In this document: positions 1 through 64,000 of the stretch, one piece after another | Layout of the letters: each line of letters opens with the position of its first letter | Numbering within the stretch: position 1 is the stretch's first letter | From: Phycisphaerales bacterium | GTDB lineage: Bacteria; Planctomycetota; Phycisphaerae; Phycisphaerales; SM1A02 | Direction: 5' to 3' | Length of the DNA: 64,000 bases | Assembly: GCA_022446795.1 (NCBI GenBank) | Contig: JAKVBX010000015.1 | Coordinates: forward strand, 84,855 to 148,854 | The notes under the pieces: model-generated | The model's input: only the letters and a program-made list of their open reading frames with translations | Told to the model about the DNA's origin: nothing | The model's database searches: none | Program-made: the position numbers and the translations under genes

Positions 1-117
1 GAGGGAAATGCGGCCATGTACTACCCCGAGGCCAACATCCTCGTGCCCCGCACGGTGGACCCGGCATCGAGGACACCGTCCTTCAAGTGCGTGGTCGCGA
101 CCGTCGAGCGGGCGTGA
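1..117 (+). CDS. C-terminal fragment of a molybdopterin oxidoreductase (FdhF/YdeP-like)
   Basis: The reading frame is open from the first base and stops with TGA at 115-117, so only the last 38 residues are present. They read NAAMYYPEANILVPRTVDP followed by SRTPSFK, which resembles the C-terminal molybdopterin-dinucleotide-binding end of the FdhF/YdeP family of formate dehydrogenase-like oxidoreductases. The assignment rests on this short tail alone, so substrate and exact subfamily cannot be told. A mobA-like gene for the molybdenum cofactor lies less than 2 kb away, which fits. The stop directly abuts the stop of the convergent gene. Confidence 0.6.
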   Translation, partial: EGNAAMYYPEANILVPRTVDPASRTPSFKCVVATVERA

Positions 118-1923
118 TCAGGGATTGCCCGGGCAGTTGCCCCAGCTGGAGATCACGATGAGCACGTCGTTGACGTTGACGGTGCCGTCACCATTGGCAT
201 CTCCATCGGGATTGTTGCTTCCGTAGGCGGCCAGGATGGCCAGGATGTCATTGACGTTGACCACGTCATCACCATTGACGTCGGCGGGGCAGGACACCTC
301 GAGCGTCCCGACCCAGGTCTGCCAGCCGACTTCACCATTGAATGTCGTGGCATACTCACCGACCAGCCAGAAGGTGGAGTCATCGGTCGGATCCACCGTG
401 ATGTCGAAGTAGTCGCCCCATCGACCGTTGGTTCCGGCATCGCCGATCGCCAGTTGAATCGGCAGGCCCATGGTGCCTGCGGGATCACCTGCACGGCGAC
501 CCGTGGCCTGGATCGAGGCGTACTCCTGGGCATTGGAACGTGCGAAGACCATGGCGGCATCACCGAATCGATTCGCCGCGATGGCGGGGAAGAACGAGTA
601 GGTCCCGCTGCCCAGGTCGATGTCACCGGATTCAATGAGGCTGGGCGTGCCGCCACCGGGGAATCCACTCATGTCGAAGTGATACCAGCGGGACTTGGTG
701 TTCCCGCCGGTTCCCCGGACGGCATGTGCTGTCCAGAGCCCGCTGTCCCGCCACATCACGTTCATGATGCGGCCATCAAGCGTGTCGAGTTCACCTCCGT
801 TGAGGTTGGGTGCATCGCCAGACGGCCCCTGGTACTCCGGCACGTCGACATCGACGGTGACGAGATTGGGCGTGCCCAGCGGGTCTTCGATAGCTTGCAG
901 GCGGAGGCGGCTGGAACTCCGGCGGGAAACGAACAGTGGCGTGTCACGGGAGTCGAGGCACTGTGCGACCTGGGCGGAAGCGCCGTTGGGGTCCCGGACG
1001 TCGATCACCGTGACGGGATCGCCATCAAGCATCGGCGCCTTCGGGAAGGCGCGGAAGAGCACGCCGGCGAACCCACTCTGGAAGCCGAACATGTTGGCCG
1101 TGACATAGAACGCGTTGTCATCGAAGCCCAGGCCGGGGTAGTCGGGCCAGTACTCGCGGCCCTCGTCCGTGATCACGGCCCAGGTGCGGTACTTGTACCA
1201 GATGCCGTTGGGGTCACTGTCATCGGAGATGGCAATCGTCATCCAACCTTCGTCGGGGTTGTTGTAGACCTCCAGGGCGAGGATCACGAATCGTTCGATC
1301 GCCGGGTCATAGAAGCACTTGGGATCAAAGGTGAAGTCGCCGGCGCCAACCTCTTCGAAGAAGCCCGGGTCGCCGGTGCTGTCGAGATTCGAGAAGAACT
1401 GTTCGTTCCCGGCCCGATCGTAGATGGCGATCGCCATGTTCACGCTGACCACCACGTGGTCCGGTCCCACGGCGATGGAGGGATCCGGTGGTGTCCAGGG
1501 GGTCTGGTAGATCGCGGGAAAGAGCGGTCCGGCATCGACCCGACCACGGTCGAGCAGTCCACCAGAGGTGAGGTCATTGGTCGGTCCCTCCGGCAGGGTC
1601 TTGTCGCGACTGTGCGGTGGCAGCAGTCGACCCGGGCGGCGGGTGTCGCCATTCCATGGCGCGCCCTGGGTGGCCGGCTGCGGAAACGTCCGGGTGTCGA
1701 TGATCGTGGGCTCGAAGGTGGTCCAGGCCACCGTGTTGCCGGTCAGGTCGATGGTCGGCAGTTCGACTGTTCCGCGGGTGCGGCCATTGGGGAGGCCATC
1801 CACCATCGGGTGTGCCGGTCTCTGGACGCCCGGGATCCGTTCGGTCTGCTGGCAGGCGGGCAGCGTCGTCAGCAGGGCGACGGCAAGCGTGGTGGCGGTG
1901 GCCAGGGTGCGGAATGCAATCAT
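118..1923 (-). CDS. secreted lipoprotein with C-terminal dockerin-like repeats, unknown function
   Basis: The 601-residue product starts at an ATG (1921-1923) preceded by GAGGAG at good spacing; an upstream in-frame ATG at 1998 lacks a ribosome site. Residues 1-24 form a signal peptide ending in LPAC, a probable lipobox with Cys24 (the Pro at -2 is unusual). The body contains a WTPPDPSIAVGPDHVV-type segment and reads like a long beta-rich extracellular protein, but I recognise no enzyme motif. The last 60 residues carry two dockerin-like calcium loops, VNGDDVVNVNDILAIL and ANGDGTVNVNDVLIVI, each followed by a short helix. Such tails are frequent in planctomycete secreted proteins, where their partner is unclear. 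It lies between mobA and the molybdopterin oxidoreductase end, with no evident functional tie. Confidence 0.8.
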   Translation of the reverse strand: MIAFRTLATATTLAVALLTTLPACQQTERIPGVQRPAHPMVDGLPNGRTRGTVELPTIDLTGNTVAWTTFEPTIIDTRTFPQPATQGAPWNGDTRRPGRLLPPHSRDKTLPEGPTNDLTSGGLLDRGRVDAGPLFPAIYQTPWTPPDPSIAVGPDHVVVSVNMAIAIYDRAGNEQFFSNLDSTGDPGFFEEVGAGDFTFDPKCFYDPAIERFVILALEVYNNPDEGWMTIAISDDSDPNGIWYKYRTWAVITDEGREYWPDYPGLGFDDNAFYVTANMFGFQSGFAGVLFRAFPKAPMLDGDPVTVIDVRDPNGASAQVAQCLDSRDTPLFVSRRSSSRLRLQAIEDPLGTPNLVTVDVDVPEYQGPSGDAPNLNGGELDTLDGRIMNVMWRDSGLWTAHAVRGTGGNTKSRWYHFDMSGFPGGGTPSLIESGDIDLGSGTYSFFPAIAANRFGDAAMVFARSNAQEYASIQATGRRAGDPAGTMGLPIQLAIGDAGTNGRWGDYFDITVDPTDDSTFWLVGEYATTFNGEVGWQTWVGTLEVSCPADVNGDDVVNVNDILAILAAYGSNNPDGDANGDGTVNVNDVLIVISSWGNCPGNP

Positions 1924-1994
1924 CGTGAAAACTCCTCGGTCTCGACTCGTCGTGAGAGTAGTTCGAAATCGACCCCCCGGGAAGACGCCATCAA

Positions 1995-2570
1995 TCATCG
2001 AAGTGAACGATAGAAGTCATCCCATTCTGCTGGTGTGTTGATATTCAAAAGAAAGCAATCTTCTTCGGCCGTGACCGGGACCAGTACCGGATCGAGCCTC
2101 TCCACCAGTTGGTGTACGGCGCCCGGGCCAAGCGCATCATGAACGGAAGGCGTATCCCGAAGGCCCAGGGGCAGGACCGGTCGTGGTCCCGGGCCCGGCC
2201 GCTGGAAGACCGTGGCGTCCGCCTCCTGCAGGCCAGCGGCCAGCCGGGTGAGCAGTTCCGGGGTCAATCCCGGCATGTCGCAGGGCAGGAAGAGGTACTG
2301 ATCGTCACCGCCGGAGGCCATGACCGCTTCGATCCCGGCCAGGGGTCCGCCGTCGGGTGTCCGATCAGCGATGTGCTCCAGGTCCGGTAGCACGGACGTC
2401 GGCCCGGAGACGACGACTCGTCGAGCCGTGGCCCGGGCCAGCGAGGCGGCCAGGTCGGCCAACGTCCGTCCGTCGGCCAGCTGAAGGGCATGCTTGGGCT
2501 CGCCCATCCGGCGGGAGGCACCGCCAGCGAGGATGACGATCGTATGGGGCCAGGGGGCTGGTGAGGTCAT
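1995..2570 (-). CDS. mobA: MobA-like molybdenum cofactor guanylyltransferase
   Basis: This 191-residue protein opens with the nucleotidyltransferase signature LAGGASRRMGEPKHAL (about residues 14-29), matching the LAGGxSxRMGxxK motif of MobA, which transfers GMP from GTP to molybdopterin. FLPCDMPGLT at mid-length supplies the metal-binding Asp of the family. The length is normal for MobA (about 190-200). The ATG at 2568-2570 was chosen because the motif then sits close to the N terminus; no strong ribosome site is visible. The neighbouring molybdopterin oxidoreductase end supports cofactor maturation as its job. The related MocA (cytidylyl) and other NTP_transf_3 enzymes are the main alternatives. 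Confidence 0.8.
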   Translation of the reverse strand: MTSPAPWPHTIVILAGGASRRMGEPKHALQLADGRTLADLAASLARATARRVVVSGPTSVLPDLEHIADRTPDGGPLAGIEAVMASGGDDQYLFLPCDMPGLTPELLTRLAAGLQEADATVFQRPGPGPRPVLPLGLRDTPSVHDALGPGAVHQLVERLDPVLVPVTAEEDCFLLNINTPAEWDDFYRSLR

Positions 2571-2654
2571 GAGCGTGGCCGGCGTCGAGGGGAGTCGGAA
2601 TTCAACACGAATCCCGGGTCGCGTGTCGATGCGGAGTGTACGCTTGGTTTGATC

Positions 2655-3395
2655 ATGAGCCGACCCCTGTTTCACATCCTGCTTGGCCTGGCGCTGCTTT
2701 CGGTGGCCCAGCCTGCTGCTGCGCAGCAGGAGCCCCTGGATGGCTTGATCCCGGTCGAGCAGCAGGTGGGTGACCACGGACCGCTGTCCACCAGTCTTCG
2801 GTGGGTTCAGTACGGCTTGAACCAACCCTACAACTTCAATGACCTCTACCAACTGCCGGTCGGGGCCAATAGCTACGTTCGTCGGAACAGTGGCCTGTGG
2901 GCCGTGTTCCCGCGGTCGCTCTACGTGGATACGGACGATGGCGTCGTGACCTCCGTGCCCGCCGGAACGATGTTCTACATCGGCGGACCGGATGATGTTC
3001 TGCCCCAGATCGCCGATCAGCAGGCGAACTACATCCCGCTGAATGCGGTTCCCTCGTCGCGCGTGGAGGAATCTCGCATCGAAGCGATCCTGTTGGATCG
3101 TCGGTTGCCGTCCTCGGTGATCGAGGCCGTCGCCAGTACGGGCCGGGGGGCCATCGATGTGACGCCGCGCAATACGCGGGTGCCCGTGTCGGAGGAAGTG
3201 GTCGCGGCCCGTTCGCAGTGGCTGGCGCAGGTACCGTCGCTGGAGTTCATCAATGACGAGTCATATCGACGGCGATGTGTCCTGGCGGCCATCGTGCAGG
3301 CGTCACGTCCGAATGTCGAGATCGGACCGGTCGCGGACAGCGTGACCGTCAACGATCAGGCGGCCGTCGGCTCGTCGCCATCCAACTCGAAGTGA
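2655..3395 (+). CDS. secreted protein of unknown function
   Basis: The 246-residue product starts with a clear Sec signal peptide, MSRPLFHILLGLALLSVAQP with an AAAQQ cleavage region, so it is exported. The mature part is soluble, with no further membrane segment and no catalytic motif I can name; it contains NQPYNFNDLYQLPVG and a region with AGTMFYIGGPDD. A TTG at 2649 could extend it by two residues, but the ATG at 2655 is preferred. It is divergent from mobA with only 84 bp between starts, so the two may share a promoter region. The 3' end overlaps a small minus-strand reading frame. Confidence 0.7.
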   Translation: MSRPLFHILLGLALLSVAQPAAAQQEPLDGLIPVEQQVGDHGPLSTSLRWVQYGLNQPYNFNDLYQLPVGANSYVRRNSGLWAVFPRSLYVDTDDGVVTSVPAGTMFYIGGPDDVLPQIADQQANYIPLNAVPSSRVEESRIEAILLDRRLPSSVIEAVASTGRGAIDVTPRNTRVPVSEEVVAARSQWLAQVPSLEFINDESYRRRCVLAAIVQASRPNVEIGPVADSVTVNDQAAVGSSPSNSK

Positions 3396-3577
3396 CCCAG
3401 GCATCCCAGCCGACGGGCCAGCACGTGCATTCGTCGATCGGCCAGCGTCCGGGCGGTCCGGCCGGTCATCTCGTGAATGACCTGCGCATTGCGACGCAGG
3501 CGACGGGCGGCTTCCACCGGGAACGGAATCGGTCCCAGTGGCCAGATCGCTCGGTTGCGTCGTGAGTCGGTGTGCAT
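3356..3577 (-). CDS. small hypothetical protein
   Basis: A 73-residue reading frame begins at ATG 3575-3577 with GGAG seven bases upstream. The product is basic and helix-prone, with ARRLRRNAQVIHEMTG in the middle and ARRLGCLGHFELDGD near the end. No signal peptide, membrane segment or known motif is visible. It overlaps the 3' end of the convergent secreted-protein gene by 40 bp. A good ribosome site and a protein-like composition argue for a real gene, but I know no family and the overlap argues for caution. Confidence 0.4.
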   Translation of the reverse strand: MHTDSRRNRAIWPLGPIPFPVEAARRLRRNAQVIHEMTGRTARTLADRRMHVLARRLGCLGHFELDGDEPTAA

Positions 3578-3732
3578 CGAGGGGCTCCAGCACTGGCCCG
3601 GGAGCGGCAATCACGCCGGGCCAATACTGGTCATCGGCCCACCAACGGGGTGACTTTGGGGTGATGTTTGATCCGGGGCGCAGAAGCCGCCGTGATGATC
3701 TGGTGGGATCGTGCCATCACGACCCAGCGGGT

Positions 3733-5763
3733 TCATATCGGACGAGCCGGTGTGATCGGAACGTCAAAATCCAACGCATGCGACTGCTCGAAGATGCGCT
3801 TGGCCCGCAGGAGGCGACCATAGACCAGGCTCATGATGAGTCCGACCAACAGGACGCCGCCGCCGAAGAACACGCCGGCAGTGACCAGCCGATCATCACG
3901 TTGCGGTGTCCAGTCGATGCGTGCGAACCGAAGCACGCCGTCGTCGGTTCGATCGTCGAGGACCTTCGACACGTGTCCACCGGGTCGTGAGGCGATCGTG
4001 CGCTTGGCGCCCGCCGTCATGCTGGTGGCCAGCACGTCGAGAAATGCCGCGGCGCGATTGGGATCATCCGACGGCAGCGTAAGCACGAGTCGACCGGGGT
4101 CGGCGCTGTCGATCGTGATCCCGTTCCGCATGACGCGATCAACGGACGCCCTGGTGTCCCAGGGGGACAGGTGTCGGGCCGCGGATCGCTTGGCGACATC
4201 CCGGATGAACCGTTCAGATCCCAGTTGTGCCTCATGGAAGGCGGTCCAGGCGGCGGCGGTCTCTTCATCCATCGCCTCACCGGAGGCCAGGACGGGAGAG
4301 AGCACGACCGAGGCGGTCCGTACCGGTGGCGTCACGTTCTCGGCGGCGAACCAACTGGCGGCTCCGATCACGGTCAGGACAAGCAACGCTCGTGATGTCA
4401 GGACCAGGGCCGCGGGGGCGGCCCATCGCTTGATCATCTTCTTCTCGGATGAAGCAAGCATCCGCTGGACGTTGTCCAGTTCCTGTTGTCGCTGCTCGAT
4501 GATCTCGGATTGACGAAGCCGTTGTTGCATGGCCTCGGGCTGTTCTGCAGCGGTGTGATCCCGCGATCGGCCGAGGGCATCGCGGACACGCTTCAGGCGT
4601 GTCCGTCGACGATGCAGGTGTTGCGCCACTTCTCCCAGGCGACGAGTGCGATCCTCGATCATGACCTCGGAGTCCGACGGCGTGTGCTGGCGGGCTTCGC
4701 GGAGGGTCTCCAGTTCCTGGAGCTGCGGTTCGACGGCCGCCAGTTCCGAGCGTGCAGACTCGACCTCGCGCTCGAGTTCCTCGATCCGGGCCAGGGTGTC
4801 CGCCGGGACGGACTCGGGCTCGGGTCTCTCCTGGGCCTGCGCTTCCAACTGCTCGACCTGCCGCCGGAGGTCATTCACCAGTGCCATTGCCGCATGACCG
4901 CGTTGAATCAGGTCCGCCTGCTCGCGAAGGTGCTCCATGAACTGGCGCATTCGACGGCCCGCTTCATCCAGTCGAGACTGGCGTGTAGCGGCTTCATCCT
5001 CCAGCATCGTGATCCGCCGACGGTGCGCCCGATTGGCACACTCCAGGGCATGTCGGCGCCGACGCAACAGGCGGCGGTCCCGGCGGAGGGTTTCTTCCCG
5101 GCGGGCGAGCGAGCGGGTTCGTCGACCGCGCTTGTCCACCAGTTGCCGGGCGGCGTGCAGGGCGTCGATCAGGCGAAGGTGTTCTTCCCGTGAGGCCTCG
5201 GTCTCGGCCTCGACCCGGGCTTTCTCAGCATCCCATTCGCGGCAGGCATTCTCATGACCGGCGGTCCGTTCATCCAGGTCACGCTCGCGTTCTTCCAACT
5301 CGGATCGCGTGGTTGCCAGTGCGGCACGAACGGTGTCGGATTCCCGCCGCGACCGTTCTCGGTCGTCATCGAGCGATTGTCGATCGCGTGCGACCGTGTC
5401 CTTGTCCTCGGACAATCGTCGGGCCTGTGATTCGCGGTCGGCCTCGAGACAGGCTTTCGCGTCGTCCAGGGACTGCTGCTCGCGTTCACGGGCAGCGACC
5501 CACTCCTGCGTGTCCTCTTCCAGCTTCTGTCTCGCCGTGGCGAGCGTGGCCTCCTGCTCATCGAGCCGGGCGGCCCGCTCGGCCACATCGCGCAAGGCGT
5601 GAACCTGGTCATCGCCGATCGCGCGGAGCTGCTGGAACTGTGATTCGATGTCCTCGAGCAGACCGAGCACGTCGGTCCCCTCGGGTGCTGTCGTGTCCGG
5701 GGCGTCGGCCGCCGCCGGGCGATCGCCGGCCCCCCCACCAATACGGGACAAGCGGTTGTCCAT
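3733..5763 (-). CDS. long coiled-coil membrane protein with Wzz/GumC-like periplasmic domain
   Basis: The 676-residue product has three parts. Residues about 35-440 are a long charged coiled coil rich in Glu, Arg and Leu, predicted cytoplasmic. A first membrane segment spans about 448-474, followed by a ~150-residue periplasmic domain and a second membrane segment at about 632-655. The two membrane segments bracket a domain with TASVVLSPVLASG and SERFIRDVAKR, which resembles the Wzz/GumC polysaccharide chain-length family; I infer that relation from topology and local similarity only. Two ATGs are adjacent (5764-5766 and 5761-5763); GGGAGG precedes them and the second has the better spacing. 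It is divergent from mqnE. Polysaccharide co-polymerase or envelope scaffold are the likeliest roles. Confidence 0.65.
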   Translation of the reverse strand: MDNRLSRIGGGAGDRPAAADAPDTTAPEGTDVLGLLEDIESQFQQLRAIGDDQVHALRDVAERAARLDEQEATLATARQKLEEDTQEWVAAREREQQSLDDAKACLEADRESQARRLSEDKDTVARDRQSLDDDRERSRRESDTVRAALATTRSELEERERDLDERTAGHENACREWDAEKARVEAETEASREEHLRLIDALHAARQLVDKRGRRTRSLARREETLRRDRRLLRRRRHALECANRAHRRRITMLEDEAATRQSRLDEAGRRMRQFMEHLREQADLIQRGHAAMALVNDLRRQVEQLEAQAQERPEPESVPADTLARIEELEREVESARSELAAVEPQLQELETLREARQHTPSDSEVMIEDRTRRLGEVAQHLHRRRTRLKRVRDALGRSRDHTAAEQPEAMQQRLRQSEIIEQRQQELDNVQRMLASSEKKMIKRWAAPAALVLTSRALLVLTVIGAASWFAAENVTPPVRTASVVLSPVLASGEAMDEETAAAWTAFHEAQLGSERFIRDVAKRSAARHLSPWDTRASVDRVMRNGITIDSADPGRLVLTLPSDDPNRAAAFLDVLATSMTAGAKRTIASRPGGHVSKVLDDRTDDGVLRFARIDWTPQRDDRLVTAGVFFGGGVLLVGLIMSLVYGRLLRAKRIFEQSHALDFDVPITPARPI

Positions 5764-5951
5764 CATGCCTCCCTTGCCGTGACCCGGCAGGGCATCGCGT
5801 GGTCCTTGTTCTCCTCGTCTCTCGCTTCTTGTCATCGTCGTCCCGCGGCGGTCGCTGAAGCCCGGCCCGGGCGGAACTGGCCAGGGGCCGTTGGAGTTCT
5901 CCGATCTGTGCGGGGAAGGAGGGCCCTGATCGCGTACCATGCCCTGCTGCC

Positions 5952-7277
5952 ATGTCCACCGCCACCACATCAACCGACCTGCGGATCGATCCGGAACTGG
6001 TCCCCATCCGGGACCGCGTCGAGGCCGGCGAGCGGCTGTCCGCGGAGGATGGCCTGACGCTGCTGCGGACATCGGACGTCTGGACGGTGTGCCGGCTTGC
6101 GGACCAGGTGCGACGGCGGATGCATGGGTTGACCACCTGGTACAACGTCAACAAGCACATCAACTACTCGAACATCTGTGCCCTGTCCTGCACCTTCTGC
6201 TCCTTCCATCGCAAGAAGGACCAGGACGGTGCCTACCAGCACTCGCTGGATGACATCCGCCGCGAGGCGCTCGGGGCCGTCGAGGCGGGCGCCACGGAAC
6301 TGCACATCGTCGGGGGGCTCCACCCCTGGCTGTCCTTCGATTACTACACCGACATGATGCGGACCATCCGCGAGCATGCTCCCTCGGTACACATCAAGGC
6401 CTTTACCGCCGTCGAGATCGTGCACCTGGCCAGGGTCTCGAAGCGTGGCCGCGATGGCTATGACGGCATCCTGTCCGTCCTGCGGGACCTGAAGGAAGCG
6501 GGCCTGGGCTCACTGCCCGGCGGTGGCGCCGAGGTCTTCGACGACCGCGTGCATGACGAGGCCTTCAAGGGGAAGATCCGGGGCGACGTCTGGCTGGACG
6601 TGCATCGTGCGGCGCATGAACTGGGCCTCAACTCCAACGCCACCATGCTCTATGGCCACGTCGAGCGCCTGGAGGAACGGATCAAGCACATGTTGATGCT
6701 CCGTCGCCAGCAGGATCGTGCGTTGGCTGCCTGGGCGGACGGCCAGGGCATTGTCGGCCAGGCGGATCCCGGCGACGGGGATGACCAGGCCATCGTCCTG
6801 ACGGGGCCCGACGATCGATATCCACGCGGACGCCTGCCGTACCTGGCGCCCGGTGAAGAAGACGAGGCGACGCAGGGGTGGTTCCAGACCATCGTTCCGC
6901 TGCCGTTCATTCCCGATGAGAGTGAACTCCAGCATCTCCCCGGGCCGATCGGCCTCGAGAACCTGCGGATGATCGCGGTCATGCGGCTCATGCTGGACAA
7001 CATTCCCCACATGAAGGCCTTCTGGATCATGCATACGCTCGACATGGCCCAGTTCATGCTGCAGAACGGTGCCAATGACATTGACGGCACCGTCGTGTGG
7101 TACGACATCACGAAGGTCGAAGGCGCCGGCACGCACCAGGAGACGACGGTCAAGGATCTCAAGCGGGCCATTCGCGAGGCGGGTTTCGTTCCACGCGAAC
7201 GCGACACGTTGTATCGCCCCGTGATCCGTGATGGACGGGACTGGCGCATCGAATCAGAACACGTCGAGGCCCGTTAG
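5952..7277 (+). CDS. mqnE: aminofutalosine synthase MqnE (radical SAM)
   Basis: MqnE joins SAM-derived adenosine to 3-[(1-carboxyvinyl)oxy]benzoate, the second committed step of the futalosine route to menaquinone. The 441-residue protein shows the radical SAM cluster motif CALSCTFC (Cys76, Cys80, Cys83), the MqnE-type segment YNVNKHINYSNIC before it, then HIVGGLHPWLSFDYY and PGGGAEVF. Relative to the family it carries about 45 extra, Asp/Gly-rich residues at roughly 247-293, between LMLRRQQD and GWFQTIVPLPF. The related MqnC is the main alternative but lacks this motif context. mqnB for the next step lies at the other end of the window. Its stop overlaps the stop of the convergent murJ fusion. 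Confidence 0.93.
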   Translation: MSTATTSTDLRIDPELVPIRDRVEAGERLSAEDGLTLLRTSDVWTVCRLADQVRRRMHGLTTWYNVNKHINYSNICALSCTFCSFHRKKDQDGAYQHSLDDIRREALGAVEAGATELHIVGGLHPWLSFDYYTDMMRTIREHAPSVHIKAFTAVEIVHLARVSKRGRDGYDGILSVLRDLKEAGLGSLPGGGAEVFDDRVHDEAFKGKIRGDVWLDVHRAAHELGLNSNATMLYGHVERLEERIKHMLMLRRQQDRALAAWADGQGIVGQADPGDGDDQAIVLTGPDDRYPRGRLPYLAPGEEDEATQGWFQTIVPLPFIPDESELQHLPGPIGLENLRMIAVMRLMLDNIPHMKAFWIMHTLDMAQFMLQNGANDIDGTVVWYDITKVEGAGTHQETTVKDLKRAIREAGFVPRERDTLYRPVIRDGRDWRIESEHVEAR

Positions 7278-9985
7278 CCGCCGTTGGGTGAGGCCCGACC
7301 GCCCAGGGCCCATCGCAGTTCCGGCATGCCAAGCAGCTTGGCGCCGCCGGCAATCACCAGTGTCCCGACCAGGACCAGCGTGGCCAGTTGCTGGACGTAC
7401 TGGATCCAATACCACTCGAACGGCATCAGCATCACCCCCTCCAGGGCGACGACCATCACCAGGGTCAGCGCGACTGTCTTCATGAACGACACGCGGGTCG
7501 ATCGGTCGAGCGGGAGGTCCACGTGTCGGCGCAGGTACCGCAGCAGGATCGTCAACTGAAGCGTGGCACAGATCGCGGTCGACCAGGCCAGGCCGGCTTC
7601 CCTCAATGGGGTCCAGATCAGCACGAGGTTCAGCACCAGGTTCAGGACCACGACCGAGATCGCGATCCGGACCGGCGTCATCGTGTCACCCTTGGCATAG
7701 AAGGCGCGGGTGACAACCTGGATCATGGAGTAGGCCCAGACGCAGGAGGCGTAGCCCAGCAGGACGAAGGCCACCCGGCCCGTGTCGCTGCTGCTGAAGG
7801 CGCCGCCCTGCAGGATCGTCGCGGTCAACGGCCGCGCGACGATCATGAGTCCGAGGCTGGCGGGGAAGCCGATGAAGAACACGAGTCGCAGTCCGCGCCG
7901 GACCATGTCGCTGAAGGCCGGCCGATCGTCCGCCAGGCGTGAGAGCATGGGGTAGATCGCGGTGGCAACGGCAATCCCGAAGACCCCCAGTGGAAACTGG
8001 TAAAGCCGCTGGGCGAAGTTCAGCACCGCCATGGCATGTTCATCCAGGGGCCAGGTCAGGTCGAAGAACTGCCGCGAACCACGGTAGTTGGCGTAGCTGG
8101 CGATCAGCCCGTCGATGAGCGTGTTCACCTGGAGCACGCCGAGCCCGAGGATCATGGGGCCGGCCTTGCGGAACATCTCGCGGACATGGTCGCGGGCGCC
8201 ACTGAGCCGAATACCGATCTTCTCGTGGCTGCGCAAGGCGATCCAAGACCACGCCACCTGGATCAGTCCGGCGAGGACGACGGCGATGGACATCGCTTCG
8301 ACCAGCATGAGCCGGCTGTCGCTCGATTCGAGTCCGAAGACGGTGTAGCCGATGATCGCGGCGGCCGTGATGGTGGCATTCAGCACGATGGGAGCGGCAG
8401 CCGTGGGGCCGAATCGACCATGCACCTGGAGCATGGCGCCCAGGATGGCGACCACGCACACCAGTGGCGCATAGGGCAGCATGATCATCAGGAGCCAGAG
8501 CGCCGGACCTGGATCGGTCATCATGGCGGAGATCGCGACAACGATCAGTTCGGCGATGGCGACGAGCACACCCGTGATCACCAGCACGATGCCCATGGTC
8601 GCCGAGGCCAGTTGCCGCGCGATGACAGGGTCCTCGCGATTGAGCTTCTCGTAGGTGGGCAGGAAGGCCGCGGCCAGGGCGCCTTCACCGAAGAGCCGAC
8701 GGAACAGGTTGGGAACAAGGAAGGCGAAGTAGTAGGAACTCAGGAGCGCGTCGGTTCCCAGGATGCGGCTGAGCACGGCTTCGCGGGCGAGCCCGGTCAC
8801 CCGGCTGACGGCCGTGATTGACATCACGGTCCGGGCGTGACGTTCGAAGTGCACCTCGTCCGCCCGTTGGGCGTTCTGCCAGTCCATGACCATGCGGGTG
8901 CACTCGGGGCATCGGCGCAGGGCGGCCTGTGATGGCGCGCCGCTCAGGTCAAAGGTGCAGGCGGGACAGGTCCAGCCCATTCTCGTGACCTTGCGACTGG
9001 TCAGTCCGGCAATGATGGCGGTCGCCGCTGCGGCACCGATGGCGGCGCCAAGCAGGAACAGTGGCAGCTCGATCGTCTTTGCGAAGGTGGGTGGCGTGGA
9101 CTGGAGAATCAACTCACCCAGTGAGATCCAGCCCACGGCGACAACCAGGAAGCAGGCGAGTCCCAGGATGAACCGGGGCGTGATGGACAGGACCGTGGGC
9201 GGTGTGACCAGTGGCTCCCACTGCGCCCCCCATCCATAGCTGCTGCACGTGGGGCAGGTCACGCCGCCATGCTCGTCGGCCGTGTCCAGGGAGAGTGGTT
9301 CACCGCAGTCCAGGCATGGCGTCTCTTCTCGCAGCCGGGTCGCCGCGGCCCGGAAGGGAGCGGTCAGCAGCAGAAGGCCGATGCTCACCGTGACCGCGAG
9401 ACAACCCAGGAACAGCGACTGGACATAGGTTCCCGCCCAGGCCATCGGAGGCCAGTACTCCGCGAGTGTCCAGGGGACGAAGAACAGGATGAGAAAGGCG
9501 ATCGAGGGAATGAATATCAGGCGAAGACCGACCCGACGATCGGCCACCACCTGGTCCATGAGGTAGTGGAATCGGCGGCGGCTGGCCCGCAGCGGGGTCG
9601 ATCCCCATGGGGAGAGCACGAAGATCAGGCTCGTGGCCGTGGCCACGCCCATCCATCCGGCGATCATGTCATCCAGGGCAATGACCCGTCCCGGGCCGGC
9701 CAACTGCTGGGTCCACTCGTCGATCGGAATCCAGACGCTGACGGCCGCGGGCACCAGCCAGGCCAGGGGGATCAATCTTGATCGCCAGAGCAGGAGCGTG
9801 AGAATCCCGAAGGCGAAGAAGTGGATCAACTTGTCCGGCAGAACCGAGCCCTGTCCGGTCAAGTCGGTGCTGGGCAGGTGGGTGCCGATGGTCAGCAGCA
9901 CGAAGTAGACCAAGAACAACAACCGCCAGGGCCTGGCGACCTGGGCGAGGTGCGTGCTGCGGGGTTTTCTAGGCGGACTCGACAC
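7274..9985 (-). CDS. murJ: VanZ-zinc ribbon-MurJ fusion, probable lipid II flippase
   Basis: One uninterrupted 903-residue frame joins several parts. Residues 20-125 are a VanZ-like membrane domain with DKLIHFFAFG and DEWTQQLAGPGR. More membrane segments follow, with a zinc ribbon (Cys224, Cys227, Cys244, Cys247). A second ribbon has Cys340, Cys343, Cys359, Cys362. Residues about 383-903 are a full MurJ/MviN flippase, beginning TAVSRVTGLAREAVLSRILG and containing PNLFRRLFGEGALAAAFLP; MurJ moves lipid II across the inner membrane for peptidoglycan synthesis. The start is a GTG that overlaps the end of parA by 17 bp, so coupling to parA is likely. An internal ATG at 8885-8887 just before the MurJ part has no ribosome site, so separate translation seems unlikely. 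Confidence 0.88.
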   Translation of the reverse strand: MSSPPRKPRSTHLAQVARPWRLLFLVYFVLLTIGTHLPSTDLTGQGSVLPDKLIHFFAFGILTLLLWRSRLIPLAWLVPAAVSVWIPIDEWTQQLAGPGRVIALDDMIAGWMGVATATSLIFVLSPWGSTPLRASRRRFHYLMDQVVADRRVGLRLIFIPSIAFLILFFVPWTLAEYWPPMAWAGTYVQSLFLGCLAVTVSIGLLLLTAPFRAAATRLREETPCLDCGEPLSLDTADEHGGVTCPTCSSYGWGAQWEPLVTPPTVLSITPRFILGLACFLVVAVGWISLGELILQSTPPTFAKTIELPLFLLGAAIGAAAATAIIAGLTSRKVTRMGWTCPACTFDLSGAPSQAALRRCPECTRMVMDWQNAQRADEVHFERHARTVMSITAVSRVTGLAREAVLSRILGTDALLSSYYFAFLVPNLFRRLFGEGALAAAFLPTYEKLNREDPVIARQLASATMGIVLVITGVLVAIAELIVVAISAMMTDPGPALWLLMIMLPYAPLVCVVAILGAMLQVHGRFGPTAAAPIVLNATITAAAIIGYTVFGLESSDSRLMLVEAMSIAVVLAGLIQVAWSWIALRSHEKIGIRLSGARDHVREMFRKAGPMILGLGVLQVNTLIDGLIASYANYRGSRQFFDLTWPLDEHAMAVLNFAQRLYQFPLGVFGIAVATAIYPMLSRLADDRPAFSDMVRRGLRLVFFIGFPASLGLMIVARPLTATILQGGAFSSSDTGRVAFVLLGYASCVWAYSMIQVVTRAFYAKGDTMTPVRIAISVVVLNLVLNLVLIWTPLREAGLAWSTAICATLQLTILLRYLRRHVDLPLDRSTRVSFMKTVALTLVMVVALEGVMLMPFEWYWIQYVQQLATLVLVGTLVIAGGAKLLGMPELRWALGGRASPNGG

Positions 9986-10886
9986 GATCTCGGTCGGAAC
10001 CCGTGGTCTCGCCGGGCGTGACCACGCATGGCGGCTCTTCTTCCGCCTGGACCGTGGTGGTGGGTGTCACCCAACCAGCCATGACATCAGCGGCAAGCTT
10101 GCGATAGTCGCGGGCGCCGTGGCAGTCCGATTCGTATTGGAAAATCGTCTGTCCGAAGCTGGGCGCCTCGGCCAGCTTGATGTTGCGTCGAATGGGTGGT
10201 TGCAGCACGCGGCAGGCACGCCACGGGACGTCCTGGTCCCTCGACGAGGTGATGAAGCTTTCGAGGTCGGACACCACTTCGCGGGCCAGCATCGTCTGCC
10301 GCTCATGCATGCAGAGGATGATCCCGGTGACCTGGAGGTCGGGGTTCACCGAACTGCACACCATGCCGATGGTCTCCAGCAGCTTGCCGACGCCCTGTAG
10401 CGCCAGGAAGTGCGCCTGCATCGGGACGAACACCTCGGTGGCCATGGCCAGTGCATTGAGCGTCAGCAACCCGAGGCTGGGTGGGCAGTCGATCAGGACG
10501 ACGTCATATCTCGACAGGATCCCGTCCAACCGCGTCCGCAGGATCTCGTTGCGGTCGGCGACGTCCGCCAACTCGGATTCGGCGGCGGCGAGGTCCGTCT
10601 CGGCGGCGATGGCATCGAGATTGTCATCAACGCGGATCACGGTGTCGGAGACCGCGCATGACTCATCCACGAGAATGTCGTACACGCTTCGTTCGATGGT
10701 GGTGGCATCGACCCCCAGGTGCAGGCTCATGTGGGCCTGCGGGTCGAGATCAATCATCAGCACGCGTTGTCCGGCTTCGGACAATGCAGCACCGAGATTC
10801 ACGGCGGAGGTCGTCTTGCCTACGCCGCCCTTCTGGTTGATGACCGCTACGATCCGCGGTCCACGCCTCCCTGCGTCACTCACCAT
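9969..10886 (-). CDS. parA: ParA/Soj chromosome-partitioning ATPase
   Basis: The 305-residue protein has the deviant Walker A motif of ParA, NQKGGVGKTT (signature Lys19 and Lys24), Walker A' DLDPQAHMSLHLG, and DVVLIDCPPSLGLLT as Walker B. ParA binds DNA non-specifically and drives movement of ParB-parS complexes. The ATG at 10884-10886 places the motif near the N terminus; no close ribosome site is present. A C-terminal tail of about 40 acidic/Thr-rich residues extends beyond the usual ~260. It is not next to parB, which lies 12.6 kb away with its parS. It overlaps the MurJ fusion downstream and is divergent from recO (78 bp gap). MinD-like proteins are excluded by the ParA-type motifs and lack of an amphipathic tail. 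Confidence 0.92.
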   Translation of the reverse strand: MVSDAGRRGPRIVAVINQKGGVGKTTSAVNLGAALSEAGQRVLMIDLDPQAHMSLHLGVDATTIERSVYDILVDESCAVSDTVIRVDDNLDAIAAETDLAAAESELADVADRNEILRTRLDGILSRYDVVLIDCPPSLGLLTLNALAMATEVFVPMQAHFLALQGVGKLLETIGMVCSSVNPDLQVTGIILCMHERQTMLAREVVSDLESFITSSRDQDVPWRACRVLQPPIRRNIKLAEAPSFGQTIFQYESDCHGARDYRKLAADVMAGWVTPTTTVQAEEEPPCVVTPGETTGSDRDRVESA

Positions 10887-10964
10887 GCTGTTCACTATAT
10901 CGGTCCTGGCCGGCAAAATGCGCCCGTTTCGAGTTGCCCACGGGGCGCTGTTAGCATCCTGACA

Positions 10965-11705
10965 GTGCCGACGATCACCGACACCGCGATCTGCCTGCGA
11001 CGCTGGGACTACTCGGAGACCTCCCAGACCGTGAGCCTGCTGACCGAGTCCCATGGCCTCCTGCGAGGCCTGGCGAAGGGGTCCAAGCGGGCTGACGCCC
11101 GTTTCTCGGGGGGATTTGATCCCCTGACCCGGGGCCAGATCACGCTGATCGTGAAGGCGGGCCGGGATCTGTCGACCATCACCGAATGGCATCTTTCGGA
11201 GGTCTACTGGGCCTCTCGACAGCACCTGGTCGCCAATCGAGCCGGGATCTACATGGTGGATCTGACCCATCGCATGCTGAAGGAGCAGGACCCCCATCCG
11301 GAGGTTTTCCAGGCCCTCGACTCCGCCCTGCAGGCGTGCCGGGATCGGGACCGAATCGGGATCGAGACCCTCATCTTCCAATGGCGGCTGATGGAGGTCT
11401 GCGGCTACCGACCGGAACTGGATCTCGATGCGGGAACCGGCCAGCCCCTCGACCCCACGGCGACAGTCATGCAGTTCAGTCCACTCCGCGGTGGCGTCGT
11501 CGAGACCAGCCAGGCCGCTGACGCGGTTCGCGTTCGTCGGGAGACGATCGACCTGCTCCGAAACGTGGCCGCGGGTGACTTCGTGGCGGCGGCGGCCAAT
11601 ATCGATGGCGTTCCGCGGGCCAATCGACTGCTCGCGGTCTGTTTCCGTTCGTTGCTGGGAGAAGCGCCGGAGTCCATGCACTGGGCCTTCGGTGACCTGG
11701 GGTAG
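10965..11705 (+). CDS. recO: RecO DNA repair protein
   Basis: RecO helps RecR load RecA onto SSB-coated single-stranded DNA. The 246-residue product starts at GTG 10965 with the family opening TDTAICLRRWDYSETSQTVS and LLTESHGLLRGLAKGSK, the OB-fold region. FSGGFDPLTRGQI and a helical C-terminal domain follow. In many RecO proteins a four-Cys zinc site lies after the 'GyxPxL' stretch; here CGYRPELDLDAGTGQPLDP has no CxxC, so the zinc site seems lost. No clear ribosome site precedes the GTG. It is divergent from parA. Confidence 0.88.
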   Translation: MPTITDTAICLRRWDYSETSQTVSLLTESHGLLRGLAKGSKRADARFSGGFDPLTRGQITLIVKAGRDLSTITEWHLSEVYWASRQHLVANRAGIYMVDLTHRMLKEQDPHPEVFQALDSALQACRDRDRIGIETLIFQWRLMEVCGYRPELDLDAGTGQPLDPTATVMQFSPLRGGVVETSQAADAVRVRRETIDLLRNVAAGDFVAAAANIDGVPRANRLLAVCFRSLLGEAPESMHWAFGDLG

Positions 11706-11900
11706 GTCGCCTCGGACGTTGGTCCATCGCATGGTCCGAGAACAACCGCCCTGTTCCATGGCCCATGGTTCTTTGTGTTGACCTTGGCGAGGTCACTCAT
11801 CGAACTGGATCGACGCTGGAAACCGGTCGATACCGGGACCGTGCGAGCGCCTCCGGTATGGAGACCGGGGGCGATACGGAGATACGAGGAGATCCGAGCC

Positions 11901-13418
11901 GTGCCTGAACTTCAGGTGGTCGAAGACATCTTGGCCGGGCATCGTCTGCCCACGCTGCCAGCTGTTGCGGCCGAGGTCCTGGACATGACCTCCGGCAGCG
12001 AGATCGACGTGCTTCGCATTGCCGATACGGTGCAACTGGACCAGGCCCTGGCGGCCAAGGTGCTGCGTACCGTCAACTCCAGCTACTACGGACTGTCTCG
12101 CCCGTGCGGCACCGTGCAGCAGGCGATGGTCTTCCTCGGCTTGAATACGGTCAAGACACTGGTCCTGAGCTTCAGCCTGGTCGACACGATCGATGGCCAG
12201 GGGCGTGACCGCCTGGGCTTCGACTATGGCGACTATTGGCGACGGTCCATTCACACCGCGGTGGCGGCTCGTGAACTGGCCCGCGCGCTGGGGACGTGGG
12301 ATCCGGAGGAGGCCTTCTTCGCCGGGTTGATGCAGGACTTCGGCATGATCGCGATGTACCACCGGTTCGGTCGGCAGTACGTCGAGGCGATCGAAGCGGT
12401 ACGTGGAGACCATCATGAGCTGTGCCGACTGGAACGCGATCTGTTCCAGGTGACGCACCCGGAAATCGGCGCATCGGTTGCCGAGCAGTGGAAGCTGCCC
12501 ATGGCGCAGGTCGCGGCGATTCGCTGGCATCATGATTCACAGTCCGCGGACGAGTGCTGGCAGGCGCCGGCTCGCCTCATTGATCTGGCCGGCGCGATGG
12601 CGGCGAGCCTGGTGATGACGCCTCATCATCGAGCGTTGAATGCCTACCGCCGACTGGCCCGGACATGGTTCGATATCGACGCGCGGGACGCGGAAAAGAT
12701 CCTCACGGCGACCGCTGAAGCGGCGAAGTCCGTGTCGTCCTTCTTCCGGGTTGATACCGGCAGCACGCCCGACGTGGAACGCCTGATGGCCCGGGCGGAG
12801 ACGCAGCTCTTCCAGCATCAGATCGACATGGGCCGGCACGCACGCGATCTGCAGCAACGCAACATCGACCTCACCGAGAAGATCAACCGGGACGGCCTCA
12901 CGGGGCTGCTGGATCGATCGGGATTCGACAACCAACTCACCCGGATGTTCAGCGAGACGGCCGAGTCCGGGCGATGCCTGTCGCTCCTGTTCTGCGATGC
13001 CGATCGCTTCAAGCCGATCAATGACCGCTATGGACATGCCGTTGGCGATGCCGTGCTCAAGCACTTCGCCGGCATCATGCAGGACCGGGCTCGTCGCGAG
13101 GACATCGTCTGCCGCTTCGGTGGTGACGAGTTCGTGCTGCTGCTCCCCGGCTGTGGCGAGGACGATGCCCGCCGCGTGGCCGAGGACATCCTCACCGTGC
13201 TCGCGTCGACACCACTTCGAGTGGAGTCCTCGGACTCACCGCATGAACCGACCGGTGACATGACACTGACCTCGAGCATGGGGCTGGCCACGTTTGATCC
13301 GGATGAAACCAATCCGATCGAATCACCCGAGATGCTCGTCACCTGTGCCGACCAGGCGATGTACGTCGCCAAGCGTCGCGGTGGAAATGGTGTTGCGACC
13401 TGGCGGGCCGCGGCCTAG
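11901..13418 (+). CDS. HDOD-GGDEF signalling protein, probable diguanylate cyclase
   Basis: The 505-residue protein starts at GTG 11901 with GAGGAG nine bases upstream. Residues about 5-215 are an HDOD domain, with LPTLPAVAAEVL, VLRTVNSSYYGL and an FAGLMQDFGMI segment. A helical linker leads to a GGDEF domain from about 328, with DGLTGLLDRSGF, CDADRFKPINDRYGHAVGD and an intact FGGDEF (407-411). An RxxD (398-401) just before it matches the product-inhibition I-site. It should therefore make cyclic di-GMP and be feedback-inhibited; what the HDOD domain senses is unknown. No membrane segment is visible, so it acts in the cytoplasm. It is followed closely by a convergent gene. Confidence 0.88.
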   Translation: MPELQVVEDILAGHRLPTLPAVAAEVLDMTSGSEIDVLRIADTVQLDQALAAKVLRTVNSSYYGLSRPCGTVQQAMVFLGLNTVKTLVLSFSLVDTIDGQGRDRLGFDYGDYWRRSIHTAVAARELARALGTWDPEEAFFAGLMQDFGMIAMYHRFGRQYVEAIEAVRGDHHELCRLERDLFQVTHPEIGASVAEQWKLPMAQVAAIRWHHDSQSADECWQAPARLIDLAGAMAASLVMTPHHRALNAYRRLARTWFDIDARDAEKILTATAEAAKSVSSFFRVDTGSTPDVERLMARAETQLFQHQIDMGRHARDLQQRNIDLTEKINRDGLTGLLDRSGFDNQLTRMFSETAESGRCLSLLFCDADRFKPINDRYGHAVGDAVLKHFAGIMQDRARREDIVCRFGGDEFVLLLPGCGEDDARRVAEDILTVLASTPLRVESSDSPHEPTGDMTLTSSMGLATFDPDETNPIESPEMLVTCADQAMYVAKRRGGNGVATWRAAA

Positions 13419-13425
13419 GGCCGGA

Positions 13426-14646
13426 TCAACTGCCGCGAAGGTGACCGGTGACGACGGGCGTCATCGGGTACTCGTCCGCCACTTCTGCAATGTCCTGGGT
13501 GGTGACTCGGCAGATGCGATCGAGTTCATCTTCCAACGGAATCCAGTCGTCCTGGGTCATGAGGAGCCGTCCCAGTCGCTGCATGCGACCAGCGGGCAGT
13601 TCGCCATGCAGGGTGATGGCGGTGGCCGCCTTGGCCCGGACACGCTCCAGGTCATCCTCGGTGATCGATGACACCAGGTTGTCGATTTCCTGGCGAATCG
13701 TCGTTTCGACCTCGTCGGCCGTCTCCGGATCGCAGATGCACCAGATCAGGAACTGCCCGGTGCGATCCCGTCCCTCGTACTGGGCCTGCGCGGCCTCTGC
13801 CTGGCCGGTTTCGATCAATGACCAGTACAGCCGTGAACCATCGGCGCTCCCGAGGATCCAGGCCATCAACGCCGCGGCGTGACGCCGGTTGTCCTGCACG
13901 GCCGGGGCCGGCGCCAGCATCAGCATGTAGTCCCGGTTGATTCGGTCACAGGCCTCGGTGAACGCCGTCTCCGAGTGTGTCATCTCCTGGTACATCCGTT
14001 CGGTATCGGTGCGGGCCCAGTCTCCGCAGGCGGATTCGAGGCGGCCGACCATGGCGTCGAAATCGAGCGCCCCCGCCATGGCGACGACGGTGTTGTCCGC
14101 GCTGTAGCGCTGCTCGAAGTACCGGCGCATGCGATCGCAACTCAGTCCACTGACGGAATCACTGGTGCCGAGCACCCGGTGTCCCAGTGGATGCGTGCCG
14201 TAGTAGACCTCGCTGGCCCGTTCGTAGAGTCGCCAGAAGGGCTGATCCTCATACATGGCGATCTCCTCGAGGATCACCTTCTTCTCATCATCGAAGTCCG
14301 ACTCGCGCAAGGCGGGTCGGAGGATGTCCGCGAGGATGTCCGAGGCTTCCGGCAGCGACTCGGGGAGGCAGTGGACATGGAAGGCCGTGGTTTCGGCCGA
14401 GGTATAGGCATTGTGTCGGCCACCGAGATCGTCAAGGTCACGATCGACCTGCTCGCCGGTCCGCTGGGTCGAGCCCTTGAACATCATGTGCTCGAGGAAG
14501 TGGCTGACGCCCATCTCCTCGGTGGATTCGTCCCGTGCGCCGGTGCGTACGAAGAACCCGACCGCGGCCGAGTGTGCGTCTGGATCGACCTCGGCGGCAA
14601 TGCGGAGGCCATTGGGCAGGACATGGTCATGAAACGTGATCGCCAT
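13426..14646 (-). CDS. M16 family zinc peptidase
   Basis: The 406-residue product carries the inverted zinc motif HFLEH (His49, Glu52, His53) of M16 peptidases, with the third ligand about 75 residues on in VILEEIAMYED. The opening LPNGLRIAAEVDPDAHSAAVGF is typical of the processing-peptidase/PqqL-like branch. No signal peptide is visible, so a cytoplasmic role is likelier. The length corresponds to a single N- plus C-terminal M16 unit, the size of bacterial mitochondrial-processing-peptidase-like enzymes such as YmxG. Substrate unknown. It lies 44 bp downstream of... the lpdA stop lies on its upstream side, same strand, so the two could be co-transcribed. Confidence 0.88.
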   Translation of the reverse strand: MAITFHDHVLPNGLRIAAEVDPDAHSAAVGFFVRTGARDESTEEMGVSHFLEHMMFKGSTQRTGEQVDRDLDDLGGRHNAYTSAETTAFHVHCLPESLPEASDILADILRPALRESDFDDEKKVILEEIAMYEDQPFWRLYERASEVYYGTHPLGHRVLGTSDSVSGLSCDRMRRYFEQRYSADNTVVAMAGALDFDAMVGRLESACGDWARTDTERMYQEMTHSETAFTEACDRINRDYMLMLAPAPAVQDNRRHAAALMAWILGSADGSRLYWSLIETGQAEAAQAQYEGRDRTGQFLIWCICDPETADEVETTIRQEIDNLVSSITEDDLERVRAKAATAITLHGELPAGRMQRLGRLLMTQDDWIPLEDELDRICRVTTQDIAEVADEYPMTPVVTGHLRGS

Positions 14647-14690
14647 GACGCGCAGGATAACGTGCCGATGGGAACGCGGAAATGACTGGG

Positions 14691-16166
14691 TCAGCTGTTG
14701 ATCACCCGGTCCTCGGTGTCCAGGGCGGCTTCATGGATCGACTCGGCCATCGTGGGATGGGCGTGCATCGTCGAGATGATGTCCTCAGCCGTCGCCTCGA
14801 GGCGGATGGCCAGGCAGAACTCGTGGATCAGTTCCGAGGCATCGGCGCCGATGATGTGCGCCCCGAGGATCTCGCCGTAGGGCTTGGACACGATGATCTT
14901 GACGAAGCCGGTCGTGGCACCGGTGGCCACGGCCTTGCCGAGGGCCTGGAAGGAGAACTTGCCGGTCTCGTACTCGATGCCGGCATCCTTGGCCGCCTGC
15001 TCCGTCAGGCCGATGCAGGCCACCTGGGGATTGGTGTAGGTGCAGCCGGGAATGGCGTCGTAGTCCACCCCCAGGGTGTGGTGTCCGGCCATCCGCTCGA
15101 CGCAGGTGACGGCTTCCTCAGAGGAAACGTGGGCCAGCCAGGGCGGGCCGATGATGTCGCCGATGGCATAGATGCCCTCGACACTCGTCTGATAGGTGGG
15201 TTCCTCGACGTCGCGATAGTCGGTCTTGATGCTGCCCTTCTCCGTTGCGACACCGAGGTCGTCAGCAAAGAGGCCGTCGTACCGACCTTGTACACCGATG
15301 CCCACGAGGACCTTGGCGGCCGAGAGCTGCTGCGTCTTGGACTCGTCCTTGGCATCGGCGATCGTAACGGTGGCGCCGGCGTCGTTCGCATCGATCGCCG
15401 TGGTCATGGCGCCGACATGGAACTCGATGCCCTGCTTCTTGAACGCCTTCAGGGCTGCTGCGGAAACATCGTGATCTTCGTTGGGAAGGATCCGGTCGAG
15501 CATCTCGATGACCGTGACCTTGGTCCCCATCGCGTTGTAGAAGTAGGCGAACTCCATGCCGATGGCGCCACTGCCGACAACGATGAGCGACTCTGGTTGC
15601 TCGGGCAGCACCATCGCCTCATGGGACGAGATGATGGTCTTGCCGTCGAAGGGTGCGAAGGGCAGCCCCCGAGGCGCGGCGCCCGTGGCGATCATGATTC
15701 GATCGGCCGTGACGGTGGACGTGACTTCGGCGCCGCTTCCGTGGTAGTAGTCCTCATCTGCTTTCAGCACGTCGATGCGACAGGGTGAGTCGCCCTGGCG
15801 TCCACTGGTGATGCGCGCATGGCCTTCGATCGTCGTGACCGTGTTCTTCTTCATCAGGAAACCGACGCCCTTGTTGAGCTTGTCGGCCGCGCCGCGACTG
15901 GCGCCGATCACCTTGCTCCAGTCGACGGTTGCGTTGTCGAATGACAGTCCCCACTCGCCGCCGTGTGAGACGGACTCGCTGTAGGCCTCTGCAACATGCA
16001 GGAGTGCCTTGCTGGGAATACAGCCCCAGTTGAGGCAGACCCCGCCGAGGCGGTTGCGCTCGATGATGGCGGTCTTCATGCCCAGCTGGGCTGCCCGGAT
16101 GGCGCCGACGTAGCCGCCGGGTCCGGATCCGATCACGACAAGGTCAAAATGCTGCTCGTTGGCCAC
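14691..16166 (-). CDS. lpdA: dihydrolipoyl dehydrogenase (E3)
   Basis: This flavoprotein reoxidises the lipoyl arm of pyruvate and 2-oxoacid dehydrogenase complexes, passing electrons to NAD. The 491-residue protein opens with the FAD motif VIGSGPGGYVGAIRAAQLG and the redox-active pair in GGVCLNWGCIPSKAL (Cys44, Cys49). An NAD-binding GSGAIGMEFAYFY segment lies mid-protein, and HAHPTMAESIHEAALD near the end provides the active-site His and Glu. The start is GTG 16164-16166, with AGGAG seven bases upstream; the frame extends further but without such a site. No E1 or E2 genes are in the window. Mercuric or other disulfide reductases of the same fold are less likely given HAHPT. Confidence 0.94.
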   Translation of the reverse strand: MANEQHFDLVVIGSGPGGYVGAIRAAQLGMKTAIIERNRLGGVCLNWGCIPSKALLHVAEAYSESVSHGGEWGLSFDNATVDWSKVIGASRGAADKLNKGVGFLMKKNTVTTIEGHARITSGRQGDSPCRIDVLKADEDYYHGSGAEVTSTVTADRIMIATGAAPRGLPFAPFDGKTIISSHEAMVLPEQPESLIVVGSGAIGMEFAYFYNAMGTKVTVIEMLDRILPNEDHDVSAAALKAFKKQGIEFHVGAMTTAIDANDAGATVTIADAKDESKTQQLSAAKVLVGIGVQGRYDGLFADDLGVATEKGSIKTDYRDVEEPTYQTSVEGIYAIGDIIGPPWLAHVSSEEAVTCVERMAGHHTLGVDYDAIPGCTYTNPQVACIGLTEQAAKDAGIEYETGKFSFQALGKAVATGATTGFVKIIVSKPYGEILGAHIIGADASELIHEFCLAIRLEATAEDIISTMHAHPTMAESIHEAALDTEDRVINS

Positions 16167-16554
16167 GCTGAGGCTCCTGCGGCTGGGTATGGACCCCTGG
16201 AAATGGGCGGGCATTGTAGTGGCCTGACGCCGCCGCCAAGGGCCCGTCAGGCGGATGGAAACGCCTGCTATCAGCCACCTTGGCTGGGGGCGGGCAGTGG
16301 ATAACCTGCAGATTCCAAGGGCTCAAGCCCACTCAATCCAATGGCAACAAACGGCTTACGTGAATTAAACGATGCTTGTAATGCATGTGGGGTATTCCAA
16401 GTGCCCTGAGTTGGGCCTGTTGGGGGCTTTTCGGGACTATCGAAATGGCCTGGTGGGTGCGTTTGGACGCGTAGTTCGATTGACGCCCCGGAGACCGTCG
16501 CCGTAGCATCCGCGGCTCACCCTTGTCGTCCTCAACCCGTTGCAGGAGTGCGTC
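16167..16554. other. 388 bp intergenic region between divergent lpdA and a metallophosphoesterase gene
   Basis: The region holds the starts of two divergent transcripts. The part near 16,340-16,400 is relatively AT-rich compared with the flanks. I can pick out one candidate promoter toward the phosphoesterase gene (entered separately) and no convincing reading frame, tRNA or riboswitch. Short inverted segments occur around 16,250-16,300, but none has a terminator-like T run. Confidence 0.5.
16480..16509 (+). promoter_or_regulatory. candidate sigma70 promoter for the metallophosphoesterase gene
   Basis: TTGACG at 16480-16485 is followed after 18 bases by TAGCAT at 16504-16509, about 45 bp before the ATG of the downstream gene. 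The -35 matches consensus at five of six positions and the -10 at four of six. This is sequence matching only. Confidence 0.35.
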
Positions 16555-17316
16555 ATGCGCACCGCCATTATCAGTGACATCCATGGCAACGTAGAGGCGT
16601 TGACGACGGTTCTCGCGGACATCGACAGCCGGAAGGTCGATCGGGTCATCTGCCTTGGTGACATCCTCGGCTATGGCCCCGATCCCGTCGACTGCGTCGA
16701 GTTGGTGGCCCAGCGTTGCGAGTGGTCACTGCTGGGCAATCATGACTACGGCGCGCTGTACGAACCAACCAACTTCAATGCGGCCGCGGAACAGGCGGCG
16801 TACTGGACACGGGATCAGTTCAAACGCGAACAGGATGATGACGAGGCGGAACGCCGTTGGGAGTTCCTGGGAACGCTTCGAGTTCGAAGCACGTTTGATT
16901 CGTTCCTGTGCGTGCACGGATCCCCCCGTCGCCCGATCAATGAGTACATCTTCCCCGAGGACGCGATCAACTCACCGGTGAAGATGTCGCAGATCTTCGA
17001 GCTGGTGGATCGACACTGCTTCGTGGGACATACCCACGTGCCGGGTGTGTTCACCAACGAGCCGGACTTCTACCCCCCGACTGATCTTGGTGGTGTCTAC
17101 CAGTTCAATGATGAGGAACGCGTGATCATCAACCCCGGTTCGGTGGGGCAGCCGCGTGATCTCGATCCGCGGGCGAGTTACGCGATCCATGATGAGACGG
17201 CCAACGCGGTGGAGTTCCATCGTCTTGAGTACGACGTCGAGTCGGTTGTTCAGAAGATCTACGCGATCCCGGAGTTGAACAACTGGCTGGGTGATCGACT
17301 CCTGGAAGGACGGTGA
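16555..17316 (+). CDS. calcineurin-like metallophosphoesterase
   Basis: The 253-residue protein starts at ATG 16555 with GGAG six bases upstream. All motifs of the two-metal phosphoesterase fold are present in order: SDIHGN (DxH) near the N terminus, LGDILGYGPDP, LLGNHDYG, VHGSPRRP and VGHTHVPG. The set resembles the YfcE/MJ0936-like branch acting on small phosphodiesters or nucleotides, but the substrate cannot be told. No signal peptide is visible, so it is cytoplasmic. yidC begins a few bases downstream, so the two are likely co-transcribed. Confidence 0.85.
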   Translation: MRTAIISDIHGNVEALTTVLADIDSRKVDRVICLGDILGYGPDPVDCVELVAQRCEWSLLGNHDYGALYEPTNFNAAAEQAAYWTRDQFKREQDDDEAERRWEFLGTLRVRSTFDSFLCVHGSPRRPINEYIFPEDAINSPVKMSQIFELVDRHCFVGHTHVPGVFTNEPDFYPPTDLGGVYQFNDEERVIINPGSVGQPRDLDPRASYAIHDETANAVEFHRLEYDVESVVQKIYAIPELNNWLGDRLLEGR

Positions 17317-17323
17317 GCCGATC

Positions 17324-19732
17324 GTGCCGTCGCCCACCCGGACGGGTATGAGCCCGCGAGTCAACAAGCGTATCCGCCTCATCGTTCCCCTCGTGGTGCT
17401 GGCGATTGCCGGCGCCATCGTCGCGATGGTCGTGTTCTCGCCCAAGATGGCCAAGAAGGCCGGGGAGCCGGAGAAGGTCGTCCAGGCGGACCCGGTACAG
17501 CCGGAGGCCGGTTCATCCGACCCGGCTACGGCAGAGGCGACACCGGCAGCGGAGTCAACGGCACCAGCGGAGTCAGCGGGCGACGCGGGGGCTGCTGCGG
17601 AGACCACGCCGCCTGCGAGTACGCCTCCGGCACAGTCGACCGTTGCTGCGGATGCATTCCCCGCGGAGGCGATGGACTCGAAGACGACTGATGGTTCGAT
17701 CCGGAGTCTCGAAGGACTGACCGTGCGTCGGCACGAGGTTCCGGAAGACGAGACGCTTCCCACGCTCGGCGGCCTGCTCGATCCGAGTGCGGCGAAGATG
17801 GAAGTCGTGCTGACCCGGACCGGTGGCGGTATCGGGAGCATCACCTTCTCGGACATCTGGTTGACGGCTGCTGCCAAGCGGCAGGCAGATGCCTACTTCG
17901 CCGCGAAGGCGTCGGGCTCCACCGAGGGGTACACGCTTCCCGGTGATGACATGCGGATGGTCCTGCAGCGTGAGCAGTCCGTTCCATACGCGGGTCAGAT
18001 GATCCCGATTTCGCTGATGGCTGCCAGTGGACTGCAGGTCCAGTGGACGGATGGTGATGATGTCGTCTCCCTGAAGTCGCCCATGCCACTCCTGTCCGAT
18101 ACGGCGTGGTTGCCCATCGGGCCGGGCATGTTCAAGGCCGAGGTCATCAACGGCGATGGCGAGTTGGTTCTCGAGATCCTCCGTCGCTTCGAGTTGAAGG
18201 ATGGATTCGACATCATCCTGTACCAGCGGGTGGTCAATCACAGCGGGCGGGATCTCTCCGTCCAGTGGCAGCAGTATGGTCCGCCGAGTCTCACGCCGGA
18301 TCGAGCGAGGTACCTCGACCGCCGCCGCTTCCGCTTCGGGTACGAGTTCAGCCCCGAGGTGGATCCCAATCGCCTCGCTGACGTCGTGGCTGATGGGGGG
18401 ATGCTGCTGGAGTACGGCGATGTGGCCAAGAGTGATGATGTCACGCTGTGGCCCAATGAAACGAGCCTCGAGGAGGGATTCACGCTCTCGTGGTTCGCCT
18501 CCACCAGCCGCTACTTCGGCATGGCGATTTACCCGCTCCTGGGCCCTGACGGCGCCGGGAGTCGATCGCTGGAGCCGATCGTCCAGGAAATCCAGCGATC
18601 GCTGTACACCATTGATGAAGAGGTCCTGGTCGAGACGGGTCTCTACAGCCCGATGACGGCCATCCCCACCGGTGGTCAACATGACTTCAGCATGGGGCTC
18701 TTCGCCGGTCCGCTGGCAGCGGACCTTCTTGATCGCGATGAACCCTATGTCTCGCTGAACATGGGCGGGCTGATTCTCTATCAGATCTCCGGCTTCAGTA
18801 TCTGTGCCTGCTGCACCTTCCAGTGGTTGGCGCAACTGCTGCTGACGATCCTGGCCTTCCTCGCGGACCACGTCGTCTTCGACTGGGGGATCGCCATCAT
18901 CGTGCTGGTGATGATCGTTCGCTTCCTGCTGCATCCCATCACGAGGATGTCACAGGTCAACATGCAGAAGTTCAGCCGGAAGATGCAGAAGATCAAGCCG
19001 GAGATGGACCGCCTGCGTGAGAAGTGCGGCGACGACAAGAAGAAGATGCAGCAGGAGCAGATGAAGCTCATGCGGGAGCATGGGATCAACCCGTTCCAGA
19101 TGCTTGGCTGCCTGCCGATGCTGCTCCAGATGCCGATCTGGATCGCACTCTACGCCGGGTTGTACTTCAGCTATTCGCTTCGCCAGCAGCCGGCGTTCTG
19201 GGGGTTCTTCCAACTCTTCGACGGCTGGCCGTTCCTGGCTGACCTGGCTTCTCCGGACCACTTCTTCTACACGTTCGACGAACCCTACCAGTTGCTGTTC
19301 TGGCATCTCACCGGCATCAACCTGCTGCCGATTCTCCTGGGCGTGTTCTTCTTCCTTCAGCAGAAGTACCTCACGCCGCAGAATGCCGCGATGACACCGG
19401 AGCAGCAGACGCAGCAGAAGATGATCCGGGTCATGACCGTGGTCGCGTTCCCGTTGTTCCTCTACACCGCGCCGTCGGGCCTGACGCTGTACATCATGAC
19501 GTCCAGCATCATCGGAACGCTCGAGGGCCGGCACATCCGCAAGCAGGTTGACCAGATGGACCTCGATGCCGAACCCAAGCGGGCCACGGCTTCGACGGTG
19601 GCCTCGCGGGCAGCCAATTCCGGCGCCAAGTCAGGTCGCGATCCGCAGTCCCGTGCATATGCCCGGATGGTTGATCGGCGTCGTGGCGGCAAGGGTGGTG
19701 GCGGCAAGGGTGGCGGCAAGAAGCGACGTTGA
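17324..19732 (+). CDS. yidC: YidC membrane protein insertase
   Basis: YidC inserts and folds inner-membrane proteins, alone or with SecYEG. The roughly 802-residue product has an N-terminal anchor (RLIVPLVVLAIAGAIVAMVV), a Pro/Ala/Thr/Glu-rich linker of about 80 residues, a large periplasmic beta domain, and the conserved five-helix core. The core includes IIVLVMIVRFLLHPITRMSQ with the groove Arg, a cytoplasmic coiled hairpin, and LGCLPMLLQMPIWIALYAGL. It ends in a basic Gly/Lys/Arg tail, RRGGKGGGGKGGGKKRR, likely to bind ribosomes as in other YidC proteins with basic tails. The start could be GTG 17324, used here, or ATG 17348; neither has a clear ribosome site. mnmE follows 18 bp later. Confidence 0.93.
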   Translation: MPSPTRTGMSPRVNKRIRLIVPLVVLAIAGAIVAMVVFSPKMAKKAGEPEKVVQADPVQPEAGSSDPATAEATPAAESTAPAESAGDAGAAAETTPPASTPPAQSTVAADAFPAEAMDSKTTDGSIRSLEGLTVRRHEVPEDETLPTLGGLLDPSAAKMEVVLTRTGGGIGSITFSDIWLTAAAKRQADAYFAAKASGSTEGYTLPGDDMRMVLQREQSVPYAGQMIPISLMAASGLQVQWTDGDDVVSLKSPMPLLSDTAWLPIGPGMFKAEVINGDGELVLEILRRFELKDGFDIILYQRVVNHSGRDLSVQWQQYGPPSLTPDRARYLDRRRFRFGYEFSPEVDPNRLADVVADGGMLLEYGDVAKSDDVTLWPNETSLEEGFTLSWFASTSRYFGMAIYPLLGPDGAGSRSLEPIVQEIQRSLYTIDEEVLVETGLYSPMTAIPTGGQHDFSMGLFAGPLAADLLDRDEPYVSLNMGGLILYQISGFSICACCTFQWLAQLLLTILAFLADHVVFDWGIAIIVLVMIVRFLLHPITRMSQVNMQKFSRKMQKIKPEMDRLREKCGDDKKKMQQEQMKLMREHGINPFQMLGCLPMLLQMPIWIALYAGLYFSYSLRQQPAFWGFFQLFDGWPFLADLASPDHFFYTFDEPYQLLFWHLTGINLLPILLGVFFFLQQKYLTPQNAAMTPEQQTQQKMIRVMTVVAFPLFLYTAPSGLTLYIMTSSIIGTLEGRHIRKQVDQMDLDAEPKRATASTVASRAANSGAKSGRDPQSRAYARMVDRRRGGKGGGGKGGGKKRR

Positions 19733-19750
19733 CGATTCGCTTGTCACGGA

Positions 19751-21109
19751 ATGCCAATGGACCTCAGTTCGACGATCCTGGCCGTGTCATCACCGCCGGG
19801 GCACTCGGCGCGTGGCCTGGTCCGGTGCAGCGGTCCAGTGACGATGGAACTGCTGGCCCATCGACTCGGTCCCGGGTCACTGCCTGCCGAGCGAGGCGTG
19901 CATGTCCGCCGCTTTCGATTTCATGACACGTCGGTGCCGGTCCTGGTCCTGGTGACGCCGGGTCCCGGTTCCTATTCGGGTGAAGACAGCGTCGAGATCC
20001 AGGCGCCGGGGCATCCGGTCCTGCTGGCCCGCATGGTCGAGACGCTGCTGCACGATGGACTGGAACGGGGCTGGAATGTCCAGCTGGCCGGCCCGGGGGA
20101 GTTCACCGCCCGTGCCTTCCTGTCGGGTCGAATCGACCTGGTTGAAGCGGAAGGGGTGGCCGCGCTCATTGCTGCGCGTTCGGATGATGAGATCCGCGCG
20201 GCGCAATTGATGCAGGATGGTCGTCTGTCGCAGATGGTCGAGGAGGTTTCGCAGGGACTGGCAGAGGCGCTGGCATTGGTAGAGGCCGGGATTGACTTCA
20301 CGGATGAGGAAGACGTGGTGGCCATCAAGGATGACGACCTGCACGCCCGCGTGGACGTCGCCGTGGATCGTCTCACGCGGTACCTGGATCGAAGCGTTGG
20401 CCTGGAGTCCTTGCAGTCACTGCCCTGGATCGTGCTCGATGGTGAACCCAATGCCGGGAAGTCGACCCTGTTCAATGCGCTCCTGGAGACGACGCGTGCC
20501 GTCGTGTCTGACGTGAGCGGAACGACGCGTGACGTACTGGCGGAACCCATGCGATTGACACCGCATGCCGAGACCGAGGTGCTGTTGGTTGATGTCGCCG
20601 GTGATGAAGATCCTCGCACGCTCATGGAGGAAGCCATGCAGGCGGTGGCGGCGGAGGCGCGACAGCGAGCGGAGATCCGGATCCTGTGCCTCCCACCGGG
20701 CACGCCCGCGCCCCCACCCTCGGACGACCTCGTGCGTGTCGGGACCAAGGCCGACCAGGAGCCGGGTTCGCGTCCGGACGTGGAGGTGATGGTTGCGGCT
20801 GCAGACGGTGATGGCCTCGATGCCTTGAAGCGTGTATTGGCCGAGCGACTGGCTGATACGCGATCCAGCCTGGCGGGAGATGCCTTCGTCCTGGCGCCTC
20901 GGCAGGAATCGGCGCTGGTCCAGGCACGGCGTCGATTGGAAGACACGGTGAGCGTTTTGCGTGCGGTGTCGAGCGAATCGTCGGCACCGCCGGAACTGGT
21001 GGCCGGCCTGTTGCGGGAAGCACTGGATGCGCTGGGTGAGATCAGCGGCGTGATTTCGCCGGAGGACATTCTCGATCGCGTCTTCACGACGTTCTGCATC
21101 GGGAAGTGA
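19751..21109 (+). CDS. mnmE: tRNA modification GTPase MnmE
   Basis: MnmE, with MnmG, adds a carboxymethylaminomethyl group to U34 of certain tRNAs. The 452-residue protein has the N-terminal formyl-folate-binding domain (SSTILAVSSPPGHSARGLVR; PGPGSYSGEDSVEI), a helical region with AGPGEFTARAFLSGRIDL, and an inserted G domain with GEPNAGKST, SGTTRD and GTKAD. It ends in FCIGK, the catalytic Cys motif CxGK. The switch II motif reads DVAGDED rather than the usual DTAGxR, and the G domain is rather short. An ATG six bases on is an alternative start. mnmG is not in the window. Confidence 0.93.
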   Translation: MPMDLSSTILAVSSPPGHSARGLVRCSGPVTMELLAHRLGPGSLPAERGVHVRRFRFHDTSVPVLVLVTPGPGSYSGEDSVEIQAPGHPVLLARMVETLLHDGLERGWNVQLAGPGEFTARAFLSGRIDLVEAEGVAALIAARSDDEIRAAQLMQDGRLSQMVEEVSQGLAEALALVEAGIDFTDEEDVVAIKDDDLHARVDVAVDRLTRYLDRSVGLESLQSLPWIVLDGEPNAGKSTLFNALLETTRAVVSDVSGTTRDVLAEPMRLTPHAETEVLLVDVAGDEDPRTLMEEAMQAVAAEARQRAEIRILCLPPGTPAPPPSDDLVRVGTKADQEPGSRPDVEVMVAAADGDGLDALKRVLAERLADTRSSLAGDAFVLAPRQESALVQARRRLEDTVSVLRAVSSESSAPPELVAGLLREALDALGEISGVISPEDILDRVFTTFCIGK

Positions 21110-21146
21110 CCGATCGATCATGGTTCGCCGCGGTATCATCACCGCC

Positions 21147-21542
21147 ATGTCCAACGTCATCCGAGAAGGAACGATTGACATCCGAGTGCGCTATGCCGAG
21201 TGCGATCCGATGGGCGTGGCGCATCACACGGCCTATCCCGTGTGGCTGGAGATCGGGCGTACCGAACTGCTTCGGGAAACCGGGGTGACGTATCGCGAGC
21301 TGGAGGACGCCGGCGTGCTGCTGGCCGTGATTGATCTGTCCGTCGCATACAAGCGACCGGCACGCTATGACGATCTCCTGCAGTTGACGACGACCTGGGT
21401 GGATTCCGGTCATGTCAAGATCAAGCATCGCTATGCGCTGCATCGACAGGATGAGTTGCTGGTGACCGCGGAGACCACGCTGGCATGCCTTGATCGCGAG
21501 GGGCGACCCCAGGCGCTTCCCGAGTTGCTCAGTCGGTGTTGA
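21147..21542 (+). CDS. YbgC/FadM-type hotdog acyl-CoA thioesterase
   Basis: The 131-residue protein starts at ATG 21147 and is a single hotdog domain. RVRYAECDPMGVAHHTAYPVWLE contains the catalytic Asp of the 4-hydroxybenzoyl-CoA thioesterase family (YAECDPMGVAHH), and AYKRPARYDDLLQL is the usual second signature. It hydrolyses acyl-CoA thioesters, probably short- or medium-chain or aromatic; the substrate is not determined by sequence. Length is normal. The 3' end overlaps the convergent dciA by 14 bp. Confidence 0.87.
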   Translation: MSNVIREGTIDIRVRYAECDPMGVAHHTAYPVWLEIGRTELLRETGVTYRELEDAGVLLAVIDLSVAYKRPARYDDLLQLTTTWVDSGHVKIKHRYALHRQDELLVTAETTLACLDREGRPQALPELLSRC

Positions 21543-21900
21543 GACCGCCGGCGAGCGGACCGACACGGAGGCGAACCCGGACCAGGGAACCGCGGCAGTT
21601 GGTACGCAGTTCCTCGAGAAGTCCGTCCCGCAATCGTCGATCCAGTTCGAACGAGATGGCGGAGGAGCTCACGATGACGTCAACGACGCCGCCTCGGATA
21701 CGCTCAACGCAGGTTCGCTCGTGAAGTGACTCGGGCAGGGCCTGCTCCCAGGCTTCGACGAATCCACCGATTCGACGCTGGAGCTGTCGGACGCGGCGGC
21801 TGATCGCCGAGATGCCCTCGTCGATACGGCGGGCTCGCATGGGGCGTCGTCGCCACTGCTGCAGTCGCTCGAGTTGGTCAGGCATGCCCACGGTCGTCAT
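21529..21900 (-). CDS. dciA: DciA-like protein (DUF721), replicative helicase loader or assistant
   Basis: The 123-residue product has the DUF721 pattern: a basic helical N terminus (LQQWRRRPMRARRI), then AISRRVRQLQRRIGGFVEAWEQALPESLHERT, and a short beta region, IRGGVVDVIVSSSAISFEL, ending LRTNCRGSLVRVRLRVG. DciA helps load DnaB helicase in the many bacteria without DnaC or DnaI. The start is uncertain; ATGs at 21912, 21909, 21900 and 21885 are all possible, and 21900 was chosen because a GGGAG lies just before it. Its place between mnmE and parB fits an origin-linked gene. Assignment is by family pattern at low sequence conservation. Confidence 0.75.
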   Translation of the reverse strand: MTTVGMPDQLERLQQWRRRPMRARRIDEGISAISRRVRQLQRRIGGFVEAWEQALPESLHERTCVERIRGGVVDVIVSSSAISFELDRRLRDGLLEELRTNCRGSLVRVRLRVGPLAGGLNTD

Positions 21901-21968
21901 GGCTCCCATCATCGCCGAAAGTCGGGGCCGTTGCGCACGGGCCTCCTCCCTGCTATCGTCATGTGGAT

Positions 21969-23030
21969 ATGACGTGCATCAGGATCGAGGGAATCAGAAA
22001 GCACTTCGGGACCACGGCCGCGGTTGACGGCGTGGACCTGGATATTCAATCCGGTGAGCTCTTCTTCCTGCTGGGGCCTTCTGGCTGCGGCAAGACCACC
22101 CTGCTGCGGATGATCGCAGGGTTCATCGAGCCTACTGGTGGTCGGATTCACTTCGATGATCACGACGTGACCTACCTTCCGCCCAACCGGCGTGATACCG
22201 GGATGGTGTTCCAGAGCTACGCCCTCTGGCCCCACATGACCGTTGCCCAGAACGTCGCCTATGGCCTGCGGATCCGCAAGGTGGATTCAGCAGGCCGCAA
22301 GGCTCGGGTTGCGGCAGCGTTGGAGAGTGTCCAGATGGGGGCCTATGGCCAACGTCGTCCCAATGAGCTCTCTGGCGGTCAGCAGCAGCGAGTGGCCCTG
22401 GCACGAGCCCTGGTGGTCGAACCCCGCGTGCTCCTGCTGGATGAGCCATTGAGCAACCTGGATGCGAAGCTTCGGCTGGAGATGCGGCAGGAGATCCGTC
22501 GGCTGTGCAAATCAACCGGTATCACCACTGTCTACGTCACGCATGACCAGGAAGAGGCGCTCTCCATGGCGGATCGCATGGCGGTCCTCAAGGATGGCCG
22601 TCTGCAGCAGTTGGGTCCTCCCCAGGAGCTCTATCAGCAGCCCCGGACGCGATTCGTAGCCGAGTTCCTTGGTGAAACCAACCTGCTGCCCGCCACGGTC
22701 GCAGGCCGTGATGGGGACAAGGTCCGCTTGGATACGGTGGTTGGCCAGGTCGTGGCCAATGTGCCTGAGAGCGGCGTGCCCTCTGGCGGCAACGTGACCT
22801 GCTCCATCCGACCGGAGTCATTCCGGTGGTCGCCCAGTGACAATGCTTCGTCATTGACCGGGGAGGTCGAGGACATTGTCTTCCTTGGCGATCTCACGCA
22901 GTCCGTGGTCAGCTTTGGCGGGGGCCACTCGGTCAGGACCGTGGCCTTGAACCAGGGCCGCAGGCCCATGCAGGGCGACTCAGCTAGCCTGTATGTCGAT
23001 CCTGATGACGTCGTCATCTTGAACGATTGA
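21969..23030 (+). CDS. ABC transporter ATP-binding protein, MalK/PotA type, without partner genes
   Basis: The 353-residue ATPase has Walker A GPSGCGKTT (about 36-44), Q-loop VFQSYALWPHMTV, signature LSGGQQQRVALARAL, Walker B VLLLDEPLSNLDAK and H-loop VYVTHDQEEAL, followed by a ~110-residue TOBE-like C-terminal domain with IRPESFRW. This layout matches importers for sugars, spermidine, phosphonates or iron (MalK, UgpC, PotA, FbpC). No permease or binding-protein gene is adjacent on either strand, so the substrate is open. The start ATG at 21969 follows an in-frame GTG at 21963. It is divergent from dciA. Confidence 0.9.
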   Translation: MTCIRIEGIRKHFGTTAAVDGVDLDIQSGELFFLLGPSGCGKTTLLRMIAGFIEPTGGRIHFDDHDVTYLPPNRRDTGMVFQSYALWPHMTVAQNVAYGLRIRKVDSAGRKARVAAALESVQMGAYGQRRPNELSGGQQQRVALARALVVEPRVLLLDEPLSNLDAKLRLEMRQEIRRLCKSTGITTVYVTHDQEEALSMADRMAVLKDGRLQQLGPPQELYQQPRTRFVAEFLGETNLLPATVAGRDGDKVRLDTVVGQVVANVPESGVPSGGNVTCSIRPESFRWSPSDNASSLTGEVEDIVFLGDLTQSVVSFGGGHSVRTVALNQGRRPMQGDSASLYVDPDDVVILND

Positions 23031-23067
23031 GCCGGCATTTAGCGGTATTTAGCCATAAATAAGCCTC

Positions 23068-23100
23068 AGTAATCGACAGAACGAAGTTCTGTTGATTACT
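23068..23100 (+). terminator. 15-bp hairpin downstream of the ABC ATPase gene
   Basis: Positions 23068-23082 and 23086-23100 form a 15-bp stem with one G-T pair and a three-base GAA loop, 38 bp after the ABC ATPase stop. No run of T follows (next bases TTCACG), so classical intrinsic termination is uncertain; it could protect the mRNA end or act as a Rho-assisted terminator. Confidence 0.5.
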
Positions 23101-23257
23101 TTCACGTATATGGCTTCAAAAGACGCTATCTACTAATCAAATCAGTGTATCTGTAGATGTTGATTGGGTTCGGTTTGCCTGGCTGGGTGGCTTGCTGTTC
23201 AGGCGGGACTGGTTTCGGGGCGTCCTGGCTGGAGGCGGCTGGCCTCTTGTTAGTGTT

Positions 23258-23266
23258 TGCTATAAT
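23258..23266 (+). promoter_or_regulatory. extended -10 promoter candidate upstream of parB
   Basis: TGCTATAAT at 23258-23266 is a perfect extended -10 element in a short AT-rich stretch. No good -35 hexamer lies 17 bases upstream, as is usual for extended -10 promoters. It would drive parB about 200 bp downstream. Confidence 0.45.
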
Positions 23267-23340
23267 TGAATTCAGGCTAAGCGGTCCCCCCTCCCCCACC
23301 GACGCGAGTGTCGGTTGTCCTGGGGATTGGTTGACGGTAT

Positions 23341-23369
23341 TTGACGCCCGGCAGCAATCGTGCGATAAG
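23341..23369 (+). promoter_or_regulatory. candidate sigma70 promoter of parB
   Basis: TTGACG at 23341-23346 and GATAAG at 23364-23369 are separated by exactly 17 bases, about 95 bp before the parB ATG. Transcription from here would start around 23376, just before parS, so ParB bound at parS could repress its own gene. This is sequence matching only. Confidence 0.4.
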
Positions 23370-23406
23370 TCGCGAGTCGAGTCCGATGTGTCCTGGTAGG
23401 GATCGG

Positions 23407-23422
23407 TGTTTCACGTGAAACA
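23407..23422. promoter_or_regulatory. parS centromere site (ParB-binding palindrome)
   Basis: TGTTTCACGTGAAACA is a perfect 16-bp palindrome identical to the conserved bacterial parS consensus. It lies 40 bp before the parB start codon. ParB binds it specifically, and CTP-dependent loading and sliding starts there. An in-frame GTG at 23406 would translate through the site, but the strong ribosome site downstream makes that unlikely. Confidence 0.93.
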
Positions 23423-23462
23423 TCCCCCCATGGCCGGTCGGTTCTCGACAAGGAGGTTTGAT

Positions 23463-24404
23463 ATGGCTTCACGGAAGAAGCGATTGGGGAAGGGGCTCAG
23501 CAGCATGATTGCCAAGCCCGTGGCTGTACCGCTCTCCAGCAAGAGCGGTGAATCGGGTGACACCAAGACGGCGACTGCGCCGCCGCCGGGAGGCGGCTTG
23601 GGGCTCCAGGAGATCGCGGTAACGGCTATCCGGCCTAACCCCCACCAGCCCCGCCAGGACTTCGATCCGGCGGCCCTGGAGACGCTTTCGGCATCCATCA
23701 AGTCGACTGGTCTGATGCAGCCCATCGTGGTTCGGCAGGTCGGGGATGGCTATGAGTTGGTTGTTGGTGAGCGTCGCTGGAGGGCTGCTCAGGCTGCTGG
23801 CCTGGCCGCTATCCCCGCTGTGGTACGGAACTTGGACGATCGAGACTCTGCCCAGTGGGCCTTGGTTGAGAACCTCCAGCGGGAAGACCTGAACCCTATC
23901 GAGCGTGCGGAGGCCTTCCAAGGTCTCCAGGATGACTTCGGTCTGACCCACCAGGAGATCGCCGACCAGGTCGGCCTGACCCGATCCGCGGTGACCAACC
24001 AGATCAGGCTTAACGAACTGGACGAGGGGACTCGGGAGCTCGTCCGGGTTGGCGAGCTTAGTGCAGGGCATGGTCGATCTTTGTTAGCAATTACTAATAT
24101 AGCACAGCGGCTGAAGCTTGCCCGCGAGGCCATGCGAGGGAGTTGGTCGGTTCGCGATTTGGAGGCGCGGGTCCAGAAGCACACGGGCGGTCGGGCCCGC
24201 ACCCAGTCGAACGGAGACGAGAAGCTGGACGCCAGCCGGCGACAGCACGAGGACCTGGCTCGACAACTGGGCGAACACCTTGGAACACGAGTCCAGATTC
24301 GAGCGGGTCGCAAGAAGGGCAGCGGTCACCTGGTCATCGAGTTCTACGAGCTGGATCAGTTCGATGGTCTGCTGAAGCGACTGGGCTTTACGCCGAACAC
24401 CTGA
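23463..24404 (+). CDS. parB: ParB chromosome-partitioning protein
   Basis: The 313-residue protein starts at ATG 23463 with AGGAGG six bases upstream. It opens with RKKRLGKGLSSMIA, the N-terminal ParA-interacting motif. IRPNPHQPRQDFD begins the CTP-binding domain, with GERRWRAAQAAGL (102-114) and ENLQREDLNPIERA completing the nucleotide pocket. A helix-turn-helix, LTHQEIADQVGLTRSAVTNQ, contacts parS. A basic linker leads to a C-terminal dimerisation region, VIEFYELDQFDGLLKRLG. The adjacent parS supports a chromosomal role. parA is 12.6 kb away rather than next door. Confidence 0.96.
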   Translation: MASRKKRLGKGLSSMIAKPVAVPLSSKSGESGDTKTATAPPPGGGLGLQEIAVTAIRPNPHQPRQDFDPAALETLSASIKSTGLMQPIVVRQVGDGYELVVGERRWRAAQAAGLAAIPAVVRNLDDRDSAQWALVENLQREDLNPIERAEAFQGLQDDFGLTHQEIADQVGLTRSAVTNQIRLNELDEGTRELVRVGELSAGHGRSLLAITNIAQRLKLAREAMRGSWSVRDLEARVQKHTGGRARTQSNGDEKLDASRRQHEDLARQLGEHLGTRVQIRAGRKKGSGHLVIEFYELDQFDGLLKRLGFTPNT

Positions 24405-24423
24405 TTCACACGTTGATCATGTC

Positions 24424-24456
24424 ATCGCCAGGGCGCAGGAACTGCGCCTCGGCGAT
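24424..24456 (+). terminator. stable hairpin downstream of parB, possible terminator
   Basis: ATCGCC (24424-24429) and GGCGCAG (24432-24438) pair with CTGCGCC (24442-24448) and GGCGAT (24451-24456), with a 2x2 internal mismatch and a GAA loop. It begins 19 bp after the parB stop. No T run follows, so a Rho-independent role is not certain. Confidence 0.45.
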
Positions 24457-24570
24457 CACCTGCGCATCACAACCCGTCAGGTGACAACCGTGAACGGCGA
24501 AGCGGGACGGCTCGCCATTTGCAGTCAGTCAGGCCGCATGTCGTGCGCGCTGTCGCGGCAGGGAGGCCAC

Positions 24571-27500
24571 ATGGGTTCGATTCCATCCGGGTACGGACTG
24601 ATCAGCGGATTCGATACGGCGATGCTCATCGAGCGGATGCTCGCCTACCAGTCACAGGGCCGCGAGAACCTGGCGGCTCGCATCGGCCTGTTGCAGGCGC
24701 GGCAGTCGGCGATGCTGGACATCAATGCCGGTTTGCTGGCGCTGACGACGACGACAACGCCGCTGCAGTCATCAGCCCTGTTCCAGGCGGTCACGGCCTC
24801 TACAAGTCACACGGACGTCCTGTCGGCGACGGTTTCATCGGATACGCCTGCAGGAATCTACCAGTTCATTGCTGCTGGCCTGGCGACACATCACCAGTTG
24901 CTCAGCAGTGGATTCGCTTCGGATGTTTCCGCACTTGGGCTGCAGGGCGCCAGTCTTGAGTTCGGAGGCGGTGGACTGTCGCCGGACATGCCCTTGTCAT
25001 GGCTCAATGGTGGTGATGGTGTGCAGCGAGGTGTGATCGAGATCACGCTCGCGGCAACGGGCGAGTCCGTGCAGGTCGATCTGAGCGATGTGGCGACGAT
25101 CGACGAGGTTGTTGATCGTCTCGGTGACAACGGTCTTGGAATCAATGCGCGACTGGAAAACGGTTCGATCATGCTCGAGTCGATCGATGGAGCCGACTTC
25201 ACGGTCGCATCGGTTGGCGGTGTGGACACCGCCCAGGACCTGGGGCTGACCGGCGCATCCAATAATGGTCTGCTGGCGGGCGAATCGCTGGCGGTTCTCG
25301 GCGGCGGCCTGTCATTGGCCGCGTTGAATGATGGCAACGGTGTCCTGGTTCGTGAAGGTGTCGCAGATCTGCGGGTGACCACGAGCGATGGACGCGTTTT
25401 CGATATCGACCTGTCACAGGGACAGATCGTCAACATGGATGACCAGACCCTGCTCTCGGCGTTGAACGGGGGCAGCGGCGTCTTCATCGATGCGGATGAG
25501 GAAGATCCGGACTTGGCCATTCACCTCGTGAGTGATGGCGGCGGCACGACCACGTGGGATATCGACCTGACGGGATGCGTCACCGTGGGTGATGTCCGCA
25601 ACCGTGTCGAATCAGCGACGAGCGGCCTGGTGACCCTTGAATTGAGAAGTGATGGTCGCGGTTTCGAAGTCCGTCCGGCGGATGCGGCGGACCTGGTGTC
25701 CGTTCACGGTGCCGGAACATCCGGAACGCAGACGGCCGAGGACCTCGGCCTTCTTGATACGACCGGCGCCACGGGCGGTTTCGTCGGCGCCGATGTCGCG
25801 GCCATTGGAGACGGTGGTGTACCGACCATCCAGGCCGTGATCGATGCGATCAACTCGGCCACGGACCAGGCCGGCCAGGCAGCGGACGGCGCCATCGTGG
25901 CCCGCATCGCTTCGGATGGCCTGCGGCTTGAGATCGAGGACACGACCGGTGGGAGCGGTGCGTTCACGATCCAGGCGACGGCTTCGAACGCATCAGCCGT
26001 GACATCGTTGGGGTTTGCCGATGCCGTGGCGAGCAATGGGACCATCAGTGGTCGTCGGATCATCGGAGGACCCGGGACGGTTCTGATTCATGAACTGAAT
26101 GGTGGTGCGGGACTCGCCGGTGCGGATTCCATCACGATTACCGATCGCTTCGGGAACACGGCTTCTGCCAGTGGCCTGGCCCAGTACGAGACCGTCGATG
26201 ACCTGGTCCAGGCCATCAACGCCTGGGCGAGTGACTCGGGCCTGCGGGTGAACCTGTCACGACAGGGCTCGGGATTGGTGTTGGAAGACCAGGGTGGATC
26301 CGGTTCCCTGGTGGTATCCGGTGAACTGGCGGATCAACTGAATCTGGCGGTGGATGCACCCGTGGTCTCCGTGTCCTCCGGCAACCTCCAGCATCGCTGG
26401 ATCTCCGAGGCGACGGCGCTCGATGATCTCAACCAGGGACAGGGAATCGGTGCCGGCTCGTTTCGGATTCGAGATGCCACCGGATCGGTGGCCACGATCA
26501 CGGTGACGTCTGCGCACCAGACGGTCCAGGACATCATCGACTTGATCAACTCCCGCGGCCTGGCCGTTCAGGCGAGGATCAATGACACCGGTGATGGTCT
26601 GCTCCTGGACTCAACCGTTGCCCAGGGGGACGCGATCGTGCCCATGGCGGTCGAGGCTGTCTCCGGAACGACCGCGTCCGACCTTCGGCTCGTGGGCGAA
26701 TCCGACACGGCCATCGATGGACGATGGGAAACCATGCTGGAGGTCAACAGCCAGACCACGCTTCGCGAACTGGTTGATCTCATCAACGAATCGGGCGCCA
26801 ACGTGACGGCTGCGTTGGTTGACACGGGAGATCCGGGCCAGCCCTGGCGACTGAGCCTGACCAGCACGGTCAGCGGCGCTGCGGGTCGCCTCGAGGTGGA
26901 ACTGGACGGACTGGAGACGAGCTTCGAGGAAGTCGTTGCGGGCCGCGATGCCCGGATCGTATTTGGAGATGACCTGGCCAGCGGCGTGATGATCACGAGT
27001 GGATCCAATCGATTCGAAGACGTGATCGCGGGGCTGACCATCGACCTTCTTCAGGCGTCCAATGAGGTTGTCACCGTGACGGTCGACCAGGACGACGAGG
27101 CGCCATTGGCGGCACTGCAGGCCTTCGTCGAGGCCCTCAACGGCGTGCTCGATCGGATCGATTCCGTTACGAGCTATGACCCGGAGACGGGAGAACGTGG
27201 CGTGCTTCACGGGGATGCGACCGCCTCTCGCATCAAGCGACTGTTGCTCAGCATGGTGCAGAACCAGTCGGCATCCGAGGACATGGCCCTGGCCGGTCTC
27301 TGGGAAGTCGGCCTGCGGATCGGTCCCGGGGGCCGCATTGAACTGGATGCGGAGACGTTCGCGGAAGCCTGGGAGACTCGCCGAGCGGATGTCGAGGCGC
27401 TCTTCACGGCCGAGTCGGATTCCCCCGCTACAGGTGGTTTCGGATTCCGCCTGGATACGCTCATCGAAGGCTTCACGACGCTCGATGGTGGCACCATGAA

Positions 27501-27705
27501 CGTGGCGAACGAGGCCTGGCAGGGTCGGATCGATCTGGCGATGGGGCGACTGGAGAATCTCGACGCACGGATCGAGTCCAGGCGTGTGCGGTTGCTGGCC
27601 GAGTTTGCCGCCATGGAAGAAGCAATCGCGGCCATGCAGAACCAGTACGCGTCGCTGCTTTCGATTGGAGCGGGCGCGTCCGGCTTCGCCGGGATGCTCG
27701 GTTGA
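24571..27705 (+). CDS. fliD: flagellar hook-associated protein 2 (FliD, filament cap) with repeat insertions
   Basis: FliD caps the flagellar filament and helps flagellin fold at the tip. The 1044-residue product starts at ATG 24571, with GGGAGG four to five bases upstream. The N terminus SGYGLISGFDTAMLIERML is the FliD coiled-coil domain, and the C terminus RLENLDARIESRRVRL with LAEFAAMEEAIAAMQNQYAS is the matching partner. The middle is enlarged by at least five Flagellin_IN-type units, each starting LNxGxG followed by a beta hairpin (codons near 24,995, 25,325, 25,465, 26,097 and 26,430). Usual FliD length is 400-700. The next gene, fliS, supports the assignment. No flagellin gene is in the window. 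Confidence 0.9.
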   Translation: MGSIPSGYGLISGFDTAMLIERMLAYQSQGRENLAARIGLLQARQSAMLDINAGLLALTTTTTPLQSSALFQAVTASTSHTDVLSATVSSDTPAGIYQFIAAGLATHHQLLSSGFASDVSALGLQGASLEFGGGGLSPDMPLSWLNGGDGVQRGVIEITLAATGESVQVDLSDVATIDEVVDRLGDNGLGINARLENGSIMLESIDGADFTVASVGGVDTAQDLGLTGASNNGLLAGESLAVLGGGLSLAALNDGNGVLVREGVADLRVTTSDGRVFDIDLSQGQIVNMDDQTLLSALNGGSGVFIDADEEDPDLAIHLVSDGGGTTTWDIDLTGCVTVGDVRNRVESATSGLVTLELRSDGRGFEVRPADAADLVSVHGAGTSGTQTAEDLGLLDTTGATGGFVGADVAAIGDGGVPTIQAVIDAINSATDQAGQAADGAIVARIASDGLRLEIEDTTGGSGAFTIQATASNASAVTSLGFADAVASNGTISGRRIIGGPGTVLIHELNGGAGLAGADSITITDRFGNTASASGLAQYETVDDLVQAINAWASDSGLRVNLSRQGSGLVLEDQGGSGSLVVSGELADQLNLAVDAPVVSVSSGNLQHRWISEATALDDLNQGQGIGAGSFRIRDATGSVATITVTSAHQTVQDIIDLINSRGLAVQARINDTGDGLLLDSTVAQGDAIVPMAVEAVSGTTASDLRLVGESDTAIDGRWETMLEVNSQTTLRELVDLINESGANVTAALVDTGDPGQPWRLSLTSTVSGAAGRLEVELDGLETSFEEVVAGRDARIVFGDDLASGVMITSGSNRFEDVIAGLTIDLLQASNEVVTVTVDQDDEAPLAALQAFVEALNGVLDRIDSVTSYDPETGERGVLHGDATASRIKRLLLSMVQNQSASEDMALAGLWEVGLRIGPGGRIELDAETFAEAWETRRADVEALFTAESDSPATGGFGFRLDTLIEGFTTLDGGTMNVANEAWQGRIDLAMGRLENLDARIESRRVRLLAEFAAMEEAIAAMQNQYASLLSIGAGASGFAGMLG

Positions 27706-27784
27706 CCGATCATTATCGGATGCAGCGAGTCCGCGGTGAAGACATTGGTGTTCCCGGGGTGCGATGTGCCGATGGGGAGACGTC

Positions 27785-28201
27785 ATGACTTCCTCCGCCA
27801 ATTACGCCCGGACGCAGATCCTGACAGCGTCACCCGCGCAGCTTCGCAGTCTGCTGTTGAAGCGTGCGGTCCAGGAGGCGCTGAATCTCCGGCAGGCGCT
27901 TGCGGCGGATGACGGTGAGCATGTGCTTGATGCCGGGAACCGCCTGCGGAACGTGGTCCTGGAAATGCTGTCCGCGGTTTCTCCCGGGGTCGATCCGGAA
28001 CTGCTGCAGCGATTGCGCCAGACGAGCGTGTACCTCTATCGTCGAATCGGCGATGCCTGCGGACTGAGGGATGCCGCGGCTGCTGAAGAGGTCATTGACC
28101 TGCTGCAGTATGAACAGGAGACGTGGCTGCAGGCGATGAATCGCCTCCAGGCCGAGGAGCAGCCACGGCCAGCGCCGGGTCGAACGAACCTGGCCGGTTG
28201 A
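27785..28201 (+). CDS. fliS: FliS-like flagellar export chaperone
   Basis: FliS binds flagellin in the cytoplasm and keeps it from polymerising before export. The 138-residue, all-helical product starts at ATG 27785 with GGGGAG close upstream. SSANYARTQILTASPAQLRSLLL matches the FliS opening (Y...xVxTASPxxLxxML), and the length is close to the usual 120-135. It follows fliD by 79 bp in the same direction, the standard fliD-fliS order. The C-terminal 20 residues are Pro/Arg-rich and not conserved. Confidence 0.8.
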   Translation: MTSSANYARTQILTASPAQLRSLLLKRAVQEALNLRQALAADDGEHVLDAGNRLRNVVLEMLSAVSPGVDPELLQRLRQTSVYLYRRIGDACGLRDAAAAEEVIDLLQYEQETWLQAMNRLQAEEQPRPAPGRTNLAG

Positions 28202-28244
28202 ATGGGATCGTCCGACGGCGTCGCCCGGATACCATCTGTGCACC

Positions 28245-29210
28245 ATGGAGCCAGTTGTTGACAACATCGCGGTGACCGGTCGGCGGGTCCTGGTGACCGG
28301 CTCGGGCGGGTTCCTTGGCAGCCATGTCGTTGAACAGCTTCATGATGTCGCCGACGTTCATGCCGTCACGCGCGAGACCTGTGACCTGCGTGATGCCGCG
28401 GCCGTGCGGTCGCTGCTTGACGAGGTCCATCCGCAGATCGTGATTCACCTGGCCGCGGCGCAGGGTGGCGTCGCCTGGCAGAAGGCCAACCAGGCCACGG
28501 CGTACCTCGACAATGCGGCCATGATGGACGCGCTGGTCATGGCGTCGCTGGAGACGGGCGTCGAACGATTTCTCTTCGCCGCCTCCAGCATCTGCTATCC
28601 ACGCGAGGCGTCCATTCCCTTCCGCGAAGAGACCCTCTGGGACGGACCACCCGACGAGGCACACTGGGGCTACGCCAATGCCAAGCGTGGTGGGATCGCC
28701 CTGCTGCAGGCGGCTCATGAGCAGCATGGCCTCTCGGCTGCTGTGGTTCTTCCGGCCAACATGTATGGTCCCCGGGCACGGTTCGAGCCGGACCGCAGCA
28801 ATGTCGTGGCGGCGACGATCCGTCGATGCCAGGAGGCGGTGGAGGCCGGGGTCGACGAGATCACCTGCTGGGGATCAGGAACACCGGTTCGAGAGTTCCT
28901 CTATGTCGAGGATGCGGCCGCGGGGATCATCCGGGCGGCGGAGCGGCTTGCGACACCGGCTCCCGTGAACCTGGGAACCGGGGTCGAGACCACGATCGCG
29001 GAACTGGTCGAGACCGTGGCAGCAGCCGTCGGGTTCCGTGGTGCGATTCGCTGGGACACCGAGCGCCCGGACGGGGCCCCGCGGGTCTGCATGGATGTTG
29101 ATCGCATGCACCGCCTGCTGGACTGGACCCCCGTAACGACGCTGGCCGATGGCCTTGGCCGGACCATCGAGTGGTGGTCATCGGCCCGGGAGCAGGAGTC
29201 ACGCTCATGA
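28245..29210 (+). CDS. fcl: GDP-L-fucose synthase-like NAD-dependent epimerase/reductase
   Basis: The 321-residue short-chain dehydrogenase-like enzyme has the nucleotide motif VTGSGGFLGSHVVEQL and the catalytic set SSICYP and YANAK (the family's YxxxK). WGSGTPVREFLYVEDAA is the substrate-domain signature of GDP-L-fucose synthase, which turns GDP-4-keto-6-deoxymannose into GDP-fucose. No GDP-mannose dehydratase gene is in the window, so a related sugar epimerase remains possible. Start ATG 28245; no strong ribosome site. It follows fliS by 43 bp and precedes cysS. Confidence 0.82.
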   Translation: MEPVVDNIAVTGRRVLVTGSGGFLGSHVVEQLHDVADVHAVTRETCDLRDAAAVRSLLDEVHPQIVIHLAAAQGGVAWQKANQATAYLDNAAMMDALVMASLETGVERFLFAASSICYPREASIPFREETLWDGPPDEAHWGYANAKRGGIALLQAAHEQHGLSAAVVLPANMYGPRARFEPDRSNVVAATIRRCQEAVEAGVDEITCWGSGTPVREFLYVEDAAAGIIRAAERLATPAPVNLGTGVETTIAELVETVAAAVGFRGAIRWDTERPDGAPRVCMDVDRMHRLLDWTPVTTLADGLGRTIEWWSSAREQESRS

Positions 29211-29264
29211 CCCGCGCCATCTTCGGCCAGCACGGAACGGGCATCACCGGACTATTCTTCACGC

Positions 29265-30800
29265 ATGCCGCTTGACCTGTACAACACGCTTTCGCATGGC
29301 ATGGAGCGATTCGAGCCACTGGCCGCCGATGGTCGCGTCACGTTCTACTCCTGCGGGCCGACGGTCTACGACTATGCGCACATCGGGAACTTCCGCTCGT
29401 TTCTCAACGCGGACATTCTTCGCCGCACGCTGGAAGTCATGGGTCACGAGGTGACCCACGTGATGAACATCACTGACGTGGGCCACATGACCGAGGATGC
29501 CGACCCGGATGGCGGTGGTGAAGACAAGATGGAGGTCGCCTCCCGTCGGATGCTGGAGGCGAAGAAATCCGGAGCGCTTCCCCAGGGCGTTGACATCGAC
29601 CCCCGTGATCCGATGGCGATTGCGGACTTCTATGCTGATGCCTTTCTCAACGATGCTCGCCTGCTGGGCCTGAAGGTGGCGCACGAGGTCATCGAACGTC
29701 CCGAGTTGATGCCACGTCCCTCGCGGCTGGTACCGGAGATGGTCGAACTCGTCGAGACGCTCATCGCGCGTGGACATGCGTACGTGGCGAGCGACGGGGT
29801 GGTCTACTTCGACGTGGCGTCGTTCCCGGCTTACGGGCGACTGTCCGGCAATACGCTGGATGCGATCCGCAGTGGCGAGGGCGGCCGTGTCGACATGGCC
29901 ACGCAGGCCGTCAAGCGACATCCCGCCGACTTCATGCTGTGGAAGCCCGATGAGAAGCACCTGATGCGATGGCCCAGCCCCTGGGGTGAGGGCTACCCGG
30001 GATGGCACCTGGAGTGCTCGGTCATGGCCCGGGATCTCCTGGGCGACGTGATCGATCTGCACAGTGGTGGCGAGGACAACATCTTTCCACATCATGAATG
30101 CGAGATTGCCCAGTCCTGCGGCGCAACCGGCGGTGACGAGTTCGCCCGGTACTGGTTCCACACCCGCCACCTGATGGTGGACGGCAAGAAGATGAGCAAG
30201 TCGGCCGGGACGTTCTTCACGATCCGGGACCTGCTGCAGCGGGGGGTCTCCCCGGCGGCCATTCGCCTGGAACTGGTCCGGACGCACTACCGGATCAACT
30301 CGAACTTCACGCTTCAGGGGCTCAAGGACACCCAGCGGCAGGTCGAACGGTGGAAGCGACTGGAAGCCTGGCTGGAGGCCAACGCCACGGCGTCCCGGCC
30401 ATCTCCCGGTCCGCTGGAGGCGGCGTTGCCACGCTTCATCGAGGCGCTGGGCAATGACCTCAACGTCGCGGGCGCCATCGGCGTCCTGAACGAGGCGGCG
30501 AACGCGGTGCCAACCGATGAACCGGCATCAGGCAGTGATGGCGAGTCGTGGTCGGTGGACCTGGACGCGTTGAGAACAATGGACCATGTCCTTGGGGTGT
30601 TGACCCTGTCCACCGAAGGAGACGTCGCCCAGAGCGACCTGGACGTGGACTGGATCGAATCCCGGATCGAAGCCCGCAATGCGGCCCGCGGCAACAAGGA
30701 CTGGGCCGAGGCCGATCGCATCCGTGACGAACTGCTGGAGGCCGGCATCGAGATCAAGGATGGTGCCGAGGGCACGACGTGGAAACAGGTTGTCAGTTGA
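29265..30800 (+). CDS. cysS: cysteinyl-tRNA synthetase
   Basis: This class I synthetase charges tRNA-Cys. The 511-residue protein has YSCGPTVYDYAHIGNFRS, with the zinc-ligand Cys30 and the HIGH motif as HIGN (39-42), GWHLECSVMA with further zinc ligands, SGGEDNIFPHHECE, and the KMSKS loop intact near residue 310. Compared with most CysS it has a modest insertion after TDVGHMTED (Asp/Gly-rich). Start ATG 29265. A very small lipoprotein gene and coaE follow on the same strand. Confidence 0.96.
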   Translation: MPLDLYNTLSHGMERFEPLAADGRVTFYSCGPTVYDYAHIGNFRSFLNADILRRTLEVMGHEVTHVMNITDVGHMTEDADPDGGGEDKMEVASRRMLEAKKSGALPQGVDIDPRDPMAIADFYADAFLNDARLLGLKVAHEVIERPELMPRPSRLVPEMVELVETLIARGHAYVASDGVVYFDVASFPAYGRLSGNTLDAIRSGEGGRVDMATQAVKRHPADFMLWKPDEKHLMRWPSPWGEGYPGWHLECSVMARDLLGDVIDLHSGGEDNIFPHHECEIAQSCGATGGDEFARYWFHTRHLMVDGKKMSKSAGTFFTIRDLLQRGVSPAAIRLELVRTHYRINSNFTLQGLKDTQRQVERWKRLEAWLEANATASRPSPGPLEAALPRFIEALGNDLNVAGAIGVLNEAANAVPTDEPASGSDGESWSVDLDALRTMDHVLGVLTLSTEGDVAQSDLDVDWIESRIEARNAARGNKDWAEADRIRDELLEAGIEIKDGAEGTTWKQVVS

Positions 30801-30869
30801 CATCCGGGGAGAGGGCCATGGCCAGGACCGGAATGCCCGTCATTGGAACAACGTCACGGAGGCCATGAC

Positions 30870-31016
30870 ATGAGGGCCCTTGTATTGACTGTTGCACTCT
30901 CCGCCATGGCTGGATGCGGGTCAGGGCCGGCAACGTACCCATATGGCAAGGACCATGTTTTCGATGACCCACACCTCAACGAGTTGATGTACAAGTGGAA
31001 CGAAGAGGATGAATGA
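30870..31016 (+). CDS. very small lipoprotein (48 residues)
   Basis: A 48-codon frame starts at ATG 30870 with GGAGG seven bases upstream. The product is MRALVLTVALSAMAGCGSG followed by a short polar tail with YPYGKDHVFDD and LMYKWNEEDE. Residues 1-16 form a lipoprotein signal peptide with lipobox SAMAGC, so lipid attachment at Cys16 is expected, leaving a mature peptide of about 33 residues. No family is known to me. The TGA is followed directly by the upstream region of coaE. The strong ribosome site and lipobox together make it a likely real gene. Confidence 0.7.
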   Translation: MRALVLTVALSAMAGCGSGPATYPYGKDHVFDDPHLNELMYKWNEEDE

Positions 31017-31067
31017 GTGGGGCCGGACAGGGAGATGGGTTGTCAGTTGAGGTCTGGAGCACATGCG

Positions 31068-31682
31068 ATGAACACGAATCGAATCCCCGTCATCGGACTG
31101 ACCGGTGGAATCGGTTCGGGCAAGTCGCTCGTCGCTTCAGTCCTGGCCCGTCGAGGCTGCGTGGTTGCCGATGCCGACACCCTGGCCAAGCAGGCCCTTG
31201 ATGAGCCGGGTGTCCTGGAGACGCTGCGATCGCGTTGGGGCGATTCAATCGTGGGTGATGATGGGCGGGCTGACCGCCAGGCCATCGCCGGCATCATCTT
31301 CCAGGACGACCAGCAACGGGCCTGGTTGGAGTCCATCCTCCATCCGTTGGTGGAGGACCAGCGTGCCGCGATGTTTGCCGCGGCTCCACCGGAGACGCCG
31401 GCGCTGGTGATTGACGCTCCCCTGCTGCTGGAAGCGGGCCTGGCGGAGCGATGCGACAGCATCCTCTTTGTAGAGGCGGCCGAGGAGGCTCGCCTGGAAC
31501 GGGTGCAGCGGGATCGCTCATGGGATGCTGCTGAACTGGCTCGTCGGGAAGCCGCTCAGTTCCCGCTTGACGAGAAGCGTTCCATGGCCCATCATGTTCT
31601 ACAGAACGACGGCGATGTCGAGGACCTCGCCCGTTCCGTCGAGGACTACCTCGACACCCTCATCAGCGACCAATCCAGCTAG
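31068..31682 (+). CDS. coaE: dephospho-CoA kinase
   Basis: CoaE phosphorylates dephospho-CoA in the last step of coenzyme A synthesis. The 204-residue protein has the P-loop GLTGGIGSGKS (about 9-19), DADTLAKQALDEPG for substrate binding, VIDAPLLLEAGL and the LID region QRDRSWDAAELARRE. Length is normal. The ATG at 31068 has GGAG eight bases upstream; an in-frame GTG at 31017 abuts the lipoprotein stop, but the ATG is preferred. Confidence 0.93.
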   Translation: MNTNRIPVIGLTGGIGSGKSLVASVLARRGCVVADADTLAKQALDEPGVLETLRSRWGDSIVGDDGRADRQAIAGIIFQDDQQRAWLESILHPLVEDQRAAMFAAAPPETPALVIDAPLLLEAGLAERCDSILFVEAAEEARLERVQRDRSWDAAELARREAAQFPLDEKRSMAHHVLQNDGDVEDLARSVEDYLDTLISDQSS

Positions 31683-31783
31683 ACGGATCCCTGTGATCCC
31701 GATTCCCGGAGCGGTATTCGCTTTTCCAAGCATGGAAGAACGTTGTCCGGAAAACCGAAGCTGATGATCCCCGGCTCATTTCA

Positions 31784-31801
31784 CGAACGCCTGAGCGTTC
31801 G
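31784..31801 (+). promoter_or_regulatory. hairpin in the rho leader
   Basis: CGAACGC (31784-31790) and GCGTTCG (31795-31801) form a perfect 7-bp stem with a CTGA loop, 42-59 bp before the rho start. Rho is self-limiting through leader attenuation in several bacteria; whether this hairpin takes part is inference. No T run follows. Confidence 0.35.
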
Positions 31802-31842
31802 GCACCACTTACCAATCGCGCAAAACGGAAGACAGGCGAATC

Positions 31843-33318
31843 GTGGAAAAGACCCAGCGCCAGAAACCCTCGAGATCATCAATGGCCAAGAAACGACGTA
31901 GACGAAAGAAGTCATCCGGCGGCGGCTCCAGTGTTGCCATGATGACTCTTCAGCCCGGAGAGGTTCCCACCGATGATGAGCTGGAGGCGGAAGCTTCGCA
32001 GCTGGACAAGGAACTGGACAAGAAGACCCAGGCCAAGTTCGACAAGGCCAAGAAGGACGGGCAGGACCTGCCGTCCCTTCAGAAGATGTCCGGGCAGGAC
32101 CTGATCAAGGTCGCCGAGAAGGAGAAGATCGAGGATCCCGCGAACCTGTCGAAGCAGAAGCTGGTCTTCGAGATCCTGAAGGCCCGCGCCTCCAAGCAGG
32201 GACTCATGATGGGAGAGGGCACGCTCGAACTCCTGCCTGATGGGTTCGGCTTCCTGCGGAGCCCGCAGTATTCGTACATGGCCTCCCCGGACGACGTCTA
32301 TGTCGGTCCGTCCCAGGTGCGTCGCTTCGGCCTGCGGCGTGGACAGGTGATCAAGGGGCTGATTCGGCCGCCGAAGGAAACGGAAACCTACTTCGCGATG
32401 CTCCGCGTCGAGGAGATCAACGGCAAGGCCCCGAAGGAACTGCACAATCTTGCGGCGTTCGAGAACCTGACGCCGCTTCATCCGGAGCAGCGGATCAATC
32501 TCGAGACCGGCCCCGAGCCGATCGAAACCCGGGTCATCGACCTCGTGGCACCGTTGGGCTTCGGCCAGCGGGCCCTGATCGTGGCTCCGCCGCGTACCGG
32601 CAAGACGGTTCTGCTTCAGAAGCTGACCAACTCGATCTCGACCAACCACCCCGAGGCGCATGTGATCGTCCTGCTCGTGGATGAACGTCCCGAGGAGGTG
32701 ACGGATTTCCGTCGCAACACGGATGAGTCGGTCGAGGTCGTGGCGAGCACGTTTGATGAGCATGCGTCACGGCACATCCAGGTGGCCGAGATGGTCATGG
32801 AGAAGGCGCGTCGCATGGTCGAGGTCGGCGAGGACGTCATCGTGCTGATGGACTCCATCACGCGACTCGCCCGCGGCTACAACAACGCGGCGCCCAACTC
32901 GGGCAAGATCGGCACCGGTGGTGTTGACAATGCGGCGTTGATCAAGCCCAAGAAGTTCTTCGGCTCCGCACGGAACATCGAGAACGGCGGTTCCCTCACG
33001 ATCATCGCGACGGCGCTCGTGGACACCGGGTCCAAGGCCGACGAGGTGATCTTCGAGGAGTTCAAGGGCACGGGTAACTCCGAACTCCACCTCACGCGGA
33101 AGCTGGTGGAGAAGCGGATCTGGCCGGCGATCGACATCGCCGCTTCCGGTACGCGTCGCGAGGAGCTGCTCCTGGATCCCAAGGAACTCGACCTGGTCGT
33201 CAGGTTGCGGAAAGTCGTGTCCGACATGAGCGTCGTGGAGGCCATGGAGCTTCTTCGGACACGGATGGCCAAGACCAATTCCAATGCCGAGTTCCTGATG
33301 ACGATGAACCTGGGCTGA
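31843..33318 (+). CDS. rho: transcription termination factor Rho
   Basis: Rho is an RNA-dependent ATPase helicase ending untranslated transcripts. The 491-residue protein has a basic N-terminal patch ([14 protein letters not shown]), a charged segment, the Rho_N helix ([19 protein letters not shown]), an RNA-binding fold with [12 protein letters not shown], and the ATPase core with [27 protein letters not shown] and [22 protein letters not shown] completes the core. Start is GTG 31843 or ATG 31882, with only a weak ribosome site for either. It is longer than the common 420 residues because of the N-terminal extension. Confidence 0.96.
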
Positions 33319-33322
33319 ACAG

Positions 33323-33368
33323 GCCCTCCCGGGGCCGTTGAACCCGTATTCACGGGCTGGGAGGGGGC
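33323..33368 (+). terminator. nested hairpin after rho
   Basis: GCCCTCCC (33323-33330) pairs with the GGGAGGGGGC at 33359-33368, enclosing a smaller CCCGT-ACGGG stem. It starts directly after the rho stop. There is no T run, so termination strength is unclear. Confidence 0.4.
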
Positions 33369-33528
33369 ATCTCTCCTGGGATCAACGGAAGTGCGGGAGG
33401 ATCCGCAGCCTTTGTCCGTTCGAATGATCTCAAGGGGTATCCTGAAGGGGACCCGATTTTCCCGGCTCGAGGGCGTCTCGCGTAATGACGCGGTCTCGAC
33501 CGGGCCAGCCACTGGAGAATTCAGGCCC

Positions 33529-34716
33529 ATGGCAGGCACTGGACGCACCGCACGCACATGTCACCGGGGTGGTATCAGCCTCATCGAGGTGCTGGTCGTG
33601 ATTTCGATCATCGGCATCCTGGCCGGGATGACCTTTACCGCCCTGTCAGGCGTCGGAGGGACCGATACGAATCTCCGCTCGCGACACAATCTTCGGCAGA
33701 TCCATACCTGGATGGAGGCCTACTCCTCCAACCACCAGGATCGCATTGTCCCCAGCCAATTCGACTACTTCGACGAGAACGGCGAAGCGGTGGGCGGGGT
33801 GGCCTCACGAACCGGGTACAGCAATGCCGGAAGTGCCGAGGTGGACTGGGTGCCCTCGAACAACCTGTTCAACAATACAGGTGACTGCCGGGCGGACTTC
33901 GTCTCCCAGGGCACTTGGGCGGACATCATCTGGGTCGAGAGCAACCTTGGTGATGACGTTGGCCTGGCTGACCTGCCATTGACCATGCCTGGTGGTGGCG
34001 GCGTATCGCCCGGGAACGAGGACATCACCGTGTCCTATCGCTACCGGGCACCTAATCGTCATATCTATGACTTCGATGATTCCTACAGTCGCAATCCGTT
34101 GCGATCCATGGCGGCCAATACATACAACTTCCCGCACCGGACATCTGCCGGCGGCGAGGTCCAGGTGGATCCATCCATGGTCGGACAGACCCAGGGCGGT
34201 CAGCCGCTTGGCCTGCCCAAGCCCTTCGGTGCCGGTGCCTGGGAAAAGGGGTATCCCGGTTTCTTCGCGGCCAACAACTTCTTCGATGCCAGGTCGCAGC
34301 GGGACATTGATCCCTCCGGTTCCGGCTCGACGATTGATCGCTACGTGACCATTGGCCAGTTGCGGGCTCCGGCCCGGTCGATGTACCTGGTGGATTCCTT
34401 CGCCGGGTTGACCATTGGGGGTGGCCCCAATGACGAGATGGCGACCGCGAATGCCTTCCGGACCCAGATGCTGACGGAGATCGGGGTGCTCGATGGACAG
34501 GTTGGCAACGTGGGTGGGGGTACCGAGTCGACCCAGGAAGTCGACTTCCGCTACGCCGGTGGCCAGGCCTGCCTGATGCTCTTCCTGGATGGCCACGTGG
34601 AGCAGGTGGGCGAGTTCGGCGGCCTCAAGAACCTCCAGGGTGGGGATGTCGGCAAGTCTGGTCGAGGAATCCGGGTCACCGACCTGGACCGCCGCAAGAG
34701 CGAGGTTCCCAAGTAG
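33529..34716 (+). CDS. type IV/type II prepilin-like secreted protein
   Basis: The 395-residue product starts with a short basic leader ending HRGG, then [19 protein letters not shown], a class III prepilin signal: cleavage after Gly15, with Glu20 as the conserved Glu5. The large C-terminal part contains [14 protein letters not shown] and ends with [18 protein letters not shown] terminal 'F.DGHV' segment is common in the planctomycete H-X9-DG (DUF1559-like) prepilin family, which this resembles. It would be processed by a prepilin peptidase and assembled by the pil/gsp system at 58-63 kb. The start ATG is inferred; a longer frame runs upstream. Confidence 0.78.
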
Positions 34717-34784
34717 CGATAACGGCCAGAAGGGCCCTCACGGGCTCACCAGGCACGGCTGGGGCCGACCTTCCCATCTACGCC

Positions 34785-34812
34785 TTGAAAGGGGCGTCGG
34801 GGGCGTTACAAT
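34785..34812 (+). promoter_or_regulatory. sigma70-like promoter upstream of tRNA-Thr
   Basis: TTGAAA (34785-34790) and TACAAT (34807-34812) are 16 bases apart, each matching consensus at five of six positions. It points toward tRNA-Thr and tuf. A terminator hairpin begins about nine bases after the -10, which complicates the reading (see findings). Confidence 0.5.
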
Positions 34813-34820
34813 CCCGTATT

Positions 34821-34845
34821 CCGTCCCATGGCTGGGACGGTTTTT
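34821..34845 (+). terminator. intrinsic terminator or attenuator upstream of tRNA-Thr
   Basis: CCGTCCC (34821-34827) pairs perfectly with GGGACGG (34834-34840) across a six-base loop and is followed by five T (34841-34845). This is a textbook Rho-independent terminator, 105 bp after the prepilin-like gene. It overlaps the expected start region of the promoter candidate just upstream. Confidence 0.75.
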
Positions 34846-34893
34846 ATTCGGTCACCGAGGGATCGCCTGACGGGCCGAAGAGGGAATCGAGTT

Positions 34894-34965
34894 GCCACCG
34901 TAGCTCAGTGGTAGAGCACACCCTTGGTAAGGGTGAGGTCACGGGTTCAAATCCCGTCGGTGGCT
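34894..34965 (+). tRNA. tRNA-Thr (anticodon GGT)
   Basis: A full cloverleaf can be drawn: acceptor GCCACCG with CGGTGGC, D arm GCTC..GAGC, anticodon stem CACCC/GGGTG with loop TTGGTAA, and T arm ACGGG-TTCAAAT-CCCGT. The anticodon GGT reads ACC and ACU threonine codons. CCA is not encoded. Its location just before tuf is the classic tRNA-tuf order. Confidence 0.95.
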
Positions 34966-35139
34966 TGTCAGGGCAGATGACACGGATGGTCCGTGGCAGT
35001 GTCCGGGAGAACAGGATTCCGAGTGAATCCGGTTCGCGTGTTCGGCGCCTCGAGAGGGTCGTCGTGCAGTTTCGGGTAGCACTATCTGGTTCGGAATGAT
35101 TCCGGGCCAAGGCAATGGCGACAGACGGAGATCATAAAG

Positions 35140-36336
35140 ATGGCCAAGGATACCTTTGTCCGCACAAAACCGCATGTCAACGTGGGCACGATCGGACACA
35201 TCGATCACGGTAAGACAACGCTCACTGCAGCGATTACCAGCCGCCAGGCAAGCAGAGGCCTGGGCGACGCTCGCGCATTTGATGAAATTGACAACGCGCC
35301 GGAAGAGAAGGCGCGTGGCATCACCATTGCCACCAGTCACCAGGAGTACGAGACGGAGAACCGTCACTACGCTCACGTGGACTGCCCTGGTCACGCCGAC
35401 TATGTCAAGAACATGATTACTGGTGCTGCCCAGATGGACGGCGCCATTCTCGTGGTCGCCGCCACTGACGGCCCCATGCCCCAGACCCGTGAACACATCC
35501 TCCTCGGTCGCCAGGTCGGCGTTCCTTGCATGGTTGTCTTCATGAACAAGGTGGACATGGTCGACGATGAGGAACTCCTCGAACTCGTCGAGATGGAAGT
35601 CCGTGAACTCCTGTCCAAGTACGACTTCCCGGGCGATGACATCCCGGTCGTCCGGGGCTCAGCCCTGAAGGCCTTGGAGTCTGAGGGCAAGGACGAGGAT
35701 GCCTGCAAGTGCATCGATGAGTTGATGGCAGCCCTTGACAGTTACATTCCCGATCCTGTCCGCGAGACGGACAAGGATTTCCTGATGTCCGTCGAGGACG
35801 TGTTCTCCATCAAGGGCCGCGGCACGGTCGTCACGGGTCGTATCGAGCGTGGTCAGGTCGAGGTCGGTATTCCGGTCGAGATCGTCGGGCTCTCCGATGA
35901 ACCGATGAAGACCACCGTCACGGGCGTGGAGATGTTCAACAAGATTCTCGAAGACGCACAGGCCGGCGACAATGTCGGTTGCCTGCTTCGAGGTGTCGAG
36001 AAGGAAGACGTCGAGCGTGGTCAGGTTCTGGCCAAGCCCGGCAGCATCACGCCTCACACCAAGTTCGAGGCCGAGGTCTACGTCCTGACGAAGGAAGAGG
36101 GCGGCCGTCATACGCCGTTCTTCAGCGGGTACAAGCCGCAGTTCTACTTCCGTACGACTGATGTCACGGGCGACCTGAACCTGGTCGGTGCTGAAATGTG
36201 CATGCCTGGCGACAACATCAAGATGGCTGTCGACCTGCATGACAAGCCAATCGCCATGGAGGAAGGCCTCCGCTTCGCGGTTCGCGAGGGCGGTCGTACG
36301 GTGGGCTCGGGCGTTGTGACCAAGATTCTTGAGTAG
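35140..36336 (+). CDS. tuf: elongation factor Tu
   Basis: EF-Tu delivers aminoacyl-tRNA to the ribosome. The 398-residue protein has [21 protein letters not shown]-loop [30 protein letters not shown] and the C-terminal beta-barrel domains ending [18 protein letters not shown]-like (here [13 protein letters not shown]). Start ATG 35140 with GGAG nine bases upstream. The region also contains the switch I sequence [12 protein letters not shown]. Located between tRNA-Thr and rpmG, it is the single tuf in this window. Confidence 0.98.
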
Positions 36337-36364
36337 CGAAACGAACTGACGGAGACGTAGGGTC

Positions 36365-36544
36365 ATGGCGAAGAAGTCTGCAGATCGAGAGTACGTGTGG
36401 CTCCAGTGCTCGGAGTGTGGTGATCTCAATTACCGCACGAGTATCCGGGTCAAGGGCGGCATCGACGAGAAGGTCAAGTCCGGCTTCAAAAAGTACAGCC
36501 CTCGCCTTCGGAAGCACACTTTGCACAAGATCAAGAGGAAGTGA
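36365..36544 (+). CDS. rpmG: ribosomal protein L33
   Basis: A 59-residue basic protein: MAKKSADREYVWLQCSECGD, then NYRTSIRVKGG and KYSPRLRKHTLHKIKRK at the end, the L33 pattern. It begins 28 bp after tuf, in the standard tuf-rpmG-tRNA-Trp-secE-nusG order. The first zinc pair (CSEC) is kept, while the second (usually CPxC before the KHTxH) is replaced by SPRLR, so zinc binding is probably lost or altered. Confidence 0.93.
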   Translation: MAKKSADREYVWLQCSECGDLNYRTSIRVKGGIDEKVKSGFKKYSPRLRKHTLHKIKRK

Positions 36545-36597
36545 CATCTGCCGACCCGGCGTCGTCCCAGTATCACCGGGACGACGCCATCGGCGAA

Positions 36598-36670
<73 letters not shown>

Positions 36671-36719
36671 TTGTATTCGGGACGTTGGGAACGCGAATCA
36701 GGCAGAACGAAAGACACCC

Positions 36720-37127
36720 ATGAGCAGCAAGGGCATCTACAAGAGCGGACAGGGCTACTGGGTACGACTGATGTCGGCCATCGGGTACGGCGTCATCGTC
36801 GCCCTCGGTCTGATCTGGCTGTGGAAGCAGATGGAGACCATCGACCTGGGGATCGAGCAGACCTACTCACAGGTCATCGCGATCCTCCTCGCCGCAGGCA
36901 TCTTCGGATTCCTGGGGTATTGGCTCATCGGTTCCAAGGCGGGCTCGGTCGACTTCATGATCGCCACCGAGGGCGAGATGAAGAAGGTCAACTGGTCCAG
37001 CAAGTCCGAGTTGACGCGGTCCACGATCGCGGTCATCGGGTTGACGCTGCTGGTTGCCCTGTTCTGCTGGGCTGTTGATGTCATTTTCGCGTTCCTCTTC
37101 AGGATCGTCGGGGTCCTGACGATCTGA
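36720..37127 (+). CDS. secE: preprotein translocase subunit SecE, extended form
   Basis: SecE clamps the SecY channel. The 135-residue protein is longer than the minimal ~60 residue form: it has two N-terminal membrane segments (about 15-37 and 48-70), then the conserved amphipathic helix and third segment, TEGEMKKVNWSSKSELTRST followed by IAVIGLTLLVALFCWAVDV. The conserved region around KVNWSSKSEL is the SecE hallmark. Enlarged SecE with extra segments also occurs in enterobacteria. Start ATG 36720; no clear ribosome site. nusG follows 46 bp later. Confidence 0.93.
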   Translation: MSSKGIYKSGQGYWVRLMSAIGYGVIVALGLIWLWKQMETIDLGIEQTYSQVIAILLAAGIFGFLGYWLIGSKAGSVDFMIATEGEMKKVNWSSKSELTRSTIAVIGLTLLVALFCWAVDVIFAFLFRIVGVLTI

Positions 37128-37173
37128 CGCCGCCGAGACGTGCCTTTGGCACGATCTCGCGCAGGAGGTATGA

Positions 37174-37929
37174 ATGTCGGAGCAGAACCAGATCGTCACC
37201 AATGGTGAGACGCAGTCGGGCAGTGTTGATGACGCCTCCGTGGCGGACCAGTCGACACCCGATCCGTCGGAGGCCACCGAGCCTGCTGCGTCATCGCAGC
37301 CGGAGGCGGCGTCGACGGCCAGCGAGACACCAGATGAGACGTTTGATCCGGCGGTCGACATGCCCATGTACCGGTCCGGCATGGACTGGTTCGTGCTGCG
37401 AGTGGCGTCCAACAAGGAGAACTTCGTTCGGGACACGCTTCAGAAGAAGGTCCAGATCGAGGGACTCGAGGAACGCGTTGGCCGGATCATGGTGCCCACT
37501 GAGAAGACCCGGACGCTCAAGGGTGGCAAGCAGCGAATCACCGAGACCAAGCTGTACCCCGGGTACATCTTCGTCGAGATGCGGCTGGAGCCGGATGGGC
37601 GGATTCCCCAGGACGTGTTCTTCCTGATCAAGGAAACCACCGGCGTGGGTGACTTCGTCGGCACGGCCGGGCGACCGACGCCCATGTCACCCGGGGAAGT
37701 GGAGAAGATGCTCCACGATTCCAAGATGCCCGAGGAAGAGCCGACCGTCCGGATGGAGTTCGCCCCAGGCGACAACGTCACCATCAAGGAAGGCCCGTTC
37801 GAGAACTACGAGGGCACCGTCGACAGCGTGCTTCCGGAGCGAGGCCTGGTCCGCGTGCTGGTGACCATCTTCGGCCGGCAGGCCCCGGTCGAACTGGAAT
37901 ACTGGCAGATCGAGAAGGCCGAAGAGTAG
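37174..37929 (+). CDS. nusG: transcription factor NusG with acidic N-terminal extension
   Basis: NusG binds RNA polymerase and couples it to Rho or the ribosome. The 251-residue protein starts at ATG 37174 with AGGAGG five bases upstream. Residues 1-67 are an Asp/Glu/Ser/Thr/Ala-rich, probably disordered extension. The NGN domain begins MDWFVLRVASNKENFV and contains KLYPGYIFVEM and FVGTAGRPTPMSPGEVEKML. The KOW domain is FAPGDNVTIKEGPFENYEGTV. Usual NusG is about 180 residues. The gene order secE-nusG is standard, but rplK does not follow. Confidence 0.96.
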   Translation: MSEQNQIVTNGETQSGSVDDASVADQSTPDPSEATEPAASSQPEAASTASETPDETFDPAVDMPMYRSGMDWFVLRVASNKENFVRDTLQKKVQIEGLEERVGRIMVPTEKTRTLKGGKQRITETKLYPGYIFVEMRLEPDGRIPQDVFFLIKETTGVGDFVGTAGRPTPMSPGEVEKMLHDSKMPEEEPTVRMEFAPGDNVTIKEGPFENYEGTVDSVLPERGLVRVLVTIFGRQAPVELEYWQIEKAEE

Positions 37930-38032
37930 ACACGCTGCTCCCTGGCAATCCACGGATTCGGCCCCAGGCGACGGGTGATTGGCCTGGCGCGGTCTTGGTG
38001 GGTATCGTCCACCCCATACAGGAGGATTTCCG

Positions 38033-38992
38033 ATGCTTGTCCTTGCCCTTGTGGCGACCATGACCGGTTCGAGCCCGGCAACGCTGACCCTTCCCGCGAT
38101 CACCATGCAGGACGACGCGCCCGAGACGCCACCCGTCGACGTGGCCCCGGCCGGTGTCGGCCAGGATCCCACGGGCGGCTTTGACACCTCGTTGTCATTC
38201 GCGGCCGGGTTCACCTGGCAGTTCGAGACGGACATGAACGAGCCGGGCAAGCTCTCGCATGGCCGCTTCCATACCGATGGCAATGTCCGCCTGGGCGTCG
38301 TCGAGAACCTCGATGTCGTGCTTGGCTGGCGATACCAGTACGACCACTGGAACTTCAGCGACACCGCCCAATGGTGGACCGACATCAACACGGTCCAGAT
38401 TGATGCCGGCATTCGCTGGCGACTGGACGATCACTGGATGATCTTCGGCGGCGGCCAGGCCCTCTGGTCCGTCGAGGAAGGTGGCGCGTGGGGTGATGGC
38501 ATCATCGGTGGCGGTGCCGCGGGATTCAGCTACGCGTTCTCGCGTGACCTGATCATCGGCGGTGGCGTCGGTGTTCGATCCCAGCTCGAGGACGACGCGC
38601 TCATCTATCCGATCGTGGTGCTTGACTGGCAGATCACGGATCGACTCAGCCTCGATACGCGTTTGACCACGGGCTGGGCCAACCAGAGTGGTGCTGAACT
38701 GGTCTACGAACTGACCGAGGACCTGGACATCGCGTTGTCCGTGGTCTTTGATTACGAGCGATTCCGCCTGGACGACTCGGGTCCGGTGGCCGGCGGTGTC
38801 GGCACGACCGAGACGCTGCCGCTTGCCTTGACCCTGACCTGGGAACCGATTCCGGAGGCTTCGATTTCCGTATACGCCGGTGCGACGGTCTATGGCCGAA
38901 TCAAGGTCACGAATTCCGCCTCGCAGGACGTTTATGCCAGCACCTATGACCCCGCGGCCATCATCGGCGTCCAAGGTGCGATACGCTTCTGA
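38033..38992 (+). CDS. outer-membrane-like beta-barrel protein, unknown function
   Basis: The 319-residue product starts at ATG 38033 with AGGAGG seven bases upstream. A weak signal peptide (about 20 residues) is followed by DAPETPPVD. The rest alternates polar and hydrophobic residues in strands with Trp/Tyr-rich ends (FAAGFTWQFETDM, DVVLGWRYQYDHW, SLDTRLTTGWANQSG), and the protein ends VQGAIRF with a terminal Phe, the usual outer-membrane barrel signal. No family is recognised with certainty; it resembles DUF-type planctomycete barrel proteins. It follows nusG by 103 bp. Confidence 0.65.
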   Translation: MLVLALVATMTGSSPATLTLPAITMQDDAPETPPVDVAPAGVGQDPTGGFDTSLSFAAGFTWQFETDMNEPGKLSHGRFHTDGNVRLGVVENLDVVLGWRYQYDHWNFSDTAQWWTDINTVQIDAGIRWRLDDHWMIFGGGQALWSVEEGGAWGDGIIGGGAAGFSYAFSRDLIIGGGVGVRSQLEDDALIYPIVVLDWQITDRLSLDTRLTTGWANQSGAELVYELTEDLDIALSVVFDYERFRLDDSGPVAGGVGTTETLPLALTLTWEPIPEASISVYAGATVYGRIKVTNSASQDVYASTYDPAAIIGVQGAIRF

Positions 38993-39023
38993 GGCCACTG
39001 GATACCAAGGAGGCGGAGCGCCC

Positions 39024-40001
39024 ATGACCTTCACAGACGACTGGAATCGACTTCGCGCTGAGATCGGTAAGGTCGTGGTGGGGCATGACGAGATCGTCGA
39101 AGGGGTGCTCATCTGTCTCTTCGCCGGTGGTCACACGCTGCTGGAAGGCGTGCCGGGCCTGGGCAAGACGCTGCTGATCCGGACACTGTCGGAGGCGATG
39201 CATCTCGACTTTTCCCGCATCCAGTTCACTCCTGACCTGATGCCCGCCGATGTCACCGGAACCACGATCGTGGTCGAGGGTGACGGGGCCCGTGAGTTCC
39301 GATTCCGCAAGGGACCGATCTTCTCGCAGATCGTCCTCGCTGACGAGATCAACCGCGCGACCCCCAAGACGCAGTCCTCCCTGCTGGAAGCGATGCAGGA
39401 GAAGTCAGTCACGGTCGGTGGTGAAACGCATGTCCTGGACAAGCCGTTCTTCGTGATGGCGACCCAGAATCCGGTCGAGCAGGAGGGCACCTATCCGCTT
39501 CCGGAGGCCCAGTTGGACCGGTTCTTCTTCAAGCTCGTCGTCGGCTATTCCAGCCGGGCGGAGATGAGTGAGATCCTCGATCGTACGACTGCGAACGTGG
39601 AGACCACGATCTCGCGCGTCCTGGACGGTCCGGCGATCCTGGCTCACCAGCAGGCGGTTCGACAAGTCAACGTCCCGGCCGGTGTCCAGGACTATGCCGT
39701 GCGCTGCGTCCTGGCGACGCATCCCGGTGGTGACCTGGCGACACCGCAGGTCGAGCGGTACTTCCGCATGGGTGCGTCACCGCGGGCCGCCCAGACACTG
39801 GTGCTGGCGGGCAAGGTCAAGGCCCTGCGTGAAGGTCGTCAGTCCGTGGAGACCGCGGACATCAGCAGCAGTGTGCTGCCAGCGATGCGACATCGCTGCA
39901 TCCTGAACTTTGAAGCGGAGGCCGAGGGTGTGAGCACCGACCAGGTGCTTCAGAACATCATCGATACCCTCCCCGCGGACGCGCTCATTCCCCAGGGGTG
40001 A
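39024..40001 (+). CDS. MoxR-family AAA ATPase
   Basis: The 325-residue ATPase has Walker A EGVPGLGKTLLIRTL (P-loop about 42-49), GTTIVVEGD, Walker B QIVLADEINRATPKTQSSLLEAMQE and sensor MATQNPVEQEGTYPLPEAQLDRF, all typical MoxR. MoxR proteins act as chaperones for VWA-domain complexes. The usual DUF58/VWA partner genes are not next to it here. AAGGAGG and GGAG precede the start. It is convergent with the 40,005-41,714 gene, three bases away. Confidence 0.9.
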   Translation: MTFTDDWNRLRAEIGKVVVGHDEIVEGVLICLFAGGHTLLEGVPGLGKTLLIRTLSEAMHLDFSRIQFTPDLMPADVTGTTIVVEGDGAREFRFRKGPIFSQIVLADEINRATPKTQSSLLEAMQEKSVTVGGETHVLDKPFFVMATQNPVEQEGTYPLPEAQLDRFFFKLVVGYSSRAEMSEILDRTTANVETTISRVLDGPAILAHQQAVRQVNVPAGVQDYAVRCVLATHPGGDLATPQVERYFRMGASPRAAQTLVLAGKVKALREGRQSVETADISSSVLPAMRHRCILNFEAEAEGVSTDQVLQNIIDTLPADALIPQG

Positions 40002-40004
40002 GCC

Positions 40005-41714
40005 TCAGCGCTGGCTGCCGGCAGTCCGAAGCGAAGGGGTGTCTTCCTGTTCCCATGCAGACAGGTCGAGGTAGATCGGCCGAGGGTTGATCCGCCAGGG
40101 CACGCACGGGGTCGGTGCCGTCTCGAAGTCCGGTCGATCGCCGTGCGTTCGGAGCGCGGCCAGCAGCAGCGGTTCACCGTCGGCGGGAATCCAGGCGTCG
40201 GGAATCGTGACGGTGGCCAGCCAGCGATCCGCCTGGCGTCGCAACTGGATCGCCGGGCGATCCTGGTCGCCGCGGTACCGCCGCCATCCATCGTGGGGCG
40301 ACATCGCAATGGTCTGGTTCGGCCAAGTGGCGGTCGCATCGCCCAGGAGAATCGTGACGGCTTCGATGCCAACCAGGTCATCAAGCGCCTGGATCTCGGT
40401 CGGGAGCGGTGTCGGTTCCTCGACGGGGGTGTACAGGCACTCCAGGTACAACTCCCAGTGTCCGTCTCGACGCCGCAATTGCATCCAGCATTGCTGATCT
40501 GGTGCGACTTCCGGCATCGTCAGGGCCCGAGCGTCGGCCAGGGTCAATGACGGCTTGAACGGGCCGAGTATCGGCCCCGGTGGCGTGACCGAGACATAGG
40601 AATCGCCGAACGGAACGCGCAGCACCTGGTTCCGCACGACAACGTTGAGGATGTCCATGCGTGAACGTGATCGAGCCAGGCTCGCGCCGGGGCGAGTCAT
40701 GCTCGTGGTGCCTGCCGAATCGGGCGGCAGTCGGAGACCCAGGGGAACATCGTCACCGCTGGTCCAGACCAGTTCAGCCAGCACCGGGCGGGGCTCGGGA
40801 TTGGCCAGCGACAGGCGAATCTCCGGACCATAGGGTTGTTCCACCCAGGCGAATTGGAGAACCTGCTCATCCGCCCAGGCCAGCGCCGCTTCCGCGAGCC
40901 CGTCATCATCCAATCTCGGATCGAGCAGGACCCGCAGCAGGCGATCAATGGCCACGTTGTTGGTGACCCAGGCCGCGACCGTGGTGTCATCATCGCGGCA
41001 GGTTGCCGTCAACAGGTCACGACACCTGGCGGCGACACCACGACTGGCCTGGGCCAGTCGGGACATGCCCAGTCGCCAGGTTCCGGTGACGTTTCGTGCG
41101 GCCAGTCGTTCCACGATGGAATCGAACTCCGGCGGTGGGGGTTCCAGTCCTCGACGCTCCGCAATGAGCTCCCATCGCCACCAGTCCAACGGGTTGTGTG
41201 CAGCTGGGCGATCCGGGCCGTTCACGGCTTCCAGCACTCCCGCGCGGGAATCATCACCGACTCGGAGGGCCGGCATGGACTCCGGCAGGTCAACCCACTG
41301 GGGTGTGATCGTCGTTTGTCCCAGTTCCAGGATGCCACTGGCGTCAGCAGGAAGCGAGATCAGCAGTCGTGGGCCAGTGGGCGAGTTCCCCGGGGCCCGT
41401 TCTCCGAGGCGATCGGATGGCCGGACCGGCCGCACGTGAAGGGCCAGGTTGTCCGCCCCCCAGGATCGATTGGCGTTCCTGGGCATGGGTTCGACCCAGC
41501 CGATGTGCCCGACGAGTTCCTGTTCAGGGCCCGTGTCGGGAACCAGGCGAACGACCACGTGATCTGGCCAGGGGCCCGCTGCCCCGGTGCTGGAGAGCCG
41601 GGTGACAAGTACGCCACCGCGGGCGGCCAACGGGTCGCCGGGAGGAACCACCATGTCCCGGGGCCTGACGTCGCCGAGCAGGCTGCTGAGCAGGACCAGC
41701 ACGATGCCTGTCAT
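40005..41714 (-). CDS. secreted protein of unknown function, translationally coupled to gmk
   Basis: The 569-residue product starts with a short hydrophobic signal (MTGIVLVLLSSLLGDV). The rest is soluble, rich in Pro, Arg and Trp, with LDWWRWELIAERRGLEPPPPE and LRRVLLDPRLDDDGLAEAAL-like helical parts in the middle and a C-terminal beta-rich part (YLECLYTPVEEPTPLP, RQADRWLATVTIPDAWI). The C-terminal half resembles carbohydrate-binding or sandwich folds, as a guess only. The ATG overlaps the gmk stop by four bases (ATGA), so translation is probably coupled. I know no family. Confidence 0.65.
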   Translation of the reverse strand: MTGIVLVLLSSLLGDVRPRDMVVPPGDPLAARGGVLVTRLSSTGAAGPWPDHVVVRLVPDTGPEQELVGHIGWVEPMPRNANRSWGADNLALHVRPVRPSDRLGERAPGNSPTGPRLLISLPADASGILELGQTTITPQWVDLPESMPALRVGDDSRAGVLEAVNGPDRPAAHNPLDWWRWELIAERRGLEPPPPEFDSIVERLAARNVTGTWRLGMSRLAQASRGVAARCRDLLTATCRDDDTTVAAWVTNNVAIDRLLRVLLDPRLDDDGLAEAALAWADEQVLQFAWVEQPYGPEIRLSLANPEPRPVLAELVWTSGDDVPLGLRLPPDSAGTTSMTRPGASLARSRSRMDILNVVVRNQVLRVPFGDSYVSVTPPGPILGPFKPSLTLADARALTMPEVAPDQQCWMQLRRRDGHWELYLECLYTPVEEPTPLPTEIQALDDLVGIEAVTILLGDATATWPNQTIAMSPHDGWRRYRGDQDRPAIQLRRQADRWLATVTIPDAWIPADGEPLLLAALRTHGDRPDFETAPTPCVPWRINPRPIYLDLSAWEQEDTPSLRTAGSQR

Positions 41715-42346
41715 GGTGATCCGGGGGAGGCCTCAGGCGGAGCGCCGGGGCTGGGACATTCCAGTTGGCCACGGCGACGGCTGACCAGTTCACAGGTTTC
41801 GTTCACGGCTCGCTCCAGGTCGTCGTTGATGACAAAGGCGTCATAGAGCCGCACCTCCGTCGCCTGGCGGATCTCGTGCTGGGCCTCGGCGTATCGTCGT
41901 TGGATCGCTTCTGGATCATCCCGTCCGCGGGACTGCAGCCGTCGCATCAACTCATCCTCGTCCGGGGGCAGGATGAAGATCATGTACGCCTCCGGCATGG
42001 CATTTCGAACCTGCCGGGCGCCCTGGACGTCGATATCCAGGACGATCAGTTCACCGCGTTCCAGGGCGGTCTCGACGGGCCGCCGGGGTGTGCCGTAGGC
42101 ATGGCGGCCGAAGACCTCTGCCCACTCCAGGAACTCGCCGCCTCGCTTCATCCGCTCGAATTCAGAGGGCGTGACGAAGTAGTAGTCAGTGCCATCGATC
42201 TCCTCCTCGGACCGGGGGCGGGTCGTGGCCGAGACGCTGAAGTGGCCCCCGAGCCTCGACTGCATGCGGTGGACGATGGTCGTCTTACCGACCCCGGAGG
42301 GGCCGGAAACCACGAGCAGCAGTCCGGATGGACGGTCGGATGGCAT
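41711..42346 (-). CDS. gmk: guanylate kinase
   Basis: Gmk phosphorylates GMP to GDP. The 211-residue protein has P-loop SGPSGVGKTTIV (about 14-25), SVSATTRPRSEEEIDGTDYYF for GMP binding, FLEWAEVFGRHAYGT and VLDIDVQGARQVR. A Pro/Gly/Ser-rich tail of about 15 residues ends the protein. Start ATG 42344-42346 lies 63 bp from the divergent der start. The downstream unknown gene overlaps its stop by four bases. Confidence 0.95.
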   Translation of the reverse strand: MPSDRPSGLLLVVSGPSGVGKTTIVHRMQSRLGGHFSVSATTRPRSEEEIDGTDYYFVTPSEFERMKRGGEFLEWAEVFGRHAYGTPRRPVETALERGELIVLDIDVQGARQVRNAMPEAYMIFILPPDEDELMRRLQSRGRDDPEAIQRRYAEAQHEIRQATEVRLYDAFVINDDLERAVNETCELVSRRRGQLECPSPGAPPEASPGSP

Positions 42347-42409
42347 GGTTCGTGATTGTACGGGAAGGACACCACCTGTCCCGTGCCGACAGGATCTACA
42401 CTGTGGCAC

Positions 42410-43930
42410 GTGTCCATTGCCACCATCGCCATCGTGGGCCGCCCGAACGTCGGTAAGTCGAGCCTCTTGAACCGGCTCGCCCGCCGCCGGGTGTCTATCG
42501 TCGATCCGACGCCGGGTGTCACGCGCGACCGGGTCAGCGTCCTGCTGGAACTGGATCCGCCCACCGAGTCGCCACGGGGCGCCCCCTCGCGGCTGGCCGA
42601 GGTTACCGATACCGGCGGCTACGGTGTCTACACGGCAGATGACTCGGCCCTGGACGACATCGGTGAAGATCTCTCGCGACTGACCGACGACATCGAGCAG
42701 CAGATTGCGGTGGCCCTGGAACGCTCGTCGCTGATCATGATGGTCTGCGATGCCCAGTCGGGGCTGCTGCCACTGGATCGAGCCGTGGCCGAGATCCTCC
42801 GGCGTCGCGGCGAGTCCGAGCGGGTCCTGCTCGTGGCCAACAAGACCGATGGCGACTCGTGGGAAGCTCACGCCATGGAGGTGGCTTCGCTGGGACTGGG
42901 CGAACCGCTCTGCGTCTCGGCGACCAGTGGATACGGCATGCGATCCCTGACGGATGAACTCTGGCGGCGGGTGGAGTTGTTTGATTCTGAACCACCGCCG
43001 GACAGCGAGATGCGCCTGGCGATCGTGGGTCGCCGCAATGCCGGCAAGTCCACCTTGATCAACGCGTTGGCCGGTGAGGATCGGGTCATCGTCTCTGAGA
43101 TCGCGGGAACAACACGCGATGCCGTTGACGTCCGGTTCCAGATGGAAGGACATGACTTCCTGGCGATTGACACGGCGGGTCTTCGTCGCAAGAAGAGTTT
43201 CGCGGATGACATCGAGTTCTATGCCTACCGGAGGATGCTCAATTCCATTCGCCGCGCCGATGTCGTGCTATTCCTGATCGATGCGACGCAGCCCATCTCG
43301 CAGGTCGATGAAAAGCTCGGCCAGGAACTCCAGCGGCAGTTCAAGCCGGTTGTCCTGGTTGTCAACAAGTGGGATCTGGCCGACGGTGATGTGGAACCGG
43401 ATGCCTTCGGGGAGTACCTGACCAAGGCCCTGCGCGGGCTCGACTATGCACCGATCTCGCTTGTGAGCGCCACCGAGGGCGAGGGCCTGCAGGACATGAT
43501 CGCCATGGCGTTCAACCTGCATGCTCAGGCCAGCCATCGGGAGCCGACGTCCAAGATCAATGATGTCGTCAAGGCCATCCTGCAGAAGCGAGGCCCCAGT
43601 TCGCGACTGGGGACGCAGGCCAAGCTGTATTACGCCTCGCAGATCGATGTGCATCCACCGACGTTGGCCCTGGTGGTCAACCAGCCGCGCCTGTTCGAAG
43701 GGCGATACGAGCGGTATCTCATGAATCGCCTGCGAGAGCAGCTTCCGTTCTCGGAGGTTCCGATTCGACTGCTGTTCTCCCGCAAGAGTCGCAAGTCACT
43801 GGACACCATGAAGGCGTCCGGTCGTGCGGCCTCAGGCAAGGTGCCCGATGGTGTCGAGGGAATTGAAGACGAGTTCTGGCAATTGAGCGATGAGTCGGCC
43901 GAGGATCATGCCGGAGAAGGACCATCGTGA
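42410..43930 (+). CDS. der: GTPase Der (EngA), ribosome assembly
   Basis: Der has two tandem G domains and helps 50S maturation. The 506-residue protein starts at GTG 42410 just before SIATIAIVGRPNVGKSSLLN. G domain 1: GRPNVGKSS, PGVTRD, TDTGGYG, ANKTDGD. G domain 2: GRRNAGKSTLINAL, GTTRDAVD, DTAGLRRKKSF, NKWDLADGD. A KH-like C-terminal domain with KLYYASQIDVHPPTLALVV follows. G1 contains an acidic insertion after TPGVTRDRVSVLLELD, and the C-terminal tail is longer and acidic. Start is inferred from the family opening; the ribosome site is weak. Confidence 0.95.
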   Translation: MSIATIAIVGRPNVGKSSLLNRLARRRVSIVDPTPGVTRDRVSVLLELDPPTESPRGAPSRLAEVTDTGGYGVYTADDSALDDIGEDLSRLTDDIEQQIAVALERSSLIMMVCDAQSGLLPLDRAVAEILRRRGESERVLLVANKTDGDSWEAHAMEVASLGLGEPLCVSATSGYGMRSLTDELWRRVELFDSEPPPDSEMRLAIVGRRNAGKSTLINALAGEDRVIVSEIAGTTRDAVDVRFQMEGHDFLAIDTAGLRRKKSFADDIEFYAYRRMLNSIRRADVVLFLIDATQPISQVDEKLGQELQRQFKPVVLVVNKWDLADGDVEPDAFGEYLTKALRGLDYAPISLVSATEGEGLQDMIAMAFNLHAQASHREPTSKINDVVKAILQKRGPSSRLGTQAKLYYASQIDVHPPTLALVVNQPRLFEGRYERYLMNRLREQLPFSEVPIRLLFSRKSRKSLDTMKASGRAASGKVPDGVEGIEDEFWQLSDESAEDHAGEGPS

Positions 43931-43995
43931 CCGGCGGGGGCGGTCCATTCCGCCAGGCTGGCCGGTAACGGGCCCCGGGGCCCGGGAGGTAAACC

Positions 43996-44712
43996 ATGCG
44001 TCGTGCACCGATCATCCTGTTGGGGTTGGCCCTGTCCGGGTTGGCGTTGGGTATCCATGATGTTCCCGTCGAGGACATCGGTCCGCCCGTCCTCACGGAG
44101 GACCAGATCCGGGCCCGGATCATCGAGGACGTCAGCTTGCTTGGAACCGCGGAGTACTACTGCCACTGGAACCGCTTCCGGACCGGCGTGATGATGGCCT
44201 TCACGGATATGGCCATCGAAACCAGCAAGGTCGCCGAGACCATGCGCGAGTCGGCCCCCGGCGATGAGATCGTGGACGTGCTGCGTGAGTTCACGGAGGC
44301 CAAGTGGGACGATCTCGGCAGCCGGATCGGCCAGATGACCCTGACCAATGGGATCGATGACAGTGTCAACTGGGTGCAGTTCGCCCGCTCGGCAGGGGGG
44401 CAGATGATCCAGCGCATCCTGGCGGATGAGAACAACTGGCCGTACATGGGAACATTCTTCGCAGACCAGGCGGTGGCCATGGCACAGGCGGGGCAGGATC
44501 AGGTGTGGTCACGTTTCGGCGTCCGGGCCGGTGAGGCCATTGGTCGGGGCACCGAGGCGGAGTGGCTCCAGTGGGGCCGCCAGGTCGGCCTGCAGGCCAG
44601 GGCGCTCACCGATGAGCCGACGGTCGACTGGACGCTCTTTGGAACACGCGTGGCCGACCAGGCGATGTGGTTTGCGGCGGGGCTCGACAAGACACCCCCT
44701 GACCAGGACTGA
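43996..44712 (+). CDS. secreted protein of unknown function
   Basis: The 238-residue product starts at ATG 43996 with GGGAGG six bases upstream and an N-terminal signal peptide (MRRAPIILLGLALSGLALG). The mature part is helical with many Trp residues (WNRFRTGVMMAF, DDSVNWVQFARSAGG, TEAEWLQWGRQVGL, PTVDWTLFGTRVADQAMWF). There may be a repeated ~30-residue unit with W..FG/GR, but I recognise no family. It follows der by 65 bp. Confidence 0.7.
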   Translation: MRRAPIILLGLALSGLALGIHDVPVEDIGPPVLTEDQIRARIIEDVSLLGTAEYYCHWNRFRTGVMMAFTDMAIETSKVAETMRESAPGDEIVDVLREFTEAKWDDLGSRIGQMTLTNGIDDSVNWVQFARSAGGQMIQRILADENNWPYMGTFFADQAVAMAQAGQDQVWSRFGVRAGEAIGRGTEAEWLQWGRQVGLQARALTDEPTVDWTLFGTRVADQAMWFAAGLDKTPPDQD

Positions 44713-44771
44713 GTTTCAAGCACCGGGCATCGTGGGCCAGCTTCGGGAAATCGGCGTGGGGTCGACGGTCG

Positions 44772-47423
44772 CTAGCAGTTGTTCCAGGCGGCCAGCACGA
44801 CCAGGATGTCATCGACGTTGGTCTGGCCGTCGCCATTGACGTCACCATCGGGGGTTTCCCAGGCGGCGAGAATCTGCAGCACGTCATTGACGTCGATCGT
44901 TCCGTCACCGGTGATGTCGCCGGGGCAGGAACAGGAATCGGGGATCCCGTTCCCATCGAGGTCATCTTCCGTGCCATCAGCGATGTCGCAGGAGTCCGGG
45001 ATGAGATTCCCGTTGCAATCGATATCGGCATTGGGCATGAAGTCGAATCCCGTGGCTTCGTCCAGGAGTTGAGACAGCACGTAGAAGCGTCGCTTGAACA
45101 GGCCCGTGGCCTCGTCATAGACCTGGATCGACGTATTGCCCTCCGCGGTCGCGACGTAGACATCACCATCGGGGGCCAGCCGCAGGGTGCGTGGCGCCTG
45201 GAGTCCCCAGTATCCACTGGCCAGTCCACCGCGATCCCACGGACCCAGCGGCGTCCCGTCGGTCATGTCGTACTCGAGGATGGAGTTGGTGAGCGTGCTG
45301 CTGACGAGCAGCGTGCCACTCGGCCGCACCAGCAGGCCGTGAGCGCCGCCGATGTTGACCGGATCCGTCACGACGATTCGCTGGAAGGCGCCGGTCTCCT
45401 CGGCGAACTCGAAGACCTGGCCATTGTCCGTACCCACCAGCAGTTGTCCAGCGGCGGTGAAGAGCAGGCCCCGGGCATCGGCCAGTCCGCCACTCCCGGG
45501 ACTGACGTGGACCGAGTCGAAACTGCCGCTTGATCCGTCATAGGCCAGGACCTGGTTGTCGGTCGCGACATAGAAGCGGGAATCGGGGCCCCAGGTCATG
45601 CCGCGAGGCGCCACGAGACCGCCCGCGCCCGGCGTGATGAAGTCGCCGATGACCGTTCCGCTCAGGGGATCGATTTCAACAACGCGATCATCGTTCAGGT
45701 CAGCCATCATGATCCGGCCATCCGGGGAGATCACCAGTTCACCGGTCTCGTCGACGACCCCCGATGCACTGGAGGTCATCGGTACGCCGCTGAACGGGTG
45801 GAATGACTTGGCGATGCCGTCCGCGTTGCCGGCGATCCAGATGGTGGATCGCCCCATCATCTGCTCAAGGTCGGGGACACCGTCTCCATCGCAGTCCTCG
45901 CAGTCATCCAACTCCGCGTTCCGGTTGATGTCCAGGCTCATGTCGGCCTGGATCTCGGTGTAGTCGGACACGCCATCTTCATTGCAGTCCTGCTCGCATT
46001 CATCCGGGATGAAGTTCCCGAATTCATCCAGGCTCGTTCCGGAATCGATGTCCAGGTCATCGGGGAGCCCATTGCCGTTGCAATCGGGTTCGCATTCGTC
46101 GGGACGACCATCGGCGTCGGCATCGTTGCTCGTTCCCGCGTCGATGTCCTCGGGATCAAGTACCCCGTTGGCATTGCAATCCTGGCAGTCATCGGGGATA
46201 TCATCACCGTTGGCGTCGTCGCTCATGCCCAGGGCGATGTCCAGGACGTCATCGATGTCATTGTCATTGCAGTCGACGAAGAGACAGGAGGCATCGGAGA
46301 GGTGTTCCCGCATCTTCTCGCTGGTATAGGAATGGAATCGCATGTCGACGTTGGAGCCGCCACCCGTGGTGGTGTGGCAGTAGCTCATGATCGAGCCGCG
46401 CTGGGTCTCGCCGAAGGCGCAGCTGTCCAGGCCGTAGTCATGCGTATGGCCCGTTCCGCAGTTGTGACCCAGTTCATGCGCCGACACGGTGATGTCCCAG
46501 TTGCCGAAGCTCGGTTGAGTCGGGCTGGTGAATCGCCCCAGGATGTAGCCCGAGACCGAGTAGCCGAAGCCGCCGCAGGTGGCACTGAGCCACGCGACAC
46601 CGCCATAGGGCAGGTTGGTCCGTCCCGTGAGGAACTGGGCCAGGTCCCGGTTGACGTCGGACATGTTCGTGTTCCAGTACTCCCGGAACGGGGAGAGGGG
46701 ATCGTCCTCGTTGAACAGGTCGTCCTCGGTATCCCAGAGTCGGGCGAATGTCAGGTTGATGTCGAGATTGACATCGCGGTCGTAGATGGCCGCCACGGCG
46801 CCGTACAGCGCGACGATGTAGTCGGAGGCGTCCTCCAGGTCGCCCAGGAACAGTTCGGCGTATTCCCAGTCCGTCTCGATGGCCAGTTCCAATGAGAGGC
46901 GTTCATCGGAGGTGACACCGCGGGTGCCATGCCGATGCTCACCGATCGTTCGGCAGACCGGAACACCCAGTGGAGGCAATGCGCCCTGGGCCTGTCGAGT
47001 CCAGCCGAGTCGATCGTCATCAAGGTGACCCAGGAGCATGGTTCCGCTGCCATCGCCACGATCACACACCCCCCAGGCGGTGTCCGTGCCGAGGGCCAGG
47101 TAGACGCTGGAGTCTGGAAGACCGTCGAGGTGTCCGCGAAGCAGCACGGGCCATGGTCGCGTTCGTGACAGCGGCCGGTTCGAGGCGCCGACAACGAAAC
47201 GCGTTCGCTCGTCGACGACGTGGAAGGGCTCCACCGTGAGGTCAGCCTGCTCGCCATCGAGCAGGGGCACATTGCGGATGACGACCGGCTTGGAATCGTC
47301 GCGCAGCGTGGCGATGACTCCCGGGTCGAGTTCCAGTCCACCGGCCCCGGCAACGAGTGGTGATGGTCGGGAAGCGGCGGCAGGGGTGGCGCACAGCATC
47401 AGGGCGAGGGCCAACGGCAGCAT
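44772..47423 (-). CDS. secreted metzincin (M12B/reprolysin-like) protease with calcium repeats, beta-propeller-like region and dockerin tail
   Basis: The 883-residue product has a signal peptide (MLPLALALMLCATPAAAS) and a propeptide-like region. The catalytic site HELGHNCGTGH (zinc His316, His320, His326; Glu317) plus a Met-turn, IMSYCH near 346, mark a metzincin of the reprolysin/adamalysin type. Residues about 385-520 hold Asp/Asn-rich calcium loops like thrombospondin type 3 (DCNxNGxxDxxDI), with several Cys. Residues about 527-800 have NHL-like blade repeats (WGPDSRFYVATDNQVLAY, AAGQLLVGTDNGQVFEF). The last 60 residues carry two dockerin-like loops (ITGDGTIDVNDVLQIL, VNGDGQTNVDDILVVL). 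A secreted protease for large proteins is likely. Confidence 0.85.
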   Translation of the reverse strand: MLPLALALMLCATPAAASRPSPLVAGAGGLELDPGVIATLRDDSKPVVIRNVPLLDGEQADLTVEPFHVVDERTRFVVGASNRPLSRTRPWPVLLRGHLDGLPDSSVYLALGTDTAWGVCDRGDGSGTMLLGHLDDDRLGWTRQAQGALPPLGVPVCRTIGEHRHGTRGVTSDERLSLELAIETDWEYAELFLGDLEDASDYIVALYGAVAAIYDRDVNLDINLTFARLWDTEDDLFNEDDPLSPFREYWNTNMSDVNRDLAQFLTGRTNLPYGGVAWLSATCGGFGYSVSGYILGRFTSPTQPSFGNWDITVSAHELGHNCGTGHTHDYGLDSCAFGETQRGSIMSYCHTTTGGGSNVDMRFHSYTSEKMREHLSDASCLFVDCNDNDIDDVLDIALGMSDDANGDDIPDDCQDCNANGVLDPEDIDAGTSNDADADGRPDECEPDCNGNGLPDDLDIDSGTSLDEFGNFIPDECEQDCNEDGVSDYTEIQADMSLDINRNAELDDCEDCDGDGVPDLEQMMGRSTIWIAGNADGIAKSFHPFSGVPMTSSASGVVDETGELVISPDGRIMMADLNDDRVVEIDPLSGTVIGDFITPGAGGLVAPRGMTWGPDSRFYVATDNQVLAYDGSSGSFDSVHVSPGSGGLADARGLLFTAAGQLLVGTDNGQVFEFAEETGAFQRIVVTDPVNIGGAHGLLVRPSGTLLVSSTLTNSILEYDMTDGTPLGPWDRGGLASGYWGLQAPRTLRLAPDGDVYVATAEGNTSIQVYDEATGLFKRRFYVLSQLLDEATGFDFMPNADIDCNGNLIPDSCDIADGTEDDLDGNGIPDSCSCPGDITGDGTIDVNDVLQILAAWETPDGDVNGDGQTNVDDILVVLAAWNNC

Positions 47424-47561
47424 GGGGAGAGTCTCCAGGGTCTTCCAAGCGGTCTCTTCATTGGAACACGAGTTTCCTGCCGAAACAAGCAGGAATCAGG
47501 ATTCCATGGAAGGATGAATGGGCCAGGCCCGGTCCCGGTGTCGGGATCACGTCCGGGCGTG

Positions 47562-48116
47562 TCAGAGCCCCAGCGGTTCCCGTTGGTCGCGCAGGGCGTC
47601 GATGCAGAACTGGATGTGTTCCGTGAGGTCACATTGCAGTTCTTCGACGCCCAGGGCGATGTCCTCTCGATTGACGGCTGCGGCGAAGTTGCTGGTCTTG
47701 AGCTTCTTCTTGACGCTCTTGGGCGTCAGGTCGGTGATGCCATCCGGGCGGACCCGGCAGCAGGCGACGATGAAGCCGGCCAGTTCATCGACGGCGAAGA
47801 GATGCCTGGCCATCGGGGTTGTCCGGGGGGTACCGGAATAGGTCGCGTGGCCCAGGATGGCATCGAGTATCTCCTCGTCGACATCGCCCCGCTCCCGGAG
47901 ATGGGCCAGGCCGACGAAGGGATGTTCCTCCTGGGTGGGGTGCCGTTCATAGTCGAAGTCGTGCAGGAGGCCGCAGGTGATCCACCGGTCCTTCTCGGAG
48001 GGCTCGACCTGGTCTGCGGCGGCACCCATGCAGGCGGCGACGCATTCCATGTGATGGCGAAGGGCGTCGCTGGTGACCCACTCATGCATCAAGGCTCGTG
48101 CGGTATCAGAGTCCAT
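47562..48116 (-). CDS. HD-domain hydrolase
   Basis: The 184-residue protein has MECVAACMGAAAD then CGLLHDFDYERHP (the paired His-Asp of the HD fold), with EEHPFVGLAHLRERG and DAILGHATYSG as further helices. It is the size of single-domain HD phosphohydrolases, which typically hydrolyse nucleotides or related phosphates; the substrate is unknown. No signal peptide, so cytoplasmic. Its ATG lies 60 bp from the divergent binding-protein gene. Confidence 0.82.
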   Translation of the reverse strand: MDSDTARALMHEWVTSDALRHHMECVAACMGAAADQVEPSEKDRWITCGLLHDFDYERHPTQEEHPFVGLAHLRERGDVDEEILDAILGHATYSGTPRTTPMARHLFAVDELAGFIVACCRVRPDGITDLTPKSVKKKLKTSNFAAAVNREDIALGVEELQCDLTEHIQFCIDALRDQREPLGL

Positions 48117-48175
48117 CGTGGCCAGTCTATCGCCAGAGCCCGAGGGCGGGGCGTCGTCCTGTTACCATCCGCACC

Positions 48176-49447
48176 ATGTTGAAGGGCATGACATGGGTTG
48201 CCCTGGGGGTGATGCTCCTGGCGATGCTGGTGGGCTGCGATCGCGAGCAGTCATCATCATCGACGTCACGCATTGATTCCATCAAGGTCGGGGTCCTTCA
48301 TTCCCGGACCGGCACACTGGCGATCAGCGAGACCGCGGTGATTGATGCGACGATCCTTGCGATCGAGGACATCAATGAGCGAGGCGGTGTGCTGGGCCGA
48401 CCCGTGCAACCGATCGTCGTGGACGGCAGTTCGGACGAGACGGTCTTCGCCCGAATGGCGGGTCGGTTGCTGGACCAGGATGGCGTGTCGGTCATCTTCG
48501 GATGCTGGACCTCCGCCTCCCGCAAGGCGGTGCAACCGATCATCGAGTCCCGCGACGGCCTGCTCTTCTATCCCGTGCAGTACGAGGGTCTCGAGCAGTC
48601 GCCCAACATCGTGTATCTGGGATCCGCGCCGAATCAGCAGATCCTTCCCGCCGTGGACTGGGCGATAGACACGCTGGGTGCCAGGCGATTTCTGCTTGTT
48701 GGATCGGACTATGTCTTCCCGCGAGCGGCCAACGCGATCATTGCGGATCACGTGGCGGAACGTGGTGGTGAGATCGTGGGTGAGGCGTACGTGGGACTCG
48801 GGAGCATGACGGTCGACCGGCTCGTGGACCAGGTTGCAGAGACCCAGCCGGACGTCATCCTGAACACGATCAATGGTGACACCAACATCGCGTTCTTCCA
48901 GGCGCTTCGGGATGCGGGCGTGACGTCCACCGACATTCCCACGATCTCGTTCTCGATCGGTGAACCGGAACTCCGGAGCATGTCGTCGAGTCTCGTGGCC
49001 GGTGACTATGCCGCCTGGAACTACTTCCAGAGCATTCCCGGGCCGGACAACCTGGCGTTCGTCAGGAAGTTCGGTGGGCGGTATCACCCGCGGCGGGTTC
49101 TCAGTGACCCCATGCAGTCCGCGTGGAATGCCGTGCACCTCTGGGCCGAGGCGGCGGAGCGGGCGGGGTCGACGAATCCCCGCGATGTTCGAGCGAAGTT
49201 GCAGGAGATCCGGTTCCAGGCACCCGAGGGCGACATCCGGATTGATGAGGACAACCAGCACACGTGGATGAAGACACGCATTGGTCGGATCACCCCGGCT
49301 CGGTTCTTCGACATCGTGTGGGAGTCGGACGAACCGGTCCGTCCCATGCCGTATCCGCCCAGTCGAACCAAGGAGGAGTGGGACACCTTCCTGGATGATC
49401 TGCATACCTCCTGGGGAGGCCGGTGGTCGAACCCAGAACCGCAATGA
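48176..49447 (+). CDS. urtA: UrtA-like urea/amide substrate-binding lipoprotein
   Basis: The 423-residue product starts with a lipoprotein signal (lipobox LVGC) at ATG 48176. The mature part is a type 1 periplasmic binding fold with IKVGVLHSRTGTLAISE, VIFGCWTSASRKAVQPIIES and LLFYPVQYEGLEQSPNIVYL, the UrtA/AmiC/FmdD signature; these bind urea or short amides. No urtBCDE transporter genes follow. Instead its stop overlaps the start of a chemoreceptor gene (ATGA), suggesting it feeds a sensor rather than, or as well as, a transporter. True ligand is inferred from the family only. Confidence 0.85.
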   Translation: MLKGMTWVALGVMLLAMLVGCDREQSSSSTSRIDSIKVGVLHSRTGTLAISETAVIDATILAIEDINERGGVLGRPVQPIVVDGSSDETVFARMAGRLLDQDGVSVIFGCWTSASRKAVQPIIESRDGLLFYPVQYEGLEQSPNIVYLGSAPNQQILPAVDWAIDTLGARRFLLVGSDYVFPRAANAIIADHVAERGGEIVGEAYVGLGSMTVDRLVDQVAETQPDVILNTINGDTNIAFFQALRDAGVTSTDIPTISFSIGEPELRSMSSSLVAGDYAAWNYFQSIPGPDNLAFVRKFGGRYHPRRVLSDPMQSAWNAVHLWAEAAERAGSTNPRDVRAKLQEIRFQAPEGDIRIDEDNQHTWMKTRIGRITPARFFDIVWESDEPVRPMPYPPSRTKEEWDTFLDDLHTSWGGRWSNPEPQ

Positions 49448-51531
49448 TGGATCAGAACGAACCAACCCGTGATGACCGTGTCCCGCGCCTGCGGGGCCTT
49501 CTGGCTCGCATCCTCCTGGCGGGTGTGTTGCCGACAGTGCTGGTCATCGCCGGCCTGGTCTGGCTCGAGGCACGGCACGAATACGATGCCCTCCAGCGAG
49601 CCAGCCTGGAGGCGCTCCAGGCTCGAGCGGACCTGCTGGCCAAGAGCATCCAGGATGTCAACGAGAGTGCCCGCGAGAGCGTGCTGGCGATGGCCGATGC
49701 GCAGGCCGCGGGCATGGTTGATCACACCATGATGTCCATTGACTTCTCGCGTTCCATCCTGGAGCGTGAGGCCGATGTGACGGCGGTCTACCTGGCTTTC
49801 GAAGAAGGACAGCACGCTTCAGATGATGCCGTTGACCTGCCCGATGAGGCATTGACGGTAGAGGAACGAGTCGCGCCATATTGGTTCATTGATCCGGACC
49901 TCGGCGACACCATCCAACTTCGACCAGCCACGGAACTGGATACCGGCGAGTACTACGCCGTTCCCAAGGCGAGGTGGGCGGCATCGGGTGACCGGAGCAT
50001 GTCCATCAGCGAGCCCTACCTGAATGATGGGCGGCTGCAGATCGACATGTCGGCGCCGATCATCGTGGGTGGTCAGTTCATCGGCGTGGCTGGTGTTGGG
50101 CGGGCGTTGGCGGACCAGGAGACGCAGATCCGGGATTTCCTCGAGGACAGTGAAGATGCCGTCTTCCTGCTGAGCCCGCAGGGCCGGTTCATTGCCACTT
50201 CGGAGGACGAGCAACGCCTTGACGACCGCGATGTCTCGGGCCTGCTCAAGACGCAGTCCGTGGAGTCCGCGGGCTATGGCCCGCTCTTTGGCCCGATGCT
50301 CTCGGGAGTCCAGGTCGAGGTGCTGCTGGCGGAAGACCCGTCCGATGGTGAGCGGTACTTCTATGCCGCGTCCGGTATCGCGACCGGTGACTGGCTGGTC
50401 ATCGTCCGCCGCAGTCGCGCTTCCGTGCTGGAGCCGATCCTGGCCTACATCATGGAGAGCGTTGTGCTGGCCGTGATCGGCATCATCGCGGTGATCCTGT
50501 TCCTGGGTAGCCTGGCGATATCGGTTTCCCGTCGCGTGCGTCGGGCCGTCGATCGTGCCAGCCGTGTGGCGGAGGGTGATCTGCGTGCCGGATCCGATGT
50601 CGCGACCGGATCCGACGAGACCGGGGTTCTGTTGCGGGTCATGGACCGCATGGGTGAGCGGCTGCGTGGCATGGTGGGATACCTGATCCGGTCCGGTGAG
50701 GCGGTCGAGCAGACTGCGGGTGTGCTGTCCCAATCCAGTCACGAGCAGATGGAAGTGGCGACATCCCTGGGCAACTCAACAATGCGCATCGGCGAAGCGG
50801 TGGATCGAATCACCACGACCTCCAGCGAGTTGAGCGATACCGTCGCGTCCGTGACGGACGCAGCGGATCAGACCTCGGCCCTGGCGACGGATGGTCGCAA
50901 CGAACTGGAAGACATGCAGTCCGCGATGAAGCGACTGGAGGCGGCCACCGAGTCCATCGCCACACGGCTCCAGGTCATCAACGAGCGAGCTGCTGGAATC
51001 ACGGGGATCGTCTCAACCATCACCTCCGTCGCCGACCAGACGAACCTGCTTTCGGTCAATGCCTCCATCGAGGCGGAGAAGGCTGGCGAAGCGGGACGCG
51101 GTTTCCTGGTGGTGGCCCGGGAGATCCGCCGACTGGCAGATCGCTCAGCATCGGCCACGCTGGAGATCGAATCGAGCGTGAAGGAAGTCGAGACGGCCAT
51201 CGGCGAAGGTGTTCGTGAGATGAGTCGGTTCTCGGCGGAGGTCGGTCGAATCGTCACTGACGTCACGGGCGTATCCGAGGCCATGGGGGCGATCATCGAG
51301 CAGGTCGCGGTGAGCACGAGTCGATTTCACACCCTTCGCGACGGGGTCCTTTCCCAGGCCCAGGGGGCCGAGGCGATCGCGGACTCCATGGGGGACCTGC
51401 GAAGCGGATCGGACCGGACGATCCGGACCACGGAGGCCCTTGTCCAGGCCTCAGAGGACCTCCGACAGGCGGTGGAGGACCTTGGCGGGATCGTTTCCTC
51501 GTTCCAACTGGATGACGAGCCGGCGGGATGA
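49444..51531 (+). CDS. methyl-accepting chemotaxis protein with WspA-like signalling tip
   Basis: The 695-residue receptor overlaps the upstream binding-protein gene by four bases. Membrane segments at about 20-40 and 340-365 bracket a ~300-residue periplasmic sensor with no clear family (possibly dCache). A HAMP domain (VRRAVDRASRVAEGDLRAG) follows, then the long cytoplasmic coiled coil. The signalling tip reads DQTNLLSVNASIEAEKAGE, with VVAREIRRLADRS after it. EAEKAGE instead of EAARAGE, and REIRRLAD, are features of WspA-type receptors acting on cyclic di-GMP pathways. No CheA/CheW or Wsp genes are in the window. Confidence 0.85.
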   Translation: MMDQNEPTRDDRVPRLRGLLARILLAGVLPTVLVIAGLVWLEARHEYDALQRASLEALQARADLLAKSIQDVNESARESVLAMADAQAAGMVDHTMMSIDFSRSILEREADVTAVYLAFEEGQHASDDAVDLPDEALTVEERVAPYWFIDPDLGDTIQLRPATELDTGEYYAVPKARWAASGDRSMSISEPYLNDGRLQIDMSAPIIVGGQFIGVAGVGRALADQETQIRDFLEDSEDAVFLLSPQGRFIATSEDEQRLDDRDVSGLLKTQSVESAGYGPLFGPMLSGVQVEVLLAEDPSDGERYFYAASGIATGDWLVIVRRSRASVLEPILAYIMESVVLAVIGIIAVILFLGSLAISVSRRVRRAVDRASRVAEGDLRAGSDVATGSDETGVLLRVMDRMGERLRGMVGYLIRSGEAVEQTAGVLSQSSHEQMEVATSLGNSTMRIGEAVDRITTTSSELSDTVASVTDAADQTSALATDGRNELEDMQSAMKRLEAATESIATRLQVINERAAGITGIVSTITSVADQTNLLSVNASIEAEKAGEAGRGFLVVAREIRRLADRSASATLEIESSVKEVETAIGEGVREMSRFSAEVGRIVTDVTGVSEAMGAIIEQVAVSTSRFHTLRDGVLSQAQGAEAIADSMGDLRSGSDRTIRTTEALVQASEDLRQAVEDLGGIVSSFQLDDEPAG

Positions 51532-51712
51532 GCCCCGGGCTTTCCTGATCTGGCAGCGAGGGGCTCCTGCTACACTGGGTATTCGGATTTGCGTCACGGC
51601 CATCGCTCGGCCAGGTGAGCGTTGGTTCCTGAAAACCCCCCTGGCGACATCGTGAGCTGGTTTGGCGGCCGTCCTCTTGAGGCGGCTCGTCTTGGCGCAT
51701 CCGGGTTTCTTC

Positions 51713-53011
51713 ATGTCCATCGTCCCACTGCCTGTCTTTGAACAGGATGCCGATCCCTCCCGTCGTGAGGCCATGACGCTGGAGGAGCAGCACGCGGCGC
51801 TGGAGCCGCCCAAGACGATCGTGGTCCGGTTCGGTTCCATGAACCTGGTCGGGGAGTACCCCCAGACCGGTGGCATCAAGCCGGGTTGTGGCAGCAAGCT
51901 GGTGGCCCGGACCCATCGGGGCCTGGAACTGGTCGAGATGCTCACGACCACCTGCACCAATGCCGGATGTGGCAAGTCGATTTCCCGCCAGCAGATGCTC
52001 GATTACATCGACGCTTCCGGTGGTCGGGACTTCCCCTTCTACACCCGGGGCAAGGTGCTGCGAGTCGCGACCGCGGAGGACCTGTCTCAGCAGACGACGC
52101 TGATGAGCCGGAAGCTGGAGTATCTCCAGAAGGCCCGGGAGATGGTCCAGTTCTACAACCTCGACATGAAGCTGGTCGAGGCGGAACCGATCCTCGGTGA
52201 AGAGGTCCTGACGTTCTATTACATGTCCGAGGATCGCATCGACTTCCGTGAGCTTGTCCGGGACATGGCGGCGGAATTCCGGACTCGGATCGAGATGCGA
52301 CAGGTCGGTTCCCGTGACGAGGCTCGGCTCGTGGCGGATTACGAGCGATGTGGCCAGCACTGCTGCTGCAAGAACTTCCTCAAGGTGCTCAAGCCCGTCT
52401 CGATGCGGTCGGCCAAGACGCAGAAGGCGACCCTTGATCCGCTGAAGATCTCCGGTCGATGCGGCCGACTGATGTGTTGCCTGCGATACGAGGACCAGAC
52501 CTACAAGGAACTGAAGTCCAACCTCCCGCATCGCAAGACCCGTGTCGGTACCGAGTACGGCGCCGGCCTGGTCATGGACTCGAAGATCCTGACTCAACTG
52601 GTCCTGGTCAAGTTGGAGCACAATGGCGAAGAGGTCGCCATTCCGCTCGAGGAGTTGATGGATCCGGAGACCTGCCCTCGACCCGAGGACCTGGAGGCGA
52701 AAGCCAGGGCCAAGGAAGAAGAGGCCCAGCGGATCCTCGACGAGACGCTGGCCCGGGCGAGAGGAACCGATACGTCCAAGGAAGGCGAGCCGGGCAAGAA
52801 GAAGCGTCGTCGACGCCGGCGACGCGGGAAGTCCGGCGGTACGCCAGAGGGAACGGCAGCACCGCAGGAGAAGAAGCCGCCCAAGGAGGCATCGGCCGAG
52901 GGCGATGGGAAGAAGAAGAAACGTCGCCGCCGCCGCCGTCGTCGTGGCCGCGGTGGAGGCGGAAGTGGGGGCGGCGGTGGGGGCGGCGAATCCGGTGGTG
53001 GCGACAGTTGA
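51713..53011 (+). CDS. PSP1/RicT-like protein with basic Gly-rich tail
   Basis: The 432-residue product has an N-terminal part with VVRFGSMNLVGEYPQ and a PSP1 core: TRGKVLRVATAEDL, MSRKLEYLQKAREMV, FYYMSEDRIDFRELVRDMA and RIEMRQVGSRDEARLVADYE, then ERCGQHCCCKNFLKVL and SGRCGRLMCCLRYE with the conserved Cys cluster. RicT of Bacillus is an iron-sulfur regulator of RNA processing (RNase Y complex). Beyond residue ~345 the tail is (K/R)-rich, then Arg clusters and Gly repeats (RGRGGGGSGGGGGGGE), likely to bind RNA. Start ATG 51713. Confidence 0.85.
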   Translation: MSIVPLPVFEQDADPSRREAMTLEEQHAALEPPKTIVVRFGSMNLVGEYPQTGGIKPGCGSKLVARTHRGLELVEMLTTTCTNAGCGKSISRQQMLDYIDASGGRDFPFYTRGKVLRVATAEDLSQQTTLMSRKLEYLQKAREMVQFYNLDMKLVEAEPILGEEVLTFYYMSEDRIDFRELVRDMAAEFRTRIEMRQVGSRDEARLVADYERCGQHCCCKNFLKVLKPVSMRSAKTQKATLDPLKISGRCGRLMCCLRYEDQTYKELKSNLPHRKTRVGTEYGAGLVMDSKILTQLVLVKLEHNGEEVAIPLEELMDPETCPRPEDLEAKARAKEEEAQRILDETLARARGTDTSKEGEPGKKKRRRRRRRGKSGGTPEGTAAPQEKKPPKEASAEGDGKKKKRRRRRRRRGRGGGGSGGGGGGGESGGGDS

Positions 53012-53138
53012 GTCACTGGCGGACGGCCGAATCGTGACCACGGGAGGTGTCGGGGGTATCCTCTTGTGTCGACCGTGACAGTCCCTGAATCGGCCCGAGG
53101 GTGGCATCATCGAATCCAGCCAGAGTGACAATCCAGGC

Positions 53139-54698
53139 ATGCCCATCAAGGTCGTCGATACGCTCCAGTCCCTGCTGATCGCGTTCATCCTGGCGCTGAT
53201 CTTCCGTGGCTTCGTCGTAGAGAGCTTCGTGATCCCGACGGGGTCGATGGCGCCGACGCTGCTGGGCCAGCATTGGCTGGTGGAATCCAGCCAGACGGGC
53301 ACCGCGACGGCTGTTGGCCTGGACAAGACCAGGACGGATGTGAACCGGTTGCGGGACTGGCAGGTTTCCCGAGACCATGGGCTCAGCGACAATCCCACCC
53401 TTCGGAGTCGCATGGGTGACCGCATCATCGTTACCAAGACGATGTACCCGTTCTTCGAGCCGGATCGATTTGATGTCGTGGTCTTCAAGAACCCGACGAT
53501 TCCATTCGGTGACTCGGCCAACTACATCAAGCGACTGGTGGGCAAGCCCGGTGAGTCGATCTGGATGGTGGATGGTGATGTCTTCGTGAAGACCGAGGAT
53601 GATGACCAGTTCCACGTGGCCCGCAAGCCTGACCATGTGCAGTCCACCGTCTGGCAACGGGTGCACGACACCGAAGCGGAGCCGATCAATCCCGATTCAC
53701 TTGTCCGTCCCTGGATGGGTTCGCCGTGGATTGGGCGGCCCGAGGCGAACTGGTCACGCGATGGTCGAGGGGAGTTCCATTGTGATACCGCGGCGGCGAC
53801 GACGCTGAGTTGGGACTCGGCCCAGAAGGGGCCGGATGACTGGACGCCCTACAACATGTTGGCGCCGGTGCTCGGCGGCCAGTACAAGGTCAGCGATGTT
53901 CGGATCACCGCGACGCTCGTACCCGAAGAGTCCTCCCTGGAAGCGGCGCTGGTCATCGACACGCGACAGCATCGCTTCCGGTTCCACGTGAATGACACCA
54001 CCGCGGGCGTCTCCATGGCGCCGTTGGCCGACCTCAGTCAAGTCGAGACCGTCGAGGAGACAATGGCCGTGGTTGTCCCGGGTCAGCCAGTGGTTTTGGA
54101 GTGCGTGCATTCCGACCAGGCCATGCGACTTCGCATCAATGATCGAGACGTCGTGACGCTGGAGTACGACTGGACACCGCACCAGCGACTGGAATTCACC
54201 ATGGCGGATCCGGCCCAGCAGGGGCGAGGCATCCCGGCCGGCGCGCTGGCGCATCGATTCCCGCCACCACCGGAGATCCGATGGGAATTCCAGGGCTCAC
54301 CGCTCGTGATTCCCCGGATCGCGCTTGATCGAGACCTGTACTACCGCCCGGCGATGTTGCAGCGAATGCCCCGGAACTGGAACGAGCCGACCGAGCCACA
54401 CCAGCAGGCGGTTCAGCCCAATCGTCCCGCGGCGGCGACTCACCCGGACTCGATCATCACCCTTGGTGATGACCAGTACTTCGTCCTGGGAGACAACTCA
54501 GGCCGATCACTCGACAGCCGATTGTGGGGGGCGCCTCATCCCCTGGTCGCCTCCCAGATCGACGACTCGCCGTTCATCGTTCCTGGCGATCTGCTCATCG
54601 GCAAGGCCTGGTTGGTCTATTACCCGGCGCCCTACTCGGTGACCGACGGTGGAACGGGTGTCATTCCCGACTTCGGTCGGATCCGCTTCATTCGCTGA
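53139..54698 (+). CDS. lepB: signal peptidase I with large internal insertion
   Basis: LepB cleaves signal peptides from exported proteins. The 519-residue product has one N-terminal membrane anchor, catalytic Ser in PTGSMAPTLL (Ser36), the DRIIVTKTMYPFFEPDRFDV and catalytic Lys in YIKRLVGKPGE (Lys131), and GDNSGRSLDSRLWG near residue 451. Between the Lys box and GDN lie about 300 residues, against under 100 in E. coli-type enzymes without this insert. The insert has beta-rich stretches (RITATLVPEESSLEAALVID) and might be a jelly-roll substrate domain. Start ATG 53139. Confidence 0.92.
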   Translation: MPIKVVDTLQSLLIAFILALIFRGFVVESFVIPTGSMAPTLLGQHWLVESSQTGTATAVGLDKTRTDVNRLRDWQVSRDHGLSDNPTLRSRMGDRIIVTKTMYPFFEPDRFDVVVFKNPTIPFGDSANYIKRLVGKPGESIWMVDGDVFVKTEDDDQFHVARKPDHVQSTVWQRVHDTEAEPINPDSLVRPWMGSPWIGRPEANWSRDGRGEFHCDTAAATTLSWDSAQKGPDDWTPYNMLAPVLGGQYKVSDVRITATLVPEESSLEAALVIDTRQHRFRFHVNDTTAGVSMAPLADLSQVETVEETMAVVVPGQPVVLECVHSDQAMRLRINDRDVVTLEYDWTPHQRLEFTMADPAQQGRGIPAGALAHRFPPPPEIRWEFQGSPLVIPRIALDRDLYYRPAMLQRMPRNWNEPTEPHQQAVQPNRPAAATHPDSIITLGDDQYFVLGDNSGRSLDSRLWGAPHPLVASQIDDSPFIVPGDLLIGKAWLVYYPAPYSVTDGGTGVIPDFGRIRFIR

Positions 54699-56637
54699 CG
54701 GATTCACCCTGGAGCGATTCGTCCAGCGTCCGGCACAATGCCCGCAGGCGATTCGCCGCATCCCGGGTCAAGGTGGATATGGGCTGAGACGTCATGTCGT
54801 GTGATGGTTCCAGTGGCAGAAGCACATCAACCGCCCACGCCTCCAGGGCCTGTACGCCGTCCTGGGTCGCGGCCGTCATCGCGGTATCGTCGATGATCGC
54901 AACGGATGTCCCGGCGGCCGCATCCGGCCAGTGGAAATCTTCGGACCAGATGTAGTCGTAGTAGGGCGTGGAGCGAGGGAGCCGCTGGACCCAGGCCATC
55001 AGGTACAGCAGGTCGTCAGGATCCGAGGGCACCCGGTACGCGGGAAGGAGGCCATGGGCCTTCAATTCCGTGAGGTGGTGACTCAGGCGACGCTTCGTGC
55101 GTTCGGCGGCTCTTCCCAAGCCAAAGGCATCGGCCATGGGAATCTGTTTCATGACGTCCAGCAACGCTTCCCGGTGTGGCGCGGACAGTCCGACGGCATG
55201 CATGGCCTCGACGCGGTCCATGAGTTCACGGCAGCGGGAAGCGGCGACGATCGAGGAAGCTAGTGTTGGGTTATCCGCCAGGTGCCGGATCATGATTGCT
55301 GATGCCAGGAGATGGTTGATCGCAGCCTCACGATTGCCGGCGACATCCGAGGCATCTGCGGCCGCAAGTCGCGTCGCGAGAAACTCATCCATCGGCGCCA
55401 GCCACCAGGTGATCACCGGCTCGGTCCATTGCAGTGCGTAGTCCTCGCCAATGATCTGCGCGTAGTCCTCGGGTGCCGGGAACGTGCAGCGATCGGCTCG
55501 GGCGGCCATGGCCAGCTCAGCGAGCACCTGTGTTCGGGCCGCCTCATCCTCCCACCAGTCGGGGCCGGCGATCTCGGCAGTGAGGCAGGCCCGGGCGTAC
55601 CAGCCTGCCGCATTCGCTCGACTCATCGGATCAAGGGTGCCGTCGGCGATCTGCTGGAGCAGCGTCTTGCGTTCCTTCAGATCTTCCCGAGCTTTGCGTG
55701 CATAGGAGAAGTACCCGTACATGTTCACGGCGAGCATCCTGGTCAGTGGCCCGTACTCTCCAGCCACGACACGCTGTTCCATGGCATCCAGCCGCCGCTT
55801 TCCCGGCTCGGTGTGAACCTCATCCATGATGGCCAGGAGGTCATCCCAGTACGTGTTGAGTCCCTCGATAAGCGCGTCACGTCCCTTGATGAGCCACTTG
55901 ACATCCTCGGGTTCGAATCCTTCTCGTGCGGCAGCATCGCGAAGCCAGGACTTCTCCAGTTCTTCGATTTCCAACCCTTCCCATTTCACCAGCGTGTCTT
56001 CCAGGGCGGCTACGGTGAACTGTGCTTCGGCAACCAGGGAGGCTCGCACCTGCAGCGGATCCCGTTCATCGAGTGATGACCGGATCGTCTGGAGCACACG
56101 CTCGGCCTGGACGGCATCCATCATGCCACGATCAATCGCATCATCCAGCACCATGTTGGCCTTGTTGATGACACGACCCTGGATGAGGCAGCGGAGGATG
56201 CAGTCGGGGCCGACATGCCGACTCATCTGGTAAAGCGCGATCAGCCGATCACCGATGGCCGGCAGGTCCGCTTCGTGGATCTGACGACGAAGATCATGGA
56301 TGACGATGTTCTGGCAGTCCGTGATGTACGAGATGTTGGGCATCTCGGTTTCCAGCCCGGCGGACATGTCGATGCCCCAGTCGCAGGTCCGGGCACGAGC
56401 GGCCCGGTTGATGAGCTTGATGGCAGGATCCAGCTTGGCGATCAGGGCCAGGGTCTGCTCTGGCGGCCGCAGCGAGACCCGGAGGACCTCGGCGTGGGTT
56501 TCGAGAGCGTCTTCCAGTTCTTCATCCAGGACCTCGGCGGCGCGGATGTATCGGTCAGCCGTGCTGTCCGCATGGAGCGAACTCACCGGCAGGACGAGCG
56601 GGGCCAACAGGCCAAGTACTGCGAATGGTCGAATCAT
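54688..56637 (-). CDS. secreted helical protein of unknown function
   Basis: The 649-residue product starts at ATG 56635-56637 with AGGA nine bases upstream and has a signal peptide (MIRPFAVLGLLAPLVLPVSS). The rest is alpha-helical, with repeated HxxxE- and Asp/Glu-rich helices such as AAEVLDEELEDALETHAEVL and TWWLAPMDEFLATRLAAAD. No catalytic motif is recognised. Its 3' end overlaps the lepB stop by 11 bp on the other strand, and its start region is shared with the divergent nitroreductase. Confidence 0.65.
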   Translation of the reverse strand: MIRPFAVLGLLAPLVLPVSSLHADSTADRYIRAAEVLDEELEDALETHAEVLRVSLRPPEQTLALIAKLDPAIKLINRAARARTCDWGIDMSAGLETEMPNISYITDCQNIVIHDLRRQIHEADLPAIGDRLIALYQMSRHVGPDCILRCLIQGRVINKANMVLDDAIDRGMMDAVQAERVLQTIRSSLDERDPLQVRASLVAEAQFTVAALEDTLVKWEGLEIEELEKSWLRDAAAREGFEPEDVKWLIKGRDALIEGLNTYWDDLLAIMDEVHTEPGKRRLDAMEQRVVAGEYGPLTRMLAVNMYGYFSYARKAREDLKERKTLLQQIADGTLDPMSRANAAGWYARACLTAEIAGPDWWEDEAARTQVLAELAMAARADRCTFPAPEDYAQIIGEDYALQWTEPVITWWLAPMDEFLATRLAAADASDVAGNREAAINHLLASAIMIRHLADNPTLASSIVAASRCRELMDRVEAMHAVGLSAPHREALLDVMKQIPMADAFGLGRAAERTKRRLSHHLTELKAHGLLPAYRVPSDPDDLLYLMAWVQRLPRSTPYYDYIWSEDFHWPDAAAGTSVAIIDDTAMTAATQDGVQALEAWAVDVLLPLEPSHDMTSQPISTLTRDAANRLRALCRTLDESLQGESVSE

Positions 56638-56716
56638 CCTGGGAAGTCCTTTGCAGATTTCTCGCACGCTCCCGGGATCAGAGCATATCAGCGGGGGAGG
56701 CCGTATCCTCTCGGGT

Positions 56717-57397
56717 ATGCCAAATGGTGGAGCAAGCCACATTCCGTATACGCCGTGGGCTCCAGAGGACCCGATAGCGGCGGTTGACGCCTTCGGAAAC
56801 ATCATGGCCATGCGCCGATCGGTGCGATCTTTCTCGAAGCGTGACGTGCCCCGGGAGCTGATCGAAGCCGTCATCGCCGCTGCGGGCACATCGCCCAGCG
56901 GCGCCAACAAGCAGCCGTGGCGCTTCGTCGCGGTCAATGATCCGGCGCTGAAGAAGACGATTCGAGAGGGTGCTGAAAAGGAAGAGCGGCTGTTCTACTC
57001 GGAGCGGGCCAGTGATGACTGGCTGAGGGACCTTGAGCGGATCGGTACCGACGAGCACAAGCCGTTCCTGGAAGATGCGCCCTGGTTGATCGCCGTATTC
57101 AAGCTGATGAAGGACGATCGGAGTGACGTGGCATCCGACCGGGTGTACTACGTTTCGGAGTCAGTTGGTATTGCCGTCGGAATGCTCCTGGCAGCGGCGC
57201 AGCAGGCCGGGCTTGCGACGTTGACCCATACGCCCAGTCCGATGGCCTTCCTTGGCGAGATCCTCGATCGTCCTGATTACGAGCGTCCCTACATGCTCAT
57301 CCCGATGGGGTGGCCTGCTGAAGACGCAACTGTTCCTGAACTCAAGCGAAAGTCACTCTCGGAAATCATGGTGCTGAACAGAGGAAATGAAACATGA
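56717..57397 (+). CDS. nitroreductase-family flavoprotein
   Basis: The 226-residue protein starts at ATG 56717. AMRRSVRSFSKRDVPRELIE and AAGTSPSGANKQPWRFVAV are the FMN-binding signature of the nitroreductase family, here closest in pattern to iodotyrosine deiodinase/BluB-like members, which use FMN on one ring substrate. GMLLAAAQQAGLATLTHTPSPM follows. Substrate not determined. The start of the DUF456 gene overlaps its stop by four bases (ATGA). Confidence 0.87.
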   Translation: MPNGGASHIPYTPWAPEDPIAAVDAFGNIMAMRRSVRSFSKRDVPRELIEAVIAAAGTSPSGANKQPWRFVAVNDPALKKTIREGAEKEERLFYSERASDDWLRDLERIGTDEHKPFLEDAPWLIAVFKLMKDDRSDVASDRVYYVSESVGIAVGMLLAAAQQAGLATLTHTPSPMAFLGEILDRPDYERPYMLIPMGWPAEDATVPELKRKSLSEIMVLNRGNET

Positions 57398-57954
57398 TCT
57401 GGCTGCATGTCCTGGTAATCATCGCCTTCATCCTGCTGGGCCTGGGCTGCCTGTTCCTGGTTGTCATGCAGTTGCCGGGGACCTGGCTCATGTTGCTGCT
57501 TGGACTGGGCGCCCAACTCCTGGATGTCTACGTCGTGGTGCCCGAATCGAATGGCGCCGCGGGATGGTGGGCGCTCGGGATCGGGTTGGCCATCGCGATC
57601 ATCGGTGAAGTCGCCGAGAGCTTCGCGGGGGTGGCGGGGACCAAGGCGGGTGGAGGGACCAAGCGAGGGATGCTGGGGGCGTTCATCGGTGGCATCGTTG
57701 GTGCGATCGGTGGGTCGATCCTGATCCCGATCCTCGTCGTGGGCACGTTGATCGGAGCCATCCTGGGCACCTTCATCGGCGCCGTGATCGGTGAGACCAC
57801 CGGGGCCAAGCCCAAGAGCGTGGAGGAGTCGCTCAAGCCGGCAGCGGGTGCTTCGCTGGGGCGGATCCTCGGGACTACGATCAAGATGCTCTGTGCCATC
57901 ATCGTGTGGCTCTTGATTTCCGCAGGTCTCATCCTGAGCAAGTCCGGCGGATGA
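57394..57954 (+). CDS. DUF456 membrane protein
   Basis: The 186-residue product is strongly hydrophobic: an N-terminal pair of membrane segments (about 5-45), a Gly-rich region with GEVAESFAGVAGTKAGGGTK and GAFIGGIVGAIGGSILIP, and a terminal segment (IVWLLISAGLILS). The Gly-zipper pattern AxxxGxxxG and the motif order match DUF456, a family of unknown function found in many bacteria. It overlaps the nitroreductase by four bases, so the two are likely translated together. It ends one base before the convergent gspE stop. Confidence 0.85.
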   Translation: MIWLHVLVIIAFILLGLGCLFLVVMQLPGTWLMLLLGLGAQLLDVYVVVPESNGAAGWWALGIGLAIAIIGEVAESFAGVAGTKAGGGTKRGMLGAFIGGIVGAIGGSILIPILVVGTLIGAILGTFIGAVIGETTGAKPKSVEESLKPAAGASLGRILGTTIKMLCAIIVWLLISAGLILSKSGG

Positions 57955-57955
57955 C

Positions 57956-59974
57956 TCAGCCCGAGTCCGTGACCCGGAGGACTTCCTGCAGCGTCGTCAT
58001 CCCCTCGGACATCTTCTGCAGTGCATCCTGCCGAAGGCTGATCATGCCCTGGTCGCAACACAACTGTCGAAACTCATTCACCGATGGATTGGCGGCAATC
58101 TGGTCACGGAGTGGGTCCGTGACTTCGAGCATCTCGTAGACGCCCAGGCGACCGGCATAGCCGGATTCCCGGCAGGCCGGGCATCCACTGCCTTCCCAGA
58201 GATGGGCACAGTCCAGGTCGTGGGCGCCCAGCACGGCGCGGGCTTCCTTGCTCATCTCGACTTCCCGTCGACACTCCCGACAGATGCGCCGCACCAGTCG
58301 CTGGGCCAGGACGCCGTTGACGGCACCCGACACCAGGAACGGCTCGATGCCGATGTTGATCAGGCGGGTAATAGATGATGGCGCATCATTGGTGTGAAGC
58401 GTGGACAGCACGAGGTGACCCGTCAGGGCGGCCTGGATCGCGATGTTGGCGGTTTCCTGGTCGCGGATTTCACCGACCATGACGATGTCGGGATCCTGGC
58501 GAAGCAGTGATCGAAGTGAGGCCGAGAACGTCAGGCCGATCTGCTCATGGGTCTGGATCTGGGTAATCCCGTTGATCTGGTACTCCACCGGATCCTCGAC
58601 CGTCGAGACGTTCAGGCGGGTGGTGTCCATCTCCTGCAGCGAGGCATAGAGCGTCGTGGTCTTGCCGGAACCGGTTGGTCCGGTGACCAGGACCACGCCG
58701 TGCGGGCGCTCGATCTGTCGACGCCAGGCGTCCAGTGCCGTGCTGGAGAAGCCCAGGTCATCCAGGCTCACTCGGATCGATCGGTTGTCAAGAACACGCA
58801 TGACCGTCTTCTCGCCATGCGGAGTTGGAATCGTCGAGACACGGAGATCCAGTTGGCGACCCATGACGGTCACGCGAATGCGACCATCCTGTGGCAGTCG
58901 CCGTTCGGCGATATCCAGGTGCGCCATGATCTTCAGTCGCGAGGTGATCGATGCGAACATCTTCCGCGGCGGATTCATCATCTCGTAGAGCACGCCATCG
59001 ATGCGGAGGCGGATCTTGACCGCCTGCTCGGAGGGCTCGATGTGAATATCCGAAGCCCCTTCCTTGACGGCGGTCTGGATCAGGTGGTTGACGTATCGAA
59101 CGACGGGTGACGACTGGGCGTCTTCCTCATCGTCTTCCTCGGGTTGTTCGACAACCTCGACATCGTCTTCCTCGACGTCAGCCAGGATGGACTCGACGTC
59201 ATACTCGAAGTGCGAATCCGCTCCGACGGTCTCGATCGCGGCGGTGATGTCGTCCGGTATGACAAGGACATGCTTGATGGCGACGACGCCGAGCATGGAC
59301 TTGATCTGGTCGAGTACGAAGACATCATCCGGCCGGATGGTCCCGACCACGACGCGGTTCTTTTCCAGGCGAAGTGGCAGGCAACCATTGGTGTCGCAGA
59401 ACTCGCTGCCAACACGATCGATCAACTCCCGGTTGATGGCTGAGGGCTCGACGCGTTCGAATCCCAGGTCGGATTCCACGGCTACGGACTGCTGGATGTC
59501 CACCTGCGAGATGCCCATCTCCATGAGGATCTCGGGCAGGCCGCGGCCCGGTGACTGGGTCATGACTCGCCGGGCGGTCTCCATGATGTCCGCCGCCACG
59601 GCGCCGCTGTCCAGCAGCCGCTGGGGAAGTCCCCCGGTATCAGGGGCGTCCTCGGACTCGGGACGCCAGAACTCCCGCAGGGCGTCATCGGGCCGAATGC
59701 GAGTTTCGTCAGCCTCGAGACTTCGGCCGTCGGAATGGATGGTCTCGCCGAGTCCACGCCCACTGAGGTCCGGCGGTGCCTGTTGCGGATCATGTCGTCG
59801 GAACATCGGCGGCACCGAGGAACCGGTCTCCCTGTCGACCTGCACGTTGGGTGCAGCGTCTTCGCGGGGTTCCTGCGGTGCGCCGTGTTCCACGGGGCTG
59901 GCGTCGCATGGTCGAGGGGCATCAACGCCCAACTCTCGCATCAGGTGATCAAGATCGCTTTCTCGATTGCTCAT
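57956..59974 (-). CDS. gspE: type II secretion / type IV pilus assembly ATPase (GspE/PilB)
   Basis: The hexameric ATPase powers pilin or pseudopilin extension. The 672-residue protein has an N-terminal linker of ~110 disordered residues, a T2SSE_N-like region (LDSGAVAADIMETARRV...GISQVDIQQSVAVE), an acidic stretch (DVEEDDVEVVEQPEEDDEE), then the ATPase: DGVLYEMMNPP, Walker A GPTGSGKTTTLYASL (about 431-445), DPVEYQINGITQIQ, Walker B IVMVGEIRDQET and a tetra-Cys zinc site (CRECRREV...CPACRESG, about 566-616). Length and zinc site are typical of GspE/PilB. It is the last gene of the pil operon. Confidence 0.93.
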   Translation of the reverse strand: MSNRESDLDHLMRELGVDAPRPCDASPVEHGAPQEPREDAAPNVQVDRETGSSVPPMFRRHDPQQAPPDLSGRGLGETIHSDGRSLEADETRIRPDDALREFWRPESEDAPDTGGLPQRLLDSGAVAADIMETARRVMTQSPGRGLPEILMEMGISQVDIQQSVAVESDLGFERVEPSAINRELIDRVGSEFCDTNGCLPLRLEKNRVVVGTIRPDDVFVLDQIKSMLGVVAIKHVLVIPDDITAAIETVGADSHFEYDVESILADVEEDDVEVVEQPEEDDEEDAQSSPVVRYVNHLIQTAVKEGASDIHIEPSEQAVKIRLRIDGVLYEMMNPPRKMFASITSRLKIMAHLDIAERRLPQDGRIRVTVMGRQLDLRVSTIPTPHGEKTVMRVLDNRSIRVSLDDLGFSSTALDAWRRQIERPHGVVLVTGPTGSGKTTTLYASLQEMDTTRLNVSTVEDPVEYQINGITQIQTHEQIGLTFSASLRSLLRQDPDIVMVGEIRDQETANIAIQAALTGHLVLSTLHTNDAPSSITRLINIGIEPFLVSGAVNGVLAQRLVRRICRECRREVEMSKEARAVLGAHDLDCAHLWEGSGCPACRESGYAGRLGVYEMLEVTDPLRDQIAANPSVNEFRQLCCDQGMISLRQDALQKMSEGMTTLQEVLRVTDSG

Positions 59975-59987
59975 TTGATGGCCCTGT

Positions 59988-60680
59988 CTACTCGCGGCGA
60001 AGGGGGACGGCGAACGTGACCTGGAGGTTGAGATCCGGATCCACGGCCTCGACCTGGATTCCATGGGTGTCGACCTGGCGGAGGGTGAAGATCGCATCCT
60101 CCTCGTCCAGCACGACTCGATCGCCTATCCGAACGACGTGGTCATTGATGGTGGCGATCGGGTTGGAGCCGGTCATCACGGACTGGACCAGCATCAGGTC
60201 GGCACAACCCAGCAACTCGGATCGGCGGATCCGGCGCTGCTGACTCGGGCTCATCGCGGTGCGGGTATTCGCCACCGGTGTAGCGTGCTGGACGGTCCAT
60301 GGGGTCACGAACGGATTACTGCGAAGATCCTCCAAGGGGATCTGCATGGCGGCATAGTGATCGGTGACGAGATCGGCAAAGGGATCGCCTTCCGCCGTGG
60401 TAGGTGATTCCGACTCGGCCGTTCCATGTCGCATGAACTCCAGGAAGCCGTTCACGGCGGTGTCCATTCCGGTGTCGGCCATCACCTGGCCGATGCCGCC
60501 CGTCAGGGTACGCATGGTGACGATGGCCACGAGGCTTCCCGCGGCGACGGTCACGAGCAGGATGGCGGGTCGCTTGCGGCTGGAACGGGCGAACGACGGG
60601 ACATCGAGGGCATCTGCCTCAACGTGATCATCAACGAAATCGTCATTGGTGAAATCGGTTGATTCCCAGGACTGTGTCAT
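59988..60680 (-). CDS. bitopic pilus/secretion assembly protein, PilP/GspC-like
   Basis: The 230-residue product has a cytoplasmic N terminus, one membrane segment (about 38-57, AILLVTVAAGSLVAIVTM) and a periplasmic part. Its end, LVQSVMTGSNPIATINDHVV followed by RIGDRVVLDEEDAIFTL, resembles the PilP/GspC homology region that sits in the pilus alignment complex or links to the secretin. It lies between pilO and gspE, where such a subunit would be expected. The assignment is from position and local resemblance only; it overlaps pilO by four bases. Confidence 0.65.
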   Translation of the reverse strand: MTQSWESTDFTNDDFVDDHVEADALDVPSFARSSRKRPAILLVTVAAGSLVAIVTMRTLTGGIGQVMADTGMDTAVNGFLEFMRHGTAESESPTTAEGDPFADLVTDHYAAMQIPLEDLRSNPFVTPWTVQHATPVANTRTAMSPSQQRRIRRSELLGCADLMLVQSVMTGSNPIATINDHVVRIGDRVVLDEEDAIFTLRQVDTHGIQVEAVDPDLNLQVTFAVPLRRE

Positions 60681-61264
60681 CGGCTTGACTCCTGATTCCA
60701 GGCAATCGCAGTGGCTTCATCAGAGAAGTAGATGCTCAACTCGAAATGGGCGGTGATGTCGCCGGGGTCCCGTGACTCGTTGCCCCGGTTCTGGTCGATC
60801 CGCTTGATCTTCATGTTGAAGATGCGGGTGATCCGGGGGAGGTTCTCGACTTCCAGGAGGAAGCGGTAGTAGCCCTCGAAGGGGCCTTCCAGCTGGACCT
60901 GCAGTGGCAGTTCCATGTACACGGTGGACGCGACCGGGGGAAGAGTCTTGACGCTCTTGACCGAGAGTTCGTTGCGGCGCGCGACCTGCCAGAGCTGTTC
61001 GAGCATGCTCTCGACGTCACGTCGGGAGGGCAACTTGGCCTCGACACGCTCGATCGCCGCTTCACCGTCATCGACGGCCTTGCGGAGATCACCCATCGTG
61101 GCGATGACCGCGGAGATCATCTGCAACTGGGTCTCCCGGGATGAGATGGCCTTGGAGGTCTCCTCGATCTCGGCGTTGCGAGGGACGAAGACGAAGTACC
61201 AGGCGGCAATGGGAACCGCGAGCAGCACCAGCACATAGATCACCTGTCGGGTGTGACTGTTCAT
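60677..61264 (-). CDS. pilO: PilO-like type IV pilus alignment protein
   Basis: The 195-residue protein has one N-terminal membrane segment (VIYVLVLLAVPIAAWYFVFV), a coiled-coil region (EIEETSKAISSRETQLQMIS) and a periplasmic ferredoxin-like fold (YMELPLQVQLEGPFEGYYRF, LLEVENLPRITRIFNMKIKR), the PilO architecture. It overlaps pilN by four bases (ATGA) and is followed by the PilP/GspC-like gene with another four-base overlap. PilO partners PilN in the inner-membrane alignment complex. Confidence 0.88.
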   Translation of the reverse strand: MNSHTRQVIYVLVLLAVPIAAWYFVFVPRNAEIEETSKAISSRETQLQMISAVIATMGDLRKAVDDGEAAIERVEAKLPSRRDVESMLEQLWQVARRNELSVKSVKTLPPVASTVYMELPLQVQLEGPFEGYYRFLLEVENLPRITRIFNMKIKRIDQNRGNESRDPGDITAHFELSIYFSDEATAIAWNQESSR

Positions 61265-61974
61265 GGCAGATCTCCATCACCGACCTGGAAGCCGATCAGG
61301 CCGACGTGATTGCCGCCCAGCGATCGGACATCGGCCATGGGTTGCAGTGAGGCCGTCAGCTTGAACTCCCGAACGGTTCGGTCCTCGGACACCGTTTCCT
61401 GTGATGACACGAGGTTGACGTCCACCAGGAGGGGATGATCGTTGAGCGCGGACAGGAACTCCGAAACATGGACGTCGGTCGGGGCGAAGCCAGTCAAGGC
61501 CAGCCGGGTGTGATACCGGGGAGGCTCGGGTGGTTCATTGGCCTTGGCGGTCCGGGTGTCGGATCGGGGCTTGCGTCCTGTGGCGGAAGCGGTTTCCTTG
61601 GGGGCGATGAGCCGCGTGGAGTCCAGTGTCAATTCGTGCAGTCCCAGGCCGGGTGGCATGTTGTTGATCAACTCCGCGAGCAGGATCGATCGGGGGACCT
61701 TCTCGACCAGGGCAGCGGCCAATTCGGCCCGACGGACGGTGGCCTGCTGGGCTTCCTTGAGTTCCATCAGGTGATTGACCTTCTCGCCGGCGGCCTGGTA
61801 GCGGGTCTCCACGTCCTGGCGGACCAGTTCGACCTGTTTCCACTCGTTGCGTTTCCACAGGAATGCCGTGAACACGGCAGCCATCACGACGATGAAGAGC
61901 AGCATCGCCAGGATGTGCGTCCGGCGATCGATTCGCTGCTCCGTGTACTCGGTGGGAAGAAAGCTGTCGTTCAT
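61261..61974 (-). CDS. pilN: PilN-like type IV pilus alignment protein
   Basis: The 237-residue product has a short cytoplasmic start (NDSFLPTEYTEQRIDRRTHI; in PilN the first residues bind PilM), one membrane segment (AMLLFIVVMAAVFTAFLW), a helical hairpin (VRQDVETRYQAAGEKVNHLM) and a PilN-like periplasmic domain (LAELINNMPPGLGLHELTLD). It overlaps pilM by four bases and precedes pilO. Start ATG 61972-61974 is inferred from the PilN opening. Confidence 0.85.
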   Translation of the reverse strand: MNDSFLPTEYTEQRIDRRTHILAMLLFIVVMAAVFTAFLWKRNEWKQVELVRQDVETRYQAAGEKVNHLMELKEAQQATVRRAELAAALVEKVPRSILLAELINNMPPGLGLHELTLDSTRLIAPKETASATGRKPRSDTRTAKANEPPEPPRYHTRLALTGFAPTDVHVSEFLSALNDHPLLVDVNLVSSQETVSEDRTVREFKLTASLQPMADVRSLGGNHVGLIGFQVGDGDLP

Positions 61975-63179
61975 GCCTTGGCCTTCCTGGTGATCGCACC
62001 CTCCAGCAGCCCCGACGCGACGCTCCACTCGGGGCGTGGTCGGTTGGCCCAGCCCAGCAGTCCGGTAGCCGACTCGTCAGCCTGGAGGCGGGCGAGGGGA
62101 TCACCGGCCTGGCCAGGCAAGCGGATGGCCTGCACGATGTGACGGCACAGCCAGCTCTGGCGGGATTCGCCGCCGACGAAGATGGAACGCCCGATCGACC
62201 GTTGTGGGAAGAGTCCCTTGTGGTATCGCAGGCACAGCGAGATCTCGTCGACGAGGGTCTCGAGGAGTTCGGACAGGTCGATGGCGGTCGTGGGTGCTTG
62301 AGCACCAGTGACGTTTCCGGAGATCCCCGGGGCGTCCTGGCCGACTCGTCGCTCGAGCGGTTCGGTGGCCTGGCGGATGGCGGCGTCCAGGATGGCCATG
62401 CCGCTGGTGTCCTGCTGCGACCGGTCAGGCATGGCGTCGGCTTCGGGGGCCGTGATGGCCAGTCGATGCGCCCGTGCCGCGGAGAGATCACAGTTCAGGG
62501 ATCGCGATATGGATCGGTCAAAGTGCCACCCACCGACGGGAATGCGGCGGGCGAACACCACCTGCTTGCCGTGCGTGATGCAGACCGTCGTGCCGCCGTA
62601 GCCCAGGTCGACGTACAGCGTGGCCATGTCGGTATCCGAAGCGCGTCGGTTGATGTGATTGAACGCGGCGGCCAGCATGACTGGTTGCGTGTGAACGCCG
62701 ACGATGTCGAGCCGGAGTCCGTGCAGCATCTCGACGTGTTGCATGACCATGTCGCGTGGAAGCGCCAGGCAGATGATCTCGGATTGCGGCTTGCCATTCC
62801 GGTGGATATCGGTGACATCCAGCCAGCGCACCATCTGCTCCGAGTCTCCCGCCTGGAGCTTGGTGTGGATGGCCAGTTCCGGCTCGCGGGACTCGGCCGC
62901 ATCAAGCTGCATGTGCTGAATCGTCGTGGCACACCCCGGCATGGCGACGACCACGCGACGACCACGGAAGGGACCCTCGTGCAGCACGCGGGGCAGTTCG
63001 TCAGCCAGGTAGGCCAGCCGACGGATCGGGTCTTCCCCGTATTCATCGGGGATGGGAATCTCGTCTGCCGCCATGATCTGACGACCATCGGAACCGCCAC
63101 GCTGCAGAAGCCTGGCAGCCGAGAACCCGAGGTCGATGGCGATCGGTCGGCCGGTGGGCCGACCCAGTTGGAGCCGCAT
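61971..63179 (-). CDS. pilM: PilM actin-like type IV pilus assembly protein
   Basis: PilM is a cytoplasmic actin-like ATP-binding protein that recruits PilN. The 402-residue product starts at ATG 63177-63179 with GGAGGAG five bases upstream. It has the phosphate-1 motif IAIDLGFSAARLL, VVVAMPGCATTIQ, and phosphate-2 YVDLGYGGTTVCITHGKQVV, with VGGWHFDRSI-type segments and a C-terminal FVGGESRQSWLC. It is the first gene of the operon pilM-pilN-pilO-pilP-like-gspE. ATP binding is expected but not shown. Confidence 0.9.
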   Translation of the reverse strand: MRLQLGRPTGRPIAIDLGFSAARLLQRGGSDGRQIMAADEIPIPDEYGEDPIRRLAYLADELPRVLHEGPFRGRRVVVAMPGCATTIQHMQLDAAESREPELAIHTKLQAGDSEQMVRWLDVTDIHRNGKPQSEIICLALPRDMVMQHVEMLHGLRLDIVGVHTQPVMLAAAFNHINRRASDTDMATLYVDLGYGGTTVCITHGKQVVFARRIPVGGWHFDRSISRSLNCDLSAARAHRLAITAPEADAMPDRSQQDTSGMAILDAAIRQATEPLERRVGQDAPGISGNVTGAQAPTTAIDLSELLETLVDEISLCLRYHKGLFPQRSIGRSIFVGGESRQSWLCRHIVQAIRLPGQAGDPLARLQADESATGLLGWANRPRPEWSVASGLLEGAITRKAKA

Positions 63180-63360
63180 GGGCGCTCCTCCAGCGAAGGT
63201 GAGAGACGAGCGGGGAGACAGGAAAGGGGTCGGCGATGACAACTCACGGCTGAAGTCTCCCCTTTCAGGGGATCGCTCAAGCAGCGCTCATGACGCGGGC
63301 TGGGGGGGCTGATCGGGTCGCGCGGCCGGAAATATCAGGCTGGTCGCAGGCCGGGAGACC

Positions 63361-63990
63361 TCACCCGGGGATCCCGGAAACCACCTTCTCGACGGCGTCG
63401 CCCAGGGCGGCCAATCCAGCTTGGAGATCCCACTGCTGGTCTTGTCGGTCCCCGGTGGTGTTGCTCATGGCCCTGATTTCCAGTGCCGGCAGGCCGAGCC
63501 GTCGAGCGGCATGGACCACGGCAGCGCCCTCCATCGCCTCGGCTGCTGCGCCGGTCTGGCGGGCGATCAACTGGGCACGGGCCGTGGTGCCGGAGCACGT
63601 GGCCACGGTGGCGATGGGTGCGGTCGGGAAATCGCTTCGGCAGGACTCCAGCAGGACCGGGTCCACGGGCACTCGATTCCCGGGAAAGTCACCCAACGGG
63701 AATCCCAATCCAGTCATGTCCTGGAATCCCCCCGGGGTCTCGATGCCCTCCTCGGCATACACGCACGAGTCGGCCAGGAGAGTGTCACCAATACGAAGGT
63801 CGGCGCCCGGGAGAATGCCCGCGACGCCCGCACTGATGACGGCGGTCACGCCAGGGTTGCGGAGAATGGCCTCGGTGGCTGCGGCCGCGGCATTGACACG
63901 GCCGATGCCACCGACCACGACCATGACATGGCCTGGCATGGCCAGGGCCTTCGCCTCGGCCTCGACAGCGGTGACGACCAGGACCGTCAT
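63361..63990 (-). CDS. mqnB: futalosine hydrolase MqnB
   Basis: MqnB removes adenine or hypoxanthine from (amino)futalosine, giving the dehypoxanthinyl product used by the cyclising radical SAM enzyme MqnC in menaquinone synthesis. The 209-residue protein is a nucleosidase-like fold with VVTAVEAEAKAL, VVVGGIGRVNAAAAA, VISAGVAGILPGADLRIGDT and AAAEAMEGAAVVHAARRLG (the catalytic Glu-rich EGAA). Length matches MqnB. 5'-methylthioadenosine nucleosidase is the main alternative; the family spelling and the presence of mqnE in this window favour MqnB. The window ends just before its ribosome site. Confidence 0.9.
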   Translation of the reverse strand: MTVLVVTAVEAEAKALAMPGHVMVVVGGIGRVNAAAAATEAILRNPGVTAVISAGVAGILPGADLRIGDTLLADSCVYAEEGIETPGGFQDMTGLGFPLGDFPGNRVPVDPVLLESCRSDFPTAPIATVATCSGTTARAQLIARQTGAAAEAMEGAAVVHAARRLGLPALEIRAMSNTTGDRQDQQWDLQAGLAALGDAVEKVVSGIPG

Positions 63991-64000
63991 GGAGATGCCA

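Follow-up and report, generated by a model that had tools for sequence, protein, structure and literature searches.

VanZ proteins are widespread and have been linked to glycopeptide resistance. The closest systems described are those of Burroughs, Nicastro and Aravind (eLife 2025; PMC12419801), who reported that VanZ-1 and VanZ-2 neighbor, or are fused to, lipid-carrier flippases of the MviN_MATE clan, proposed that VanZ acts on flipped lipid II head groups, and noted that another lipocone, Skillet-2, has its gene next to one for a membrane protein with a zinc ribbon (statements on cited sources refer throughout to the sections covered). The main text of that study contains no match to "planctomyc," and a ribbon-bearing VanZ-MurJ protein is not named in its sections covered. 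No other VanZ-MurJ report was found among the titles and abstract openings of the open-access papers listed, and the literature covered contains no proven biochemical activity for any VanZ. Here, we describe a gene from a Phycisphaerales bacterium, located in a stretch of 64,000 nucleotides (the window; GCA_022446795.1, contig JAKVBX010000015.1, positions 84,855 to 148,854). The locus resembles the published associations in that VanZ adjoins or is fused to a flippase; it differs from them in the two-ribbon fusion of its genus, the parA-vanZ-murJ gene order, the repeated occurrence of fusion, and the difference between this order and the loci sampled outside it. A sequence-only reading of this DNA had known of no described example of the architecture, which was too broad a claim because VanZ-flippase neighborhoods and fusions have been reported generally (PMC12419801). 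VanZ-flippase fusion is thus known in general terms, and the ribbon-bearing fusion of this genus is a new form.

The composition proposed in the same reading was borne out: a single minus-strand frame of 903 residues contains a VanZ-like domain, two putative zinc ribbons of four cysteines each separated by membrane segments, and a complete MurJ (Table 1). The frame is open in all six genus genomes (its own and five others), the GTG start and the ATC preceding it are conserved in each, and the radical-SAM flank is kept in the same six, with several further genera from the family sharing it. Domain comparison across relatives, which the reading had suggested, showed the fusion to be conserved throughout the genus (6/6 genomes), and we conclude that it is a real gene fusion. 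At the junction, the longer of the relatives' separate VanZ genes align to residues ~363 to 373, and their separate MurJ genes mostly align from residue ~379. A lone stop codon counted in three genus members is the fusion gene's own end.

Table 1. Features of the fusion locus, in window coordinates. The dN/dS values come from two pairs (for the second, some regions only), and dS approaches or exceeds 1 in most regions.
Feature	Position	Strand	Details
vanZ-ZnR-murJ fusion gene	7274..9985	-	903 aa; GTG start 9985, stop 7274-7276
VanZ-like domain, residues 17-125, four membrane helices	9611..9937	-	Subthreshold Pfam match, invariant columns, model, hydropathy
N-terminal module helices 5-6, residues 126-218	9332..9610	-	Hydropathy, model; dN/dS 0.37, 0.24 (two pairs)
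Putative zinc ribbon 1, residues 222-256	9218..9322	-	C224/C227/C244/C247; dN/dS 0.11 (one pair; second pair saturated)
N-terminal module helices 7-8, residues 257-335	8981..9217	-	Hydropathy, model; dN/dS 0.43, 0.38 (two pairs)
Putative zinc ribbon 2, residues 336-368	8882..8980	-	C340/C343/C359/C362; dN/dS 0.10, 0.24 (two pairs)
Junction, residues 363-385	8831..8899	-	Alignment to relatives' separate genes
MurJ, residues 379-903	7277..8851	-	R395/R401/R660; Pfam, NCBIfam, arginine alignment
parA-like gene, directly upstream of fusion	9969..10886	-	Last 17 nt shared with the fusion gene
Radical-SAM (CofH/MqnC-type) gene, convergent with fusion	5952..7277	+	Flank conserved

It is barely plausible that the frame is an assembly or frame artifact or that MurJ alone, translated internally, is the working product. 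Agreement of the six assemblies on the open frame largely refutes an artifact, and the open frame, together with the lack of a conserved junction start, indicates that the fusion is not a frame artifact. The sequence-only reading had named two outcomes that would count against it. VanZ and MurJ are indeed encoded by separate genes in relatives, but here neither a stop nor a frameshift lies between them. As to internal translation, candidate starts are present in the linker of three of the six genus members (two ATG and one GTG in the window, one TTG in L033, and one GTG in L035), which is in its favor for these single species; none is conserved in the stretch from ribbon 2 to MurJ, where a start would yield the whole of MurJ, and the other three members have no ATG, GTG, or TTG there. 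The only start common to all six (TV-M-S-M/I) lies inside the first MurJ helix, behind the conserved F-E-x-x-A-R-T-V, so that its use would cut off these residues. Shine-Dalgarno motifs, found at 7 of 48 candidate MurJ starts, are too rare to speak for or against internal starts.

The MurJ part matches Pfam PF03023 (E = 1e-85) and the NCBIfam equivalog TIGR01695 (300.4 bits; cutoff, 235.55) and is the only MurJ above the cutoff in its genome. Like previously characterized MurJ proteins (TIGR01695; PDB 6cc4 and 5t77), it is full length and retains the equivalents of Escherichia coli R18, R24, and R270 (R395, R401, and R660), which are essential residues of the central cavity (PMC9973255); R18 belonged to the motif used for finding the domain, and its conservation among the aligned sequences is therefore not independent evidence. 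A simple hydropathy scan gave 12 helices versus the 14 expected of MurJ, and the N-terminal extension of ~378 residues sets the protein apart from TIGR01695 members. The genus has Ser at the position of E. coli D39, a substitution shared by every sampled member of families f2 and f3 of the order and by some members of f1. A link between the loss of this residue and fusion was rejected, since Ser or Gly is common in the order's unfused MurJ and the f5 fusions keep Asp. An essential role for MurJ should not be assumed in these bacteria, as murJ is deletable in the planctomycete Planctopirus limnophila (PMC10632474).

All Pfam VanZ (PF04892) scores of the window's VanZ-like domain (residues 52 to 123) are below the cutoff of 30.1 bits: 23.8 for the whole protein, 25.9 for the N-terminal part alone, and 27.8 in the genome scan. 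Three congeners (L031, L033, and L034) gave no VanZ match at E = 0.01 in the Pfam scan, and the NCBIfam scan gave none in the window fusion or in L031. The homologous domain passes the Pfam cutoff in four of five direct VanZ-MurJ fusions of the order (38.5, 36.5, 33.9, and 32.4 bits; L067, 28.9 bits). The NCBIfam model NF037970 (cutoff, 20) is passed by fused L067 (36.1) and by the separate gene of L038 (26.6), with L044 below it (18.5). Nine positions are invariant in all 37 VanZ modules aligned from across the order, including the six of the genus; H55, E90, Q93, R100, and D106 are among the residues invariant in these modules and have equivalents in 7/7 direct fusions. The lipocone polar pocket consists of His in H2, Glu in H3, and Asp in H4 (PMC12419801), and the corresponding residues here are H55, E90, and D106. 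The VanZ-2 signature is RKxxH in H2 and DxxxD in H4 (PMC12419801); the genus has DKxxH, with the same His, and D-x-x-A, in which the second Asp is missing. Alignment thus shows that the fusion has kept the predicted polar site of VanZ as well as the essential arginines of MurJ.

Both four-cysteine ribbons are kept in all six genus members, each with two CxxC knuckles ~15 to 20 residues apart, as in zinc ribbons, and the structure model has short strands at both. No named or Pfam zinc-ribbon family scored above its cutoff in the scanned proteins. Among 23 separate VanZ genes from the family, 17 also have at least four CxxC motifs. Hydropathy places eight helices before MurJ, so that the ribbons and the MurJ N terminus would lie on the side of the K/R-rich N-terminal tail and the E90-D106 loop on the opposite side. 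The VanZ site is thus predicted to open on the outer face, with the ribbons and the MurJ N terminus cytoplasmic; counter to this topology, the ribbon 1 loop has no K/R excess (4 K/R versus 8 D/E). Structure prediction of the whole fusion was poor (pLDDT 50.9 with a six-row alignment) and was set aside, and a 132-row alignment, which put VanZ rows onto MurJ, was dropped, so the N-terminal module was folded alone (pLDDT 92.4; pTM 0.90). The best Foldseek hits of the module were meaningless (E = 0.95 in PDB and 1.8 in BFVD). A second fold comparison gave best Z scores of 7.6 for MurJ (6cc4) and, over the VanZ part, 6.0 for LucB (8fed), both within the range that unrelated helical bundles can give; no solved structure in PDB clearly resembles the module.

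Of 26 loci from the family's other genera, 21 have the VanZ module as a gene of its own upstream of murJ, in most cases preceded by the same parA. Across the order, VanZ is fused to or upstream of MurJ in 44 of the 56 sampled loci (15 fused and 29 with a same-strand upstream gene), and parA lies upstream in 38 of these 44. Measured to the nearest possible murJ start, the 29 unfused pairs overlap by 4 to 11 nt in 12 cases and are spaced by 0 to 60 nt in 4 and by 76 to 1,379 nt in 12, with 1 unassigned. The link is not obligatory, as VanZ is absent near murJ at seven of the 56 loci with enough flank, among them all five such f4 loci. Outside the order, none of 40 loci had VanZ within ~3.5 kb of MurJ; PF04892 occurs somewhere in 36 of the same 40 genomes (32 over the cutoff).

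Because relatives carry a separate VanZ gene upstream, with parA generally ahead of it, we conclude that the fusion formed in place, out of a parA-vanZ(-ribbons)-murJ arrangement retained by most loci sampled in the order. In the MurJ tree, the genus fusion is nested in a family in which every other member sampled is unfused. Within the order, the direct fusions of families f5 and f6 likewise have an N-terminal VanZ in one frame and the same active-site pattern. Unlike the genus fusion, those of f5 have no ribbons and a short linker, and several f6 genomes encode a tandem VanZ-VanZ-MurJ; f6 is itself a mixture of fused and unfused members. A single clade of the genus, f5, and f6 (28 rows) was rejected (p-AU 0.0005; quick tree), and the tree requires at least six changes between fused and unfused states. 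VanZ and MurJ became fused at least twice and probably three times.

Such fusions might be neutral. Neighboring genes that overlap tend to fuse, and loss of the stop between co-transcribed, often overlapping genes would join two proteins that share only a transcript and membrane insertion. The unfused VanZ-MurJ pairs among fused f6 relatives and the inclusion of parA in the gene order are in keeping with such an origin. It is opposed by the recurrence of fusion, the linkage in 44/56 loci of the order against 0/40 outside, the fact that 6/6 genus members keep the VanZ site along with the two ribbons, and a VanZ dN/dS near 0.1 in two pairs (dS as in Table 1). We regard neutral fusion as rather unlikely, though a serious alternative; synteny and predicted topology are compatible with a working VanZ-MurJ unit.

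What such a unit would do can be proposed from its parts. The protein would be one polypeptide of ~22 membrane helices, in which a lipocone-type VanZ domain is followed by a four-helix spacer with two cytoplasmic ribbons and then MurJ, and both ends may work on the same lipid. MurJ TM1 is one of the two helices flanking the lipid portal (PMC9973255). An N-terminal fusion would set VanZ beside TM1, from where it could encounter lipid II, or the carrier lipid, as this emerges from MurJ on the outer-leaflet side. In our judgment the odds are even that the fusion tethers an outward-facing lipid-head-group domain beside the MurJ portal; most likely, VanZ would then act on or bind the phosphate-linked head group and tune the available flipped lipid II. 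For the ribbons, whose zinc binding is putative, the likeliest role would be in docking or folding on the cytoplasmic side; the direct fusions that have none show that coupling itself can do without them.

Alternatively, VanZ could be a carrier-recycling partner that dephosphorylates or returns undecaprenyl (pyro)phosphate beside MurJ and so fills a missing recycling step. Phosphate-linked polyprenyl head groups are the proposed targets of VanZ-type lipocones (PMC12419801), and PAP2-type phosphatases were not found in the six genus genomes searched, both in line with this role. However, BacA/UppP is present in the window's genome and in 79 of the 81 order genomes searched, DedA-type VTT proteins occur in the window's genome and in 31/31 searched, and a DUF368-type protein occurs in the window's genome, in 5/5 other genus genomes, and in 20/31 searched. 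With all three types present, there is no visible recycling gap, and we consider this role improbable. The presence of BacA also led us to reject VanZ as a necessary stand-in for a missing UppP, and that of DedA-type and DUF368-type proteins weakens the idea that it replaces a missing carrier translocase.

Glycopeptide-type protection, in which VanZ beside MurJ would shield fresh lipid II from lipid-II-binding antibiotics, appears highly improbable. VanZ expression does lower teicoplanin binding to cells (PMC7146870), as such a role would predict. Against it, the two scanned neighbors are radical-SAM and ParA-type genes, and an order-wide gene order would be an odd site for a resistance gene. 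Outer membranes commonly keep glycopeptides out. Planctomycetes have been described as diderm (PMC10632474), which further argues against protection.

A stronger version of the tethered-domain proposal, which we think unlikely, is a flip-and-process machine: within one polypeptide, the TM1/TM8 portal would deliver lipid II directly to VanZ at the outer leaflet, where an active site would cleave or swap its phosphate-linked head group, with the cytoplasmic ribbons and possibly the upstream ParA setting activity or position. If true, this would provide the first defined VanZ substrate. The repeated fusion, and a VanZ-murJ arrangement that is common in the order but found at none of the 40 loci sampled outside, make the idea of a lipid shared by VanZ and MurJ directly testable, and the fused proteins are natural constructs in which partner and substrate are already matched. 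The fusion links VanZ proteins, a family still poorly understood, with the transport of cell-wall lipids and is relevant to the cell walls of planctomycetes, with their unusual synthesis.

The open frame that the sequence-only reading described as a single fusion of a VanZ-like domain, two zinc ribbons and a complete MurJ is present at the full 903 residues. The C-terminal part is unambiguously MurJ (PF03023, E 1e-85; TIGR01695, 300 bits against a cut-off of 235.6), the closest solved structures are themselves MurJ (e.g., 6cc4 from Escherichia coli, 9ukv and 5t77), and the equivalents of E. coli R18, R24 and R270 are all retained. A genome profile scan identified no other MurJ above the cut-off in this genome, and its sole VanZ match at E 0.001 is the domain in the fusion. 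The ribbons were also borne out, as paired CxxC-CxxC motifs occur at both putative ribbons in all six genomes of the genus; of 23 VanZ genes that the family encodes separately, 17 have at least four CxxC motifs. The VanZ assignment stood in part: the Pfam match in the window is subthreshold, and three congeneric proteins (L031, L033 and L034) have no Pfam VanZ match at E 0.01, but the homologous domain exceeds the cut-off in four (L062, L083, L075 and L104, not L067) of five scanned direct VanZ-MurJ fusions, which lack ribbons. Nine residues (H36, P38, D51, H55, E90, Q93, R100, D106 and G113) are invariant in 37/37 VanZ modules of the order, including those of the genus, all picked because they resemble the window's module. 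For VanZ, dN/dS was about 0.1 in both congener pairs compared, against 0.24 to 0.43 for the spacer helices (i.e., membrane helices 5 to 8, around the ribbons). Ribbons 1 and 2 had values of 0.11 and 0.10 in the first pair, in which MurJ had 0.075; the second pair gave 0.24 for ribbon 2, with ribbon 1 saturated.

Positions of the fusion gene and neighboring open frames in the window
Feature	Position	Strand	Remark
Fusion gene vanZ-ZnR-murJ	9985 (GTG) to 7274 (stop)	-	Open frame, 903 residues
parA-like (ParA-type ATPase) gene	9969-10886	-	Precedes and overlaps the fusion gene
Open frame, presumably RecO	10719-11705	+	Near parA; resemblance by eye
Open frame, presumably an HDOD-GGDEF signaling protein	11775-13418	+	Near parA; resemblance by eye

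The frame is open from VanZ through the end of MurJ in this genome and in the five congeners (G001 to G005), whose proteins are about 54 to 61% identical to the window's; the single stop counted in G002, G003 and G005 is the natural gene end. Of the observations that had been named as counting against one polypeptide, separate genes do occur in relatives, no stop or frameshift was found in the genus, and possible internal starts occur in three of its six members, none of them conserved. In the segment from the first ribbon 2 cysteine to the conserved MurJ motif F-E-x-x-A-R-T-V, there are three possible start codons in the window (two ATGs, one GTG) and one each in L033 (TTG) and L035 (GTG); the other three members have none. 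The sole start common to all six lies past this motif, inside the first MurJ helix. Internal initiation of MurJ is thus possible in single species, yet the linker starts do not recur across the genus. The ATC-preceded GTG start of the fusion, 17 nt within the 3' end of the parA-like gene, is kept in 6/6 members.

In 21/26 loci of the family's other genera, murJ is preceded on the same strand by a VanZ gene, mostly ribbon bearing and usually with parA ahead of it; four of the other five loci are cut by contig ends. Across the order, 56 loci (61 genomes) comprised 15 with a fusion, 29 with an upstream VanZ gene, 7 without VanZ and 5 uninformative because of contig ends. With the closest possible murJ start as reference, 12 of the 29 upstream genes overlap murJ by 4 to 11 nt, 4 lie at 0 to 60 nt and 12 at 76 to 1,379 nt, and 1 was unplaced. 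A relative outside this count (L128) has separate genes overlapping by 8 nt. We also observed parA upstream in 38/44 order loci with linked VanZ and murJ, a gene order shared by a partitioning-type ATPase and wall-lipid export.

Fusions were found in 6/6 members of the genus and, in two other families of the order, in 6/6 (f5) and 3/5 (f6); at least eight further f6 fusions are among the loci listed from a 396-genome class search, and G387 (family f2) carries another, with an ATG within its linker. In a tree of 69 MurJ rows built by a quick method, the genus is nested in an otherwise unfused family, f5 and f6 form another clade, and a single clade uniting all three was rejected (p-AU 0.0005). 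Fusion thus arose at least twice, and probably three times. The fewest fused/unfused state changes on the tree were six, and the exact number of events is uncertain because f6 contains both fused and unfused members. Five f6 proteins (L102, L104, L099, L106 and L103; 844 to 910 aa) have a tandem VanZ-VanZ-MurJ arrangement in one frame, in which the second VanZ match is weaker than the first.

As a control, we inspected 40 MurJ loci: 20 represented the other orders of this class, and the remaining 20 came from elsewhere in the phylum. With a profile trained on the order, VanZ was within about 3.5 kb of MurJ in 0/40 loci. An independent Pfam search placed it elsewhere in 36/40 genomes (over the cut-off in 32); the nearest pair sharing a contig was about 86 kb apart (G112), and for pairs on differing contigs the absence of linkage applies to the stretch read around MurJ. 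In the sampled loci, VanZ-murJ linkage is special to the order. Multi-VanZ proteins also occur outside the order, with three VanZ matches apiece in single frames of 1,029 aa (G627:C1:471168-472400), 1,441 aa (G443:C1:5047964-5049175) and 814 aa (G070:C64:19541-20800).

The architecture is not wholly undescribed, as had been supposed: VanZ-flippase neighborhoods and fusions are stated in general terms in PMC12419801, the main text of which, supplements apart, does not contain "planctomyc". Judged by titles and abstract beginnings, none of the other papers listed by literature searches appeared to be a VanZ-MurJ report. New here are the ribbon-bearing VanZ-MurJ, the originating gene order and the repeated fusion.

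A cell wall pathway is likely in this genome, since two FtsW/RodA-type matches, three MraY-type transferase matches and BacA are present. No PAP2-type phosphatase was found in the six genomes of the genus. VanZ as a stand-in for a missing recycling enzyme is not needed, given BacA and the DedA-type and DUF368-type proteins of this genome.

Hydropathy indicates eight helices ahead of MurJ. Helix alternation counted from the K/R-rich N-terminal tail predicts that both ribbon loops and the MurJ N terminus are on the inner side and the E90-Q93-R100-D106 loop on the outer side; the ribbon 1 loop has no K/R excess. Folded alone, the N-terminal module was modeled with a pLDDT of 92.4 and a pTM of 0.90, with short strands at residues 241 to 252 and 356 to 367, within the putative ribbons. 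In E. coli MurJ, TM1 and TM8 are described as flanking the portal and R18, R24 and R270 as essential (PMC9973255). Because TM1 follows the junction, VanZ would be tethered beside this portal. VanZ is reported to reduce teicoplanin binding (PMC7146870), but the analysis, which covered two neighboring genes (radical-SAM and ParA type), gave no indication of a resistance role. Lipocone enzymes with the same polar pocket are proposed in PMC12419801 to act on phosphate-linked head groups, the proposed targets of membrane lipocones being lipids of the outer leaflet; lipid II cleavage by TelC, a toxin domain belonging to this superfamily, is described there. VanZ may therefore encounter lipid II or its carrier upon release by MurJ, where binding or gating would be as likely as catalysis, because unregulated cleavage where the lipid leaves the flippase would be wasteful.
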